42,826 bases of DNA from a virus. How positions within the stretch are numbered: the stretch's first letter is position 1; every line of letters starts with the position of its first letter. The stretch is from the IMG/VR virus record IMGVR_UViG_3300023083_000002, positions 1 through 42,826 of that record, one strand, 5' to 3'. A program made the translations under genes and the position numbers. The notes under the pieces were generated by a model. The model did not search any database. It worked only from the letters and a program-made list of their open reading frames with translations, and had not been told where the DNA came from. Shown piece after piece: positions 1 through 42,826 of the stretch.

Positions 1-127
1 TCTTAAAACGCCTTGCAATGCTTTGGCTTTTTCTATTGTAAGCTGATTTGACCTATCTTCATACCTTGCTTTAATAATATTCTGCTCAATCAAAAACTGA
101 TTTTGCAACTGCGAAAGGTCTTGAAAT
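1..127. repeat. 127-bp terminal direct repeat, copy 1
   Basis: Bases 1-127 are identical to bases 42700-42826. The repeat lies inside the tape measure coding sequence and the reading frame is continuous through it. Exact overlap at both contig ends is what an assembler leaves when a circular or circularly permuted molecule is cut at an arbitrary point. The unique genome is therefore 42,699 bp. A real short terminal repeat inside a gene is less likely. Confidence 0.97.
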
Positions 128-2154
128 TGGTCAGTCCCTTTTTCTACAGAATATTCATATCTTTTTATATCGTTTTTTAATTTCAGCTTATTAAGCCTGT
201 TCTCTTCTTCGAAAGCCATTTTTGCCTGATTATTCAAACCAAAATAATAATTTTCCATTGCTTCGGCTCGGTCTTTGAAGTTCTGTTCTTCATCCTCCAT
301 AACTCGCTTGTCGTTGTTAGATAAAACCTCTGAATTAAGCTTTCGCAATTCATATATTTTAGCTTGGTAATCTACTTCGTCTTTCTGAAGCTTAACTTTT
401 TTCTTTTTATTTTCAGTATCTGCTTTTTCTTTTGGGTTTAGTTCGTCTAGGAATTTTGAAATAGCCTTTAACTGCCCTTCCCTAATCCCTAATTGGTAAT
501 TTAATCCTTCTAATGTTTTTTCATTTTCAGCATATTCTTCTTTTCTTGCCTTTATTCCGTTTTCTCCAAATCTAGGTAAGTAATTTCCGTTTTTATCTTT
601 TGGCCTTCTCACCTCACTAAAAGTATCTTGAAGTTCTTTGTTTCTTTTTACAATACTGTTATATTCAACAATAGCGTCATTTCTTAATTTAGAAATATTA
701 TCTTGTTCTGAAAGCGCATAAAATTTTCTGTATTCCTGATATTTTTTCTGAAATTCCTCTTGGGTTTTGTATATTTTAGAAGATGCTTTTCGGAAATCTT
801 CTGCTGACACATTTAACGTTTCTGTTTCGTCTTTAAATCCTTTTGCAAATCCCCTGCTCTGAAATTCCTTATCAGCTGATTCCTTGCTTTGGATTAATCT
901 TCTGAATCCTTCTATAGAATCGCCTATTGCTGATATCGAACCTGACAAGAATTTTGCAAACGCTCCATCTCCTTCGTTAAGCGTTTTTATTAATTCAGTC
1001 CAAGTGTTTTTTAATCTTGTGGTTTCAGCATTTAAAGTTTCTACTCTTTCTAGATTTTCAACTCCGTAAGCCTTTTCTAATTCTTTAGCAAATGCAGGTA
1101 AAACTTCGGCAGCCAAAACTTTACCATCCTTAAGCATTTTATTCAATTGCTGTTCCGTAACATTCATTGACTTTGCAAGAATTCCAAATGCGCCAGGCAA
1201 TCTTTCTGCCAGCTGACCTCTGATTTCTTCAGCCTGAACAGTTCCTTTTGAAATCATCTGTTGCAACGCAAGAAATGCGCCTTTCTGCTGTTCAACAGAC
1301 AACCCCATTGCCCCGGAAGCCTTAGATACGCTTTCAAATATATTTTGGATCTGCTGTGCAGTTATTGCTCCTGAATCTATTGCATTTTTAGATGCCGCAT
1401 AAAAAGCAGTATAAGACTGTGTAAGTCCTATAAGCTCAATTCCATATGCTTCTGAAATTCTAGATAAAAACTGCTGTGTACTGGCTACCTGTGCCGTATT
1501 TCCTATTACTTGCGTTAATGCAAAATTCATAGACTGCAATTCACGTGTAGTATTGAAAATATCTTTTGCAATTGATGCAATTAATGCCGTGCCTCCAAGA
1601 ATTCCGAATGCGCCTATAAGGTCTTTCAGTCCCCTTGCCGCTTGCATCGGATAATTACCTACATTTCTATTGAACCTTCCTACAGCTCTATCAGCCGCTA
1701 AAACACGCCTGTTTAATGAGTCAAATTCTCTTTGCGCATTTCGTAATTCCCTGTTGTATTGTCTTTGTGTTTGTTCCGCTCGTCTTCCTCCTGCAATCAA
1801 ATTTTGTAGGTTTCTGGCAGAAATTGCCTGTTGTGCTGACAATCTTTGGTATGCACCGCCTAAAACGGAAACAGAACGTGCGTATTGATCTGCATTTTGC
1901 CTTAAAGTTCGTTGGTTTACTATTTCTTCAGCAGATAATTGATTTGCTCTTTCACGAACGGTATTTAATCGCTGATTCTGTTGCGTAATTTGGTTTAAAT
2001 TGTTCGCGTTGTCGCTTGGAAGTCTTGAATTATTAAGATTCCTGTTTATATTTGTAATTTCGGCAGCGATCTTTTTAAGGTTTTCGATTAACTCCTGAAC
2101 CTTTTTGTAAGTTTCGCTTGATGCTATTTCAACTAATCCGTCGTTATTTGCCAT
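1..2154 (-). CDS. Tape measure protein, N-terminal part (gene continues at 42699 across the circular junction)
   Basis: This is the first 718 codons of a 1157-residue tail tape measure protein; the other 439 codons lie at 42699-41380. The protein sets tail length, fills the tail tube and helps DNA delivery. It starts with ATG at 2154, overlapping the upstream gene by 11 nt. Residues 1-150 are polar and coiled-coil-like. Roughly residues 155-375 match the conserved tape measure domain of lambda-like and TP901-like phages: GNYPMQAARGLKDLIGAFG, then EEIRGQLAERLPGAFGILAK near residue 310. Beyond that comes a long Lys/Glu-rich helical region. The position, after the tail tube and chaperone-type genes and before the distal tail genes, fits. 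The left edge is a contig artefact, not a truncation. Confidence 0.93.
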   Translation of the reverse strand, partial: MANNDGLVEIASSETYKKVQELIENLKKIAAEITNINRNLNNSRLPSDNANNLNQITQQNQRLNTVRERANQLSAEEIVNQRTLRQNADQYARSVSVLGGAYQRLSAQQAISARNLQNLIAGGRRAEQTQRQYNRELRNAQREFDSLNRRVLAADRAVGRFNRNVGNYPMQAARGLKDLIGAFGILGGTALIASIAKDIFNTTRELQSMNFALTQVIGNTAQVASTQQFLSRISEAYGIELIGLTQSYTAFYAASKNAIDSGAITAQQIQNIFESVSKASGAMGLSVEQQKGAFLALQQMISKGTVQAEEIRGQLAERLPGAFGILAKSMNVTEQQLNKMLKDGKVLAAEVLPAFAKELEKAYGVENLERVETLNAETTRLKNTWTELIKTLNEGDGAFAKFLSGSISAIGDSIEGFRRLIQSKESADKEFQSRGFAKGFKDETETLNVSAEDFRKASSKIYKTQEEFQKKYQEYRKFYALSEQDNISKLRNDAIVEYNSIVKRNKELQDTFSEVRRPKDKNGNYLPRFGENGIKARKEEYAENEKTLEGLNYQLGIREGQLKAISKFLDELNPKEKADTENKKKKVKLQKDEVDYQAKIYELRKLNSEVLSNNDKRVMEDEEQNFKDRAEAMENYYFGLNNQAKMAFEEENRLNKLKLKNDIKRYEYSVEKGTDQFQDLSQLQNQFLIEQNIIKARYEDRSNQLTIEKAKALQGVLR

Positions 2155-2737
2155 TTTTACGCATTGATTTTTTGTTGGCTTCTGATTTTTGCTTAGCAGA
2201 TTTTACCGCTTCACGGAAATAAATTAAAGAAACATTGTCCGGCAATGGTCGCATAAGAATATTTTCAACAGCTACCAAGTCAGATTCAAATGTTCTTTTT
2301 ATGCTTTCTTGCTTTTTAGGTTCTGAAGCAATAAGCATATTTAATTTGTTTTTCATAATTCCTAAATCAGATTTAAGAACTCTATGGCATTCTTCTACAA
2401 TGTCTTTTTTAATGTCAATTTTTACGCCCAATTCTTTCAATATAGTTGCTAGTTCTTCTTTTTGACTTTCAGAAGTTGGCGTGTAAAGCAATACCTGCAT
2501 ATTGTCTTTTATTGCTTGGATATTCAGTCTTAAATATTCAGTCTTGCATTGCCTATCCAAATACTGCTTTATTTTAGAATTTTCTGAAATATCAAAATCT
2601 TCATCGACAATTTTTGACCACGCCTTTTCTCTTTGCTCGTCAGATTCCCCGCCTAACAATGATAAGTCATTAGTTTCAATAATCTTAAAGTAAAGCTTTG
2701 CGGGTATTTCTGCGCTGTCCCAAATAAATTCACTCAT
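2144..2737 (-). CDS. Pre-tape-measure protein, possible tail assembly chaperone
   Basis: A 197-residue soluble, largely helical protein with Lys/Glu-rich stretches and a very basic C-terminus (SEANKKSMRKNGK). It lies between the tail tube region and the tape measure gene, overlapping the gene before it by 4 nt and the tape measure start by 11 nt, so it is translationally coupled to both. In many siphophages this slot holds the tail assembly chaperone that coats the tape measure during assembly. That role is inferred from position; no diagnostic motif was recognised. The N-terminal segment with IPAKLYFKI resembles genes I recall in the same place in other Bacteroidota phages. Confidence 0.6.
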   Translation of the reverse strand: MSEFIWDSAEIPAKLYFKIIETNDLSLLGGESDEQREKAWSKIVDEDFDISENSKIKQYLDRQCKTEYLRLNIQAIKDNMQVLLYTPTSESQKEELATILKELGVKIDIKKDIVEECHRVLKSDLGIMKNKLNMLIASEPKKQESIKRTFESDLVAVENILMRPLPDNVSLIYFREAVKSAKQKSEANKKSMRKNGK

Positions 2738-3195
2738 TGACCTATTCTTTTTTTAATTAGTTTCAGCAATTCAGGCTGATAGTTTGCTTTTGCAATCCTG
2801 TTGAAAGTGTTTTGATTAAGGCTTGCTATTCCTTCACCGTATTTCGAAAGCAAATCATCATGCTTGCTGTTTGAACTGTCAAATATTACTCTGTTGCTTT
2901 TTACAACTGGAAACAATGAATTCGACCATGCGCCAGTCAATATCAAATCGACGTTTCCAAATCCTGCCAATGGATTCTTATTGTTCTTTTTAAACGCATA
3001 ATCATCACTTCGATAAGAGCCTATTTTTGTCCTGTCAGGGTTTAATCCAAATTCAAGTTCGTTAATCTTTGCTTTTCTTAAATTCCTTCCTTTGTCCTGC
3101 TCTATTAGGTCTTTTGCTTTCTTCTGTAATTCCGATTCCGTTATCGTTTGAAGCCTCTTTATCATCTCCTGAGCTGATATTCCCATGTGGCACAT
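2734..3195 (-). CDS. Neck/tail-completion-like protein (HK97 gp10-like, tentative)
   Basis: A protein of up to 153 residues with three candidate ATG starts close together (3195, 3186, 3165). The start at 3186 gives MGISAQEMIKRLQ, like the opening of HK97 gp10-type proteins. The middle contains IGSYRSDDYAFKK, NPLAGFGNVDLILTGAW and a KYGEGIASLN segment. The order 'YR..YA..K...NP..G..DL.LTGA' suggests a small beta-rich virion completion protein. Its first 134 nt overlap the end of the 89-residue gene in another frame, and its stop overlaps the next start by 4 nt (ATGA). The function is tentative; it could also be the downstream partner of a frameshifted chaperone pair. Confidence 0.55.
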   Translation of the reverse strand: MCHMGISAQEMIKRLQTITESELQKKAKDLIEQDKGRNLRKAKINELEFGLNPDRTKIGSYRSDDYAFKKNNKNPLAGFGNVDLILTGAWSNSLFPVVKSNRVIFDSSNSKHDDLLSKYGEGIASLNQNTFNRIAKANYQPELLKLIKKRIGQ

Positions 3196-3331
3196 TTTTA
3201 AGTAAAACTTTTGCTCTTTCCTCGTCTTTCGGATTTAGCAGGTTTGCTAATTTTTCAATCTGTTTTTCTTTGGTCAAGGTCTTAAACTTTTCAAATCCCT
3301 CTTTGCTGAATGATACGTTGTCGAATTTCAT
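3062..3331 (-). CDS. Small tail-region protein, 89 residues
   Basis: An 89-residue polar protein that starts with an ATGA overlap on the preceding gene. The first 50 residues are helical and Lys/Glu-rich (KEGFEKFKTLTKEKQIEK); the last 40 are low-complexity and basic (SKRPNRAGQRKEFKKSKD). The final 134 nt are shared out of frame with the next gene. Its place just after the major tail gene is where the G component of G/GT tail chaperones often lies, but no slippery heptamer suited to a -1 shift was seen in the overlap. No family was recognised. Confidence 0.5.
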   Translation of the reverse strand: MKFDNVSFSKEGFEKFKTLTKEKQIEKLANLLNPKDEERAKVLLKNVPHGNISSGDDKEASNDNGIGITEESKRPNRAGQRKEFKKSKD

Positions 3332-3558
3332 AATTTATTTTTTTTAAGTTTTGCTTCTGCCATCATTTTGTCTAATTTCTGCATAAACCTGCTTTTTGTG
3401 CTTACCATATTGACTTCAATTTTGACGTCATATTGTTTTAGTTTTTCGTTTAATTCTTTTATATTAGAATCCAAAACTTCTTTGTGTTCGTTTAAAATAG
3501 CCAATACTTTTGTTGTTTTTTCTATTCCATCAGCAATAACATCTAAAAATTCACTCAT
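3328..3558 (-). CDS. Small coiled-coil protein following the major tail gene
   Basis: A 76-residue highly charged, probably fully helical protein (heptad-like segment around KEVLDSNIKELNEKLKQYD). It starts 69 nt after the major tail protein stop, just beyond a terminator hairpin, and overlaps the next start by 4 nt (ATGA). No family was recognised. Position makes a tail assembly role plausible. The hairpin between it and the tail tube gene would leave this and the following genes expressed at a lower level. Confidence 0.65.
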   Translation of the reverse strand: MSEFLDVIADGIEKTTKVLAILNEHKEVLDSNIKELNEKLKQYDVKIEVNMVSTKSRFMQKLDKMMAEAKLKKNKL

Positions 3559-3569
3559 AGTATGTTGTA

Positions 3570-3602
3570 ATAAAAAAGGGCAGGCGATTAACCCACCCTT
3601 TT
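3570..3602 (-). terminator. Intra-operon terminator after the major tail gene
   Basis: Minus-strand RNA forms AAAAGGGUGGG / CCUGCCCUUUU (3602-3592 with 3584-3574), an 11-bp stem with two G-U pairs and a 7-nt loop, followed by further U residues. A leaky terminator just after a major virion gene is a common way to make much more tail tube protein than the downstream tail proteins. Confidence 0.7.
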
Positions 3603-3626
3603 AGGTTTATAATTTTTTGTTTTGCT

Positions 3627-4568
3627 TTAAGCTCCCGCTATCATTGGTGCAGAAACTCCTTTGTAAAGCTGATTTGTTCCAACCAAAGCAACATTTAAAG
3701 GTGGCGTGGCAGTTGAATCATAAGTTTCTACAACATAAGTTGCCGCCAATGTCGGTGCAGTTGTAGTATCAATTGTGTAGTTACCCGGATTCGCTCCGGC
3801 AACTACCGTATCAATTGCCAAAACGGCATTCGTTATCGTGTTTCTGATTCTGAAATTAGTTTCGTCTAAGGCTTCAATTCCGAAAATAGTGTTATTTACC
3901 GCTGTAACATCTACAACAAATCCGTTTGCAACAGAAGCAGTACCTGTGATGTTTACGCCAATAACTCCCATCAATTCAGAATTAATATCTACATTAGTTT
4001 GGTCAACAGTAAGCAAAGCCATTCTTTTGTTGAATTGGTCTTCGTTTGATAATTGGAACTCAACCAATGTCTTAGCCGTTTCATCGCCTACTTGTGGTAC
4101 GTAAGTGCGTGTGTTTACCATTGAAGCGGTCAAGCCGATAAAGCTTAATCCGTCCGCAGATGTTGCACCTACCAAAGTCCCTGCTGAATCCACAAGCAAT
4201 ACATTGTACTGGTTGAATGAATTTTTAGAATAGGCCGCTTTATGGAATCCGATTCCGTTGTCAAACTCAAAAGAGTATTGAGGCTTTCCATTACGGATAA
4301 CCGACATAACACCTCCTGTATATTCTTTGGTTGTCGGATCAGGCGTATTGTTCACGAATTCAACAGCATTTAAAAAAGGCTGCCAAGTATCATCCTGAAC
4401 AAAACCTACCATTTGAGCATAAGTAAGTGTTTCCAATTCTGCGATCGATAATCTCCAACTTTTTGGAACAAGGATAAAAGACTTGAAATCTTTCAATCTT
4501 GTCTCACACTCGACAATTCCCAATCCGAGATTGTCCTTATTGCAATTTACTGCATTGATTAGTGCCAT
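3627..4568 (-). CDS. Major tail (tube) protein
   Basis: A 313-residue protein with a beta-rich composition and few cysteines, placed between the connector genes and the tape measure. Residues 1-200 would form the tube domain (for example ECETRLKDFKSFILVPKSW and the GKPQYSFEFDNGIGFHKAAY strand region). The last ~110 residues are Thr/Val/Ala-rich (GTASVANGFVVDVTAV, ATYVVETYDSTATPPLNVAL) and look like an added Ig-like surface domain, as many siphophage tube proteins carry. The gene is followed by its own terminator, which fits high expression. The role comes from size, composition and order; no catalytic motif is expected. Confidence 0.75.
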   Translation of the reverse strand: MALINAVNCNKDNLGLGIVECETRLKDFKSFILVPKSWRLSIAELETLTYAQMVGFVQDDTWQPFLNAVEFVNNTPDPTTKEYTGGVMSVIRNGKPQYSFEFDNGIGFHKAAYSKNSFNQYNVLLVDSAGTLVGATSADGLSFIGLTASMVNTRTYVPQVGDETAKTLVEFQLSNEDQFNKRMALLTVDQTNVDINSELMGVIGVNITGTASVANGFVVDVTAVNNTIFGIEALDETNFRIRNTITNAVLAIDTVVAGANPGNYTIDTTTAPTLAATYVVETYDSTATPPLNVALVGTNQLYKGVSAPMIAGA

Positions 4569-4574
4569 AATTTT

Positions 4575-5126
4575 TTAGTATTTAAAATTGCCCAAGCAAT
4601 TATTTGTTATTTTTAATCCTTTAAATTCTAATTTCAAAGCATCCCAAATATCTATTGTGAAGTTTTTCTTATCACTTTCGTTATTGTTTTCCCCTCCATA
4701 GTTTGGGTAAGTGGTCTTTCTAAATTCTCCATCCCAAACAAACATCTGAGATTTTTTGAATAAAGTTTCAATATTTTTAGCTAACGGCCAAAGAATATTC
4801 TGATAGCTCATCGCCCAGCGGTTTTCATTTAGCAAATCTGTTGCTATTACCCTTGTCGCTAAAATAAGAACTAAATCAGTTGTTGTGTAATTCTTTGTAA
4901 CATAATCAGAATCAGTATTTGAAAGCTGATATATCAACGGATAAGGCGAACTTCCCTGCTCGTTGAAAAGCTTTATCTGCTTTATTAAATGCGCTTCATT
5001 TCCCCATTTGTAAACAGGTTGAAAAGCATCTACTGCAGGTGTTGGCGGTTCTTCTGTTTCCGGATAACCTCCAAGCGTTGGCAACGTACCGAATGCTTTT
5101 GTTAGCTGTTCTTCAACAATGATCAT
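4575..5126 (-). CDS. Tail terminator / head-tail joining protein (by position)
   Basis: A protein of about 183 residues. ATG at 5126 is preferred because it makes the ATGA stop-start overlap seen repeatedly in this genome; an ATG at 5135 would add three residues. The N-terminal segment starts IIVEEQLTKAFG. The middle holds SSPYPLIYQLSNTDSDYVTKNY and a helix DLVLILATRVIATDLLNENRW. Proteins of this size just before the tail tube gene usually terminate the tail or join it to the head. The assignment is positional. Confidence 0.55.
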   Translation of the reverse strand: MIIVEEQLTKAFGTLPTLGGYPETEEPPTPAVDAFQPVYKWGNEAHLIKQIKLFNEQGSSPYPLIYQLSNTDSDYVTKNYTTTDLVLILATRVIATDLLNENRWAMSYQNILWPLAKNIETLFKKSQMFVWDGEFRKTTYPNYGGENNNESDKKNFTIDIWDALKLEFKGLKITNNCLGNFKY

Positions 5127-5779
5127 AAGTTCCATGCGTTTATAATGGTTTCTCTTTTAAAGAATGACAAATCATAGTCTTCAGGATAGGCAGAAAGAAA
5201 CTCGTATAGGCTTACTTCATTAGACTGCCCGTTGCTTCCGTTCCATTGCATACCGATTCCGTTCCAATTTTGAAAGAAATTATAGTCTCTTCCGCATAAG
5301 TTAGATCCGTTGTACATCTTTACAAATGTATTCCAAGCTTCTGACTGTTTTTGGTTAGGTGTCTGCGTTTCGCTGTTTTCAGCGTTTGCAATCTGAATTC
5401 CTGTAGCTGTGTATGTTGAAAAATCCCCGCTTAAGAAATAGAAATAAACGTAATAAGCGATAATGCTTATTTTTTTACTTCCGTAACTATATCGAAGTCC
5501 GTTCCAACGCTTGCCGTTTTCAAGTGTTTTACCTTCCGTGAGATCTTTCCATTTCTGCAAAGCACTATCTTTAAAAGATCCAGCACTATTAAACTGTTCC
5601 GAAAGCTCTTTGTATTGCTCAAATCCTAAAGCTGATATTAATAACTTCGCCTCTTTCTCGTCGATTTCCTGTTTAAGTACGTCAGTTTTGTTCGGGTTAT
5701 TCCCCCCAATGTTTGGTTGATTTACCACATTGGGGATGAATACCGATTTATTAAGAAAGTATGAAGTGTCTATAATCAT
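5123..5779 (-). CDS. Head-tail connector protein (DUF6712-like)
   Basis: A 218-residue protein. The central pattern is ALGFEQYKELSEQF, KWKDLTEG..., RWNGLRYSYGSKKISIIAYY, then YVYFYFLSG. This helical arrangement resembles the DUF6712 connector/adaptor family of Bacteroidota phages and other gp6-like adaptors, which dock on the portal. It starts one base into the stop codon of the previous gene (TAATG) and ends in an ATGA overlap. The family name is from memory of the motif pattern. Confidence 0.6.
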   Translation of the reverse strand: MIIDTSYFLNKSVFIPNVVNQPNIGGNNPNKTDVLKQEIDEKEAKLLISALGFEQYKELSEQFNSAGSFKDSALQKWKDLTEGKTLENGKRWNGLRYSYGSKKISIIAYYVYFYFLSGDFSTYTATGIQIANAENSETQTPNQKQSEAWNTFVKMYNGSNLCGRDYNFFQNWNGIGMQWNGSNGQSNEVSLYEFLSAYPEDYDLSFFKRETIINAWNL

Positions 5780-6018
5780 TATTTAGTTTTTGGAACTTCA
5801 GTAACTACCGTTTCAACTTCTCTTTGTTCTAGCTTTGCATCTTTTACCTCAGTTGCTTTTTTGTTTTTAATAAGCCTGTCAGCCTGTAAAACATGTAGCA
5901 ATCTTGGTTTTTTAGTTTCATCGCTATTAAGATAAACTACCTTGTAGTCTTCTTTTTTCTCAAAAGTGGCTTTTGCAACCGCCTTTGATTCTCCTTGTTT
6001 AATGTCAAAAATTGGCAT
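5779..6018 (-). CDS. Small protein between capsid and connector genes
   Basis: A 79-residue Lys/Glu-rich protein beginning MPIFDIKQGESKAVAKATFE, with short beta-like segments (YKVVYLNSD) and a C-terminal charged tail. It starts 10 nt after the capsid gene stop and its own stop shares one base with the next ATG. Small genes in this slot of HK97-like clusters sometimes encode capsid-stabilising or Rho-N-like proteins. No motif supports either idea here. Confidence 0.6.
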   Translation of the reverse strand: MPIFDIKQGESKAVAKATFEKKEDYKVVYLNSDETKKPRLLHVLQADRLIKNKKATEVKDAKLEQREVETVVTEVPKTK

Positions 6019-6028
6019 AATTATTTAA

Positions 6029-7315
6029 TTAAGGTGTTACTACTGTAATGTCTTCTCTCACTGCGTCCAAATCTAAAACCATCCAAGCCGGTTTGTCGAT
6101 GTTTGCAATTCTCAATAAAGAGAATACCTCGCCAATAGCTGTTTTTTCGTTCAAGATAAATTGATTTGCATAAGTTCCCACTCTGAAAATGAAATCAGAA
6201 TGCCACTCACGGTAAACACTTGAATCTCCAATCAGAGCTGTACCCTGCGCAATCTTGTAAGATGAAAACACTCTCATACCATTGATGGAGTAAGAACCGT
6301 TATTGTTTACTATATAAGGTTTTAATTCTGAACGCCCTTCGGTGTCTTGGGTAAACATTGCCGTAAAAATATCACTAGGGTTCATAATTACAACGTTAGG
6401 CGTAAAATACATTCCTTGGATAACTGATTGACCTGCAATAACTGCTAAAGCATTGTCAGCTTTTACGAAAGTACCATCAAAAACCGATGAAGTGTAAGCA
6501 ACAGCGTTTGTTTGGATAGTGGTAATAATACCATCTTGCCAAGCTCTGATCACTTTGTCTTCGAACAATCTTACGATTTCAGCGAATAACATATCGTTAT
6601 CCATTTCGAACTCTTCAGTCCATTCGATACGTCCTGCGTATTTTTTACGAAGCGTTCTGTTTCTGATAAAAGTATCAGAAGTCAATGGCTTGGTACCGCC
6701 CTCAGCAACAACCGTAACCGCTCCTTCTTCTGTAGCCTGTTCTGTTCTTACAACTTCGCTAGGTACTTTTGCAACCTGGCTGTTTGGAATAACATCTAAG
6801 ATGAAGTTTTCAGGGTGTCTAATTACTGCAATATCGTTCTCAACCAAGAAGTTTTCAACCAATGGCAAACCAACTCCTGTACCGTTAGAAACAGCATTTG
6901 TAGTGGTAAACATCGCCGGAGCTTTTAAAGCCGTGAATGTAAAATCAGGAAGATCTTTGTTATTTTTGATTGCGTCAACAATCGCTTTATGGTTTTCACG
7001 AACATACTTTTTCAATTGGAATTTTTCTTTTTCTCCAATCAAAGCCGTGCTTTGTTTCTCAACTTTTTCAAGTGATTCAGCAATGTTTTTCAATTGCGTT
7101 GCAAATGGCACGATTTTACCTTCCTCGTCTTTTTCGATTGCTCCCATTTGTTCAGCCAAAGCCGCTTTAAATGACGCTGAATAAGATTCGTCTGTATCTG
7201 CCTGACGTGCTTTCAAAGCTTCGTCTAGAGCGTTCAAGAACTTTTCTTGATCCGGCTCGATAGTCGCTCCTGATTTTTTTAGAGCTTCCAATAAACTGAT
7301 GTTTTTTCCGTTCAT
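6029..7315 (-). CDS. Major capsid protein, HK97 fold
   Basis: A 428-residue protein. Residues 1-125 are a charged helical region like the HK97 delta/scaffold domain (KARQADTDESYSASFKAALA... LEKVEKQSTALIGEKEKFQL), probably removed by the protease encoded next to it. The rest matches the Phage_capsid family: GTGVGLPLVENFLVENDIAV, then IPNSQVAKVP, VVAEGGTKPL, YAGRIEWTEEFEMDN (spine helix and E-loop region), VVIMNPSDIFTAM and the YRLEWHSDF-like P-domain segment YREWHSDFIFRVG. The order portal-protease-capsid is canonical. Confidence 0.93.
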   Translation of the reverse strand: MNGKNISLLEALKKSGATIEPDQEKFLNALDEALKARQADTDESYSASFKAALAEQMGAIEKDEEGKIVPFATQLKNIAESLEKVEKQSTALIGEKEKFQLKKYVRENHKAIVDAIKNNKDLPDFTFTALKAPAMFTTTNAVSNGTGVGLPLVENFLVENDIAVIRHPENFILDVIPNSQVAKVPSEVVRTEQATEEGAVTVVAEGGTKPLTSDTFIRNRTLRKKYAGRIEWTEEFEMDNDMLFAEIVRLFEDKVIRAWQDGIITTIQTNAVAYTSSVFDGTFVKADNALAVIAGQSVIQGMYFTPNVVIMNPSDIFTAMFTQDTEGRSELKPYIVNNNGSYSINGMRVFSSYKIAQGTALIGDSSVYREWHSDFIFRVGTYANQFILNEKTAIGEVFSLLRIANIDKPAWMVLDLDAVREDITVVTP

Positions 7316-7325
7316 CTTTTTAGTT

Positions 7326-8165
7326 TTAAATAAATGTAATTTTGTTTTTTACTTCTGTTTTTGGAGTGGTTTTAACCGGCTCTAATTTTTCTTCATTTTC
7401 ATCAAGTGATTTCTCGGCTTGATTTATTTTTATCTGTCCAGTTGAAGAATTGCTTCCAAACACAACCAAACTAGATTCTTTTACGTTTTTTGCCTCTTTA
7501 ATAATATAATAATAATAAATATAGTCATAGTCAGACTGATTCGCTATCATAGGCAAATATTCGTCATAGTTTTTCTTCAAATCTACATCTTCAGGCGCAT
7601 TGCTATCCATGGCAAATAATACAGTTACGTACTGCATTCTAACGCTTCCTTCTATTGAATCCCCGCTATCTAGCCAGTCTTTTACTGTTTCGTCCTTTAC
7701 CTTGTCTTTTGCTACCTTGTAAATAAGAACTTCTGTATCTCCTTCATACGGCTTTCCAATTAATGAAAAAGGAACTTTTGCAGTGAATATCTCAATATGT
7801 TCTTTTCTAACTATTACAGATTTTATTGACAAATCATGATCTACAACTAAATAGTTTTTGCCCTGTTGTTCTTTTATTGATTTCTTCCAAATACCATCAA
7901 CGTGCAAATCATCGTGAGAATCTAATATCCTTGTAGAATTAACAGCGATGTAGTAATAATTATCATCAATCTTAATTCCCTTTAATTGATCTGTAAACTT
8001 CAATAAGTCAAGTGATTTGCAAGTTACAGAAATGCCTTTATCGCAAGACTTCTGAATAAGAGCTTTTTTAGATTCAATAATTAAATCTTTATTTTCTCTC
8101 AATTCTTTAAAAAGTTCCTCTTTGGTAGAGAAAGTCTTATCTGTAAAATAGTTGCATTTTATCAT
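7326..8165 (-). CDS. Prohead serine protease (HK97-type)
   Basis: A 279-residue protein between portal and capsid genes. Residues 70-190 show the U35-type maturation protease pattern: STRILDSHDDLHVDGIWKKS, then the catalytic-histidine region YLVVDHDLS, then WLDSGDSIEGSVRMQYV, whose SIEGS segment would hold the nucleophilic serine. The C-terminal ~70 residues are charged and low-complexity and could act as a scaffold or be cut off. It would cleave the capsid N-terminal domain during head maturation. Its ATG overlaps the preceding 39-residue gene by 4 nt. Confidence 0.85.
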   Translation of the reverse strand: MIKCNYFTDKTFSTKEELFKELRENKDLIIESKKALIQKSCDKGISVTCKSLDLLKFTDQLKGIKIDDNYYYIAVNSTRILDSHDDLHVDGIWKKSIKEQQGKNYLVVDHDLSIKSVIVRKEHIEIFTAKVPFSLIGKPYEGDTEVLIYKVAKDKVKDETVKDWLDSGDSIEGSVRMQYVTVLFAMDSNAPEDVDLKKNYDEYLPMIANQSDYDYIYYYYIIKEAKNVKESSLVVFGSNSSTGQIKINQAEKSLDENEEKLEPVKTTPKTEVKNKITFI

Positions 8166-8281
8166 TTCTTAACTTCTTTATTTCCTTCTAGGATTCTTTT
8201 TTTGTTTTCCAAAGACTGACGTAATTTATTGGGCAAATCTTTTCTCTCCAACATCTTATTAATATCTTTCAGATTATCCAT
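8162..8281 (-). CDS. 39-residue small protein nested between portal and protease genes
   Basis: An ATG at 8281 opens 39 codons starting MDNLKDINKMLERKDLPNKL and ending in EGNKEVKK. It overlaps the last 8 nt of the portal gene and its TGA forms an ATGA overlap with the protease start. This gives unbroken coupling across what would otherwise be a 108-nt gap. The product is basic and helical. No family was recognised; an assembly factor is possible. Confidence 0.6.
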   Translation of the reverse strand: MDNLKDINKMLERKDLPNKLRQSLENKKRILEGNKEVKK

Positions 8282-9530
8282 TGTATTTTTCTTTTAAATT
8301 ATTAAAAGCATTTTTCATGTCCTGTCCTGCTTCTGTCAATTTTACCAGGTTATCAATCTCAATAGAATCAGATTCTAAAGATGTTTTCTTGTCTTCCTGC
8401 AAGGCTTCTACTTTTGAAAAGTCAGGATAGAATTCTAATTCCTCCGGAAGATAAAAAACCTTGTCTAAATCTTTAGCCTTGTCTTCGCATATTGATTTTA
8501 CCACATTTTGCCAAAGTCCTTTTTCTGCATCGTTCTGATTTGTAAAAGTACTGCTTCCTTTTCTAGGAATAAGTTCTTTGTTTACCCCATAAACCCCAGC
8601 TATCTTTATTGCATTTTCTTCTGTTTCTTCAAACGGCTGCAACTCTTGTATAGTTCCCAATGTTTTAATAAACTGAAGCGGTATTGCGGAAATTCCAATA
8701 AAGTTTTTATTTCCTGTAATCCCGTTTCTGTTATTAAGGTCGTTCAATATTTCATCCCTGCTTGCAGGATCTAAAGCGTCTTGAATTGATCCGTTGCTAG
8801 ATGAAGGTGCTTTGCTCAATATACCCCCGTTGCCGTTCTTGGCGTAAACGTTAAATCTTGCCTGATAAACAGCAAGAATATTATTAATGTTTCTGCTTAC
8901 TCTTGACAATGGAGAAAGTCCGCAGCCGTTTTCATCTAAGCCTAGAACGGTTCTGTGCAGAATGTATCTTGGCTCAATATCATGCTTTATTAAAAAGAAC
9001 GTCTTGTAATATTTTATAAAATCCTTTTTATCTTTCATCAAGAAAGGATTAGAAATCTCTTTTAAAAGAATAGGCTTTGTAACGTTTGGCTTTAATACCC
9101 AAATATTGCTGATGTTGTCAATAGTCGGGTTTTTAATGCTGTCAGGCGTTTTAGTATATATGTAGCTATTTCCGTCTGAAAGTTCGCTAAATACCGACTG
9201 GTAAACAATATCGCTCATCCTTGATAAAGGATTAGGATTATCAACCAATCTCTTTAGATTTCCTTGTGGCTCGTAATCTTCCTGCGTTTTTTTGTTTCTT
9301 ATCTTATATTCGATTGAAGCGGCACGATCTGCAATTGCATCAATAGGAATAAATATTTCAGCTATGGTGCAGGCTAATTCGTAAGCTTTTGAATTTTCAT
9401 ACTTCGGTATCTCTCCATTTAATGAATTTACGTACTGGTTGAAATACTGCATCCATTGCCCTGAATTGTCCTGTTCGGCAAATCCGGTTACTTGCGTCTT
9501 TTTTGATTTAGCAAAAGGATTCCAATTCAT
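8274..9530 (-). CDS. Portal protein (HK97 family)
   Basis: A 418-residue protein. Typical portal segments are the N-terminal NPFAKSKK, the clip/stem approach YELACTIAEIFIPIDAIADR, LVDNPNPLSRMSDIVYQSVF, NGNSYIY-like SDGNSYIYTKTP, and the C-terminal helical stretch GVYGVNKELIPRKGSSTFTN followed by NDAEKGLWQNVVKSICED. It forms the dodecameric ring through which DNA is packaged and to which the connectors bind. The gene has its own leader: its ATG follows a promoter and a pseudoknot-like terminator structure (9548-9664), so its expression may be uncoupled from that of the terminase. Confidence 0.92.
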   Translation of the reverse strand: MNWNPFAKSKKTQVTGFAEQDNSGQWMQYFNQYVNSLNGEIPKYENSKAYELACTIAEIFIPIDAIADRAASIEYKIRNKKTQEDYEPQGNLKRLVDNPNPLSRMSDIVYQSVFSELSDGNSYIYTKTPDSIKNPTIDNISNIWVLKPNVTKPILLKEISNPFLMKDKKDFIKYYKTFFLIKHDIEPRYILHRTVLGLDENGCGLSPLSRVSRNINNILAVYQARFNVYAKNGNGGILSKAPSSSNGSIQDALDPASRDEILNDLNNRNGITGNKNFIGISAIPLQFIKTLGTIQELQPFEETEENAIKIAGVYGVNKELIPRKGSSTFTNQNDAEKGLWQNVVKSICEDKAKDLDKVFYLPEELEFYPDFSKVEALQEDKKTSLESDSIEIDNLVKLTEAGQDMKNAFNNLKEKYNG

Positions 9531-9543
9531 TTAGATTAAACGT

Positions 9544-9579
9544 AAAAAATCCCTGCCTATGTTTCCATAAGTAGGGATT
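9544..9579 (-). terminator. Hairpin with U-tract just before the portal start
   Basis: The stem AATCCCTACTTATG / CATAGGCAGGGATT (14 positions, one mismatch and one wobble, 4-nt GAAA loop) is followed by TTTTTT on the minus strand. It would stop transcripts from 9631-9664 unless relieved, giving attenuation of the portal operon. It is part of leader copy E. Confidence 0.65.
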
Positions 9580-9622
9580 AAGTTATAATTTCTGTTAAAG
9601 GTTCTACGCATCTTCACATAGG
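9548..9622 (-). ncRNA. Pseudoknot-type leader RNA, copy E (upstream of portal)
   Basis: In minus-strand RNA: S1 CCUAUGU (9622-9616), S2 AAUCCCU (9579-9573), S1' ACAUAGG (9562-9556), S2' AGGGAUU (9554-9548), then UUUU. The stems interleave as in an H-type pseudoknot. The same bases can instead form one long hairpin (AATCCCTAC..TATG with CATAGGCAGGGATT) that looks like a classic terminator, so S1 and the extended terminator stem compete for CATAGG. The S1 strand begins 9 nt after a promoter -7 box and the portal ATG lies 18 nt downstream of S2'. One of five copies of this architecture in the genome. Confidence 0.6.
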
Positions 9623-9630
9623 ATATACTG

Positions 9631-9664
9631 CAAATATATGTAAAATAAGTTTATAAAAAACAAA
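9631..9664 (-). promoter_or_regulatory. Bacteroidota-type promoter for the portal leader
   Basis: On the minus strand TTTG (9664-9661), a 22-nt spacer, then TATATTTG (9638-9631), matching the -33 / -7 pattern TTTG ... TAnnTTTG. The predicted start is near 9623, at the first bases of the S1 stem of leader copy E. It has the same -7 box and the same 22-nt spacing as the promoter at 9837-9870. Confidence 0.6.
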
Positions 9665-9680
9665 TATTATTTAAAACTAA

Positions 9681-9707
9681 AATACCGACTATATTATAGT
9701 CGGTATT
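9681..9707 (-). terminator. Strong, probably bidirectional terminator
   Basis: AATACCGACTATA (9681-9693) pairs with TATAGTCGGTATT (9695-9707): a 13-bp perfect inverted repeat with almost no spacer, flanked by T-rich DNA on both sides. It ends the short unit that starts at the 9837-9870 promoter and insulates the portal promoter from the terminase transcript. Confidence 0.8.
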
Positions 9708-9711
9708 TTTA

Positions 9712-9792
9712 TTATACATGCCCTCTTGTACTAATATGAAACCAATTCATACTTTCCTTTAAAACGAGGGGAACGGACTTATAATTTTTCAT
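9712..9792 (-). CDS. Possible 26-residue peptide in a self-contained transcription unit
   Basis: ATG at 9792 opens 26 codons starting MKNYKSVPLVLKES and ending STRGHV, with the TAA 4 nt before the terminator stem. A promoter lies 45 nt upstream. An internal in-frame ATG has a good AAAGGA-type ribosome site, unusual for this genome. The RNA also has twin hairpins sharing GAATTGGTTTC, so it may be a non-coding RNA. No similarity was recognised. Confidence 0.3.
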   Translation of the reverse strand: MKNYKSVPLVLKESMNWFHISTRGHV

Positions 9793-9836
9793 TCAAATAG
9801 AAACCAATTCTAAATGCCCTACTAAAAATGCCCAAA

Positions 9837-9870
9837 CAAATATATGTAAATTTAATTTAGCTTTTACAAA
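9837..9870 (-). promoter_or_regulatory. Bacteroidota-type promoter of the cryptic unit
   Basis: TTTG (9870-9867), a 22-nt spacer and TATATTTG (9844-9837) on the minus strand. It lies just after the stop of the 73-residue gene and directs transcription into the 9712-9792 unit. Spacer length and -7 box are the same as in the promoter at 9631-9664. Confidence 0.6.
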
Positions 9871-9874
9871 ATTT

Positions 9875-10096
9875 TTATTTTATTGTGTGCTGTAGTGATG
9901 ATACATCGTTATTTAAAGCATCGGTTATTGTTTTCCAATCTTTCATTATTTCTTCCACACTTCCGTTCCAATAAATATAACCGCCATAGAACGAAAAACA
10001 TATTGACTGTTTTTCGGAAGGATTAATTTGAATAGATTGACAATGATCCAAATTAATTATTTGGTTGTTTTCGTTTACACTTTGAATAAATTTCAT
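9875..10096 (-). CDS. Small hypothetical protein between TerL and portal
   Basis: A 73-residue soluble protein, MKFIQSVNENNQIINLDHC..., with beta-strand-like segments (SICFSFYGGYIYWNG) and a helical C-terminus (EEIMKDWKTITDALNN). The fold could be a small alpha/beta domain. It starts about 90 nt after the TerL stop, so it may be the last gene of the terminase transcript. No family was recognised. Confidence 0.6.
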   Translation of the reverse strand: MKFIQSVNENNQIINLDHCQSIQINPSEKQSICFSFYGGYIYWNGSVEEIMKDWKTITDALNNDVSSLQHTIK

Positions 10097-10182
10097 AATT
10101 ATTATTTTTTAATTGTTTGAATTTTGCAATAAACTATCGCTTATTACCGTGTTTATAATTTAATGCTGTTTGAATATTATAA

Positions 10183-11484
10183 TTATCCATAAAGAACTGA
10201 TTTATATTTTACTTTCAATATTGCTGATGCACTGCACAATGAATCAATTGCATCTTTTTTATTCTTGTTTTCCTTTTCTCCGTCCTTAACATATCCTGTT
10301 AAATCTTTTATGAAAGAATGATACTCAGGATTAGACTTATAATTTTCATCGAATACAAAATACTTCTTAACGAATTCAAAGTTACTCAATATCCTTGTTT
10401 CTTTAGGTGCAGTCGATGTGAAAGGCTTTACTTTAGAGTGGTTTGAAATATCTTTTTTAAGCAAGTAGTAAGCCGCAACACCTACCCCGTTTACCTCTAA
10501 AAATGTCTCTTCAATAAAGTTTAGCCTAGACTTCATAACTGCTCTTTCAACGGTTACTTCAATACCATCTTTTGAATGTATCACGTCTTTAACGAAACAG
10601 GCTAAAACGCCCTCTTTCATTGCTACATAGATAAAAGGAATAGAGAATGAATCCCCGCCCTTGTCAGCAGGATCTCCAACGGCAAACTTAAATACTATAT
10701 CTTCTTCGGGTATGCTGTCAATATTAGCGAATCTTAATTCAGACATAGGCAAAAGAACTCCTTCAATATCTGTTTTCCAACCTCCTAAAACAACGTTGTT
10801 ATATTCCTGTTCGTTTTCTAACTTAAGCCTTTCGTAATCCCTTATGATGTTGTCTGGGATGAATTTTGGATTAACGTCCAAATAACTTGAATGTATGTAC
10901 ATTATATTGTCAACAATTCCGCAAAATCCATCTTCAATTTCCTTTTTTTCAAAGAATTCCTGATAAATCCAATGTTCTTTTGTAGTAGGATTAAGAATCA
11001 ATATTGAAATGTTTCTTTTTTCAACTGATCTTATAGAATAGAAAACTTTTTTAAATGTTTCAAAGCTTGGTATTTCTTCAGCTTCATCAACCACAAAACA
11101 ATTGAAACCTGATAAAGATTTTAGATTCGCAGTCTGTCCTTTAGAACCTGTCTTGATACCTTTAAATGAAATGAATCCTTTTCCGTTGCTTGTTTCTATG
11201 CGATATTCATTGTCTGTTACTTTGCCCTGATAGCCTAATATATCAATCTTGTCGGATACTTCCTCTTTGATCGAATCTTTAATAGATGTATTAGTGAACC
11301 TGGAATAGAGAACTTTCCAATATTGCTCTACTACGCCTATAAGACAAAGTACGGCTACGTTAAATGATTTTGAAGATGCACGGCCACCTGTTAATATTAT
11401 TGTATCAACTTCAGGGTATTGGCTGTCATTGAGTAATTCGAATAAGGGTTCGAACTTATAAGATATTTCTATCTCATTACTCAT
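10183..11484 (-). CDS. terL: Terminase large subunit
   Basis: A 433-residue packaging ATPase/nuclease. The Walker A-like loop GGRASSKS is at residues 33-40 (Ser-Lys-Ser kept, Ala-Ser in place of the usual Gly-Ser/Gly). Walker B with the catalytic glutamate is CFVVDEAEE around 128-136. The RNase H-like nuclease begins at FAVGDPADKGGDS (Asp270), with further acidic positions in the C-terminal helix KKDAIDSLCSAS. It translocates DNA into the prohead and cuts it. Circularly permuted ends would fit headful cutting. The gene overlaps the small subunit gene by 8 nt. Confidence 0.93.
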   Translation of the reverse strand: MSNEIEISYKFEPLFELLNDSQYPEVDTIILTGGRASSKSFNVAVLCLIGVVEQYWKVLYSRFTNTSIKDSIKEEVSDKIDILGYQGKVTDNEYRIETSNGKGFISFKGIKTGSKGQTANLKSLSGFNCFVVDEAEEIPSFETFKKVFYSIRSVEKRNISILILNPTTKEHWIYQEFFEKKEIEDGFCGIVDNIMYIHSSYLDVNPKFIPDNIIRDYERLKLENEQEYNNVVLGGWKTDIEGVLLPMSELRFANIDSIPEEDIVFKFAVGDPADKGGDSFSIPFIYVAMKEGVLACFVKDVIHSKDGIEVTVERAVMKSRLNFIEETFLEVNGVGVAAYYLLKKDISNHSKVKPFTSTAPKETRILSNFEFVKKYFVFDENYKSNPEYHSFIKDLTGYVKDGEKENKNKKDAIDSLCSASAILKVKYKSVLYG

Positions 11485-11884
11485 TTTCTTTTTTGAATTT
11501 CTTGAAAGATATGGTAGTAGCTGAAGGATTGTTTATCTCTCCGCTATGTTCTGTCTTAACCGTATCGTGCCAATTGAAGTTTTTAAGAACGAAAATGTTT
11601 CCTGTACATTTATCTCCTCCGGCTGTCTGTTTTTCGTGGTAAGCCTCTATTTTGGTCAATGCTCTTTTTATCGAGTCCGAAAACCCATCCTTCTTAGAGT
11701 AGTCGTAAAGCGTGTTTTTGCTTTCAAAACCTAAATGCAAAGCAAGCATTGTCACTAAAGGCGGATCAAAACTTTCTTTGTCTAATGTTTCAAAATAAGA
11801 TTCGCAAAGCTCCGAAACCTTTTTATAGTTTTCTTCATTGCTTTCATATATTGGAGGTCTGCCGCCTAAATTTGGAGTTTCCAT
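11477..11884 (-). CDS. terS: Terminase small subunit
   Basis: A 135-residue protein with the TerS pattern GGRPPIYES near the N-terminus. A helical DNA-binding region follows (VTMLALHLGFESKNTLYDYSKK), then GFSDSIKRALTKIEAYHEKQ, and the hallmark segment GNIFVLKNFNWHDT. It recognises viral DNA and loads TerL. It starts inside the stop codon of the lipoprotein gene (TAATG) and overlaps TerL by 8 nt. Confidence 0.87.
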   Translation of the reverse strand: METPNLGGRPPIYESNEENYKKVSELCESYFETLDKESFDPPLVTMLALHLGFESKNTLYDYSKKDGFSDSIKRALTKIEAYHEKQTAGGDKCTGNIFVLKNFNWHDTVKTEHSGEINNPSATTISFKKFKKENE

Positions 11885-12153
11885 TATTTACATTGGTATC
11901 TATACATGTTTCCGTTTCCGTCGCTTCTTAAGGCTTTATCCCCTGTGCATTTTGATTCGTCAGCGGGTTGATCGTGAAGGAATTGTATGCTGTTGTTATA
12001 AACTTCTTTTCTGCAGTTGCAGGTGTCGTTGTCTGAAGAACAAGAGAAAATAAATACTAGGATTGCGATAGCTAGGAATATCCAAAGTCCGTTTTTTATT
12101 CTGCGTTCTCGTTGATATCTTCTTTGTATTGTGTTCTCTATTTTATTTTCCAT
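11884..12153 (-). CDS. Predicted lipoprotein upstream of the terminase genes
   Basis: An 89-residue protein if started at ATG 12153; an upstream ATG at 12195 would add a 14-residue extension that lies over the promoter region. A basic N-terminus (RRYQRERRIKNG) precedes a hydrophobic helix (LWIFLAIAILVFIFSC) ending in a lipobox-like cysteine. The residues after it, CSSDNDTCNC, are Ser/Asp-rich as in Bacteroidota lipoprotein export signals. The C-terminal 50 residues hold four more cysteines. A surface lipoprotein made by a phage could act in superinfection exclusion; that is inference. It is translationally coupled to TerS. Confidence 0.6.
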   Translation of the reverse strand: MENKIENTIQRRYQRERRIKNGLWIFLAIAILVFIFSCSSDNDTCNCRKEVYNNSIQFLHDQPADESKCTGDKALRSDGNGNMYRYQCK

Positions 12154-12198
12154 ATATCTGTCAAAATTTATCGGACATTTTGATATTGTTTTCATAAG

Positions 12199-12206
12199 CA
12201 AATATA
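12199..12206 (-). promoter_or_regulatory. Promoter -7 element for the lipoprotein/terminase operon
   Basis: TATATTTG on the minus strand (12206-12199), identical to the -7 boxes at 9631, 9837 and 28165. No clear TTTG lies 19-22 nt upstream (only T-rich sequence). A start near 12192 would give a leader of about 40 nt to ATG 12153 and would exclude the longer start at 12195. Confidence 0.4.
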
Positions 12207-12211
12207 GTTAA

Positions 12212-12457
12212 TTATTTTAAGATGTAAATAAAACACATGGATATGATAAAAAGTATAATTGCAAAAATATAAATATAGTTATATTTTTTAATTTCCATTC
12301 CTTTTTGTATTTCATATTTCATAGATTCTGTATTGAAACATATAGTATCTATCCTTTTTTTGCCTTTAGGTACTTCATCAATTTCAATTGTTTGATCTTT
12401 TAACAGTATATCCCTACCGTTTTTCATATAACTGCTTTCGCCTATTTTTAATTTCAT
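12212..12457 (-). CDS. Small C-tail-anchored membrane protein
   Basis: An 81-residue protein from ATG 12457. Residues 1-55 are soluble and charged; residues ~58-80 (YNYIYIFAIILFIISMCFIYIL) form one transmembrane helix, giving an N-in tail-anchored layout. An upstream ATG at 12526 is open in frame but would read straight through a perfect terminator hairpin, so the shorter start is preferred. The function is unknown; it sits just before the lipoprotein and terminase genes. Confidence 0.5.
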   Translation of the reverse strand: MKLKIGESSYMKNGRDILLKDQTIEIDEVPKGKKRIDTICFNTESMKYEIQKGMEIKKYNYIYIFAIILFIISMCFIYILK

Positions 12458-12486
12458 TTGTTTTGAGTTTATATTTGTAATACAAA

Positions 12487-12508
12487 AAAGCGGGAACGAC
12501 CCCGCTTT
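12487..12508 (-). terminator. Rho-independent terminator before the 12.4-kb membrane gene
   Basis: AAAGCGGG (12508-12501 on the minus strand) pairs with CCCGCTTT (12494-12487) around a 6-nt loop and runs into TTTT. It closes the long early transcript coming from above 12.66 kb. Confidence 0.75.
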
Positions 12509-12622
12509 GATGATCGTAAAATTCATACCGGATTTAAAAATTGTTTTAACTTCTCGGTGGGTGTTTTTTTATCTTAATTTCATAATATATTTTTTTTTTG
12601 GGTTAATAATAATTATTTTCAC

Positions 12623-12658
12623 CCAAACACCCCGCTTATCTCTAAGCAGGGTGTTTGG
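12623..12658. terminator. Large hairpin at the end of the early operon
   Basis: CCAAACACCCCGCTTA (12623-12638) pairs with TAAGCAGGGTGTTTGG (12643-12658): a 16-bp stem with one wobble and a 4-nt loop. It starts 3 nt after the stop of the 99-residue gene. T residues follow it on the plus strand (TTTTACTTTTT) rather than on the minus strand. A second, looser inverted repeat (TTGGGT ... ACCCAA) partly overlaps it on the left. It may protect the 3' end of the early mRNA or terminate with the hairpin at 12487-12508. Nothing else was seen in 12530-12620. Confidence 0.5.
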
Positions 12659-12660
12659 TT

Positions 12661-12960
12661 TTACTTTTTGTTGGCTATTTCCCAATCAATTTGCGCTGCA
12701 ATCAATGCACCCGCTTTAGTTAATTCCTTGATTCTGTCTTCTGGCGTTGGTTTCCAGTATTTTTCATCCCACGGCCAAATTGCTAAATTTAGGCTTACTC
12801 CTTCTTCATTTTCCTGGTCACGTTCTTCGGGTTTCATTGCATAGCAAACACCTGCATCTGCAAGCTGATTGTTTGCGTACAACTCGTCATTTGAATAATC
12901 ATATCCAAGTTCTTCAATTTGTCTTTTTAGCTCAATTGCGATTAATTCCAATCCGTTCAT
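12661..12960 (-). CDS. Conserved phage protein of unknown function (99 residues)
   Basis: A 99-residue acidic protein. It follows a pattern seen in many phage and prophage proteins: NGLELIAIELKRQIEELGYD, NNQLADAGVCYAM, WPWDEKYWKPTPEDRIKELT, KAGALIAAQIDW. The W-PWD-WKP and KAGALIAA-ID blocks are the recognisable parts. The biochemical role is unknown. It is the last gene of the early operon, directly before the 12.64-kb hairpin. Confidence 0.75.
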   Translation of the reverse strand: MNGLELIAIELKRQIEELGYDYSNDELYANNQLADAGVCYAMKPEERDQENEEGVSLNLAIWPWDEKYWKPTPEDRIKELTKAGALIAAQIDWEIANKK

Positions 12961-12979
12961 GTTTATTGATTTTAAGTTA

Positions 12980-13408
12980 CTATTCGTTTTTATTTAGCGT
13001 TTCAAAGTAAAATATTCCGCTGAAAGGCTTTTCTTTTGTGATTCCGAAAACAGTTGCGATATTGTTCATGTACGCTATTCTTTCGATTGTTCTTTGCACT
13101 GTTGTTTTCTTTGGCAGTTTGGCAAGCCTTACGTGAAATGAAAGGATATATTTTCTGAATCCTTCAAGGTCAAGACTTCTTTTGTAATGGTTTACTATTC
13201 TTAATGCAGGAACTAGGTTTTCGATACAGTCTATTTTTTCTAAAGCTTTAGTTCCTTGCTTTTCATATCCTGATTCTAACCAATTGTTTAGGGATTTTGG
13301 TAATACGTGGTCTGCTTGCCACTTATCGTCCAAAGGAAGTCCTGTGTAAGCGCATAATCCATCATACTTTAACCTACATTGTTCACGTAATTTTTTACTT
13401 ATCGACAT
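12980..13408 (-). CDS. HNH endonuclease
   Basis: A 142-residue protein with the HNH pattern of small phage nucleases: CAYTGLPLDDKWQADHVLPKS (the DH dyad), then ENLVPALRIVNHYKRSLDLE with the Asn and N-H positions. Its partner Cys residues are few, so it is likely a metal-binding HNH without a full zinc ribbon. HNH proteins encoded near terminase genes can be needed for DNA cleavage during packaging; others act in recombination or as free-standing homing enzymes. The gene directly follows the 373-residue gene. Confidence 0.8.
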   Translation of the reverse strand: MSISKKLREQCRLKYDGLCAYTGLPLDDKWQADHVLPKSLNNWLESGYEKQGTKALEKIDCIENLVPALRIVNHYKRSLDLEGFRKYILSFHVRLAKLPKKTTVQRTIERIAYMNNIATVFGITKEKPFSGIFYFETLNKNE

Positions 13409-14530
13409 CTATTCGTTTTTAAGTGTTATTGGTTCGGCGCATAGTTTGAAATTGTTTTTTGAAAATTTTACTGAACTAAATAAACGATAACCTGATGGAA
13501 TTTTAAACTTTAGGATAATTCCTAAAAACAAATTATTATTATCAAGGTCTTTTTCAATTGCGACAATATAACTATCGTTTTCTAACAACTGTCCCGCCTT
13601 GCTCCATTCAATTTCAGTTTCTTGTTTTTTACCGAAACGTTCTCTGAATTCTTGGAGTGAGATTAGTTTTTTGGTTTTTGACTTATTTAAATACAGATTA
13701 AAGTAATCTGATTCTATATAAAAGAAAGCTAATTTTTCTTTATACATACTATCAAATAATACTTTCTCCCCACACGCCTTAGCAATTTCAGCGCATTCAT
13801 TCGCTTCTTCTTGATTTGAAACTTTTACTTGAACTTCTCGGATTGAAAGCGGTTTTTGTTCATCTTTGAGAAGGACATCAGTGTCCTTCTCAAAATCATC
13901 TTCTTTCAATACCCATTTTTTGAACTGATTGAAAGTTATTTCGGTGTAGGTTTCTGTGATGTGTGCATTAGCAAAATTCCATCCAGAACCAATAATATCT
14001 AAAATGTGTATTCCGTTAAAAAGATTGTGGCTGTGAAAATATTTATTTACAAAACGAATATTATTATAAATTTCATCAATTCCCCTATTAAAAAATTTTC
14101 CTATTTCGTTTATATTGTTTTCATCAGCTTTAACACACCACTTTTTAGGCAGTTCCTCCAACTCTTTTGTAGGCAAGTCGAATTTTAAAGGCTCAACACT
14201 TTCCATTTTGGAAACAGTTGTATTTGCCGATAATTCCTTTTCAATTTTATTTAGTCTTTTGCCGTAACTAGATTCAATGTCTTCAACGTACTCCCTAAGC
14301 TTATCTATTTTTGACTTCTTTAGAATGTCTTTTGCTTTGTGGATGGTGTAGCCGTGGTCTTTTGCAAATAATTTTGATGAGCAATCGCTAATTCCTTTTT
14401 CCATCGGATACAAAATACAACAGCTTTTAAAAATTTTCTTTGATACTTTCAAATCAAACATTTCAATAATCGAATCCCATTGCTTCTGCGTCTTACACCA
14501 AATGGCGTCTTTTTCTGTTAGTTTTTTCAT
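13409..14530 (-). CDS. Multi-segment hypothetical protein, 373 residues
   Basis: The longest unassigned early gene. The N-terminal 85 residues (TEKDAIWCKTQKQWDSIIEM, SKLFAKDHGYTIHKAKDILK) look like a small alpha/beta module. A coiled-coil linker follows (IESSYGKRLNKIEKELSANT). Then come the segments LPKKWCVKADENNINEIGKF and AHITETYTEITFNQFKKWVL, and after residue 230 a similar alpha/beta stretch (VQVKVSNQEEANECAEIAKA ... LISLQEFRERFG). It reads as strung-together copies of a small phage module, one ending in 'EITFNQFKKWVL' and one in 'LISLQEFRERFG'. The function is unknown; it is soluble. Confidence 0.7.
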   Translation of the reverse strand: MKKLTEKDAIWCKTQKQWDSIIEMFDLKVSKKIFKSCCILYPMEKGISDCSSKLFAKDHGYTIHKAKDILKKSKIDKLREYVEDIESSYGKRLNKIEKELSANTTVSKMESVEPLKFDLPTKELEELPKKWCVKADENNINEIGKFFNRGIDEIYNNIRFVNKYFHSHNLFNGIHILDIIGSGWNFANAHITETYTEITFNQFKKWVLKEDDFEKDTDVLLKDEQKPLSIREVQVKVSNQEEANECAEIAKACGEKVLFDSMYKEKLAFFYIESDYFNLYLNKSKTKKLISLQEFRERFGKKQETEIEWSKAGQLLENDSYIVAIEKDLDNNNLFLGIILKFKIPSGYRLFSSVKFSKNNFKLCAEPITLKNE

Positions 14531-14531
14531 T

Positions 14532-14906
14532 TTAAGGTATTAATTTTATTCCTGAAGATTTGTAAAATTTTAATCCTGAAAGTGCCTCATCAATTTGTTT
14601 TTTAACATTTGACAAGTCAAGTTTCAATGGTTTTAAAGCGTCTTCTATCGAATTAGTATCATCGCCAGTATCATCGTGATGACTAAGCCAAATTGATTCA
14701 ATAATCATTTCCTTTAAAATATCTTCTTCCAATCCCATTGGCGAAAATGATTCCTTTTCTACTAAGGAAATGTCGTCTCTCTTCCAGTCTATGTCTTCAG
14801 GGTCAATTGGTTTTACTGACTGATAGCCGTCACTATCATATACAAATGATTCGTAACCTAATTCTAATGCTTGCTTTACGGTAAGTTTTTCAATATTGTT
14901 TTTCAT
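14532..14906 (-). CDS. Acidic hypothetical protein, 124 residues
   Basis: A strongly acidic soluble protein: KQALELGYESFVYDSDGYQS, VKPIDPEDIDWKRDDISLVE, then a helical IIESIWLSHHDDTGDDTNSI. Acidic helical proteins of this kind in phage early regions sometimes mimic DNA, but no evidence here separates that from a general small protein. It is packed 3 nt from the upstream gene and 1 nt from the next. Confidence 0.6.
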   Translation of the reverse strand: MKNNIEKLTVKQALELGYESFVYDSDGYQSVKPIDPEDIDWKRDDISLVEKESFSPMGLEEDILKEMIIESIWLSHHDDTGDDTNSIEDALKPLKLDLSNVKKQIDEALSGLKFYKSSGIKLIP

Positions 14907-14909
14907 AAT

Positions 14910-15371
14910 CTATCCATTTATAGTTTTAACTGCGTTTTCTGTGAGGGTTAAACCATATTTAGACAAGTCTTCAATCGTTTTATACGTGTCTTCGGCAGTG
15001 TTTTCATGAAAAGAAATACTAAAAACATCAATCTCTAATGTTATAAGCATAATTCCTTTATAAGTAACTTCAAACCCTTCAAATAAAACGTTTGATTTTG
15101 ATTTGTTGTAGGCTTCTAATTTGTCTTGATAATTTCTTGCGTCTTCGAGGAAATTCCAGCCAGTCATACTATCGTAAAATTCCATTCTTGGTTCTTCTAA
15201 TAGATTCCCATTAGAATCACACGGCACAAACATCGAAAGCTTTAAAGGCTGTGATAGGAATTTAGCGTAGTTTCCTATATCGTCTAGCATTTTCCCTCTG
15301 TTACAAGGAATGTCTGAATTTATTACTTCTAATACGTAATCCAAAAGCGGAATTAGTTTTTGTGTTTTCAT
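14910..15371 (-). CDS. Hypothetical protein, 153 residues
   Basis: ATG at 15371 is chosen; a TTG at 15401 would overlap the upstream gene by 28 nt. The N-terminus KTQKLIPLLDYVLEVINSDI is helical, followed by NYAKFLSQPLKLSMFVPCDS and MEFYDSMTGWNFLEDARNYQ. A beta segment comes next (VLFEGFEVTYKGIMLITLEI), then NTAEDTYKTIEDLSKYGLTL. It resembles small proteins common in Bacteroidota phage early regions. The function is unknown. Confidence 0.6.
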   Translation of the reverse strand: MKTQKLIPLLDYVLEVINSDIPCNRGKMLDDIGNYAKFLSQPLKLSMFVPCDSNGNLLEEPRMEFYDSMTGWNFLEDARNYQDKLEAYNKSKSNVLFEGFEVTYKGIMLITLEIDVFSISFHENTAEDTYKTIEDLSKYGLTLTENAVKTING

Positions 15372-15373
15372 TT

Positions 15374-15619
15374 TTAAAGTTTTTTGATTGTCATAATGCA
15401 ATATCCTTTTTCAATTCCGAAATTACCGCCGTGCAAAATATGGGTTACTTCTGCTTTTATTTCTTCGCCTGAATACTTTTCTAGATTTGGAAAATATTCT
15501 TTTAAAAATAAAGTATCGCCAATCTGATAATTTCTATCATTTAATCTTATTTCCCAAGGCTTTAAGCCACGAACAACATTCTGATAATGTTCTGTCCAGG
15601 TTTTTAATTCATGTACCAT
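15374..15619 (-). CDS. DUF3850 / ASCH-like protein
   Basis: An 81-residue protein that matches the DUF3850 pattern almost end to end: VHELKTWTEHYQNVVRGLKP, WEIRLNDRNYQIGDTLFLKE, a YSGEEIKAEVTHILHGG strand, and GIEKGYCIMTIK. DUF3850 belongs to the ASCH/PUA-like beta-barrel superfamily, thought to bind RNA or modified nucleotides. The length is complete for the domain. The phage role is unknown. Confidence 0.85.
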   Translation of the reverse strand: MVHELKTWTEHYQNVVRGLKPWEIRLNDRNYQIGDTLFLKEYFPNLEKYSGEEIKAEVTHILHGGNFGIEKGYCIMTIKKL

Positions 15620-15621
15620 AA

Positions 15622-15858
15622 CTATTTAATTTGGTCAAGTGGATAAGCGTTTAGTATTGATTGGTTTTCTACGTATTCTTTCCCTGTTGCTCCTGAAACT
15701 TGGCAATTTAATCCAGCTTCAAAAGCAATTTCTGAATGAATTTTTGCGAATTCAATCATAATTTCTAATACTAGGTGCTGTCTTTCCTTATAAGTTATTT
15801 TGCCTAATTCGTTAAATTCTTTTGTTTTTTCTTTTAATAATTCTTCTGCTGTTTTCAT
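15622..15858 (-). CDS. Small helical hypothetical protein, 78 residues
   Basis: Lys/Glu-rich helices (EELLKEKTKEFNELGKITYK, LEIMIEFAKIHSEIAFEAGL) and a short C-terminal segment NQSILNAYPLDQIK. Similar small proteins occur widely in Bacteroidota phages. The function is unknown. It lies in the tightly packed early operon, 2 nt from the DUF3850 gene. Confidence 0.6.
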   Translation of the reverse strand: MKTAEELLKEKTKEFNELGKITYKERQHLVLEIMIEFAKIHSEIAFEAGLNCQVSGATGKEYVENQSILNAYPLDQIK

Positions 15859-15875
15859 TTGTTTAGTTTGAGTGG

Positions 15876-16307
15876 TTAAATTTTACTTTTGTCAATCGCA
15901 ACGCCTCTTTCAATTAATCCGTGTAAATCAAAATGCCATTCGTAAAGCTTTTCGATTATTTCATAAGGAAAATCAAAAATATTATAATAAGTATTTTCTG
16001 TATGGTCTGAATAATGAAACATTTCGCAATATTCGTTTTCATCTTCAAAATAAATCCAATTTTTATTTCTTATTTTTTTTATTTGCTCAAACGGAATAAA
16101 CTTTTCTCCACTATGCTCAATTTCTTGTGTAAGCATTGATAAAGGCCAAAGGATAGGTTTGATATCCTTTAATTCAAAACGATTTAAGACCGATATTGTT
16201 AATTTTTTTTCTTCATAAGAACCATACAAATAAGCTCTTTTTATCGGTAAAATATCTAAGCCGTAAGACAAATACCCCGCTATTTCTTTAAGTGTGATTG
16301 AATCCAT
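15876..16307 (-). CDS. Conserved hypothetical protein, 143 residues
   Basis: The pattern IKPILWPLSMLTQEIEHSGE, FIPFEQIKKI ... IIEKLYEWHFDLHGLIERGV, AIDKSK recurs in many Bacteroidota phage genomes as I recall them, especially 'LYEWHFD.HGLIE.G.AID'. It is soluble, mixed alpha/beta. No catalytic motif is visible. Confidence 0.65.
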   Translation of the reverse strand: MDSITLKEIAGYLSYGLDILPIKRAYLYGSYEEKKLTISVLNRFELKDIKPILWPLSMLTQEIEHSGEKFIPFEQIKKIRNKNWIYFEDENEYCEMFHYSDHTENTYYNIFDFPYEIIEKLYEWHFDLHGLIERGVAIDKSKI

Positions 16308-16339
16308 TTTTAAAAGTTGTTTGTATAATTAATTCTTTG

Positions 16340-16597
16340 TTAGTTATTCTGTTGCTGATTTAATTTTTTAAAATAGTCTATAACAACTGACCAATCATAT
16401 TTTTCTTGAATGTAAAATGAATTTTTCTCTACATCTTTAGAAACTGGCTTATTTGGTTCTTGAGAAAGTCTTATTGCTTTTAGATGTTCGTTTAACTGAT
16501 TTCCTTTTTCTATTTTTAAATTAGGATAATTTCTATCTAAAAAAGTATAAAAACCCGTTATGTAAGTTCCTCTTTGTCCGTAATCATACATTCCCAT
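16340..16597 (-). CDS. Small hypothetical protein, 85 residues
   Basis: It begins MGMYDYGQRGTYITGFYTFL and continues with charged helical segments to a Gln/Asn-rich end. It lies 2 nt from the upstream gene stop, with a 32-nt AT-rich gap after it. No family was recognised. Confidence 0.55.
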   Translation of the reverse strand: MGMYDYGQRGTYITGFYTFLDRNYPNLKIEKGNQLNEHLKAIRLSQEPNKPVSKDVEKNSFYIQEKYDWSVVIDYFKKLNQQQNN

Positions 16598-16599
16598 AA

Positions 16600-16845
16600 C
16601 TAGACTTCTTTAATAATCGTTACATTTTTATTTTCCAATTTCGATATTTGATTCTGAAGCTGGATTAACTTCTTTTCTTTGCGTTGTTCAGCGTCTTTTA
16701 TTGCTTCGGATTCTGTATGGAAAAAATCCCCTTCAAAATAATATACTTTAGTTTTTAAATCTCTTGATGTTACTGAATTTAAAATCTTTACGTCGCACAA
16801 CAAAATACCTATTGTCAATGCGTACTTGGTTACGTAGACTTTCAT
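16600..16845 (-). CDS. Conserved small phage protein, 81 residues
   Basis: The start at ATG 16845 makes a 4-nt ATGA overlap with the upstream stop; a TTG at 16854 is less likely. The N-terminal beta segment MKVYVTKYALTIGILLCDVK is followed by YYFEGDFFHTESEAIKDAEQ and the helix KEKKLIQLQNQISKLENKNV. The layout 'beta strand, F-G-x-F-H-x-T, A-AE, KI-LQ-QI-KLE' is common among phage early proteins of unknown function. Confidence 0.65.
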   Translation of the reverse strand: MKVYVTKYALTIGILLCDVKILNSVTSRDLKTKVYYFEGDFFHTESEAIKDAEQRKEKKLIQLQNQISKLENKNVTIIKEV

Positions 16846-17165
16846 AAGTCCCAATGATAATCATTCATTTGTCTGTGTTGCTCGTTTTGATCAATTGCAG
16901 ATTGCAAATCTCTATCTACATTTTTTTCGTAAAACAAGACCCTTAAGGTGTCTTTTTTATATTTTACATCAATAAAAAAGCACTCTTTTTCTTGTTTAGA
17001 GAAAACACCTATCTCTATTGTTTCTTTATAAGGCTCTGAAACTATTGTAGTTTCTTTTGGAATATCTCCTAAAAGATTTCCTGCTAAATAATAATTTCTG
17101 TTGCCAGTTAAATTTTTAGTATAACTGTTATCGCTAGGGACATATTTTTTACCTATGTATTTCAT
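16842..17165 (-). CDS. Hypothetical protein, 107 residues
   Basis: A soluble alpha/beta protein: MKYIGKKYVPSDNSYTKN, LAGNLLGDIPKETTIVSEPY, ECFFIDVKYKKDTLRVLFYE, and a His/Asn-rich C-terminus (NEQHRQMNDYHWDL). It lies 2 nt from the upstream HTH gene and overlaps the next ATG. No family was recognised. Confidence 0.6.
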   Translation of the reverse strand: MKYIGKKYVPSDNSYTKNLTGNRNYYLAGNLLGDIPKETTIVSEPYKETIEIGVFSKQEKECFFIDVKYKKDTLRVLFYEKNVDRDLQSAIDQNEQHRQMNDYHWDL

Positions 17166-17167
17166 AA

Positions 17168-17425
17168 CTACTCTTTTTTAGATTTTAAACACTCCTTTTC
17201 AGCATTTTCTAAAGCTTGGTTTGTAACTATATTACTCAATGGTACATCCGGATTAATTCCGTTTGATTTGCACAAGTGAATATAATTTTCAAGGGAAATA
17301 TTTTTGATTCCGTTTTTCCACTCTCCAAACTGTTGAGGAATAAATCCCGCCTTTTCGGCTATTTCTTTTTGTGAAACGCCCAATAATTTAATAAGTTCTA
17401 AAATTGCTTTTTGGCTGTCTTTCAT
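17168..17425 (-). CDS. HTH (XRE-type) DNA-binding protein
   Basis: An 85-residue protein with a Cro/CI-type helix-turn-helix: KAILELIKLLGVSQKEIAEK, AGFIPQQFGEWKNGIKNISL, ENYIHLCKSNGINPDVPLSN. The turn between GVSQKEIAEKAG and PQQFGEWKNG matches XRE repressors. A short inverted repeat (GCCC...GGGC, 17438-17459) lies in the 44-nt gap upstream and could be its operator. It is likely a transcriptional regulator of the operon it sits in. Confidence 0.7.
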   Translation of the reverse strand: MKDSQKAILELIKLLGVSQKEIAEKAGFIPQQFGEWKNGIKNISLENYIHLCKSNGINPDVPLSNIVTNQALENAEKECLKSKKE

Positions 17426-17469
17426 TTTTGTTTGATTTGCCCCGAAATTAATCAGGGCGTTATTAATTT

Positions 17470-17832
17470 TTAATAGATTATAAATTGTGAATTTCCGTGC
17501 TTGTAACCTCTCTTATTTCCGTTATCGTCTGTGATAAAGAAATGTGTTTCGTTTTCCTTTAAAATTGGATAGTCTTTTGTTTCTGTCAAGTTACCGCTAT
17601 GATTAAAAGGATGAACACACTTAGCAATTCCATTTGCTGGAGTTCCTAAAAAATCATTTTCTTTTTTCAGTTCGACAAATAAAATTTGCTCTGTTAAATC
17701 AAGGTTTAAGCTGATTTGCGAAATTATAAAATTCACGCTATTGTTTGTTACCTTCCACCCAATTTGAGGGAAGTAAGAAACGTTTTTATCTCTCGTTAAA
17801 TCACTTCCATTTACTTTATAAATTATATCCAT
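17470..17832 (-). CDS. Hypothetical protein, first gene of the 17.8-kb operon
   Basis: A 120-residue beta-rich soluble protein: MDIIYKVNGSDLTRDKNVSY, NFIISQISLNLDLTEQILFV, THFFITDDNGNKRGYKHGNS. It follows a well-formed promoter at 17861-17890 with a leader of about 22 nt, so it should be strongly made early. No family was recognised. Confidence 0.6.
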   Translation of the reverse strand: MDIIYKVNGSDLTRDKNVSYFPQIGWKVTNNSVNFIISQISLNLDLTEQILFVELKKENDFLGTPANGIAKCVHPFNHSGNLTETKDYPILKENETHFFITDDNGNKRGYKHGNSQFIIY

Positions 17833-17860
17833 ATTTTTTAAATTTGTTCTTATCTGATAG

Positions 17861-17890
17861 CAAATGTAATACTTTAATATTATAATACAA
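17861..17890 (-). promoter_or_regulatory. Bacteroidota-type promoter of the 17.8-12.7-kb operon
   Basis: TTG (17890-17888), a 19-nt spacer and TACATTTG (17868-17861) on the minus strand, directly after the terminator at 17926-17947 and 28 nt before the first ATG. It matches the TTG-N19-TAnnTTTG pattern. Confidence 0.65.
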
Positions 17891-17925
17891 TAGTGTTATA
17901 AAACTTTAACATTTACAAATAAAAA

Positions 17926-17947
17926 AACCTAGCTGTTACGCTAGGTT
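17926..17947 (-). terminator. Terminator of the methyltransferase operon
   Basis: AACCTAGC (17947-17940 on the minus strand) pairs with GCTAGGTT (17933-17926) around a 6-nt loop and is followed by TTTTT. The stop codon of the C5-methyltransferase gene lies inside the stem. Confidence 0.85.
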
Positions 17948-18587
17948 AGGGTGTTTTAAATATTTGATTAATAACGTGAAGTCCTAATTTTGGATGAACA
18001 CAATTTCTCAATATCTGAACTGGGCAATGATTTTTTTCATAATATATATTTTCTTCGTAATAAATACCAAGCCAATCCATCATAGTTTTTTTTTGTCCAA
18101 CAGTTGCCAAATTCATCATTCCTTTTGGAGATTTAGGAACTTCCTGCATTTGATCTATGTCAAAATTACTCCAAAATAAATGCCTGCCTATTTTTACGGG
18201 ATTACCGTACGGCTGATAATAAGGGACTACATTTTCAACCACCCATTTTTTATCTTTGCAATACTGTGTAAGAAATATTATTTCTTCAAATAAAGCCCCG
18301 TAAACATATCTTATCATGTTGTGCCTGGTTGCTAAATTCATTTTTGAATGCTTTTGACATGGCCTAGATGTCCAAATAATATCAAAGTCTTTGTAATTTT
18401 CCAACAAAAATTGATGTGCATCACAAACAATAACTTTTTGATTTGGTTTTCTTTTTTGAAGCACATTCGCTATTTTTGGATCTAATTCAATATTGGTAAT
18501 ATCGAATTTATCTTCGTCCAATAATTCTATATTGCCGCCTAATCCGGCATATAAATTCAACAATTTTATTTTTTTACCTAATTCCAT
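17946..18587 (-). CDS. DNA cytosine-5 methyltransferase
   Basis: A 213-residue compact C5-methyltransferase. Motif I is LNLYAGLGGN (residues 10-19, SAM binding), the acidic IELDP is at 33-37, motif IV is SRPCQKHS with the catalytic Cys77, and motif VI is VENV near 117-120. It is shorter than typical 300-400-residue enzymes because the target-recognition region is minimal. It would methylate phage (or host) DNA at C5 of cytosine, probably for protection against restriction. No restriction endonuclease is encoded next to it, so it acts as a solitary enzyme. It shares an operon with a second methyltransferase. Confidence 0.85.
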   Translation of the reverse strand: MELGKKIKLLNLYAGLGGNIELLDEDKFDITNIELDPKIANVLQKRKPNQKVIVCDAHQFLLENYKDFDIIWTSRPCQKHSKMNLATRHNMIRYVYGALFEEIIFLTQYCKDKKWVVENVVPYYQPYGNPVKIGRHLFWSNFDIDQMQEVPKSPKGMMNLATVGQKKTMMDWLGIYYEENIYYEKNHCPVQILRNCVHPKLGLHVINQIFKTP

Positions 18588-18732
18588 AATTAAACCAATT
18601 TATTATTTTTTCCAATTCTTTAATCTCAATATCGTATTTGTCTGTCTTCTCTACTGAACTCTTTACTTTTAAATTGTTTAGCTTGGTTTGGGTTTCGGAT
18701 ATTGAATCAGAAGAGTTTCGTTTGGCCGACAT
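18574..18732 (-). CDS. 52-residue small protein between the two methyltransferases
   Basis: ATG 18732 opens 52 codons: MSAKRNSSDSISETQTKLNN, a charged helical middle, and EIKELEKIINWFNYGIR. It overlaps the upstream methyltransferase end by 26 nt and the C5-methyltransferase start by 14 nt, filling the only gap in the operon. It is basic at the N-terminus and coiled-coil-like. The function is unknown; a partner of the methyltransferases is conceivable. Confidence 0.45.
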   Translation of the reverse strand: MSAKRNSSDSISETQTKLNNLKVKSSVEKTDKYDIEIKELEKIINWFNYGIR

Positions 18733-19333
18733 GGTTTTTTATTCTTTTAATTGCTGAATCGTAGTATTCTTTGTCTAATTCGCAAGCGGTTAATTCAAAT
18801 CCGTAATCATGGCAAGCGATTGCGATGCTTCCTGAACCTAAATGAGTGTCTAAAATTTTAAATCCTTCTTTTGCATATTTCTCTAAAAGCCATCGATATA
18901 ATTTTTCAGGCTTTTGTGTGGGATGTATTCTGTCTTTATCTTGAGGATGATGCTCAAACACTTTAGAAACTGTACTTAATTCATTATTTATCCACGCATA
19001 TTCAGCCATTGACATTGTAAAAACATCGGAAATTGTTTTCTTTTTATATATTACAAAGCCTTTATTATTAGGTAGCATTTCATTAAAATTATTTGCTCCC
19101 CAAATTATTTGATTTTTAGATATTCGGAATAACTCATCAAAAAAAACTTTTTTAGGCTTATCCCCAAAATTATTCATAGTACCATTGTTTCTCATATCTT
19201 TAGTTGGCTGGTTTTCTATCATATCTCTATAAGGCGGGTCAACAATTGCTAAATCGAAATAATTATCAGGATAACGAGCCATTAAGACCATATTACACTC
19301 GTTAGTAATATTAATTTTATCTGTTATTTGCAT
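18707..19333 (-). CDS. DNA N6-adenine / N4-cytosine methyltransferase (beta class)
   Basis: A 208-residue protein of the N6_N4_Mtase family. Motif IV DPPY is at residues 32-35, followed by the YRDMI region. A central target-recognition part carries KNQIIWGANNFNEMLPNNK and HPTQKPEKLYRWLLEKY, and motif I LDTHLGSGS comes near the C-terminus (161-169). Catalytic motif before the SAM-binding motif defines the beta class. The HPTQKP segment is a strong family mark. It would modify phage DNA against host restriction. The gene overlaps its upstream neighbour by 10 nt. Confidence 0.9.
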   Translation of the reverse strand: MQITDKINITNECNMVLMARYPDNYFDLAIVDPPYRDMIENQPTKDMRNNGTMNNFGDKPKKVFFDELFRISKNQIIWGANNFNEMLPNNKGFVIYKKKTISDVFTMSMAEYAWINNELSTVSKVFEHHPQDKDRIHPTQKPEKLYRWLLEKYAKEGFKILDTHLGSGSIAIACHDYGFELTACELDKEYYDSAIKRIKNHVGQTKLF

Positions 19334-19641
19334 AATATTCTGTATTCGACTTCACGTCCGTTTTTTAAAGCATCATCGATACCATACTGCATGCCTTTTG
19401 AAATTCCTAAATCGGTATAGACTACTGTTTTGTTTATTACGCTTTTAAATGCTAATCCTGCATTAATTCCAATTTCACGCTCAATTGGGTCATTGTCGTC
19501 CAAACATTGCGTATAAAGAAGATGTGAGACCATTGGGGCTTCGTTGTGGTTTAAAATTGCATCACGCATACAAGCCTGTGCGTAAATCATATTTTCTCCA
19601 ATATTTCCAGCGTATGGTGATTCTAAAATAATTAGTTTCAT
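19324..19641 (-). CDS. DUF7768 / nucleoside 2-deoxyribosyltransferase-like protein
   Basis: A 105-residue protein: ILESPYAGNIGENMIYAQAC, MRDAILNHNEAPMVSHLLYT, QCLDDNDPIEREIGINAGLA, VVYTDLGISKGMQYGIDDAL, VEYRIL. The ESPYAG, EAP-SHLLYTQ-LDD and GIS-GM-GI blocks are those of the small phage family related to nucleoside 2-deoxyribosyltransferases (Rossmann-like). A role in nucleotide metabolism is plausible but not shown. It is first in the operon with the two methyltransferases and follows leader RNA copy A. Confidence 0.75.
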   Translation of the reverse strand: MKLIILESPYAGNIGENMIYAQACMRDAILNHNEAPMVSHLLYTQCLDDNDPIEREIGINAGLAFKSVINKTVVYTDLGISKGMQYGIDDALKNGREVEYRILCK

Positions 19642-19658
19642 TTGTATAAATTAAAAAT

Positions 19659-19739
19659 GCCTTCCGATTTTTGTACAAGGTCTCACGTTGCACGCCAATC
19701 AAAAGGCTAATCTTTTTTTTGTTTCCTATGTTTGAGACC
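19659..19739 (-). ncRNA. Pseudoknot-type leader RNA, copy A (upstream of DUF7768 gene)
   Basis: In minus-strand RNA: S1 GGUCUCA (19739-19733), S2 GCCUUUUGAUU (19707-19697), S1' UGAGACC (19685-19679), S2' AAUCGGAAGGC (19669-19659), then AUUUUUAAUUU. S1 is perfect over 7 bp; S2 is 11 bp with two U-G pairs. The 128-nt gap between NinG and this operon holds nothing else. A TAnnTTTA-like box (TACATTTA) lies 15 nt before S1, without a clear -33. Confidence 0.6.
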
Positions 19740-19769
19740 GAAACAATTGTTTTGTAAATGTAATAAATT

Positions 19770-20432
19770 CTAATTGTAAATTGCTAACTGTTCATTGAAT
19801 TTTTTACGTAATTCTAAACGTTCTTTTGCAGTGAATTCTCTATTTTGAATATCTAGCCACTTGACTATACTTATAGCGATTGATATTTTTTCCTTGTATT
19901 CGTGGATATGAAGTTTCAAGGTAGGATATTTGGAAACAATTTCAAACTTTACATACTCCCAATATTCTTTTCCATATCGTTCAATCAGACCTAAATCGTA
20001 TTTGTGTATGTTTCCGCCCTTTTCACAATTGCAGTTGTAATCTTGCATATGCAAGTTATCTAAGTTGAACCTGATTGCTCCATTAGATTGTACCGTATGG
20101 TAATGACCTGCTTGCGGTGTTGTAATTCCATTGCAAGATATACAACCTGCATTTTTATCAATTAAGCAGCATATTTTGTTTATGTATCTTTCAAGGTCTT
20201 TTTTAAATTCCTTAATTCCTTTGATGTTTTCTTTGATACTTTTTTTCTGTTCTTTCCATTCCGATTTAGATTTTTTCTCTTTATCAGACTTTACTTTATC
20301 CATTGCTTTTTTAATCAAAATATTCTTTGCTTCTGTTCCTGCTTGTTTGCATTCTTCTGTTTGTTCGCAGTAACGGTAGTTGAATATTTTTTGTTCAAAT
20401 TTCTTACCGCAATATTTGCAATTGCTAATCAT
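19770..20432 (-). CDS. NinG-like recombination protein
   Basis: A 220-residue protein. The N-terminal zinc knuckle CKYCGKKFEQ ... YRYCEQ is followed by a long basic helical linker. The C-terminal HNH-like part carries CISCNGITTPQAGHYHT, RFNLDNLHMQDYNCN and GNIHKYDLGLIERYGKEYWE. This is the layout of lambda NinG/Rap-type proteins, which process branched recombination intermediates. It is 2 nt from the PAPS-reductase-like gene and is the last gene of its transcript. Confidence 0.82.
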   Translation of the reverse strand: MISNCKYCGKKFEQKIFNYRYCEQTEECKQAGTEAKNILIKKAMDKVKSDKEKKSKSEWKEQKKSIKENIKGIKEFKKDLERYINKICCLIDKNAGCISCNGITTPQAGHYHTVQSNGAIRFNLDNLHMQDYNCNCEKGGNIHKYDLGLIERYGKEYWEYVKFEIVSKYPTLKLHIHEYKEKISIAISIVKWLDIQNREFTAKERLELRKKFNEQLAIYN

Positions 20433-20434
20433 AA

Positions 20435-21433
20435 TTATACATTTTCAAAACACTCGCAAGGGAATAGGTCTTGCGTATGCTGTGTTAGATATTTTTTTGC
20501 TGATTTCCAGAACGTACTGCTTGGTATATGTTCGCTTGCAGGAATTCCTATTTCTTTCATTTTTTTAAACTTAGGTTCAATATCTTTTAGAAACTCCTTT
20601 CCGAAAGAATATCCAATAATTTCTTCTGCTTCTTTACCTAGTTCAAAAATATCGTAATGAAAGCAATAGATAACATACCAATGTTGCTGTCCAGCTTTTA
20701 AGCAACCTTTGCAATTTGCATGTTTAAAAAGTTTATATTGATTTGGTCTTTTTATTCCTATTTCTTCAGTATCAAAAATAGTACGTAAATTTCCTTTATA
20801 TTCTTCTAGTTTAATTAATTCGTGCTTTATAGAATCTTGTATAAATTGATTATGATTCATTTTAAAATCAAAAATATTTATTTTTGAATTATTTACCTTA
20901 TTGAAGGTTTTTAATAAAGACGAAATAAGATAATCATTGTAGGCATTTATCTGTTCTTCAAGCCAAATTGCTAAAGGGAAGTCCGACACGTACCCATCTT
21001 TTTCTAATATTGATTTCCTTCTCTCAACCCTATTAAATTCATTTTCGTCAAAACCATAATAAATTACATATTCAAAATTTTTATCAAGGTTTTTTAAAAA
21101 ATTATAAAAAGGTTCGGTTTTGAGTACGAAAGTGCATAAAATTTGTCTTCCGTGTGGATTCACAAAACTTCCTTTTTCAATACAAACTTCAAACTGATTT
21201 TTTATAAGTTCTACTACTGATTGATTGCCTTCGTTGGCATAAGTAATCGGGATTCCTAGGTAGTCAGAAACTTCTTTTTTAAATCTTTTTATATCTTCAT
21301 CTTCAAAATGAGGATGTATATCGTGATTTAACAGAATTACATTTTCCTTTCCGTATTTTCTTTCTGCCTCAATCGCAACTATTGCCGAAGCGTGTCCGCC
21401 AGAAAAACAAATAATATGTTTTTTACTTTTCAT
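20435..21433 (-). CDS. PAPS reductase-like (PP-loop ATP pyrophosphatase family) protein
   Basis: A 332-residue protein with a PP-loop variant SGGHAS at residues 11-16 (usual SGGxDS), followed by ENVILLNHDIHPHFEDEDIK. A C-terminal Cys pair lies in NCKGCLKAGQQHWYVIYC, which could bind an iron-sulfur cluster or zinc. The family includes PAPS reductases, DndC-type sulfur-insertion proteins and tRNA thiolation enzymes, and phages carry it often without a proven role. The DNA modification genes downstream make a nucleic-acid-modification role possible, but no dnd partner genes are present. Confidence 0.75.
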   Translation of the reverse strand: MKSKKHIICFSGGHASAIVAIEAERKYGKENVILLNHDIHPHFEDEDIKRFKKEVSDYLGIPITYANEGNQSVVELIKNQFEVCIEKGSFVNPHGRQILCTFVLKTEPFYNFLKNLDKNFEYVIYYGFDENEFNRVERRKSILEKDGYVSDFPLAIWLEEQINAYNDYLISSLLKTFNKVNNSKINIFDFKMNHNQFIQDSIKHELIKLEEYKGNLRTIFDTEEIGIKRPNQYKLFKHANCKGCLKAGQQHWYVIYCFHYDIFELGKEAEEIIGYSFGKEFLKDIEPKFKKMKEIGIPASEHIPSSTFWKSAKKYLTQHTQDLFPCECFENV

Positions 21434-21653
21434 AAACTATCTCTATTGAAGGTTTAGCAATTTCATTTAAGAATATTTTTGCGCTTTCAATATTATCAAA
21501 AGATTTTTCTACGTAATGATCTGCCTCTGGTGGGTTAAAAGAACCTATCTCTACTTCTTTAAAATATTTCCATTTGTTAAAAAATATTATCCACGAATAG
21601 TGATAAAACTGCGGATAATATCTTTCTTCTTTTTTTATTATTCTTAATTTCAT
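21423..21653 (-). CDS. Small basic hypothetical protein, 76 residues
   Basis: Aromatic-rich: RYYPQFYHYSWIIFFNKWKY, then KSFDNIESAKIFLNEIAKPS. The second half reads as strand-helix ('F.s.e.Ak.fl.e..'), a layout common in tiny phage proteins. It overlaps the PAPS-reductase-like gene by 11 nt. The function is unknown. Confidence 0.55.
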   Translation of the reverse strand: MKLRIIKKEERYYPQFYHYSWIIFFNKWKYFKEVEIGSFNPPEADHYVEKSFDNIESAKIFLNEIAKPSIEIVYEK

Positions 21654-21670
21654 AATACTATTTTTAAAAA

Positions 21671-21889
21671 TTAGGGTTGATTTTGTTGTTTACTTTTTTG
21701 TAAATATTTAGATAATTTGTCTAAAACACAGTTTATATATCTAGATATTTCTTTATTAACTTCTCTTAAAGCTATTGCCATTTCATATCTTCCAACAACA
21801 ATAGGTGGTTGTTTATATAGCTTTGGATTTTTATAATAATCAATTATAACCATTCTTTCATAAAAATCGAATAATATTTTATTTTTCAT
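21671..21889 (-). CDS. Small helical hypothetical protein, 72 residues
   Basis: A basic helical protein: KILFDFYERMVIIDYYKNPK, RYEMAIALREVNKEISRYIN, ending in a Gln/Lys-rich tail. It lies 5 nt after the DnaA-C-like gene and 17 nt before the next start. No family was recognised. Confidence 0.5.
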   Translation of the reverse strand: MKNKILFDFYERMVIIDYYKNPKLYKQPPIVVGRYEMAIALREVNKEISRYINCVLDKLSKYLQKSKQQNQP

Positions 21890-21894
21890 AATTT

Positions 21895-22257
21895 CTAAAT
21901 AAATGAGTTAGTGTAGTTTTCTGTCATTTTCAATAAATCTATATTATCAGGAATTAACTTATTGCATTCGAAAATCTTTGAAATAATTTCTTCTATCTCT
22001 TTTTTTAATATTGGATAAATTGTCATTTCAATTTTTATCTTGTTTCTTCCATGAAGATAGCTTGAATGTTCACGGTTTACTGTTTCGCTTATCTTCTCAT
22101 TTGTCAGTTCCGTAAATTCCCCGCAAAGATAAAAGTAAACGTGTCTTGCCTTTGCTATTTGCTTTTGCCTTAATTCGCTTTTTATATATTTTTCTTCAAT
22201 ATCGTAGTAAGAGCAGACCGTATCTAAAATTTTTGTTGTTGGCAGATTAGGTTTCAT
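21895..22257 (-). CDS. DnaA C-terminal-domain (domain IV) protein
   Basis: About 120 residues from ATG 22257; ATG 22278 would add seven residues and overlap the previous gene further. TKILDTVCSYYDIEEKYIKS, RQKQIAKARHVYFYLCGEFT, and ETVNREHSSYLHGRNKI match Bac_DnaA_C, the helix-turn-helix that binds DnaA boxes; the AR-v-yL and NR-HSS-lHg blocks are diagnostic. The ATPase domain is absent. It likely binds a phage origin or regulates replication by competing at DnaA boxes. Confidence 0.82.
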   Translation of the reverse strand: MKPNLPTTKILDTVCSYYDIEEKYIKSELRQKQIAKARHVYFYLCGEFTELTNEKISETVNREHSSYLHGRNKIKIEMTIYPILKKEIEEIISKIFECNKLIPDNIDLLKMTENYTNSFI

Positions 22258-22483
22258 GTTTTGTAATTTTAATTTCATATCCGATTGCTTCGGCTATCAT
22301 CAAGAAAGTTAGTGCGCTTGGTTCTGAAGATTTTCTGTTTATGAATCGCCACACATTTGGAGCGGTAATGCCTGATTTTTTAGCTATTTCAGTATTGCAT
22401 ATTTTATTTTTAAGCATGAATCTTTTCATTTTCAATATTTCGTAATTTAAACGAATTGATGCTTTTTGTTTTTCAGGACTCAT
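22247..22483 (-). CDS. HTH (XRE-type) DNA-binding protein
   Basis: A 78-residue protein: MKRFMLKNKICNTEIAKKSG, ITAPNVWRFINRKSSEPSAL, TFLMIAEAIGYEIKI. A helix-turn-helix of the Cro/CI type is centred on NTEIAKKSGITAPNVWRFIN. It overlaps its neighbours by 4 nt upstream and about 11 nt downstream. It is likely a regulator of replication or early gene expression. Confidence 0.72.
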   Translation of the reverse strand: MSPEKQKASIRLNYEILKMKRFMLKNKICNTEIAKKSGITAPNVWRFINRKSSEPSALTFLMIAEAIGYEIKITKHET

Positions 22484-23199
22484 TTTATCTTGGTTCTTTT
22501 TTGTTTTAAATAATCTAAGTATGGTTTCATTTCTTCTTTTGAAGTCCAGTCTAAAATTGTATCTTCTAACATTTGCCTATCCATATTCTCGCACATTTTA
22601 TCAATTTCAGCCTTTGCCTTATCTTCTTTTTCCTTTTCCGCTTTTTGTCTTCTAAGCTTAGCATAATACTGTTCAACTGCATTTTCAGAATTTGATGAGT
22701 TTATTTCGGATATTTCCTTTTTCTTTTGCCTCTCAAGTTCTTCATACTTTTTTTCTAAATATTCTGGAAACCATTTTGTCATTACGTTTTGACCGTCTAA
22801 CTTATAGTCTTTTCCATCGCCAATAGATCCCTGCCTAACCATTTTAAGCATTAAAACAACGTCTTCAATTGTTTCATAAGGATATTTTTCTGTAATGTCA
22901 GAAGCTAGCAATGCAGATTGTTCTATTGTGAGCTTTTTTCCTACATTGAAATTAGTATTGAATCGGTTCAAAAGATAGCATATTGCGGTTATTATTCCAA
23001 AGTCTCCAATATGTCTTTCTAATTTTGATAATTTACTACCTTCAATTGATTTTTGAATTGAAAGGTTTTTTTCAAGTACAATAAGTTTTGATTCATTGCG
23101 TTCTACCAAGCAACTTAGCAACTGCACTGTAAGATTGTTCTGCAAGTTCATCAGTTGTTGGGGTTGTATTTCCACTTTTATAATTTCCTGATTTTCCAT
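22480..23199 (-). CDS. Replication-region protein (DUF6633-like, tentative)
   Basis: A 239-residue protein. ATG 23199 overlaps the preceding gene by 107 nt at most; a later in-frame ATG near 23151 would shorten this. The core LTIEQSALLASDITEKYPYE, TIEDVVLMLKMVRQGSIGDG, YKLDGQNVMTKWFPEYLEKK resembles a Bacteroidota phage/plasmid family next to replication initiators. The C-terminal ~90 residues are a long charged coiled coil (KLRRQKAEKEKEDKAKAEID). A helicase-loader or replication-organiser role is possible from position. Confidence 0.6.
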   Translation of the reverse strand: MENQEIIKVEIQPQQLMNLQNNLTVQLLSCLVERNESKLIVLEKNLSIQKSIEGSKLSKLERHIGDFGIITAICYLLNRFNTNFNVGKKLTIEQSALLASDITEKYPYETIEDVVLMLKMVRQGSIGDGKDYKLDGQNVMTKWFPEYLEKKYEELERQKKKEISEINSSNSENAVEQYYAKLRRQKAEKEKEDKAKAEIDKMCENMDRQMLEDTILDWTSKEEMKPYLDYLKQKRTKIK

Positions 23200-23887
23200 T
23201 TTCTTGTGATTTTAATAATAATTGCTGAAATTTTTCTCTCAATTTGCTGGTTGATAAAATATTTGATTTCCAAAATTCCCCCTCAACACTTCCTAAATAT
23301 TTGTAAACCAAAGTCAATTGTTCTTTTGTAACTCCATCACTACACATCATTAAGCGAATTGGCGTAACATAATTTTTATAAGTGGCTTTTTCTTGATTGG
23401 ACGCTGGTGCGTTTTTTTCTTTTAGGTTTTTAATGAAAAGCTTTTGATAAGCCAATGCAATTTCAAAATATTGAATCTCATTAATTTCTAAGTCTGAAAT
23501 TTTAATTTCAGATAAAAGAATTTTTTTTGTTTCTTTTAGTTTTACTTCCTCTTTAACTTTTACTTTTACTTCCCCTTGTAGTTTTACTTCCTCTTCTACT
23601 TGTTCTGTAGGGGGTGTTTTTACCCCTACAGAAGGGGGTTCAATAGGGTGTAATATTAGACCTGTTTTATCTTCATATCCTTTTACTTGACTGTCTATTG
23701 AATTAGTTTGAGAGATATAAGCGAATTTAGCCATTCCTTTTAAGCTTGTTGGCCTAATGCCTAAAAATTGTCTGTCTAATAATGCATCCATAAATGCAAC
23801 TTTATCAGAATCGTTTTCTAGTTCATTATAAACATCAAAATAAGATCTAAAGAAATTAAAACCTTTTCTTTTGGTAGGCTTATACAT
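23093..23887 (-). CDS. DUF6291-type replication-associated protein
   Basis: 264 residues from ATG 23887 (a TTG two codons upstream is less likely). The N-terminal SYFDVYNELENDSDKVAFMD, ALLDRQFLGIRPTSLKGMAK resembles the DUF6291 domain found at the N-terminus of phage replication initiators. The middle is a Lys/Val/Glu-rich linker. The C-terminal helical region RLMMCSDGVTKEQLTLVYKY, GEFWKSNILSTSKLREKFQQ, LLLKSQ resembles the DNA-binding tail of DnaD/O-like initiators. It likely acts in origin recognition or primosome loading. It overlaps the gene before it by 8 nt. Confidence 0.65.
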   Translation of the reverse strand: MYKPTKRKGFNFFRSYFDVYNELENDSDKVAFMDALLDRQFLGIRPTSLKGMAKFAYISQTNSIDSQVKGYEDKTGLILHPIEPPSVGVKTPPTEQVEEEVKLQGEVKVKVKEEVKLKETKKILLSEIKISDLEINEIQYFEIALAYQKLFIKNLKEKNAPASNQEKATYKNYVTPIRLMMCSDGVTKEQLTLVYKYLGSVEGEFWKSNILSTSKLREKFQQLLLKSQENGKSGNYKSGNTTPTTDELAEQSYSAVAKLLGRTQ

Positions 23888-24107
23888 TATCAACCTCGCT
23901 TTCTGTTATTTTATTTATTTCCGTACGAAGTGTTTTAGCGAACTTGATTGCTGTAGATTTATCAAGCCAAATAGCAAATTCATCATCTCCGCTAATTCCG
24001 AAAATAGTAATAACATTTCCTAATTCAGTATCAGAATCAATAACTTCTGTCTGTATTGAATCTCCTTCAGAAACACAATCTAAAAATTTTAATTCAAATT
24101 TAGCCAT
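23880..24107 (-). CDS. Small hypothetical protein after leader copy B, 75 residues
   Basis: ATG 24107 (MAKFELKFLDCVSEG) is chosen over an upstream in-frame start that would run through the leader. It is acidic: QTEVIDSDTELGNVITIFGI, FAIWLDKSTAIKFAKTLRTE. The 'iwLdk..aikfaktLr.ei' end is common in small phage proteins of unknown function. It is the first gene of the replication operon driven by the promoter at 24250-24280. Confidence 0.6.
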   Translation of the reverse strand: MAKFELKFLDCVSEGDSIQTEVIDSDTELGNVITIFGISGDDEFAIWLDKSTAIKFAKTLRTEINKITESEVDNV

Positions 24108-24160
24108 AATAAATAAAGGTTTTAAGTTCCAATAAACTATTAAGTTGATAAAAAAACAAA

Positions 24161-24238
24161 ACTCCAATAAATCCCCGCTCATCACTTCGGTTCATTATTG
24201 GAGTTGTTTAAGACTGACGTTGGTATAATGTGATGAGC
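24161..24238 (-). ncRNA. Pseudoknot-type leader RNA, copy B (upstream of replication operon)
   Basis: The clearest copy. In minus-strand RNA: S1 GCUCAUCAC (24238-24230), S2 ACUCCAAUAA (24204-24195), S1' GUGAUGAGC (24185-24177), S2' UUAUUGGAGU (24170-24161), then UUUGUUUUUU. Both stems are perfect (9 and 10 bp) and interleave in H-type order. The S1 strand begins 11 nt after the -7 box of a canonical promoter, so the structure is at the 5' end of the transcript, about 50 nt before the first ATG. Confidence 0.72.
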
Positions 24239-24249
24239 CAACTACATAA

Positions 24250-24280
24250 CAAAAATACGATAATATTTTAAACACACAAA
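24250..24280 (-). promoter_or_regulatory. Canonical Bacteroidota promoter of the replication operon
   Basis: TTTG (24280-24277), a 19-nt spacer, TATTTTTG (24257-24250) on the minus strand. It fits the TTTG-N19-TAnnTTTG consensus exactly, starts directly after the HTH gene stop, and would start RNA near 24242. Confidence 0.75.
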
Positions 24281-24281
24281 A

Positions 24282-24641
24282 TTAATCAATCAATATTGTG
24301 TTTATTTTGCTTTCAACGGTAACAGTCTGGAAGTTGTCAAATTCTTTTGTAACCTCATAAACTATTCTTTCGCTCATAGACAATAATTTTGCAATATCTT
24401 TTTTAGCAAAACCTTTTTTATAAATTTCAATAATGTTTATATTTCGGGAACTTGTTCTATAGTTCCTAGGAATATTCATTATTATTTTTTCGACCTGAAC
24501 ACGTGTGTAATATTTAGAAGCATCTTTACCTAAAACTTTACCTTTTATTTTTAACTTAAATACACGTTTTGTTAAAATGCTTTTTTTAATTCCGTACTTT
24601 TCAGATATTGAATCTAATGTGTGTTTATGTCTTGAAGCCAT
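24282..24641 (-). CDS. Double helix-turn-helix DNA-binding protein
   Basis: A 119-residue basic protein with two HTH-like segments: HTLDSISEKYGIKKSILTKR near the N-terminus, and NIIEIYKKGFAKKDIAKLLS, MSERIVYEVTKEF near residues 70-105. A 'DASKYYTRVQVEKIIMN' linker between them resembles the wing of MerR-like phage regulators. It lies between a 26-bp perfect palindrome just upstream of its ATG and the replication-operon promoter just after its stop, so it is a good candidate for an early-to-middle regulator. Confidence 0.68.
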   Translation of the reverse strand: MASRHKHTLDSISEKYGIKKSILTKRVFKLKIKGKVLGKDASKYYTRVQVEKIIMNIPRNYRTSSRNINIIEIYKKGFAKKDIAKLLSMSERIVYEVTKEFDNFQTVTVESKINTILID

Positions 24642-24655
24642 AATTTTGGTTATTT

Positions 24656-24681
24656 TAATTCCCTCGAATTCGAGGGAATTA
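24656..24681. promoter_or_regulatory. 26-bp perfect palindrome, candidate operator
   Basis: TAATTCCCTCGAATTCGAGGGAATTA is arranged as two perfect 13-bp arms (24656-24668 and 24669-24681) meeting without a loop at GAATTC. It ends 15 nt before the ATG of the HTH gene and 11 nt after the stop of the SSB-like gene. No U-tract follows on either strand, which argues against a simple terminator. An operator for the HTH protein is the likeliest reading. Confidence 0.55.
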
Positions 24682-24691
24682 GTTTTAATTA

Positions 24692-25054
24692 CTAAAACGG
24701 AAGATCATCGTGTTCTTCTTCTTTGAAATTTTCAGCAGGCTCAAAAGGTTTTGAAGCTGTATTTACCGGTTCTTTTTGATTCGATAGCGATTCAATTCTC
24801 CATCCCTGTATTTGATTAAAGTATTTTATTTCTCCCTGCGGATTTGTCCACTCACGGCCACGCAGATTAATAGAAACTTTTACTTCTTGACCAACTGAAT
24901 AATTATTAAGTAAATCGCATTTATCCTGCGAAAATTCAATTAAGATATGTTGCGGATATTGTTCGTCAGTTGTTACTACCAATTCTCTTTTCTTAAATGC
25001 AGAAGTTACTTGCTGTTCTGCATTTATAACTTTTACTTTTCCTGATACTTCCAT
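24692..25054 (-). CDS. Single-stranded DNA-binding-like protein (DUF3127)
   Basis: A 120-residue protein. VSGKVKVINAEQQVTSAFKK, RELVVTTDEQYPQHILIEFS, SVGQEVKVSINLRGREWTNP and YFNQIQGWRIE give the OB-fold pattern of DUF3127, common in Bacteroidota genomes and phages. The acidic C-terminal tail ends HDDLPF, close to the D-D-I/L-P-F tip by which SSBs recruit partner proteins. It very likely coats ssDNA in phage replication and recombination, together with the ERF protein encoded nearby. Confidence 0.82.
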   Translation of the reverse strand: MEVSGKVKVINAEQQVTSAFKKRELVVTTDEQYPQHILIEFSQDKCDLLNNYSVGQEVKVSINLRGREWTNPQGEIKYFNQIQGWRIESLSNQKEPVNTASKPFEPAENFKEEEHDDLPF

Positions 25055-25075
25055 TTTATATTTATTTAATTTTGG

Positions 25076-25336
25076 TTACTCAATATGGTTAATTGCGTTC
25101 TGAACTTCTGACGAGCTTAAGTTTGCGTTTACAGCATCTTCGATAAGCTTGTTTTTCTTCGATGTAAGCGATTCATTTAGAACTCTGCGAAGATTGTTTA
25201 GCACTTGGACTTTTTCGAGGTCTGTCAATTTATATTCTGTTTCTGAATTCAATACAGCGAAAAGCTCTAAAGTTCTTCGGTTTACTTTCTGTTCCGATGT
25301 TGGTTTAGGAAAGAAATAGTTTAGTAGTTTTTTCAT
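25076..25336 (-). CDS. Small hypothetical protein, 86 residues
   Basis: ATG 25336 makes an ATGA overlap with the upstream stop and is preferred to a start 18 codons upstream. A hydrophobic/basic start (KKLLNYFFPKPTSEQK) is followed by helices (LTDLEKVQVLNNLRRVLNES, LIEDAVNANLSSSEVQNAIN). No membrane segment and no recognised family. Confidence 0.55.
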   Translation of the reverse strand: MKKLLNYFFPKPTSEQKVNRRTLELFAVLNSETEYKLTDLEKVQVLNNLRRVLNESLTSKKNKLIEDAVNANLSSSEVQNAINHIE

Positions 25337-25548
25337 TTTTCTTCGATTATTTTTACTGGATTTAAAAATATGTGTTCTAATCCTGTACATTTTTCAGTCA
25401 TGTAAGATGTAGAAAAAGTCAACTGTACTCCTTCACTAAATTTAACATTTACGTGTTGTTCCCCTATTTGCATGGGTTTACCAATTCCTAAAAACGGATG
25501 ATATAATTTGGTAGATAACGATATTCTTTTTAGTTCTTCTATAGTCAT
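25333..25548 (-). CDS. Small beta-rich hypothetical protein, 71 residues
   Basis: STKLYHPFLGIGKPMQIGEQ, HVNVKFSEGVQLTFSTSYMT suggest a small SH3-like barrel. It overlaps both neighbours by 4 nt (ATGA). No family was recognised. Confidence 0.55.
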   Translation of the reverse strand: MTIEELKRISLSTKLYHPFLGIGKPMQIGEQHVNVKFSEGVQLTFSTSYMTEKCTGLEHIFLNPVKIIEEK

Positions 25549-25907
25549 AATTCAAGTTTTAAAGTTTTTTCCTGTGTTCTGTTTGACTGCTGTTTTAGCT
25601 GATAATTTTTGCTCAACCAAACTTTTTGAGGTCGGCCGTGGCAAATTGGATTAGTACTTTTTCTAAATCCGTTAGCGGTAATCAATTGTAATTTTTTAAG
25701 TTCTAAAATTACAGAACCCCATATCCTGCATTCGCCTGGAGGTTCATTTCCTAATGAGTAAAAAGCATTTTTAAGTTCTTCGCTTGTAAATGGTTTCATC
25801 TGAATTTTAACCCATTCAATTGCGAATCCTAGAGCTTTTATGTGATAATTAATATTACCACGCTTAACGCTTTCAATTGCTTCTTCTTTTGTTTGTATAT
25901 TTTTCAT
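25545..25907 (-). CDS. Winged-helix-like protein, 120 residues
   Basis: FTSEELKNAFYSLGNEPPGE, CRIWGSVILELKKLQLITAN, GFRKSTNPICHGRPQKVWLS: the pattern 'EPPGE-R-WGSV-L-L-LI-GF----HGRP-VW-S' is typical of small winged-helix proteins in phage recombination/replication clusters. It would bind DNA. It overlaps both neighbours by 4 nt, in a cluster with NinB-, ERF- and SSB-like genes. Confidence 0.65.
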   Translation of the reverse strand: MKNIQTKEEAIESVKRGNINYHIKALGFAIEWVKIQMKPFTSEELKNAFYSLGNEPPGECRIWGSVILELKKLQLITANGFRKSTNPICHGRPQKVWLSKNYQLKQQSNRTQEKTLKLEL

Positions 25908-26347
25908 TCGTTGAAATTTAATGTTGTTTCAGTATTCGGATCTGGAATTATAACATTTAAAAATTCTGCACTCCATCTTTGTATTTCTAAAATGTACTCC
26001 ATAAATTCAGTAGTTGACATTTCGGAACTGATTATTTTTTCAGAAATAACTTCTCCCGATTCTATATTTATCAATTCTTTTTCCGGAGCAAACATTTTTA
26101 AAAGTATGTTGTAATGTATGTTTTCCATTGTCCTATATTCGCCAGTAGCTTCTTTTAAGCCGTTTTGAACTAAAGGCAGACAAACACCCCAGTAAAATTT
26201 ATTTTGCTGATTAGAACGGTTCTTTTTGATTCGCTCAATTGTAAATAAGCAATCCTTTCCTTCAAATCCTGAAACTGCATCAACAATCTGATTTATGTTT
26301 CTTTTGAATTTTCCATTAAGTACTGATGTTATTATCTGTATTTTCAT
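25904..26347 (-). CDS. NinB/Orf-like recombination protein (tentative)
   Basis: A 147-residue protein: CLFTIERIKKNRSNQQNKFY, WGVCLPLVQNGLKEATGEYR, TTEFMEYILEIQRWSAEFLN. The 'K-RS--QNK-YW----P' block is the mark of lambda NinB (Orf)-type proteins, which bind ssDNA and help recombination mediators. The rest is divergent. Its neighbours (ERF, SSB-like, winged helix) support a recombination role. Confidence 0.6.
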   Translation of the reverse strand: MKIQIITSVLNGKFKRNINQIVDAVSGFEGKDCLFTIERIKKNRSNQQNKFYWGVCLPLVQNGLKEATGEYRTMENIHYNILLKMFAPEKELINIESGEVISEKIISSEMSTTEFMEYILEIQRWSAEFLNVIIPDPNTETTLNFNE

Positions 26348-26588
26348 TTTTAAAGGCTTCTTTACGTCTTAATTCCCGCAATTGATACTCACGTTCTTCT
26401 AAAAGTTTTTTAGCCTTTTTAGACTTCGAATATAAGTCAGAAAACATTTCATCCTGCATATTTATTGACCAATCATTTGTTTCTCTCGTTATGTTTTTAG
26501 CACTAAAAAAACGCTCTTTTATTTCAGAAGGAATTTTATCATATTCATCTTCTGACATTTTTATAAAAACTTCTTTTGAAACTCCCAT
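26316..26588 (-). CDS. Small charged hypothetical protein, 90 residues
   Basis: KMSEDEYDKIPSEIKERFFS, AKNITRETNDWSINMQDEMF, then a helical KKAKKLLEEREYQLRELRRK. The 'm-e-eYd-ip---r--F' opening is common in small phage proteins of recombination clusters. It overlaps the next gene by 32 nt. No function was recognised. Confidence 0.55.
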   Translation of the reverse strand: MGVSKEVFIKMSEDEYDKIPSEIKERFFSAKNITRETNDWSINMQDEMFSDLYSKSKKAKKLLEEREYQLRELRRKEAFKNENTDNNIST

Positions 26589-26592
26589 AATA

Positions 26593-27135
26593 TTATTGAT
26601 TTAGTAATGATAATTGATTTTCTAATTCTAAAATTTGTTCAGTTGTGGCAATAAGCCTTTTTTCGGTAATTGCTTTCAAAGTTGCAGAAATGCCTTTTTC
26701 GTCTGCTCCGAGTGCTTTATTAAAGTTTTCCAGTGTAAGTGTAGGTATTTCTTTTTTTGGCTGTTGAATAGCCTTGTTCCCGTCATCATCTTCTGCGCCA
26801 ACTCCGCAAATAGATTGCAACCCGTAACGTCTTGCATAAGTTATTCCGCTACCTTGTGCCTGCGCATCGTTGGGTTTTGAAAATAATATTTCTGTAAATC
26901 CTTCTAGCTTTTCTCCGCTTTCGTGAAGCAAAACAGTATTAACAAAGCTTTTCCCTTCAATAAAAACAGTTGGCTGAAGTATTGCTATTCCGTTATTGTG
27001 TAAAGCTTCTAAAACAGCTTCTAAAACGCTATTTAAGTCAGCGTATCGTGATTTGAAGAAAGGGTTTGAATTACCTTTCTTTGGAGTTCTCATTTCTGAT
27101 TGTGCTTTTATAAATGCTTTTGCTATTTCTGACAT
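26593..27135 (-). CDS. ERF-family single-strand annealing protein
   Basis: A 180-residue protein of the ERF family (as P22 Erf): IAKAFIKAQSEMRTPKKGNS, NPFFKSRYADLNSVLEAVLE, ALHNNGIAILQP, SGITYARRYGLQSICGVGAE, DDDGNKA. The KS-YADL and YARRY-L---G---EDDDGN blocks are diagnostic. It forms rings on ssDNA and anneals complementary strands. The shorter C-terminal part (residues ~130-180) is a linker with helices. Confidence 0.92.
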   Translation of the reverse strand: MSEIAKAFIKAQSEMRTPKKGNSNPFFKSRYADLNSVLEAVLEALHNNGIAILQPTVFIEGKSFVNTVLLHESGEKLEGFTEILFSKPNDAQAQGSGITYARRYGLQSICGVGAEDDDGNKAIQQPKKEIPTLTLENFNKALGADEKGISATLKAITEKRLIATTEQILELENQLSLLNQ

Positions 27136-27137
27136 AA

Positions 27138-27401
27138 CTATATTTTATTTAATTTATGGTTAAAAAGTTCTCTTAATCTGATGTATTCCGATGTATCTTC
27201 AAATCCTTTAGGACAAGATAAGTAAATGTTATTTTCGTGATAAACCCTCTGCATATTTGCATTTATCTGCTTCAGTTCCTTAATTGACATCCTTAAGTCT
27301 TGGATTTCTTTTTGATCGTCGGTAAGTTCGATTACTTCGATTTCGTTTGCCGGATGATTAGGGTTTTCTACCCCTAATTCTGAATTGTCGTAGTTTGTCA
27401 T
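27138..27401 (-). CDS. Small coiled-coil protein, 87 residues
   Basis: An acidic N-terminal half (EVIELTDDQKEIQDLRMSIK) continues into a coiled coil (ELKQINANMQRVYHENNIYL), then FEDTSEYIRLRELFNHKLNK. It lies 2 nt before the ERF gene and overlaps the upstream stop by 4 nt. No family was recognised. Confidence 0.55.
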   Translation of the reverse strand: MTNYDNSELGVENPNHPANEIEVIELTDDQKEIQDLRMSIKELKQINANMQRVYHENNIYLSCPKGFEDTSEYIRLRELFNHKLNKI

Positions 27402-27601
27402 GATTTTTTTATTGAAATTTCAATATCGTTTAATTTTATATCAGTTCTAGTAACTTCATGAATTCCATCGTCTTTCCAATAAAATCCATTATCATAAATG
27501 CTTATTTTCTGTTTTTTAAATTCAGGGTGAAGTACTTCGTCGTTGATGAACTTTTCGGAAATACTTAAATTGTGCTTTGTTGTTATTTCGTGTAGGCTCA
27601 T
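27398..27601 (-). CDS. Small hypothetical protein, 67 residues
   Basis: ATG 27601 follows the upstream stop by one base and is preferred to ATG 27619, which would overlap it. MSLHEITTKHNLSISEKFIN, HPEFKKQKISIYDNGFYWKD: short alpha/beta protein. No family was recognised. Confidence 0.5.
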   Translation of the reverse strand: MSLHEITTKHNLSISEKFINDEVLHPEFKKQKISIYDNGFYWKDDGIHEVTRTDIKLNDIEISIKKS

Positions 27602-27602
27602 T

Positions 27603-27833
27603 TTATGTGATTTTAACATTTACTAAATCTACCTTCATTCCGTATTCGTAACCGGATACAGTTACTGAATCATAACCCAGTTTTTTAGCGTATTTGGAAA
27701 TCTTTCTTAATCCGTTTGGACTGTTGTACTCTTTGCTGAAATTTCCCTGCTGTATTTTAGCCTTTTCGCAAAATGCTTTTTGGGTTTTAAACTCTTTATC
27801 TACCCAATTTTGAAATGTTGTTTTTTGTGACAT
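27603..27833 (-). CDS. Small HTH-like protein, 76 residues
   Basis: ATG 27833 is chosen; ATG 27896 is in frame but lies inside the coding end of the upstream gene. TTFQNWVDKEFKTQKAFCEK, AKIQQGNFSKEYNSPNGLRK, ISKYAKKLGYDSVTVSGYEY reads as a helix-turn-helix of the kind 'kTqkaFceKa-i-qgnfSk'. It is probably a DNA-binding early regulator. Confidence 0.55.
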   Translation of the reverse strand: MSQKTTFQNWVDKEFKTQKAFCEKAKIQQGNFSKEYNSPNGLRKISKYAKKLGYDSVTVSGYEYGMKVDLVNVKIT

Positions 27834-27849
27834 ATAAAATTTATTAAAA

Positions 27850-28143
27850 TTAATCCCCGTTATAAACCCCAATACCGTAATAGTGTCTTGCTCCATCGTT
27901 ATTTATATTTCCAGTAAACAAGTAGCATGGTTTTATTTGTTTTATTTTTTTAATCAATAGAATCTGAAGTGATTCTATAGCCTTAACTTCTTGATATCTG
28001 AAAGCTTGTGCATTCAATAAATCAATATCATTTTGCATTTTCTCTACCTTTCTTTCTGCCCAGGAAATTACTAAAGCAGAGCTTAAAGTGATTCCCATTT
28101 CTTTTACTAATATCCAAGCTGATTTAAAAACTAATGATTTCAT
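27850..28143 (-). CDS. First early protein, 97 residues
   Basis: ATG 28143 is chosen because the -7 box of a canonical promoter lies 22 nt upstream; a longer in-frame start would cover that promoter. MKSLVFKSAWILVKEMGITL, SSALVISWAERKVEKMQNDI: a helical N-terminus of a form common in Bacteroidota ('F--AW---K------S-AL--sWa'), then a coiled coil and an aromatic C-terminus ending YNGD. As the first gene after the early promoter it may be a host-takeover factor. The function is unknown. Confidence 0.6.
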   Translation of the reverse strand: MKSLVFKSAWILVKEMGITLSSALVISWAERKVEKMQNDIDLLNAQAFRYQEVKAIESLQILLIKKIKQIKPCYLFTGNINNDGARHYYGIGVYNGD

Positions 28144-28164
28144 AATTGTTTCATTTTGATATAG

Positions 28165-28195
28165 CAAATATATGTACTTATTACATATATACAAA
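28165..28195 (-). promoter_or_regulatory. Canonical early promoter
   Basis: TTTG (28195-28192), a 19-nt spacer and TATATTTG (28172-28165) on the minus strand, an exact fit to the Bacteroidota TTTG-N19-TAnnTTTG promoter. It sits directly after a terminator and about 20 nt before the first early ATG. No intervening operator-like repeat was seen. Confidence 0.8.
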
Positions 28196-28230
28196 TATAA
28201 TAATGTTAAAGTTTTCAAATAAAGCAAACA

Positions 28231-28262
28231 AAAAACCCTAACACTTGTAAATGCTAGGGTTT
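28231..28262 (-). terminator. Terminator of the lysis operon
   Basis: On the minus strand AAACCCTAGCATTT pairs with an almost complementary AAGTGTTAGGGTTT (two mismatches), followed by TTT. It ends the spanin transcript before the early promoter. Confidence 0.75.
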
Positions 28263-28290
28263 AAGGTTAAGATATTTTTGAATTGCTATC

Positions 28291-28770
28291 TTATTTTGAT
28301 AAGTTTTTCGCTATTTCTGATATAGCTATGCTATTTTTGTTGATGGTTTTGTACATTAAAAATAAAGCGATTCCTACTAAAATAGTTATCATTCCGAAAC
28401 CGTATAAAATCCAGGTCGTGTTCACTTCTTCTTTTTTTACCGAATCCTTTTCTTTGATGAATTCTTTTAGTTCTCGGTTTTCCTTTTTAAATTCCTCTAT
28501 AACCGATGCAAAACAGTCTATTGATGTTATCTGACCTTGGGTATTGTAAACGGTCTTTAAAGTAGTTCCCTGTCTGTTTGTGGTGTATATCGTAGTGTCT
28601 TTATAAGTTATTTTAGGAACTAGATAAGTTACGGTATCTCCTTTACGGAAAATCTTTGTTTCTATCTGCTCTTTAAAGTCAGTATCTGTTTTTGACTTTG
28701 AAGCCTGTTTGTAGATGTCGCAGGATTGAAACATTAAAGCTATTAGGAATATTTTAAATTTTGATTTCAT
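28291..28770 (-). CDS. Unimolecular spanin-like lipoprotein
   Basis: A 159-residue protein with both anchors of a u-spanin. The N-terminal signal KFKIFLIALMFQSC has the lipobox cysteine at residue 17. A beta-rich then coiled-coil periplasmic region follows (ASVIEEFKKENRELKEFIKE, KDSVKKEE), then one transmembrane helix at residues ~119-140 (WILYGFGMITILVGIALFLM) and a short cytoplasmic tail. Such proteins join outer and inner membranes in the last step of Gram-negative lysis. It ends the lysis block, and its ATG overlaps the upstream 35-residue gene. Confidence 0.75.
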   Translation of the reverse strand: MKSKFKIFLIALMFQSCDIYKQASKSKTDTDFKEQIETKIFRKGDTVTYLVPKITYKDTTIYTTNRQGTTLKTVYNTQGQITSIDCFASVIEEFKKENRELKEFIKEKDSVKKEEVNTTWILYGFGMITILVGIALFLMYKTINKNSIAISEIAKNLSK

Positions 28771-28874
28771 GAGTGAAAATTTCTATAGTAAGCTACCTTG
28801 AATAACTTAACATCGTGTTTGTGTATTTCCGGAAGTCCTATAATATTTACTCCAATATTAAAATACAAAGTCAT
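28767..28874 (-). CDS. 35-residue small protein upstream of the spanin gene
   Basis: ATG 28874 opens 35 codons starting MTLYFNIGVNIIGLPEIHK and ends in an ATGA overlap with the spanin start. It fills the 114-nt gap after the 104-residue gene. It may serve mainly for translational coupling. Confidence 0.4.
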   Translation of the reverse strand: MTLYFNIGVNIIGLPEIHKHDVKLFKVAYYRNFHS

Positions 28875-28884
28875 AAATATTCTT

Positions 28885-29199
28885 TTAGTTTTTTTCATCA
28901 GACAAAATTATATCGGCAAATACAGCCATTATTGAAAATAGATTCGCAAGTTCGTAGGTTGATTCTGCACCATTAGCTATTAACTTTCCTTCCGACCAAG
29001 CTTTATAGCAATAGGCTAAATTATTTTTTACTGTTAATATTTCTATGTCTATACATTCCTGTTCTCTAAGGTATTTTTTTACATAAGAAACTTGTACAAA
29101 TTCTGGAATATCATCAAACATTTGTTTGTATGGAGCAAGTTCTTGCTTGTCTAGCCAATTTAAAAAATCTTCCTTTAATTTTGATTTAGGTAAATTCAT
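28885..29199 (-). CDS. Hypothetical protein in the lysis block, 104 residues
   Basis: A soluble acidic protein: KLKEDFLNWLDKQELAPYKQ, MFDDIPEFVQVSYVKKYLRE, NNLAYCYKAWSEGKLIANGA, ESTYELANLFSIMAVFADII. No membrane segment. It has its own leader structure (29220-29270) after the endolysin terminator, so it is regulated apart from the endolysin. No family was recognised. Confidence 0.6.
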   Translation of the reverse strand: MNLPKSKLKEDFLNWLDKQELAPYKQMFDDIPEFVQVSYVKKYLREQECIDIEILTVKNNLAYCYKAWSEGKLIANGAESTYELANLFSIMAVFADIILSDEKN

Positions 29200-29219
29200 A
29201 AAACATAATTTAAAAATTA

Positions 29220-29270
29220 ATCCCCGCCACTTCGCTACAAAATGACAGGGATAAAAAGTTTAGTGTAGCG
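29220..29270 (-). ncRNA. Pseudoknot-type leader RNA, copy D (lysis block)
   Basis: The most compact copy, 51 nt. In minus-strand RNA: S1 CGCUACA (29270-29264), S2 AUCCCUGUC (29252-29244), S1' UGUAGCG (29239-29233), S2' GGCGGGGAU (29228-29220), then UAAUUUUUAAAUU and the ATG at 29199. S1 is perfect; S2 has nine pairs, two of them U-G. It lies 14 nt downstream of the endolysin terminator U-tract. A TAnnTTTA-like box (TATCTTTA) is 4 nt before S1. Confidence 0.6.
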
Positions 29271-29283
29271 ATTGTAAAGATAA

Positions 29284-29312
29284 ACAAAAAAACCCGATAT
29301 TGCTATCGGGTT
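29284..29312 (-). terminator. Terminator after the endolysin gene
   Basis: AACCCGATA (29312-29304 on the minus strand) pairs with TATCGGGTT (29299-29291), a 9-bp perfect stem with a 4-nt loop, followed by TTTTTTTG. A strong intrinsic terminator inside the lysis block. Confidence 0.85.
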
Positions 29313-29363
29313 AATTATTAACTCAAACCATTAAGTTATGAAAAACACATTCAAATATACAAA

Positions 29364-29789
29364 TTATTTCAATTCAAAATGGGCAGGATCAAAAAGACTT
29401 TTAAAATCCCCACCCCAAGTAATTCCTATGCCCAAACATTTTGCAACCGCCTTAATGTGTACTGAAATTAATTTAAGCTTCGGAATAACTTCTTTGTCGT
29501 CTAGTTGTACTTTTCCGTTGTAGAAAGGGAATAAGTCAACTGCATGGCCGTAACCGTCTGATTTTGCCTGATGATTTGACTTCTTTTTTACTCCATCAGC
29601 ATTGGTTACGATTTTGCCTTTAACTGTTCTTCCTTGTGCATATAACGACTGCTGATATTGTGTAGTTCTTACTCCTTGAACAATTGTAAAGTCAACAGGA
29701 CTTTCTTTGATTGCTTCGGTCATTAGTTTGACCAAATTTGGATGAACTCCTTTTAAAGTATCTAAACTTCTTTGTGAAAATTTATTCAT
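29364..29789 (-). CDS. Endolysin, M15-family peptidase (L-alanyl-D-glutamate endopeptidase type)
   Basis: A 141-residue single-domain peptidoglycan endopeptidase. FSQRSLDTLKGVHPNLVKLM, then DFTIVQGVRTTQYQQSLYAQ, the zinc site SNHQAKSDGYGHAVDLFPFY (His73, Asp85) and ITWGGDFKSLFDPAHFEL (His137) match VanY/M15C endolysins such as those of T5. It has no signal peptide, so it needs the holin-like proteins encoded upstream to leave the cytoplasm. It is followed by a strong terminator. Confidence 0.92.
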   Translation of the reverse strand: MNKFSQRSLDTLKGVHPNLVKLMTEAIKESPVDFTIVQGVRTTQYQQSLYAQGRTVKGKIVTNADGVKKKSNHQAKSDGYGHAVDLFPFYNGKVQLDDKEVIPKLKLISVHIKAVAKCLGIGITWGGDFKSLFDPAHFELK

Positions 29790-29790
29790 A

Positions 29791-30153
29791 TTATTTACGT
29801 TTAAAAAAATTAACTATGCTGTCCTGTGCCACGTTTACCAATGAAGTAAGGAAAATGTCAACATTAAATTTATAGATAATGAATCCTGCTATATCTTTAC
29901 TCAACATAGCAATTAAAGACAATACTCCAGGGACATATATTTCTTCGATATGCTTATAAACTACCGCGCTGAAAGCATAAACTATTCCTACTGCAATTAT
30001 AATTGAAAGCAGTACATTTATATACGATATTTTTTTATTTTCCCTTTGCATTTCTACAGCTATTTTGATACCGACGCCAATAATTGCGGGGACAATTATC
30101 TTTGTAAAAAAAGCTAAAAGCTCATTCGATAGGTTTTGTAGTCTTTCTGGCAT
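29791..30153 (-). CDS. Holin-like membrane protein (LydA/holin superfamily III-like)
   Basis: A 120-residue protein with about three hydrophobic helices: IIVPAIIGVGIKIAVEM, VLLSIIIAVGIVYAFSAVVY, PGVLSLIAMLSKDIAGFIIY, and an amphipathic basic end FFKRK. The N-terminal LSNELLAFFTKIIVPAIIGV and 'KD-aGFi' segments resemble LydA-type holins of Gram-negative phages. It lies 1 nt before the endolysin gene, the classic holin position. Confidence 0.7.
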   Translation of the reverse strand: MPERLQNLSNELLAFFTKIIVPAIIGVGIKIAVEMQRENKKISYINVLLSIIIAVGIVYAFSAVVYKHIEEIYVPGVLSLIAMLSKDIAGFIIYKFNVDIFLTSLVNVAQDSIVNFFKRK

Positions 30154-30454
30154 ATCTAAGGTATGTTATAATTATCAAAATTAAGGCAAAAAAAGCCTCA
30201 TTTAACCCAAATTTAGTATTATCGAAAATTGTTTCATCTAGGAAATTATTTATAGATAAGCATAAAAGTACGAAACTAGCGACATATTTTTTAAAGTTTA
30301 ACCAAATAAAAACACTTAACAGCAAAAAAGCTAAAGAGTTACCGAAATAATAAATCGGTATTCCCGTTTTTTCTCTGATAATATCCCAAAACAGGAAAGC
30401 TATTACCGATATGATAATAGCTGTCCATAGAATTATTTTATTTCGCTTATCCAC
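30122..30454 (-). CDS. Small multi-pass membrane protein of the lysis block
   Basis: A 110-residue protein starting at GTG 30454, which overlaps the upstream stop by 8 nt. Three to four hydrophobic segments: IILWTAIIISVIAFLFWDII, YYFGNSLAFLLLSVFIWLNF, YVASFVLLCLSINNFLDE, FFALILIIITYL. It overlaps the holin gene by 32 nt. It could be a second holin or antiholin; there is no family match to decide. Confidence 0.6.
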   Translation of the reverse strand: MDKRNKIILWTAIIISVIAFLFWDIIREKTGIPIYYFGNSLAFLLLSVFIWLNFKKYVASFVLLCLSINNFLDETIFDNTKFGLNEAFFALILIIITYLRYARKTTKPIE

Positions 30455-30578
30455 GGTCTTTTGGTCGTGTTCCGATAAGTTCCAAGCCTACACGTCCTAA
30501 AACTTCGTTAGCATCAGCAATAGCCTTGTCGATTGCTACTTGGTCAATAGGGTTTTCTCCGTTGTTTCCTCCTGCCAT
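30447..30578 (-). CDS. 43-residue small protein, first gene of the lysis block
   Basis: ATG 30578 opens 43 codons: MAGGNNGENPIDQVAIDKAI, ADANEVLGRVGLELIG, TRPKDRG. The codon use and composition are gene-like and its stop overlaps the next start. Small Gly/Asn-starting proteins of this type precede lysis genes in other Bacteroidota phages as I recall them. The function is unknown. Confidence 0.6.
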   Translation of the reverse strand: MAGGNNGENPIDQVAIDKAIADANEVLGRVGLELIGTRPKDRG

Positions 30579-30624
30579 TTTAAATATTTTTTAAGTTAGA
30601 TGTAAAAGTAATGAAATTTATTTA

Positions 30625-30632
30625 TATGTTTG
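30625..30632 (+). promoter_or_regulatory. Promoter -7 element of the plus-strand cassette
   Basis: TATGTTTG on the plus strand fits TAnnTTTG. No good TTTG lies 19-22 nt upstream. A start near 30639 would place S1 of leader copy C at the 5' end of the RNA. On the opposite strand a weak TTG-N22-TACTTTTA (30635-30603) overlaps it and could serve the lysis block, so the two operons may share a divergent promoter region. Confidence 0.45.
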
Positions 30633-30641
30633 CAATGTAGT

Positions 30642-30726
30642 TCACGACCTACGGAAAAATATAGCTAACTTTTTTAGCAATTAAAGAACCCTGCATCGTG
30701 TCGTGACTTTGCAGGTTTTCTTTTTT
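30642..30726 (+). ncRNA. Pseudoknot-type leader RNA, copy C (plus-strand cassette)
   Basis: In plus-strand RNA: S1 UCACGAC (30642-30648), S2 CCUGCA (30690-30695), S1' GUCGUGA (30700-30706), S2' UGCAGG (30710-30715), then UUUUCUUUUUU. The order S1-S2-S1'-S2'-U-tract is the same as in the four minus-strand copies. The 41-nt stretch between S1 and S2 can form a small local hairpin (GCUAA / UUAGC). The YopX-like ATG follows 13 nt after the U-tract. Confidence 0.6.
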
Positions 30727-30739
30727 AAATTATTTTATT

Positions 30740-31150
30740 ATGAGTAGAGAAATTAAATTTAGAGGAAAAAGAATAGACAATAATGAATGGGATTATGGAT
30801 GCCTTATTAATTATTTACCTAATAATAACCCTAGAATTATATCATGTGAATTTTTAGGAGAACAAAACGAACCTGATTACAGAGAGACTAATAATGAAAT
30901 TCACTCTAGTTCATTAGGACAGTTTACGGGATTATATGATAAAAACGGAGTTGAAATTTATGAAGGCAGTATTTTAAAGTTTATTGAAGGCGTTCATAAG
31001 AATGAAACTTTCTACGTAAAGTATAAAACATCATTTTTTCAGCTTTTACCTATTGAGGATAAGCACTTAAAACAATACACTATTAGGCTTGATGATGAAT
31101 CAAATACTCAAGTAATCGGCAACATTCACGATAATCCCGAACTACTATGA
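30740..31150 (+). CDS. YopX-family protein
   Basis: A 136-residue protein matching the YopX family: SREIKFRGKRIDNNEWDYGC, then SLGQFTGLYDKNGVEIYEGS, and the C-terminal QVIGNIHDNPELL. These three blocks are the family signature. YopX proteins are very common in phages of Bacillota and Bacteroidota; their biochemical role is unknown. It is the first gene of the plus-strand cassette, after leader copy C, and is coupled by ATGA to the next gene. Confidence 0.9.
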   Translation: MSREIKFRGKRIDNNEWDYGCLINYLPNNNPRIISCEFLGEQNEPDYRETNNEIHSSSLGQFTGLYDKNGVEIYEGSILKFIEGVHKNETFYVKYKTSFFQLLPIEDKHLKQYTIRLDDESNTQVIGNIHDNPELL

Positions 31151-31251
31151 AATTCGACAAAAGATATGCCTACACAGTATTGCTAACAGCTTTTTTAATT
31201 TCTGTTTTAGTAGTGGGGTTTTTATTAAAATGTAATTTAGAGAAAAGATGA
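31147..31251 (+). CDS. 34-residue small membrane protein
   Basis: ATG 31147 overlaps the YopX stop by 4 nt, and the TGA at 31251 overlaps the next ATG by 4 nt. The protein is a basic MKFDKRYAYT followed by one transmembrane helix (VLLTAFLISVLVVGFLLK). The double ATGA coupling makes it credible despite its size. Confidence 0.65.
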   Translation: MKFDKRYAYTVLLTAFLISVLVVGFLLKCNLEKR

Positions 31252-31652
31252 AACTAGCACATTTAAGAATTGGTAATTTAATTTACTATAACGGAAATAA
31301 AAATGAATTAGGTTTAATAACGGCAATTGAAAGCTACATTATAAAACCTAAAGGATTTGTAAAACTAAATTTTAGAAACGACAAAACATATGATCTAGAT
31401 CAAATAAACCCAATACCATTAACAAAAGAATGGCTTTTTAATTTTGGTTTTGTTCACGACACTTATGGTAATTTTAGTTTAGAATTAAATAAAGACGTGT
31501 TTCTTGTTTTATACATGAATGAAATAGCAAAACTTCAACAGTTTGTAAGTATTGCGGAACATACAATTAGCATAAAAATAGAGTTTATCCACCAGTTACA
31601 AAATCTATACTTCGTATTAACAGAAACAGAACTAACAATAAATAAGCAATGA
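31248..31652 (+). CDS. Conserved hypothetical protein, 134 residues
   Basis: The pattern LAHLRIGNLIYYNGNKNELG, PIPLTKEWLFNFGFVHDTYG, KIEFIHQLQNLYFVLTETEL is a widely distributed Bacteroidota phage family: 'LRIGN', 'L--EWL--FGF', 'HQLQNLYFALT--EL'. It has a beta-rich N-terminus and a helical C-terminus. The function is unknown. It is coupled on both sides by ATGA overlaps. Confidence 0.75.
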   Translation: MKLAHLRIGNLIYYNGNKNELGLITAIESYIIKPKGFVKLNFRNDKTYDLDQINPIPLTKEWLFNFGFVHDTYGNFSLELNKDVFLVLYMNEIAKLQQFVSIAEHTISIKIEFIHQLQNLYFVLTETELTINKQ

Positions 31653-31894
31653 AAATAATCAGTGTAATAGAAATATCAAGAACACCTGAAAAGATTTTAC
31701 TTGAAGTTGAATATGAAAAAAAGGCAAGAGGTTTTTTTAGCGATTATCCGGATGTTGTAAAGCGTCAAATATTTTACAACATAAGATTTAAAAGTGGCGA
31801 ATTTAGAGACAATGGCGAAAGCATGTTAAACGAAGGACTTGACTTTTATCATGGAATACAAAATGAAGCAGATTTAATATTAAATAAATTATAA
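31649..31894 (+). CDS. Small hypothetical protein, 81 residues
   Basis: MKIISVIEISRTPEKILLEV, EYEKKARGFFSDYPDVVKRQ, IFYNIRFKSGEFRDNGESML: a small beta-rich protein. It overlaps the gene before it by 4 nt, and its stop shares one base with the next ATG. No family was recognised. Confidence 0.55.
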   Translation: MKIISVIEISRTPEKILLEVEYEKKARGFFSDYPDVVKRQIFYNIRFKSGEFRDNGESMLNEGLDFYHGIQNEADLILNKL

Positions 31895-32235
31895 TGAAAT
31901 CAGAACAACTTAAAGAATTGATAGAAGAGTTTTTTAAAAAATCAGGATATAATTTAGAGTCTTTGAATAGTCTAAAAAACTTACTTGTTCAGGCTAAACA
32001 TTATGAGTTGGCCGCCTATATTAGAAACTTTGAAAAAGAAAATTTTCCTGTGAAAAAATTAGAAATAACACAGGAAGAAATTGATAAGTGTATTGCGTTT
32101 ACCGAGAAAAGAGGCGAATTAGTATATAAATATCTTGAAAGATATAAAGGACAATTAATTTACAACGAGATTGCATTAGCAATAGAATTTGGTTATCAAT
32201 TAGCATTAAGCGAAACAGATGTATCTAAAATTTAA
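31894..32235 (+). CDS. Helical protein with a UVR-like motif, 113 residues
   Basis: SLKNLLVQAKHYELAAYIRN, FEKENFP resembles the UVR motif (A---e-AA-lR--e) by which UvrB and UvrC contact each other, and similar motifs occur in small regulatory proteins. The C-terminal half YKYLERYKGQLIYNEIALAI is helical. It may bind a host protein; there is no direct evidence. It starts inside the upstream stop (TAATG). Confidence 0.55.
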   Translation: MKSEQLKELIEEFFKKSGYNLESLNSLKNLLVQAKHYELAAYIRNFEKENFPVKKLEITQEEIDKCIAFTEKRGELVYKYLERYKGQLIYNEIALAIEFGYQLALSETDVSKI

Positions 32236-32377
32236 AGAAATATTATTATCAATATTCAAGATAGCCAAGCCTTATTTATATTTTGTTTTAATAGAATTAT
32301 TAAGGGTGTGGTTTTATATTTTATTGATGTTTTTTATATGCGTTTACGCAGCTAACATTGTAAGTAATTTTAAATAA
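32219..32377 (+). CDS. 52-residue membrane protein
   Basis: ATG 32219 overlaps the preceding gene by 17 nt. The product is rich in hydrophobic and aromatic residues: FKEILLSIFKIAKPYLYFVL, IELLRVWFYILLMFFICVYA, probably one or two membrane helices. Its length and overlap fit the compact cassette. Confidence 0.5.
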   Translation: MYLKFKEILLSIFKIAKPYLYFVLIELLRVWFYILLMFFICVYAANIVSNFK

Positions 32378-32419
32378 ACTAAAACCTTTGAAGTGATATA
32401 GGGAACTTCTAAATTAATT

Positions 32420-32659
32420 ATGGGAATACAAGATAAAGCAATTGAACTTGTTGAAAAATACAAGGGTTTAGTTTATCCTTATTCAGGAAGTGGAATGCTA
32501 GTGAATCAGTCAGAACCTAGTGTAATATTGGCAAATGCAAAAATATGCGCCAAAATAGCAGTAGATGAATTAATTTTATGGACTGAAGAACTTGAAGGTA
32601 ACGAAAGTTATTGGAAAAAAGTTTTAAAAGAAATTGATTTAGTAGAAATAAGTAACTAA
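32420..32659 (+). CDS. Small hypothetical protein, 79 residues
   Basis: IQDKAIELVEKYKGLVYPYS, KICAKIAVDELILWTEELEG, SYWKKVLKEIDLVEIS: the pattern 'A-eLv-k', 'AK-cA-i-vdEi', 'W--v--Ei' is common in small Bacteroidota phage proteins. The function is unknown. Confidence 0.6.
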   Translation: MGIQDKAIELVEKYKGLVYPYSGSGMLVNQSEPSVILANAKICAKIAVDELILWTEELEGNESYWKKVLKEIDLVEISN

Positions 32660-32669
32660 AAATATTATT

Positions 32670-32942
32670 ATGACAAAAGAATTTAAGTTTAAAAACGGAG
32701 ATGAAGTTATTGAAAAAGTAACAGGATTCAAAGGAGTTATAACAGGAACTGCTTTTTATCTTACCGGATGCACTCAACATTTAATTACTGCCAAATGTGA
32801 AAGGCAAGATAAAGAACCAATTGCATTGTGGTACGATGAAGGGCGCTTGGAATTCGTTAAAGAATCATTTACAGAAAAAGATGTAAAAGGATCTGATAAT
32901 GGTTGTGACATTTTGCCAAACATCGGAATTAAAGGAAACTAA
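32670..32942 (+). CDS. Conserved small protein, 90 residues (SH3-like barrel probable)
   Basis: FKNGDEVIEKVTGFKGVITG, TAFYLTGCTQHLITAKCERQ, EPIALWYDEGRLEFVK. The 'GD-V-D-vTGFkGvItg-a-YLTGC-qyli' block and 'eP---WyDE-RLe' are a well-known phage and bacterial small-protein pattern, likely an SH3-like barrel. The role is unknown. It is the last gene before the convergent terminator. Confidence 0.75.
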   Translation: MTKEFKFKNGDEVIEKVTGFKGVITGTAFYLTGCTQHLITAKCERQDKEPIALWYDEGRLEFVKESFTEKDVKGSDNGCDILPNIGIKGN

Positions 32943-32943
32943 A

Positions 32944-32978
32944 AAAAATCCCCTGTCGAATCAACGCAGGGGATTTTT
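32944..32978. terminator. Bidirectional terminator between convergent operons
   Basis: AAAAATCCCCTG (32944-32955) pairs with CAGGGGATTTTT (32967-32978), a 12-bp perfect stem with an 11-nt loop. T residues follow on the plus strand and A-tract gives U's on the minus strand, so it ends both the plus-strand cassette and the tail operon. Confidence 0.9.
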
Positions 32979-32997
32979 CATTTTAAACATATAATAC

Positions 32998-33207
32998 TTA
33001 ATTCTTCTTTGACAATTCATTTATAGAATCATCTTTTGTTGCTGAGCTTTTAGAGCTTCCGAAATAATAACCTAAGACAACGCTCATAAGCGAAAATAAG
33101 CCTATCCTGTCAGCATCATTTACTTTTGTGAAAGTAATTATAGACATTCCTCCAAGAACTACTATAACCGCTATTACTGCCTGTATTTTTATTTCCGGAA
33201 ACTTCAT
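32998..33207 (-). CDS. Small membrane protein at the end of the tail operon
   Basis: A 69-residue protein with two hydrophobic helices: IQAVIAVIVVLGGMSIITFT and IGLFSLMSVVLGYYFGSSKS, and a charged C-terminus (DDSINELSKK). The 'VLGYYFGSS' block recurs in small membrane proteins of Bacteroidota phages. Its place right after the tail fibre genes, away from the lysis block, leaves open a holin-like or injection-related role. Confidence 0.65.
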   Translation of the reverse strand: MKFPEIKIQAVIAVIVVLGGMSIITFTKVNDADRIGLFSLMSVVLGYYFGSSKSSATKDDSINELSKKN

Positions 33208-33208
33208 A

Positions 33209-34072
33209 TCAGTAAGTTATTTCAGTACCTGTTACATAATTAACACTTGCCGTTCCAGTTGTTGCCGTCCTAATTCTCACTAAAGCATTTGCAGGAATTA
33301 CGCCAGTCAATGTGCCTGTCTGCGTGTTTGTCAATTGTATGGCTACCGTTACGCCAACACCGCTAGAATTACCGCTTTGAGAAGGAGTAAGCCAAGTCGT
33401 ACCGCTGTTTAATGAATACTCCAAATAAGCCGTCGCAGTAGATGTGCCGACTAGCAAAGGATTGGTAACTGTACAGCTTACTGCATAAGATACTATTGCG
33501 GGTTTAGTAGTCGAAATGGTAAAGTTTGAGTTTAATAATTTAGATGTTACGACCGTTACCGTTGGTTGAACTACCGAAATGGTTAGGTTTGGAGCAGTAC
33601 CCGTTATTACTATTCCATTTCCGGCGGTGTAGTTATTTGCAATTGGAATAATTAAGTCTTTTGGATTTCCTAATCCGTCCAATACTTGGGAAACTGTCCC
33701 CGTAGGAATATTTAACTTGTTTGAAACTGAAGACAAAGTACCAAGCACAGAACTATCTAAAGAATATATCCCAGCCGAGTAATTAAGTCCAGTTCCTGAG
33801 CTAAAAGCATTCCTTGCTAATGAATTGCTGAAATACCTATTCAATGCGCCCTCTGAAATATTATCTGAATTTTTTAATCCTAGATAATAATCGAAAGACG
33901 TAGCGAAATTATATACGGCAAAAGCATTTGCATTTGTCGGCTGAATGCCTACGAAATTTTCTTGAACAGAAAAAAGAAGGCTTGATTGTCCGTTATTTAT
34001 ACCCCCCGCCCTCGGTGTTTGAGAAAAACAAGAAATGCTTAATAATAACAGTACGAATAATAGTTTTTTCAT
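33209..34072 (-). CDS. Tail-associated protein with a Sec signal peptide
   Basis: A 287-residue protein with a clear N-terminal signal peptide (KKLLFVLLLLSISCFSQ), the FSQ end being typical of Flavobacteriia secreted proteins. The middle, GTGLNYSAGIYSLDSSVLGT, is a tail-fibre-type repeat region. The C-terminal ~110 residues form a Thr/Val/Asn-rich beta domain (KLLNSNFTISTTKPAIVSYA, AYLEYSLNSGTTWLTPSQSG) like receptor-binding or chaperone domains at fibre ends. A signal peptide on a tail-operon protein is unusual: it may be exported to the envelope, or the fibre may assemble after export. Confidence 0.7.
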   Translation of the reverse strand: MKKLLFVLLLLSISCFSQTPRAGGINNGQSSLLFSVQENFVGIQPTNANAFAVYNFATSFDYYLGLKNSDNISEGALNRYFSNSLARNAFSSGTGLNYSAGIYSLDSSVLGTLSSVSNKLNIPTGTVSQVLDGLGNPKDLIIPIANNYTAGNGIVITGTAPNLTISVVQPTVTVVTSKLLNSNFTISTTKPAIVSYAVSCTVTNPLLVGTSTATAYLEYSLNSGTTWLTPSQSGNSSGVGVTVAIQLTNTQTGTLTGVIPANALVRIRTATTGTASVNYVTGTEITY

Positions 34073-34085
34073 TTTATGATTGTTT

Positions 34086-37000
34086 TTATTGGATTACGTA
34101 TTTTAAGGAATTGTTATAAAGAATCATGGTTCCACCTGCGGGAATGTTCATCGATACTGTGTTTGTTCCTCCATCCCAAATGTCACTACCTCCTGAGTTA
34201 GAATTTAATGTGATGTTTCCTGTTCCCATATTCATAATCGTAACGTACAGACCTGTGTTTCCTGAAATAGCAGGCAAAGTCCAAGTTGACGTACTGCCAT
34301 TAAAAGTAAAATACATCTGCTTAGATACAGGTGTCAATGCCAACGTTGAAGTTGCGCTTACGACATTTGAAGGATAATTTGAAGTCCATATAGTTCCGTC
34401 AAAATACTCAATAGTATTTGTATTTGTATTGTATATTTGAAGTCCAGTAGCGGGAGAGGAAATTCCATTTCTTTGTACTGCGGTCATTCTAGGGATTAAG
34501 AATCCTTCAGTTGTGCTATTGACTGCCAATCTAGCAGATGGAATATCCGTATGTGTTCCAGACTGCTGTAATAACTCCCGACCCGAAACAAATATTGTTT
34601 TTTGAATTATCTTTGCCCCGCTGGTTCCGTTTGAAGTGTAAAACCTATAACCTCCCGAAACATGGCTGTTTTCTATATTTGTTTTTCCTGTAGAATCAAA
34701 AAGAGTCAACCTTCCGTAGTTAGTACCTCCTGCTGTCTGCTCTAAATAAACTGTATCGCTGAAAGGCATTGAAAAACCAAGATTAACGTTTACTTTTCCG
34801 TTTTTCTGAACTTGCAAACCAAGCAAAGGCACTGCCGACGTACCGCCATATAAATTTATATTTCCACTTGAGTTGTGATTCCTGATATTCAAATCGCCGT
34901 TATCTTCGCAAATATCAATTCTATTATGATTTACATTGTCGTATCCTGCAAATATTCTTATGCCTCTCAAAAGTGCAATATCTTTAGGTCTGTAAGCAGG
35001 ATTTTCCAAAAGCGCATCTTTTTGGATTAAGCTTGATGCAAAAATAATATCTCCTTCTGCTTGAAGTCCATCAGGTAACCCGATTAACGGATAAACATTA
35101 CCGTTTGTGTCAATAGCTAATAAGCTTCCGGCAACCTTATAACTGAAATTGCTTAATTTTAAATTTTTAATTTCATTATTTCCCGCTACTATTAAGTTTT
35201 TACCGCTTACGCTGAAAATGTAGTCAATCAGGTTTGCGTTAGAAAATATCTTAAAATGAGCTTCATTCCCTATAACGTTCGGATGCGTACCATCTGCCGT
35301 TAAATTTCCTATGACAGAACCTTTTGTCTTGACTGATCCGTAAGGAGAGTTTACAATCATTGTATCATAGAAATCTAAATATTTAGTACCTAGATTTGTA
35401 GAAACATTTAATATAGAGGTGTTATAGGCTCGTATAGTAGTGTCCGCTACACCTGTCTGAAATTGATAACCAGGCATTGTAACCAAAACTATATCAGTAT
35501 TTGCCCATCCCTTAGAAATTGCCGCATTTACAAAGCTTGTGAGGTCACTTTGAAAAGTAGCCGCAGTATTTCCACCAATTGCACGGTCGTTTGTTCCGTA
35601 GCCTATTACCAAATATTTTGAAGTACTTGTTTTGGTTGGAATTATAGTTGTAGATTGTGTCTTAACTGAAGTTCCGGCGATAGCTAAATTCGTTTCAGTG
35701 TACCCAAGGGCATTTGAAAGAACTGTCGGGTATCTTTTAGAAGTGTCTGTCAATCCAAATCCGGACATAATACTGTCACCTATAAATACAATAGAATGAG
35801 GTGTCAAATTAGGCACGCCTAATGTAAGTTTAGACAGATCTAAAACATCACTAGAAACTAATGCAGTTTGACCTAATCCTATTGTAGTGTTGTTTTTTAG
35901 TATTTCAAATCTCTGCTGAGTTTCGGATATTACATAAATTAATATCTGATTTGCAGGAATAACTACATTAGGATTCAAAGAATTAGCATAGGCTAAAAAC
36001 CCTGTTTTATCCAATGTTGTTAAATTTGACGCAGCAATATTCACTACTTCCAAATCAACAGTTCCTGATGCCGAAGGAATATCAGCAATAGCTTGATCCA
36101 CATATTCAGGCGTTGCAACGTTTAAAATAGGATTTGCAGGGTCTGAATTGTTTACAGCTAAAGGATTTAATGCGGTTACGGTCTGAACTCCTGATGAACT
36201 GCCGCCACCAAACGTTCCTAAAAAATCAAATTCTAATCCGTATTCCTTTAGTTTAATTACTTGCCCAGGCAACAAGATAAAATCTTCTCCATTGTGAAAA
36301 TTAAATCCTGAGCCATCGGTTATGATAACATTTGTTAGTTGGCTGTTTCTTATCGCTAATTCTTTGCCTTTGTAAAGCGAATAGGCTGCTGTAATCAATA
36401 CGCTGTTTAATCTTGTAACTCCTGATACTAAATCTAAAGCGGAATTTATGCCATTTAATGGATAATCAGTCAATATTCCATCGCCTGTTGCGTTAACTCC
36501 TTGATATTGGTATTCTACCTTATTTACATATTGCCCGTCTGAAATTGGTATTGTAGGCTCTGAAATTGCATCTTCATAAATATAAACGGTTGTAAGCAAT
36601 AACTGATCACTATTAGGTATAGGGGCAATTGCATTACCGCTACCTGCTGACGATTCTCCCTGTATTAACGAAAATGTGCCGTCAGATTCTGCTACAATAA
36701 TATCTACCCTAGAATCTCCTGAATCAGCATCTTCAATTGTAAAATCGTAGGCTATAGTATTTCCTAGCTGTATTCCGTCAATAATCCAAAGGAATCCCGT
36801 AGATACGTTTATTTCATTTCCTATCTTGGTAACTGTTCCAAGTTCTAAATACCCATTAGCCGGTATATTATTTTCAGTTGGAAAAGGAACGGCCGACCAT
36901 CTTTGAATTGTCTGATCACCTTCTGTAATTGTAACAACTCTTAAAATATGTCCTGAAGGAATGTTTTGAACTGTTTGTAAATTCGTATCTCCAAGATCAG

Positions 37001-37412
37001 AAAGAAATTCATTATTTGCTATTGTTTTCGAATCAAGTACGTTTCCATTGATATAAACTACTTGACCATCTCGACCTGTAAAGCTTGAAAAGGCATCCGC
37101 AAGCTGTTTAAACGTATCAGCGCCACCAGATCCCGGCGTTGTACTAGCGTCGAAAAAACCGACTTCCTTTAATTTGTTGTGCAATGATATTGCCGAAGCG
37201 AAAGAAGCAACGCTTCCACCTCCCGTTTCGTCAACATAAGAAACTTCCGAAAAAGTAACATTTGCAAAAAGACGTGCGCCATTTTCGGATTTAAATGTAA
37301 ACAATCCGTCAATTTGAGTACCGCTCCATTTGCTGTCAGAAATAAAAATCAAATTATCTTTGACTATTTCAAAAACGCCTTCCGCTTTTTTATAAATTAT
37401 GTATTGTGCCAT
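34086..37412 (-). CDS. Tail fibre/spike with SGNH-hydrolase domain
   Basis: An 1108-residue protein. Residues 1-450 are a fibre-type region, with Gly/Thr-rich strands and the collar-like motif VATPEYVDQAIADIP near 433-447. Residues ~540-735 form an SGNH/GDSL hydrolase: block I FIGDSIMSG (Ser547), block III-like YGTNDRA (Asn608), and ADGTHPN (Asp707, His710). It probably deacetylates or de-esterifies host surface polysaccharide. The C-terminal ~350 residues hold beta-helix-like and tip domains (for example LIPRMTAVQRNGISSPATGL). It is the largest single-frame tail protein and the likely host-range determinant. Confidence 0.85.
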   Translation of the reverse strand: MAQYIIYKKAEGVFEIVKDNLIFISDSKWSGTQIDGLFTFKSENGARLFANVTFSEVSYVDETGGGSVASFASAISLHNKLKEVGFFDASTTPGSGGADTFKQLADAFSSFTGRDGQVVYINGNVLDSKTIANNEFLSDLGDTNLQTVQNIPSGHILRVVTITEGDQTIQRWSAVPFPTENNIPANGYLELGTVTKIGNEINVSTGFLWIIDGIQLGNTIAYDFTIEDADSGDSRVDIIVAESDGTFSLIQGESSAGSGNAIAPIPNSDQLLLTTVYIYEDAISEPTIPISDGQYVNKVEYQYQGVNATGDGILTDYPLNGINSALDLVSGVTRLNSVLITAAYSLYKGKELAIRNSQLTNVIITDGSGFNFHNGEDFILLPGQVIKLKEYGLEFDFLGTFGGGSSSGVQTVTALNPLAVNNSDPANPILNVATPEYVDQAIADIPSASGTVDLEVVNIAASNLTTLDKTGFLAYANSLNPNVVIPANQILIYVISETQQRFEILKNNTTIGLGQTALVSSDVLDLSKLTLGVPNLTPHSIVFIGDSIMSGFGLTDTSKRYPTVLSNALGYTETNLAIAGTSVKTQSTTIIPTKTSTSKYLVIGYGTNDRAIGGNTAATFQSDLTSFVNAAISKGWANTDIVLVTMPGYQFQTGVADTTIRAYNTSILNVSTNLGTKYLDFYDTMIVNSPYGSVKTKGSVIGNLTADGTHPNVIGNEAHFKIFSNANLIDYIFSVSGKNLIVAGNNEIKNLKLSNFSYKVAGSLLAIDTNGNVYPLIGLPDGLQAEGDIIFASSLIQKDALLENPAYRPKDIALLRGIRIFAGYDNVNHNRIDICEDNGDLNIRNHNSSGNINLYGGTSAVPLLGLQVQKNGKVNVNLGFSMPFSDTVYLEQTAGGTNYGRLTLFDSTGKTNIENSHVSGGYRFYTSNGTSGAKIIQKTIFVSGRELLQQSGTHTDIPSARLAVNSTTEGFLIPRMTAVQRNGISSPATGLQIYNTNTNTIEYFDGTIWTSNYPSNVVSATSTLALTPVSKQMYFTFNGSTSTWTLPAISGNTGLYVTIMNMGTGNITLNSNSGGSDIWDGGTNTVSMNIPAGGTMILYNNSLKYVIQ

Positions 37413-37416
37413 TTTT

Positions 37417-38751
37417 TTAGTTGTTAGTTTGTGCTAAAACGGTTATGCTTGATGAATAGCCTACAACACTATCTGATATTGTAAAAGTAACAGATTGATT
37501 TGTAGTAATATTTATTGTTTTTATTATTCCGGTTGAATTAGATTCTGTTGTAACTACAGTACCGCTTGGCGTGGTTGTTGTTAATGTCAATGTCTGCCTA
37601 GACCCAATTTCGGTAAAGAAAAGCATAAATTTATATTGTGTTTCTGATACCTTTTCCTGAATTAATCCAAAAAGCTGATTGCCTGTCAAAATATTTGCCA
37701 AGTTTTTAGAATAGATTCCTAGTCCTTCATGGAACAGTCTTAACCTGTTGTAGTTTCCTGCTTCCGTGCCTAAATTTACAATTCTTGGAATATCGATACC
37801 GCCTGTATTAGACATATAAGAAGCTCCGTTTACACTTGTCTGAATTGCCACATATGTAGGTTCGAAATTATCAAAAGTAAAAAACATGTCGTAATTTCCC
37901 GGCTGTCCGAAAGTCTTTCTTAAGAAAGTAATTTCCATAACAGGTGGGTTTACTGGAATCGGAGGCACGGGAGGAATTGGCGTAACGTAATTTGGATCGT
38001 AAACCTCTGACTGGTTAAAAGTAAAGCTTATGTCAGACTGCACGAAATTCTCTTTCCCTTCTATTCTTGGAATCTCAACAGGCTCGAATATTGAAGCTCT
38101 TACTAAATTTAGATAAGTAAACCTGTAATCAAAAGACTCGATGATTTTAGATAAAATTAATTTATCGATTACTTCGGTTCTGAAGATTTCAAAACGCTGT
38201 GATTTTACCGTATCAGTCTGCGTGTTTTTTGTTGAAACTTCCCAATACTGCGTGTATTCTTTTGAAACATCAAAATCAAAATAATACATGTTTACCTGAA
38301 CCGACTGCATAGAATCACTTTTCTTTTCTCGGTAATCAATCCTTGAAGTAAATTCTCCACAGTCATTGGTAATCATGAAAGGACTTGTGTAAAAGGTTTC
38401 CCCATTTTCCTGCCTAACCTCCAAATAGATTAATTGCTTTCCGAAATCAAAAGGAACTTCTGAAAGTTTCCACGTAATTTGAGGCAATCCCGTATCAGGG
38501 TCTTGGAAATTATTTTCTACAAAAAAATAATCAGCAATATTAGCCAATGTTTCCCCGCACATTGATTTTACATTGACTTCTATATAATCTTCCAACTCGA
38601 TTCCATCATTGCTTTTAGTAGTCTGCAAATAAGGATAGATGTTATTTGGCAACAGCTGTATTCCCCCAAAATAAAAATATGAAGTATCAGGAGATGATTT
38701 TTGATACATCGCCTTTTCCAAGCTATTTTCCAACCTTATGAATGCTTCCAA
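37417..38751 (-). CDS. Distal tail / baseplate protein, 444 residues
   Basis: A soluble beta-rich protein directly after the large distal-tail protein. Segments: GIQLLPNNIYPYLQTTKSND, QLIYLEVRQENGETFYTSPF, a Pro-rich hinge (TPIPPVPPIPVNPPVMEI) near residues 255-275, then MFFTFDNFEPTYVAIQTSVN and a Thr/Ser-rich Ig-like end. The layout of two beta domains joined by a Pro-rich hinge fits a fibre-attachment or adhesion protein. No family was recognised. Confidence 0.6.
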   Translation of the reverse strand: MEAFIRLENSLEKAMYQKSSPDTSYFYFGGIQLLPNNIYPYLQTTKSNDGIELEDYIEVNVKSMCGETLANIADYFFVENNFQDPDTGLPQITWKLSEVPFDFGKQLIYLEVRQENGETFYTSPFMITNDCGEFTSRIDYREKKSDSMQSVQVNMYYFDFDVSKEYTQYWEVSTKNTQTDTVKSQRFEIFRTEVIDKLILSKIIESFDYRFTYLNLVRASIFEPVEIPRIEGKENFVQSDISFTFNQSEVYDPNYVTPIPPVPPIPVNPPVMEITFLRKTFGQPGNYDMFFTFDNFEPTYVAIQTSVNGASYMSNTGGIDIPRIVNLGTEAGNYNRLRLFHEGLGIYSKNLANILTGNQLFGLIQEKVSETQYKFMLFFTEIGSRQTLTLTTTTPSGTVVTTESNSTGIIKTINITTNQSVTFTISDSVVGYSSSITVLAQTNN

Positions 38752-38752
38752 T

Positions 38753-41377
38753 TTACAAGTTATTTAAAGATTGTTCAAGTAAAAATCTGTTTTCAAACAA
38801 GCTGCCGTTTACGCTTACCCTGTCGTACAAAGTCTTCGTAAATAGCAATAATCCCGTTTCGTCAAAGATAAACAAATATCCTAATTCATCGATAGTCCAG
38901 TTGAAACTTAATTCATCTACGGATATAAAATCATTTATCCTGATTATGCCCGTTTCATTGTCGGAAAATATTTTCAGAACTTCAGGTTCATGCTTGACTT
39001 CCATAGTGCATTCTAGTTTTCCTTTTCCGTCCATTTGCGTGGTAAACTCCATCTTTTGCGGATATCCACGGGTAACTATTCCGTTATTATCTATGTATCG
39101 CACATAACCGCTTATATCCCGTGTCTTGTTTTCAATATCTACGTATGCGGTAAAGTCCATAGTAAAAACGCATCTGTCAAGCTCATTTGACAATATAGGA
39201 TTAGCCGGAATAAAATCTTCTCCCTCGACAACGGTAATTCCCGCATACGTAGTTTTAGCTAAAGGATTGTTTTTGTAAAGCGTATTTTTTATGCTGAATT
39301 TATTTTTCCAAAGGTTGTCCAAGTTCGCACTTGCCAGATATTGGCTGAAATAATTGATAATATTTCTTTTTACGGAAAATCTTAAGTTCGGATATTTATC
39401 GCCGTTGGCTATATTTTCAATAGTTGTAAATCCTTCATTAGTCCAAGCCTTGCCTGATATTGTATTTTTCGCAATAGTATAAGTGAATTTTGTAAACTTA
39501 TATCCGTTGTTTGCAGTCGATGGCGTAGCGGTTGAATCAGGCGTTAATATCAGATAATTGTCTGCTACTTCAAAAACATTGTAAAGTCCGTTGTTCGGCT
39601 GAGGCGTATTAATTACAAAAGGTAAAAATGAATCTGCCAAGATTCCCAATAATTTAAAACTGAAAGAATTATCATTTGTGATGGTAAGCCTTCCTGTTTC
39701 TGTATCGTAATAATGTCGCAGATAAGCGGTTTCACTTAAGGTAATATTTCCTGTGATAAGTTCAGCCGGATAAACGTCTAAAATAAACTTCTTATCATCG
39801 TCCTGCGTTTCCGTTTTGTCTGAAACTATATAAGCCTTACTTCGGGATTCCTCCAACTGGAAAGCATCACGAATTGTCTTAACGTCAATTTCCTTTTTAT
39901 TCTCTACTTTTTTGCTTGCTAAAAGCCATTCGGTTTCACCGTGAACAACATCAATTGTCTGATCAACTTCCTTTTCTTTTTGAGATTGGAAATTTGAAAA
40001 TTTGTACTTGAACTCATTTATCTTGTACTTCGGATTATATTCTCTTTTATAAGCGTCGTTTTGTATCATTTCAATAACTCCGATTTCAATATCTTTATAG
40101 AAATCAGGATATAATGAAAATCTTACCTTATCATCAGTAGTTATTTGGTAATCGGCGGCAACCTCACAAATTGTATCTAAAATCTGCTCAAAGTTCATAT
40201 TAAAGCCTTTGTCCTTTATTCCTCTTAAAAAGTTACCGGTAAGCAGGAACTGATTGTAAAACTTACCGCCCGGCTCGTAATCAGTCGCTATGATATCCAT
40301 TCCCGAAACAGACTTGCATACGTATTTCATTATGTCGTAAAGACGTATGGCAGGATTTACAGTCGAAAGAGTTGTCTGCACTACTTCAATTTCTACTTTC
40401 ATAGATTTTACAGTAGTGGTCAAAAAATACGTCCTGTTTTGCGTGTCAACAAATCCCTCAAACCAAATATAAAGCCTTTGCCCTCTTTCCATTGATAAAT
40501 TTGAAAACGTAAAAGATCCGTCAACTAAATCTCTTTGCAAACCGACTGGACTTGTGCTTCCTGGCTGATCAAAAAAACTGAATTCAAAAACCCTGTTTCC
40601 TATACCCGGATCTACATCAGGAAATCCTATCGCCCATCTTAAAGTAAGCGAACCGTAGCCAAGCGTGGAATCAGCCGTTTCTTTTGTGCTTACAGTAAGG
40701 TTACTTATTTTAAGGTTCATTCTTGAAATAGTATCGGCCGCTTCGATATATCCGAAATCACGCCTGTTTCCTGAACCCTGTATAAAACTTAAAGTATCTT
40801 CAATTCCGCTTAATTCTACTTGGTTTGCATAATTGAATCTGCGTGTTGTTACGCCGCCGTTGCCTCCCTGAACAAATGTTTTTGGCGTAGGCTGCGTAAA
40901 TCTGCTGTTCTTAGTTATAGGCTTCGCCTGAATGAAAATATTATGGATTTGGCAAGGAAGTATATTTTCATCATCTAAAGTCAGGTTTGACAAAACATTT
41001 ACGTTTGTGCCTGATCTTCTTTTCAATAAAAGCTGTTTAGACTTCTGCAAAACTTGAAAAGTTATATAAGTAAGTTGATCAGTTGACATTGATCCGAAAT
41101 CAATATCATAAGTAAGATTGATTCCATTATAGTCTATAATCCATTCTACTTCTGATTCTGTGCCGTATAATTGCCTGTATACAAGCATAAGTTCAAATTG
41201 ATGTTCAGGACGTGAATAGATGGTAAAATTAGATTCGCCACCCGCAAAAAGAACATCACGACCGAATCTTTTGTCATCCTGCTCCAAAGAGAATTTGGAA
41301 GCATCGAAACCCGTAAATTCCTGTACTTCCTTCAATCCTTCCCCGCCTGTTATAAAGTTTAAATAGAATTTTATCAT
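38753..41377 (-). CDS. Large distal-tail (tail tip/hub) protein, 874 residues
   Basis: The first gene after the tape measure, where siphophages encode the distal tail and hub proteins. The N-terminus MIKFYLNFITGGEGLKEVQE, FTGFDASKFSLEQDDKRFGR is typical of large tail proteins I recall from Bacteroidota siphophages. The next ~230 residues contain DLTYDIDF-type strands. A middle region with YKREYNPKYKINEFKYKFSN resembles hub domains. The length fits a fused Dit-Tal-like protein. The role is from position and size. Confidence 0.7.
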   Translation of the reverse strand: MIKFYLNFITGGEGLKEVQEFTGFDASKFSLEQDDKRFGRDVLFAGGESNFTIYSRPEHQFELMLVYRQLYGTESEVEWIIDYNGINLTYDIDFGSMSTDQLTYITFQVLQKSKQLLLKRRSGTNVNVLSNLTLDDENILPCQIHNIFIQAKPITKNSRFTQPTPKTFVQGGNGGVTTRRFNYANQVELSGIEDTLSFIQGSGNRRDFGYIEAADTISRMNLKISNLTVSTKETADSTLGYGSLTLRWAIGFPDVDPGIGNRVFEFSFFDQPGSTSPVGLQRDLVDGSFTFSNLSMERGQRLYIWFEGFVDTQNRTYFLTTTVKSMKVEIEVVQTTLSTVNPAIRLYDIMKYVCKSVSGMDIIATDYEPGGKFYNQFLLTGNFLRGIKDKGFNMNFEQILDTICEVAADYQITTDDKVRFSLYPDFYKDIEIGVIEMIQNDAYKREYNPKYKINEFKYKFSNFQSQKEKEVDQTIDVVHGETEWLLASKKVENKKEIDVKTIRDAFQLEESRSKAYIVSDKTETQDDDKKFILDVYPAELITGNITLSETAYLRHYYDTETGRLTITNDNSFSFKLLGILADSFLPFVINTPQPNNGLYNVFEVADNYLILTPDSTATPSTANNGYKFTKFTYTIAKNTISGKAWTNEGFTTIENIANGDKYPNLRFSVKRNIINYFSQYLASANLDNLWKNKFSIKNTLYKNNPLAKTTYAGITVVEGEDFIPANPILSNELDRCVFTMDFTAYVDIENKTRDISGYVRYIDNNGIVTRGYPQKMEFTTQMDGKGKLECTMEVKHEPEVLKIFSDNETGIIRINDFISVDELSFNWTIDELGYLFIFDETGLLLFTKTLYDRVSVNGSLFENRFLLEQSLNNL

Positions 41378-41379
41378 TT

Positions 41380-42826
41380 TTATACTGGAAACCCTTTGCC
41401 TCTTACGTTATTATTTCTAATTTTTACCTTATTATTCTTATTTTCTATAAAGGTATTAAATCCTTCCTTGTCAATTACTGTTTTATTGGTAGTAATATTA
41501 GAAAAATATTTGCCTAAAATTGAATCCATTTGCTCATAATTTAATCCGCTATTTTCTAATTCGATATTTGGAACGCCTCCAAGCATCGCACCGCTGTTTT
41601 TTAAGAAACTATTAAAATCAGGGAAAACTTTAGATCCTTTTTCCAAATCTACCAAGGTATCTGTTTTAGGAGTTACCGAAAAGCCTTTTGACGGCTGATA
41701 AACAATTTCATTTTTCCCCCCATCGCCCACTATTGCCAAACCTCCTGCGTGGTTGTCAGTTCCCATAGCATATTCAGGCACTTGCTGGCTTGAAATCATT
41801 GCTATTTGCGCCGCTCCAAGGACACCCGCTAAAATTGCGCCCGCATAATTTGCTTCTGCTAAAAATGCCGTTACAGCCTGTGCCGTATTGATGATAGCAT
41901 TGAAAATAGCCGTTTCTTTCTGTGCTTTTGCTTTTCTTCTGTCTATTTCACGTCTTCTTTCTTCATATTGGCGTTCTATTTCGGCTTTTGCAGTTGATGA
42001 TTCCCCCGCAAATTCAATCGCCAAATCCTTTTCTTTTTCTAATCTTGCATACTGAGCATCGAAATAGGCATTTTGGTTTTGGTTAAGGAAAGCTAAAGTA
42101 TCTTTTGCTATATCTCCGATAGCACTAAATGCAACAGCAAATTTCTGTTCTGTAGTTTCTGCCTGATCCCATAGCTTTTGAAAAGTAGAACCGGTTCTTG
42201 TTTCTATTTCGCCCATTGCGTTTACAACCTGATAAGTTGTCTTGTCAAAGAATTTTCCCAAAGAAGAAAATCCAGAATCAGACAAAAAGCTTTGTCCCAT
42301 AGAATTTAAATATTCATTAGTTGCTTCTGCCATCTGCCGATAAACTTCCTTGACAGATTCAGCACGTTTATTATCAGATTCTATTAATTGCTGTTGTAGG
42401 TTTAATTCTTCATTCTTAAGTTCGTTTAATGCTTCGTTATCTTTTGCTATCGTTTTTGATGATGATAATTGGCTTTTAATTCTTTCCTGATTGGCTAGAT
42501 TTGAAGCCAAATCAATTCTTAATGATTGGTTTTTTCTTTCTTCTTCGCTATTGGCTATGTCATTCAGCTTGTTTTCTAAATCAGCAAATTGTTTTAATGT
42601 TGTAGTTCCGGAAATATTTTTAAGATACAATCCTACCTGTCTTAAATCTTCAATGCTTCTTTGTGATATTATATTCTTTTGAGACTGGTCTGTGATACTT
42701 CTTAAAACGCCTTGCAATGCTTTGGCTTTTTCTATTGTAAGCTGATTTGACCTATCTTCATACCTTGCTTTAATAATATTCTGCTCAATCAAAAACTGAT
42801 TTTGCAACTGCGAAAGGTCTTGAAAT
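41380..42826 (-). CDS. Tape measure protein, C-terminal part (start lies at 2154)
   Basis: Codons 719-1157 of the tape measure gene lie at 42699-41380; bases 42700-42826 repeat the left end. No start codon is needed: the frame is open from the right edge. The region is a Lys/Glu/Gln coiled coil (RQYEERRREIDRRKAKAQKE), then an Ala-rich hydrophobic stretch (AQAVTAFLAEANYAGAILAG, VLGAAQIAMISSQQVPEYAM) that may insert into membrane during DNA entry. The typical tape measure end follows: GTDNHAGGLAIVGDGGKNEI, VYQPSKGFSVTPKTDTLVDL. Confidence 0.93.
   Translation of the reverse strand, partial: FQDLSQLQNQFLIEQNIIKARYEDRSNQLTIEKAKALQGVLRSITDQSQKNIISQRSIEDLRQVGLYLKNISGTTTLKQFADLENKLNDIANSEEERKNQSLRIDLASNLANQERIKSQLSSSKTIAKDNEALNELKNEELNLQQQLIESDNKRAESVKEVYRQMAEATNEYLNSMGQSFLSDSGFSSLGKFFDKTTYQVVNAMGEIETRTGSTFQKLWDQAETTEQKFAVAFSAIGDIAKDTLAFLNQNQNAYFDAQYARLEKEKDLAIEFAGESSTAKAEIERQYEERRREIDRRKAKAQKETAIFNAIINTAQAVTAFLAEANYAGAILAGVLGAAQIAMISSQQVPEYAMGTDNHAGGLAIVGDGGKNEIVYQPSKGFSVTPKTDTLVDLEKGSKVFPDFNSFLKNSGAMLGGVPNIELENSGLNYEQMDSILGKYFSNITTNKTVIDKEGFNTFIENKNNKVKIRNNNVRGKGFPV
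42700..42826. repeat. 127-bp terminal direct repeat, copy 2
   Basis: Identical to bases 1-127. See copy 1: one copy is redundant in the circular genome. Confidence 0.97.

Follow-up and report, generated by a model that had tools for sequence, protein, structure and literature searches.

We describe here a short control cassette placed directly before the portal gene of a phage, which we read, with a probability of about 0.5, as a translation-coupled attenuator of a Bacteroidetes phage head operon, similar to that of pyrBI and with a small RNA hairpin as a possible control point. The window, that is, the whole stretch of DNA that was analysed, comprised 42,826 nucleotides (record IMGVR_UViG_3300023083_000002). 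In it, the cassette spans 9664-9531, just downstream of a small unit (unit 1, 9870-9679) that a preliminary description had proposed as a self-contained transcription unit. That description had overlooked a second promoter (9664-9631, with the same spacing) and a second terminator (9579-9544, before the portal ATG), as well as the fact that unit 1 interrupts a conserved control region made up of promoter, covarying hairpin, leader ORF and terminator. The features of the cassette are the following:

9631-9664, minus strand: promoter P2, TTTG-N22-TATATTTG, with the spacing of the upstream promoter P1 and kept before the portal gene in relatives.
9604-9621, minus strand: leader hairpin, CUAUG-[UGAAGAUG]-CGUAG.
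9531-9611, minus strand: leader ORF of 26 aa, MRRTFNRNYNLIPTYGNIGRDFLRLI, whose TAA stop abuts the portal ATG and which has the terminator inside.
9544-9579, minus strand: terminator T2, with the stem AAUCCCU..AGGGAUU and a T6 run, inside the leader ORF.
8274-9530, minus strand: portal gene, the first of the head operon (phrog_2662, E 2.8e-13).

The relatives of the window were obtained via their terminase and portal proteins. Directly before the portal gene they displayed the same order of promoter, hairpin, leader ORF, terminator and start codon, and this arrangement was kept from 99% down to 55% portal identity; in the window, T2 lies 13 nt from the portal ATG. A descriptor combining promoter, hairpin and terminator gave 32 distinct copies in 2.77 Mb of strands and none in the reversed decoy, in a set built by homology and pattern searches that is not a census. 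All the copies with enough contig left were located 14-30 nt before a gene, and the genes behind them encoded portals that belong to several divergent families, the head maturation protease of L230 and phage proteins of unknown function. In 199 Flavobacteriaceae genomes there was one unconvincing match to the cassette, and neither prophage nor bacterial homologues of the portal were found among the bacterial genome contigs searched. Several relatives lacked the cassette and had the promoter immediately before the portal gene; since its presence and absence on the portal tree involve at least four gains or losses, the cassette is an optional module. A wider reading, held only tentatively, is that it represents a distinct class of phage switch which has spread in Bacteroidetes phages before different head-operon genes. 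In such a switch a factor reading the UGAAG/GUGA loop would decide on leader translation, and hence on transcription of the structural genes, replacing Q or sigma-factor switches.

Several other traits of these genomes were noted in passing. The cassette of L066 (6789 onwards) is very similar to that of the window, even though the portal of L066 has diverged so far that a tblastn search with the window portal misses it, which hints at cassette exchange between phages. In the leader before the portal of L083/L060 the hairpin region is replaced by a much longer stretch, and the leader ORF and terminator that follow are almost the same as those of L082/L017. Additionally, the terminase halves (ATPase and nuclease) are swapped between phages at about residue 242: of the two sets L053, L056, L062 and L049, L050, L060, one matches the window terminase only over residues 4-242 and the other only over 241-433, and all the swapped-half terminases are unbroken ORFs of 428-499 codons. 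The early region of the window (20435-21433 and 17946-19333) holds a phosphoadenosine phosphosulfate reductase-like gene and two DNA methyltransferase-like genes.

The leader hairpin consisted of a loop of UGAAGNUG or GUGAN on stems differing in sequence. In 13 class-I sequences all five base pairs had double-sided changes, and the covariation score was 0.805, as compared with 0.275 ± 0.052 in shuffles and 0.29 or less in slid controls; for L182, L198, L211, L216 and L218 the search pattern fixed the loop and two inner pairs and left the outer pairs free. The fold of the window leader had a z of −3.34. An invariant UGAAG loop on a freely covarying stem, together with the exchange of the two loop classes in related cassettes, would also be accounted for by factor-dependent antitermination, which is the main rival explanation. 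According to it, the hairpin would be the site where RNA polymerase is modified to read past the terminator, the head operon being expressed late as a result. The modifying agent could be a phage or host protein, in the manner of lambda N at boxB or of a Q-like factor at the promoter, or the RNA itself, as in HK022 put. The succession of promoter, leader and terminator before structural genes, as in lambda pR'-tR', is found here as well, the late use of the promoter being a presumption. The number of cassettes per phage agrees with this too, there being one convincing copy in the window and mostly one in whole relatives; L216 has two, and the other whole relatives searched have at most one convincing copy each. 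However, antitermination gives no account of a leader frame that crosses the terminator without a stop and ends where the following gene begins, and the terminator evidence covers this single site of the operon. No antiterminator-like gene was recognised among the 30 window proteins scanned with PHROGs; Q proteins are diverse, and one may be encoded among the small genes outside this set. We regard antitermination as possible, if doubtful.

The open frame is among the observations that favour the attenuator. A leader ORF of 23-28 codons running through the terminator, with its stop at −9 to +3 of the portal start, was found in 14 of the 16 usable lineages, the chance of such an ORF in shuffles being 1-6% for each lineage, and L081 has one of this kind by inspection. 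As in attenuators of the pyrBI type, an intrinsic terminator is placed inside the leader ORF both in the window (9611-9531, T2) and in nearly all the portal relatives. Several observations count against the attenuator: L112 has no leader ORF, that of L106 has 27 codons and ends at +7, overlapping the portal gene by 7 nt, the start codons vary (ATG, GTG, TTG), the frame spanning the terminator in L230 begins only at a TTG near the promoter, and there are the relatives without cassette. Regarding the product of the frame, eight close sequences that form a clade, with few substitutions between any two of them, gave a dN/dS of about 1 or higher for the leader ORF, while the terminator stem retained its pairing, with some compensatory changes in one clade. 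It is very improbable that the leader ORF, the 26-codon ORF of unit 1, or both, are genes for functional small proteins. Such genes would account for the open leader frame of nearly all cassettes and for a motif common to some clades (e.g., SSNRVxAFLL), but the shared residues coincide with the terminator arms, the dN/dS values do not fit this reading, and the ORF of unit 1 is within chance and has no homologues. Frame and stem are thus preserved and the leader peptide is free to vary, and, as the frame remains open while its amino acids drift, leader translation rather than the peptide seems to matter.

The attenuator would operate as follows. RNA polymerase would start at the Bacteroidetes-type promoter, make a short leader with the small hairpin and meet the intrinsic terminator inside the leader ORF, which has about 26 codons and a stop adjoining the start codon of the portal gene. 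With the leader being translated close behind RNA polymerase, the ribosome would block folding of the terminator and transcription would proceed into the head genes; the same ribosome could then reinitiate on the portal. If the leader were left untranslated, an RNA of about 90 nt would be released. The hairpin, which often holds or precedes the leader start codon, may gate leader translation by binding some factor. This scheme is built on sequence comparison (the parts, their conservation, the stem covariation, the open frame without amino-acid conservation and the repeated gain or loss of the cassette), from which we infer both the coupling mechanism and the gating by the hairpin. Its single steps have precedents, given that ribosomes prevent intrinsic terminator hairpins and pyrL coupling controls pyrBI (PMC5021804), that ribosomes repress a terminator placed immediately behind a gene (PMC4824070) and that reinitiation occurs after leader ORFs (PMC4833913). 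Nevertheless, termination is also reported to be efficient at terminators located less than 100 bp into a coding region (PMC4824070), and ribosome coverage alone may therefore not suffice. In addition, the invariant hairpin loop suggests a recognition partner, which a pure pyrBI scheme does not need.

In the attenuator the terminator would also shield the head genes from transcription of the upstream early genes. That this is its only task, the terminators stopping upstream transcription and the short RNAs being by-products of a promoter firing through a leaky terminator, is unlikely. The upstream genes do all point the same way into the head genes, and insulation by terminators is known from mobile elements such as Tn916 (PMC11658703). 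Yet the terminator lies downstream of the promoter and not upstream of it, and the hairpin covariation and the open leader frame would be left without a role.

Upstream of this cassette, the preliminary description was right in recognising a complete unit on the minus strand, with promoter (9870-9837), transcribed stretch and terminator all present. The features of this region are the following:

9837-9870, minus strand: promoter P1, TTTG-N22-TATATTTG, of Bacteroidetes type.
9679-9836, minus strand: inserted unit 1, predicted RNA of ~150 nt from P1 to terminator T1.
9798-9812, minus strand: hairpin 1 of unit 1, UAGAA-UUGGU-UUCUA.
9733-9753, minus strand: hairpin 2 of unit 1, with the same GAA-UUGGU-UUC top as hairpin 1 on another stem, inside CCCUC/GAGGG.
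9712-9792, minus strand: 26-codon ORF of unit 1, MKNYKSVPLVLKESMNWFHISTRGHV, with AAAGGA internal.
9709-9679, minus strand: terminator T1, AAAATACCGACTATAATATAGTCGGTATTTT, 14 pairs and a 3-nt loop, a near-perfect palindrome.
9875-10096, minus strand: 73-aa ORF in the variable gap between terminase and promoter, without family match.

The perfect terminator stem was present, with 14 bp instead of the 13 bp first given, and the transcribed region, put at ~130 nt, extends to about 150 nt when taken to the terminator end. The two hairpins with a common core claimed for the unit were confirmed: the 11-nt core GAATTGGTTTC occurs at 9810-9800 and 9748-9738 and has no further copy in the window. Twin GAAUUGGUUUC hairpins sharing such a core appeared in none of 3,000 dinucleotide shuffles, and any 11-nt repeat in 0.4% of 3,000. 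Likewise, the three GGGCAT repeats (9833, 9819 and 9723) are there and make up three of the five minus-strand copies of the window, some 6-mer being present three times in 3.5% of dinucleotide shuffles, and the CCCTC/GAGGG pairing is part of the minimum free energy (MFE) fold. Without its terminator, the unit 1 RNA folded no better than shuffles (z = +0.31). The idea that GGGCAU could be antisense to AUGCCC starts was discarded, as none of the 40 phage genes checked begins with ATGCCC. Apart from this, ATGAATTGG is common to unit 1 and the portal start, these being its only two copies in the window; mimicry of the portal start by unit 1 is a possible, post hoc explanation.

As regards the 26-codon ORF (9792-9712), it is present with AAAGGA inside, but its reading as a tiny protein gene is weak, ATG ORFs of at least 26 codons being found in 3.9% of the dinucleotide shuffles of unit 1, and it is probably not a gene. 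The proposal that AAAGGA is a ribosome site is not credible either. None of the 40 window genes checked carries a Shine-Dalgarno-like word upstream, and A is enriched near −3/−4 and from −11 to −13, which is the Bacteroidetes pattern; a Shine-Dalgarno role is consequently very unlikely. Bacteroidetes are known to lack these sequences (PMC6847099).

A self-contained unit from promoter to terminator with non-random twin hairpins makes a small RNA plausible, and the role of unit 1 would most likely be that of a small accessory RNA. A conserved small RNA was rejected. The twin core was found in only one other contig (L004, near-identical, in which a G.U pair of hairpin 2 is replaced by A-U) among 2.9 million viral contigs, and unit 1 had no match among phage or plasmid records. 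No Rfam family matched in the window at the gathering score, the best match below threshold being a terminator-like stretch (E 0.041, 28 of the 48 bits needed), and there is the unexceptional fold without terminator. The preliminary description had proposed a search of related phages for the unit; a single further contig either speaks against conservation or is too little to judge it by. In short, what had been observed in unit 1 holds, and its interpretation is partly supported.

The relatives L005 and L006, whose portals are 97-99% identical, lack unit 1 and keep the downstream part, joined directly to the upstream promoter; their single promoter matches P1 on the upstream side and is followed by the unit of P2. 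P1 and P2 form a 23-nt direct repeat. From this comparison, unit 1 appears to be a recent 206-bp insertion between two copies of the promoter repeat, a deletion in L005/L006 being a less simple alternative that the portal tree does not separate from insertion. The insertion would have brought in another promoter together with a terminated RNA of its own, about 150 nt long. The neighbouring gap between terminase and promoter (window 9871-10182) is itself a hot spot, always behind the same start context. The window has the 73-aa ORF there, whereas L004 has two different ORFs, L005 has a remnant and L006 has a broken ORF similar to that of 73 aa. L007 and L050 carry an insert in the terminase-portal gap, namely an ORF on the opposite strand that apparently includes a signal peptide.

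A more specific role for unit 1, that of an RNA anti-CRISPR imitating the 5' part of Flavobacteriaceae type II-C repeats and occupying the tracrRNA of Cas9, is quite unlikely. A pattern search of bacterial genomes with the twin core returned type II-C-like CRISPR arrays, and unit 1 was compared with the repeats of 31 Flavobacteriaceae loci, 30 of them found via Cas9 independently of the core and one via pattern search. Copy 2 matches a type II-C repeat, from Flavobacteriaceae that may not be the host, at 20 of 24 positions over the tracrRNA-pairing part. Scores of at least 16 were reached by 7 of 1,188 shuffles and by 18 of the 1,703 phage windows compared (p about 0.01). In its pairing with tracr anti-repeats the transcribed strand, and not the other one, surpassed 99.7% of 2,495 phage windows. 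As the idea arose from a search with the 11-nt core itself, the tests lack independence. Repeat mimics transcribed from a promoter of their own are known from phages and provide a precedent (PMC10651486). However, the match of copy 2 extends over half a repeat, that of copy 1 is confined to the core and its surroundings, both copies are inside self-complementary hairpins, and the pairing (−12 to −23 kcal/mol) is well below that of authentic repeats (−26 to −38 kcal/mol). Moreover, a pattern search of 397 Flavobacteriaceae gave 17 matches, not clearly above the reversed control, and the coincidence of ATGAATTGG with the portal start calls for caution, the CRISPR resemblance resting on overlapping letters. 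Two related ideas were rejected: a CRISPR mini-array, as the spacing is 62 nt versus 75-79 and the 3' half of the repeat is missing, and the plus strand as tracrRNA decoy, its anti-repeat pairing being no better than background. As a separate observation, in six Flavobacteriaceae type II-C loci (L286, L289, L295, L297, L300 and L302) the best tracr anti-repeat candidates were found a few bases behind TATATTTG or a similar box.

The timing of late genes in Bacteroidetes phages seems to be little described, and our literature search for Flavobacterium phage transcription studies found none. A switch of ~100 nt that can be recognised from sequence before several unrelated head operons would make this timing directly testable and could serve as a marker for late promoters in uncultivated phages. 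If the attenuator reading is true, it would provide a case of translation-coupled attenuation from a phylum whose translation starts do not use Shine-Dalgarno sequences. Unit 1, in turn, is of interest as a candidate phage small RNA, which might act as a CRISPR decoy.

With respect to known systems, phage morons have their own promoter and terminator and are inserted between phage genes. Unit 1 resembles them as a lineage-specific insert that is flanked by promoters and equipped with a terminator, but it has no credible protein-coding gene. Like RNA anti-CRISPRs (Racr, solitary repeat units; PMC10651486), it would yield a short RNA from a promoter of its own, similar to part of a CRISPR repeat. 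It differs from them in the partial match (20/24 in one copy, only the core in the other) and the strong self-hairpins, and a term search of that paper gave no type II-C example.

As for the cassette, the HK022 put RNA and lambda nut/boxB resemble it in that a small hairpin with a conserved loop lies close to the 5' end of the transcript, upstream of terminators (PMC9378689). In contrast, the cassette hairpin has another sequence, is single and small, has its terminator in the same cassette and gives no Rfam match. The lambda pR'-6S RNA-tR' region with Q also combines promoter and terminator and yields a short terminated leader before structural genes (PMC6606751, PMC7171158). There, however, the terminator is far upstream, while that of the cassette is 12-20 nt from the first gene; no Q homologue was recognised among the window proteins scanned, and the conserved element is an RNA hairpin with an open leader frame. 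In E. coli pyrBI, as in the cassette, an intrinsic terminator is enclosed by the leader ORF (pyrL), whose end immediately precedes the structural gene, and translation coupling decides readthrough (PMC5021804), which for the cassette we infer from its sequence. The cassette is distinguished from pyrBI by its location in the head operons of Bacteroidetes phages and by its extra invariant 5' hairpin.

Follow-up and report, generated by a model that had tools for sequence, protein, structure and literature searches.

Structured leaders and kissing loops are both known kinds of RNA element. In H-type leaders such as that of T4 gene 32, and in H-type riboswitches (preQ1-I, SAM-II), a 5' segment contacts a hairpin loop at a distance, as it does in the phage leaders analyzed here; in the latter, however, this segment (S1) usually forms a hairpin loop of its own, no conserved core sequence is apparent, many unrelated copies occur per genome, and nearly all copies have a terminator-like end. 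The plasmid kissing leaders (ColE1 RNAI/RNAII and the antisense attenuators of pT181 and pMV158) likewise form loop-loop helices of ~7-9 bp near terminator hairpins, but they join an antisense RNA to its target, whereas here both loops lie in one leader and no antisense gene was seen. The put RNA of HK022 and the EAR element of Bacilli resemble our leaders as structured RNAs near operon starts with a possible action on polymerase, yet they share no sequence with them; put consists of two hairpins without a known kissing contact, and EAR has a conserved sequence. The SP82 early RNA and the ompA 5' hairpin also sequester the 5' end in a helix at +1, but as single hairpins that have neither a kissing contact nor a terminator-like tail. 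Intrinsic terminators and attenuators share the order of G+C-rich hairpin base, U-tract, and gene; in the present leaders, by contrast, the large apical loop pairs, the U-tract is interrupted, and there is no alternative antiterminator pairing.

The original prediction, which did not recognize the leaders as any described class, agrees with an Rfam search at the gathering score, which gave no family match at the leaders of the analyzed genome, three cultivated phages, and six orthologous loci. A search of the open literature likewise found no description of a kissing leader. As far as we found, the combination of elements, its recurrence, and its structure-only conservation are undescribed. 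Separately, a known cis-regulatory motif, the DUF805b RNA (RF02914), was detected above the gathering score in phage morran9-1 (L002 12838-12872) and below it in the related contig L155 (2733-2764).

Architecture of five leaders in a flavobacterial phage

The analyzed sequence (hereafter, the window) is a 42.8-kb virus record of 42,826 nt from a siphovirus-like flavobacterial phage (terminase, portal, major head protein, Erf, NinG, methylases), in which the minus strand carries the genes from 2 to 30 kb. Each of the five leaders, A to E, precedes the first gene of its own transcription unit. In this order, they stand before a 75-aa gene of PHROG 33177 (gene A; 23880..24107, minus strand), a deoxyribosyltransferase-like gene, a 104-aa gene, the portal gene, and a plus-strand operon. 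At least one promoter-like site of the window (17868, minus strand) has no kissing leader. The original prediction had proposed that the five share an interleaved order of pairing arms (S1, S2, S1', S2') followed by a U-rich tract. Every arm of the five S1/S1' and S2/S2' sets was found in place, mechanical scans recovered all five leaders, and A, B, and E came out near the top of the interleaved structures ranked in the window. When each leader was dinucleotide-shuffled with its promoter box held fixed, the real layout was superior at all five sites: shuffles scored as well in 0/2000 cases for A and B, 3/2000 for D, and 0/3000 for C, and for E 2/2000 equaled the layout score and 0/2000 the kissing score.

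Most leaders differ from the predicted pseudoknot type, which holds for site C and leaders like it; the others are two hairpins joined loop to loop. The original prediction had missed that S1 lies inside the loop of a 5' hairpin (P1) at A, B, and E, and weakly at D. Judged by sequence comparison, the leader class is a loop-loop (kissing) complex of two hairpins. In most leaders, the short hairpin P1 begins at about +1 and holds S1 in its loop (GUAAUG-AA-GUGAGAAG-CAUUAC is an example from relatives), an A-rich linker follows, and S1' caps a second, long hairpin (P2) as its apical loop. P2 often carries an additional upper helix (P3), and the U-rich tract comes after it. The leaders are ~75-110 nt long, with a pairing of 6-12 bp between the P1 loop and the apical loop and a U-rich tract of 11 nt. 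Sequence preference is limited to the A-rich linker (AAAGAAAUUAUA-like) and the U-tract, and the stems are free to change. The H-type pseudoknot reading was dropped because P1 encloses S1 in most leaders, as seen in orthologs, and the P1 pairs covary.

Leader A (24160..24242, minus strand) follows an exact TAnnTTTG -7 box (TATTTTTG, 24250..24257), with a TTG 19 nt upstream. Its arms were checked, it withstood the shuffles, and it matches the covariance model at E 2.2e-5. P1 (24242-24238/24223-24219) pairs GUUGG with CCAAC, S1 (24238-24230) kisses S1' (24185-24177) over 9 bp, and the 11-bp P2 (24205-24195/24170-24160) is followed by the U-rich tract UUGUUUUUUUA (24149..24159). Leader B (19659..19746, minus strand), whose arms also checked and withstood shuffling, is a weak match to the covariance model and stands behind a promoter-like box lacking the last G (TACATTTA, 19755..19762); it comprises P1 (19746-19740/19725-19719, UUGUUUC/GAAACAA), the kissing arms S1 (19739-19733) and S1' (19685-19679), P2 (19707-19697/19669-19659), and P3 (19693-19688/19678-19673, GUGCAA/UUGUAC). 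On the plus strand, leader E (30636..30715) follows an exact box (TATGTTTG, 30625..30632) and is built of P1 (30636-30640/30649-30653), with S1 at 30642-30648, S1' at 30700-30706, and P2 at 30690-30695/30710-30715, followed by UUUUCUUUUUU; its arms checked and withstood shuffling.

The minimal leader C (29220..29270, minus strand) has no P1. Its box (TATCTTTA, 29275..29282) again lacks the last G, S1 (29270-29264) starts at about +1, and the 13-bp P2 (29252-29240/29232-29220) closes a loop of exactly 7 nt (29239-29233) that is complementary to S1 throughout. The same subtype was found in its close-relative counterpart L234 and in leaders of L155, L215, and L091. Here S1 (UCGCUACA) starts 3-5 nt past the box, at the expected transcript start, and S1' lies in the P2 loop; only in this subtype is S1 single-stranded outside the loop pairing.

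Leader D (9548..9625, minus strand), ahead of the portal gene, follows an exact -7 box (TATATTTG, 9631..9638) with a TTG 22 nt upstream; the arms checked and withstood shuffling, and a weak P1 (9625-9622/9612-9609) accompanies S1 (9622-9616), S1' (9562-9556), and P2 (9579-9573/9554-9548). Just upstream of leader D, positions 9680-9844 (minus strand) combine a TAnnTTTG promoter and a strong terminator with a repeated GAATTGGTTTC and ~160 nt in which no clear ORF is seen, and represent a candidate phage sRNA; the element is missing at the same place in the related loci L084 and L085.

The TAnnTTTG box that had been noticed at three sites is exact at A, D, and E, and the proposed spacing of 9-11 nt to S1 is only roughly right, the distances being 11 (A), 15 (B), 4 (C), 8 (D), and 9 nt (E). 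With the box as an anchor, 22 matches with an exact box scored at or below -30 in the window and related loci (2.18 Mb), compared to 1 in a shuffled copy. The unanchored permissive scan finds many chance pseudoknots in coding DNA and is too permissive for single sites. In a search run without the anchor, boxes were concentrated 0-20 nt upstream of S1, in 23 real cases versus 2 shuffled ones. The prediction that the structure forms the 5' end of the transcript is supported, since P1 begins 3-7 nt past the box in 47 of 61 leaders and the box was mapped at -12 to -5 in F. psychrophilum (PMC9723704), which puts the start of P1 at about +1. Therefore, the first transcribed nucleotides would be buried in a helix in both subtypes. 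The leaders stand directly ahead of an operon's first gene or of a single inserted gene, and their placement identifies them, at the level of sequence, as cis-acting 5' mRNA elements directly behind host-type TAnnTTTG promoters.

Covariation and spread among phages

A search with the gene A protein yielded 80 loci, nearly all with a kissing leader. In close relatives, promoter and layout recur at corresponding positions, the stems being wholly different; P1, P3, and the A-rich linker were recognized from reading these relatives side by side rather than from the window alone. The covariation proposed within one genome was borne out, and it proved much stronger between genomes. In 42 aligned leaders, two-sided changes, counted without regard to common descent, occur at 30 of 34 pairs and in 250 cells, compared to 90.7 (sd 6.7) in shuffles, and 79.4% of the cells are paired (61.4% in shuffles). 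All parts of the fold contribute: two-sided changes were observed at 9/9 kissing pairs (85% of kissing cells being paired), 12/14 pairs of P2, 5/7 of P1, and 4/4 of P3. The covariation score of 0.479 compares with 0.192 in shuffles (0/500 as high) and with a maximum of 0.137 in slid versions, a control that retains relatedness. Stems of non-orthologous leaders have no relation to each other. In energies taken as simple stacking sums, loops pair with their own partners at a median of -15.5 kcal/mol versus -6.0 with the loops of other leaders, and cross-pairing among the five window leaders is weak. The proposal that the leaders form one family is supported.

A strict descriptor (box, P1, kissing pairing, P2, at least 4 U in 8, ORF) returned 87 distinct leaders, many of the loci being metagenome fragments, compared to 5 in two shuffled copies (2-3 per copy). 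Gene A homologs follow 52 of them, and 35 were counted ahead of other genes, a number that includes a few with a gene A homolog behind (e.g., window A and morran9-1). Complete or long relative records hold 1-4 leaders each, versus 0-0.2 after shuffling. A covariance model of the nested part finds window leader A and, weakly, B, as well as the cultivated phages 11b, Harreka_1, and morran9-1, all three of which were in the training set. The same data served to tune the descriptor, so the argument is carried by the covariation, the shuffles, and the phages outside the training set. Two such phages, Cellulophaga phage phi10:1 and Tenacibaculum phage JQ, carry leaders; that of JQ has a 12-bp kissing helix and the box TATATTAG. 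The cultivated phages with leaders have Flavobacterium, Olleya, Tenacibaculum, and Cellulophaga hosts. When bacterial genome contigs were queried with the gene A and Erf proteins, no relative turned up.

Two further loci touch on the scans and on annotation. A strong terminator between convergent operons of the window (32890-32986, plus strand) scores in the leader model at E 0.007, probably owing to the likeness of P2 to plain terminators, and was not reported by the kissing-leader scans. In morran9-1, the annotated CDS morran91_gp042 (L002 14157-14300) overlies the leader at 14186-14285 and is probably spurious.

Inspected by eye, the N-termini encoded behind the leaders point to DnaB-like and primase-like proteins, endonucleases of GIY-YIG and HNH appearance, and portal proteins. 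The position-B leader of one close relative has different stems and stands before a different gene. Nearly every strong match has an ORF behind it; a stand-alone sRNA reading was dropped, given that only two strong matches lack an ORF within 90 nt and neither is convincing. Endonuclease-like genes with their own promoter and kissing leader were seen at L177 3491, L154 308, L155 2188, L172 2140, and L188 1764, where, judging from the free-standing endonucleases read by eye, the leader appears as if it were part of the mobile GIY-YIG/HNH gene.

Terminator-like ends and rival readings

The terminator-like end noticed in the window recurs as a hairpin and U-rich tract in nearly all leaders, with a stable hairpin followed directly by the U-tract, as in an intrinsic terminator; a few leaders, such as those of L044 and L105, lack the tract. 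The frequency of U past the hairpin is 0.89-1.00 at positions 1-4, ~0.9 (0.89) at positions 9-10, and ~0.3 after position 11. In each of the 64 gene A leaders, the best 8-nt stretch contains 5 U or more. Median tail scores are -4.0 to -4.4, and nearby scores lie at about -0.3 to -1.3. The tract frequently contains interruptions (UUUUACUUUUU) and is weaker than that of plain terminators of the same genomes. It tracks the hairpin rather than the AUG, which lies 7-24 nt off in most leaders and 42-52 nt off in gene A. A classic attenuator with mutually exclusive pairings is unsupported, as no alternative antiterminator pairing of the P2 arms was found above chance (-5.67 versus -5.86 and -5.62 versus -5.48 in shuffles). 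Since, in addition, the kissing contact and P2 are mutually compatible, the RNA alone shows no switch.

Because the U-tract stays with the hairpin at any distance from the AUG, we tentatively favor, at somewhat under an even chance, a terminator close to the promoter, leaky or under the control of a factor, whose efficiency the kissing contact would set. We infer that the P2/P3 hairpin and U-tract would together form a moderately strong, promoter-proximal intrinsic terminator, and that the kissing contact would form once S1' exits the polymerase and would set how often termination occurs. Phage operons on ordinary host promoters would thereby gain a second, post-initiation control, which a candidate phage or host factor reading P1, the kissing helix, or the A-rich linker might switch, and the same fold would hide the 5' end and stabilize the transcripts that pass. 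The genes that follow the leaders are unrelated, with early, late, and likely homing-endonuclease genes among them, an assortment that suits a general role as well as it suits regulation.

A close rival, given the buried 5' end and the missing antiterminator pairing, is a 5'-end mRNA stability cap, in which the first nucleotides would be locked in a helix (P1 or S1), tightened by the kissing contact, and 5'-end-dependent RNases would be blocked, the U-tract serving as a single-stranded spacer. The burial common to both subtypes, the many unrelated genes behind the leaders, and the precedent of the SP82 early RNA, a phage 5' stabilizer in B. subtilis, speak for it; however, it leaves unexplained why the terminator-type U-tract is fixed even where the AUG is ~50 nt off and why one 5' hairpin would not suffice, and we consider it rather unlikely. 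Chance pairing in AT-rich intergenic DNA, which the apparent pseudoknots of the permissive scan in coding DNA might suggest, is refuted: dozens of orthologous leaders carry compensatory changes, the shuffled controls agree, and the probability of this reading is negligible. It is also quite improbable that the leaders act on polymerase in the manner of put and EAR, binding it during elongation and letting it pass their own weak terminator and later ones: the compact two-hairpin fold at the start of several operons per genome would suit such a role, but put and EAR retain contact sequences, whereas only the A-rich linker shows a preference here while the stems vary, and some window operons terminate strongly just ahead of the next promoter.

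Translational control is improbable as well, if a little less so. Here P2 lies 7-24 nt upstream of most AUGs, and either the A-rich linker or the U-tract would provide a site for standby or for protein binding, the protein perhaps being a PUR-like gene A product. The nearby AUG of leaders other than A fits this reading, but the gene A AUG lies 42-52 nt away, behind another element. The predicted model of the gene A protein (pLDDT 84) resembles PUR nucleic-acid-binding repeats, which make up its ten best PDB matches, yet these matches have TM about 0.6 and E 0.05 or worse, and sequence profile searches with gene A gave no support for a PUR assignment; a PUR-like partner of the leader is a lead only. 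Homolog alignment revealed constant N- and C-termini and a hypervariable middle, a pattern suggestive of diversifying selection acting on a small protein that binds nucleic acids. Between the U-tract and the gene A AUG lies a second small RNA element (24105..24140, minus strand), in which an invariant UUUA/UAAA pairing is interleaved with a covarying 3-bp stem to form a mini pseudoknot (covariation 0.187 versus 0.067 in shuffles; 40 aligned homologs). This element is a candidate operator of the gene A protein.

Implications for Bacteroidota phages

Bacteroidota hosts have an unusual promoter and use no Shine-Dalgarno pairing, and to our knowledge little is known about how transcripts of their phages are timed or protected. 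The recurrence of the leaders within each genome, among unrelated phages and genes, and their purely structural conservation point to a shared step that all such transcripts must pass. As leaders occur in cultivated phages (morran9-1, 11b, Harreka_1, JQ, and phi10:1), this step is measurable. The leaders also provide dozens of naturally evolved kissing pairs that are useful for RNA design. It is possible, though we would put it at below an even chance, that they constitute a general 5' module, in which a kissing-hairpin cap, conserved in structure only, is attached to most promoters of flavobacterial phages. This cap would both seal the 5' end and gate early elongation, and it would travel with genes, even likely homing endonucleases, while its stems are freely rewritten. 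If true, this module would represent a phage-wide RNA solution that lets phages use host promoters while keeping control, or evade RNA decay by the host.
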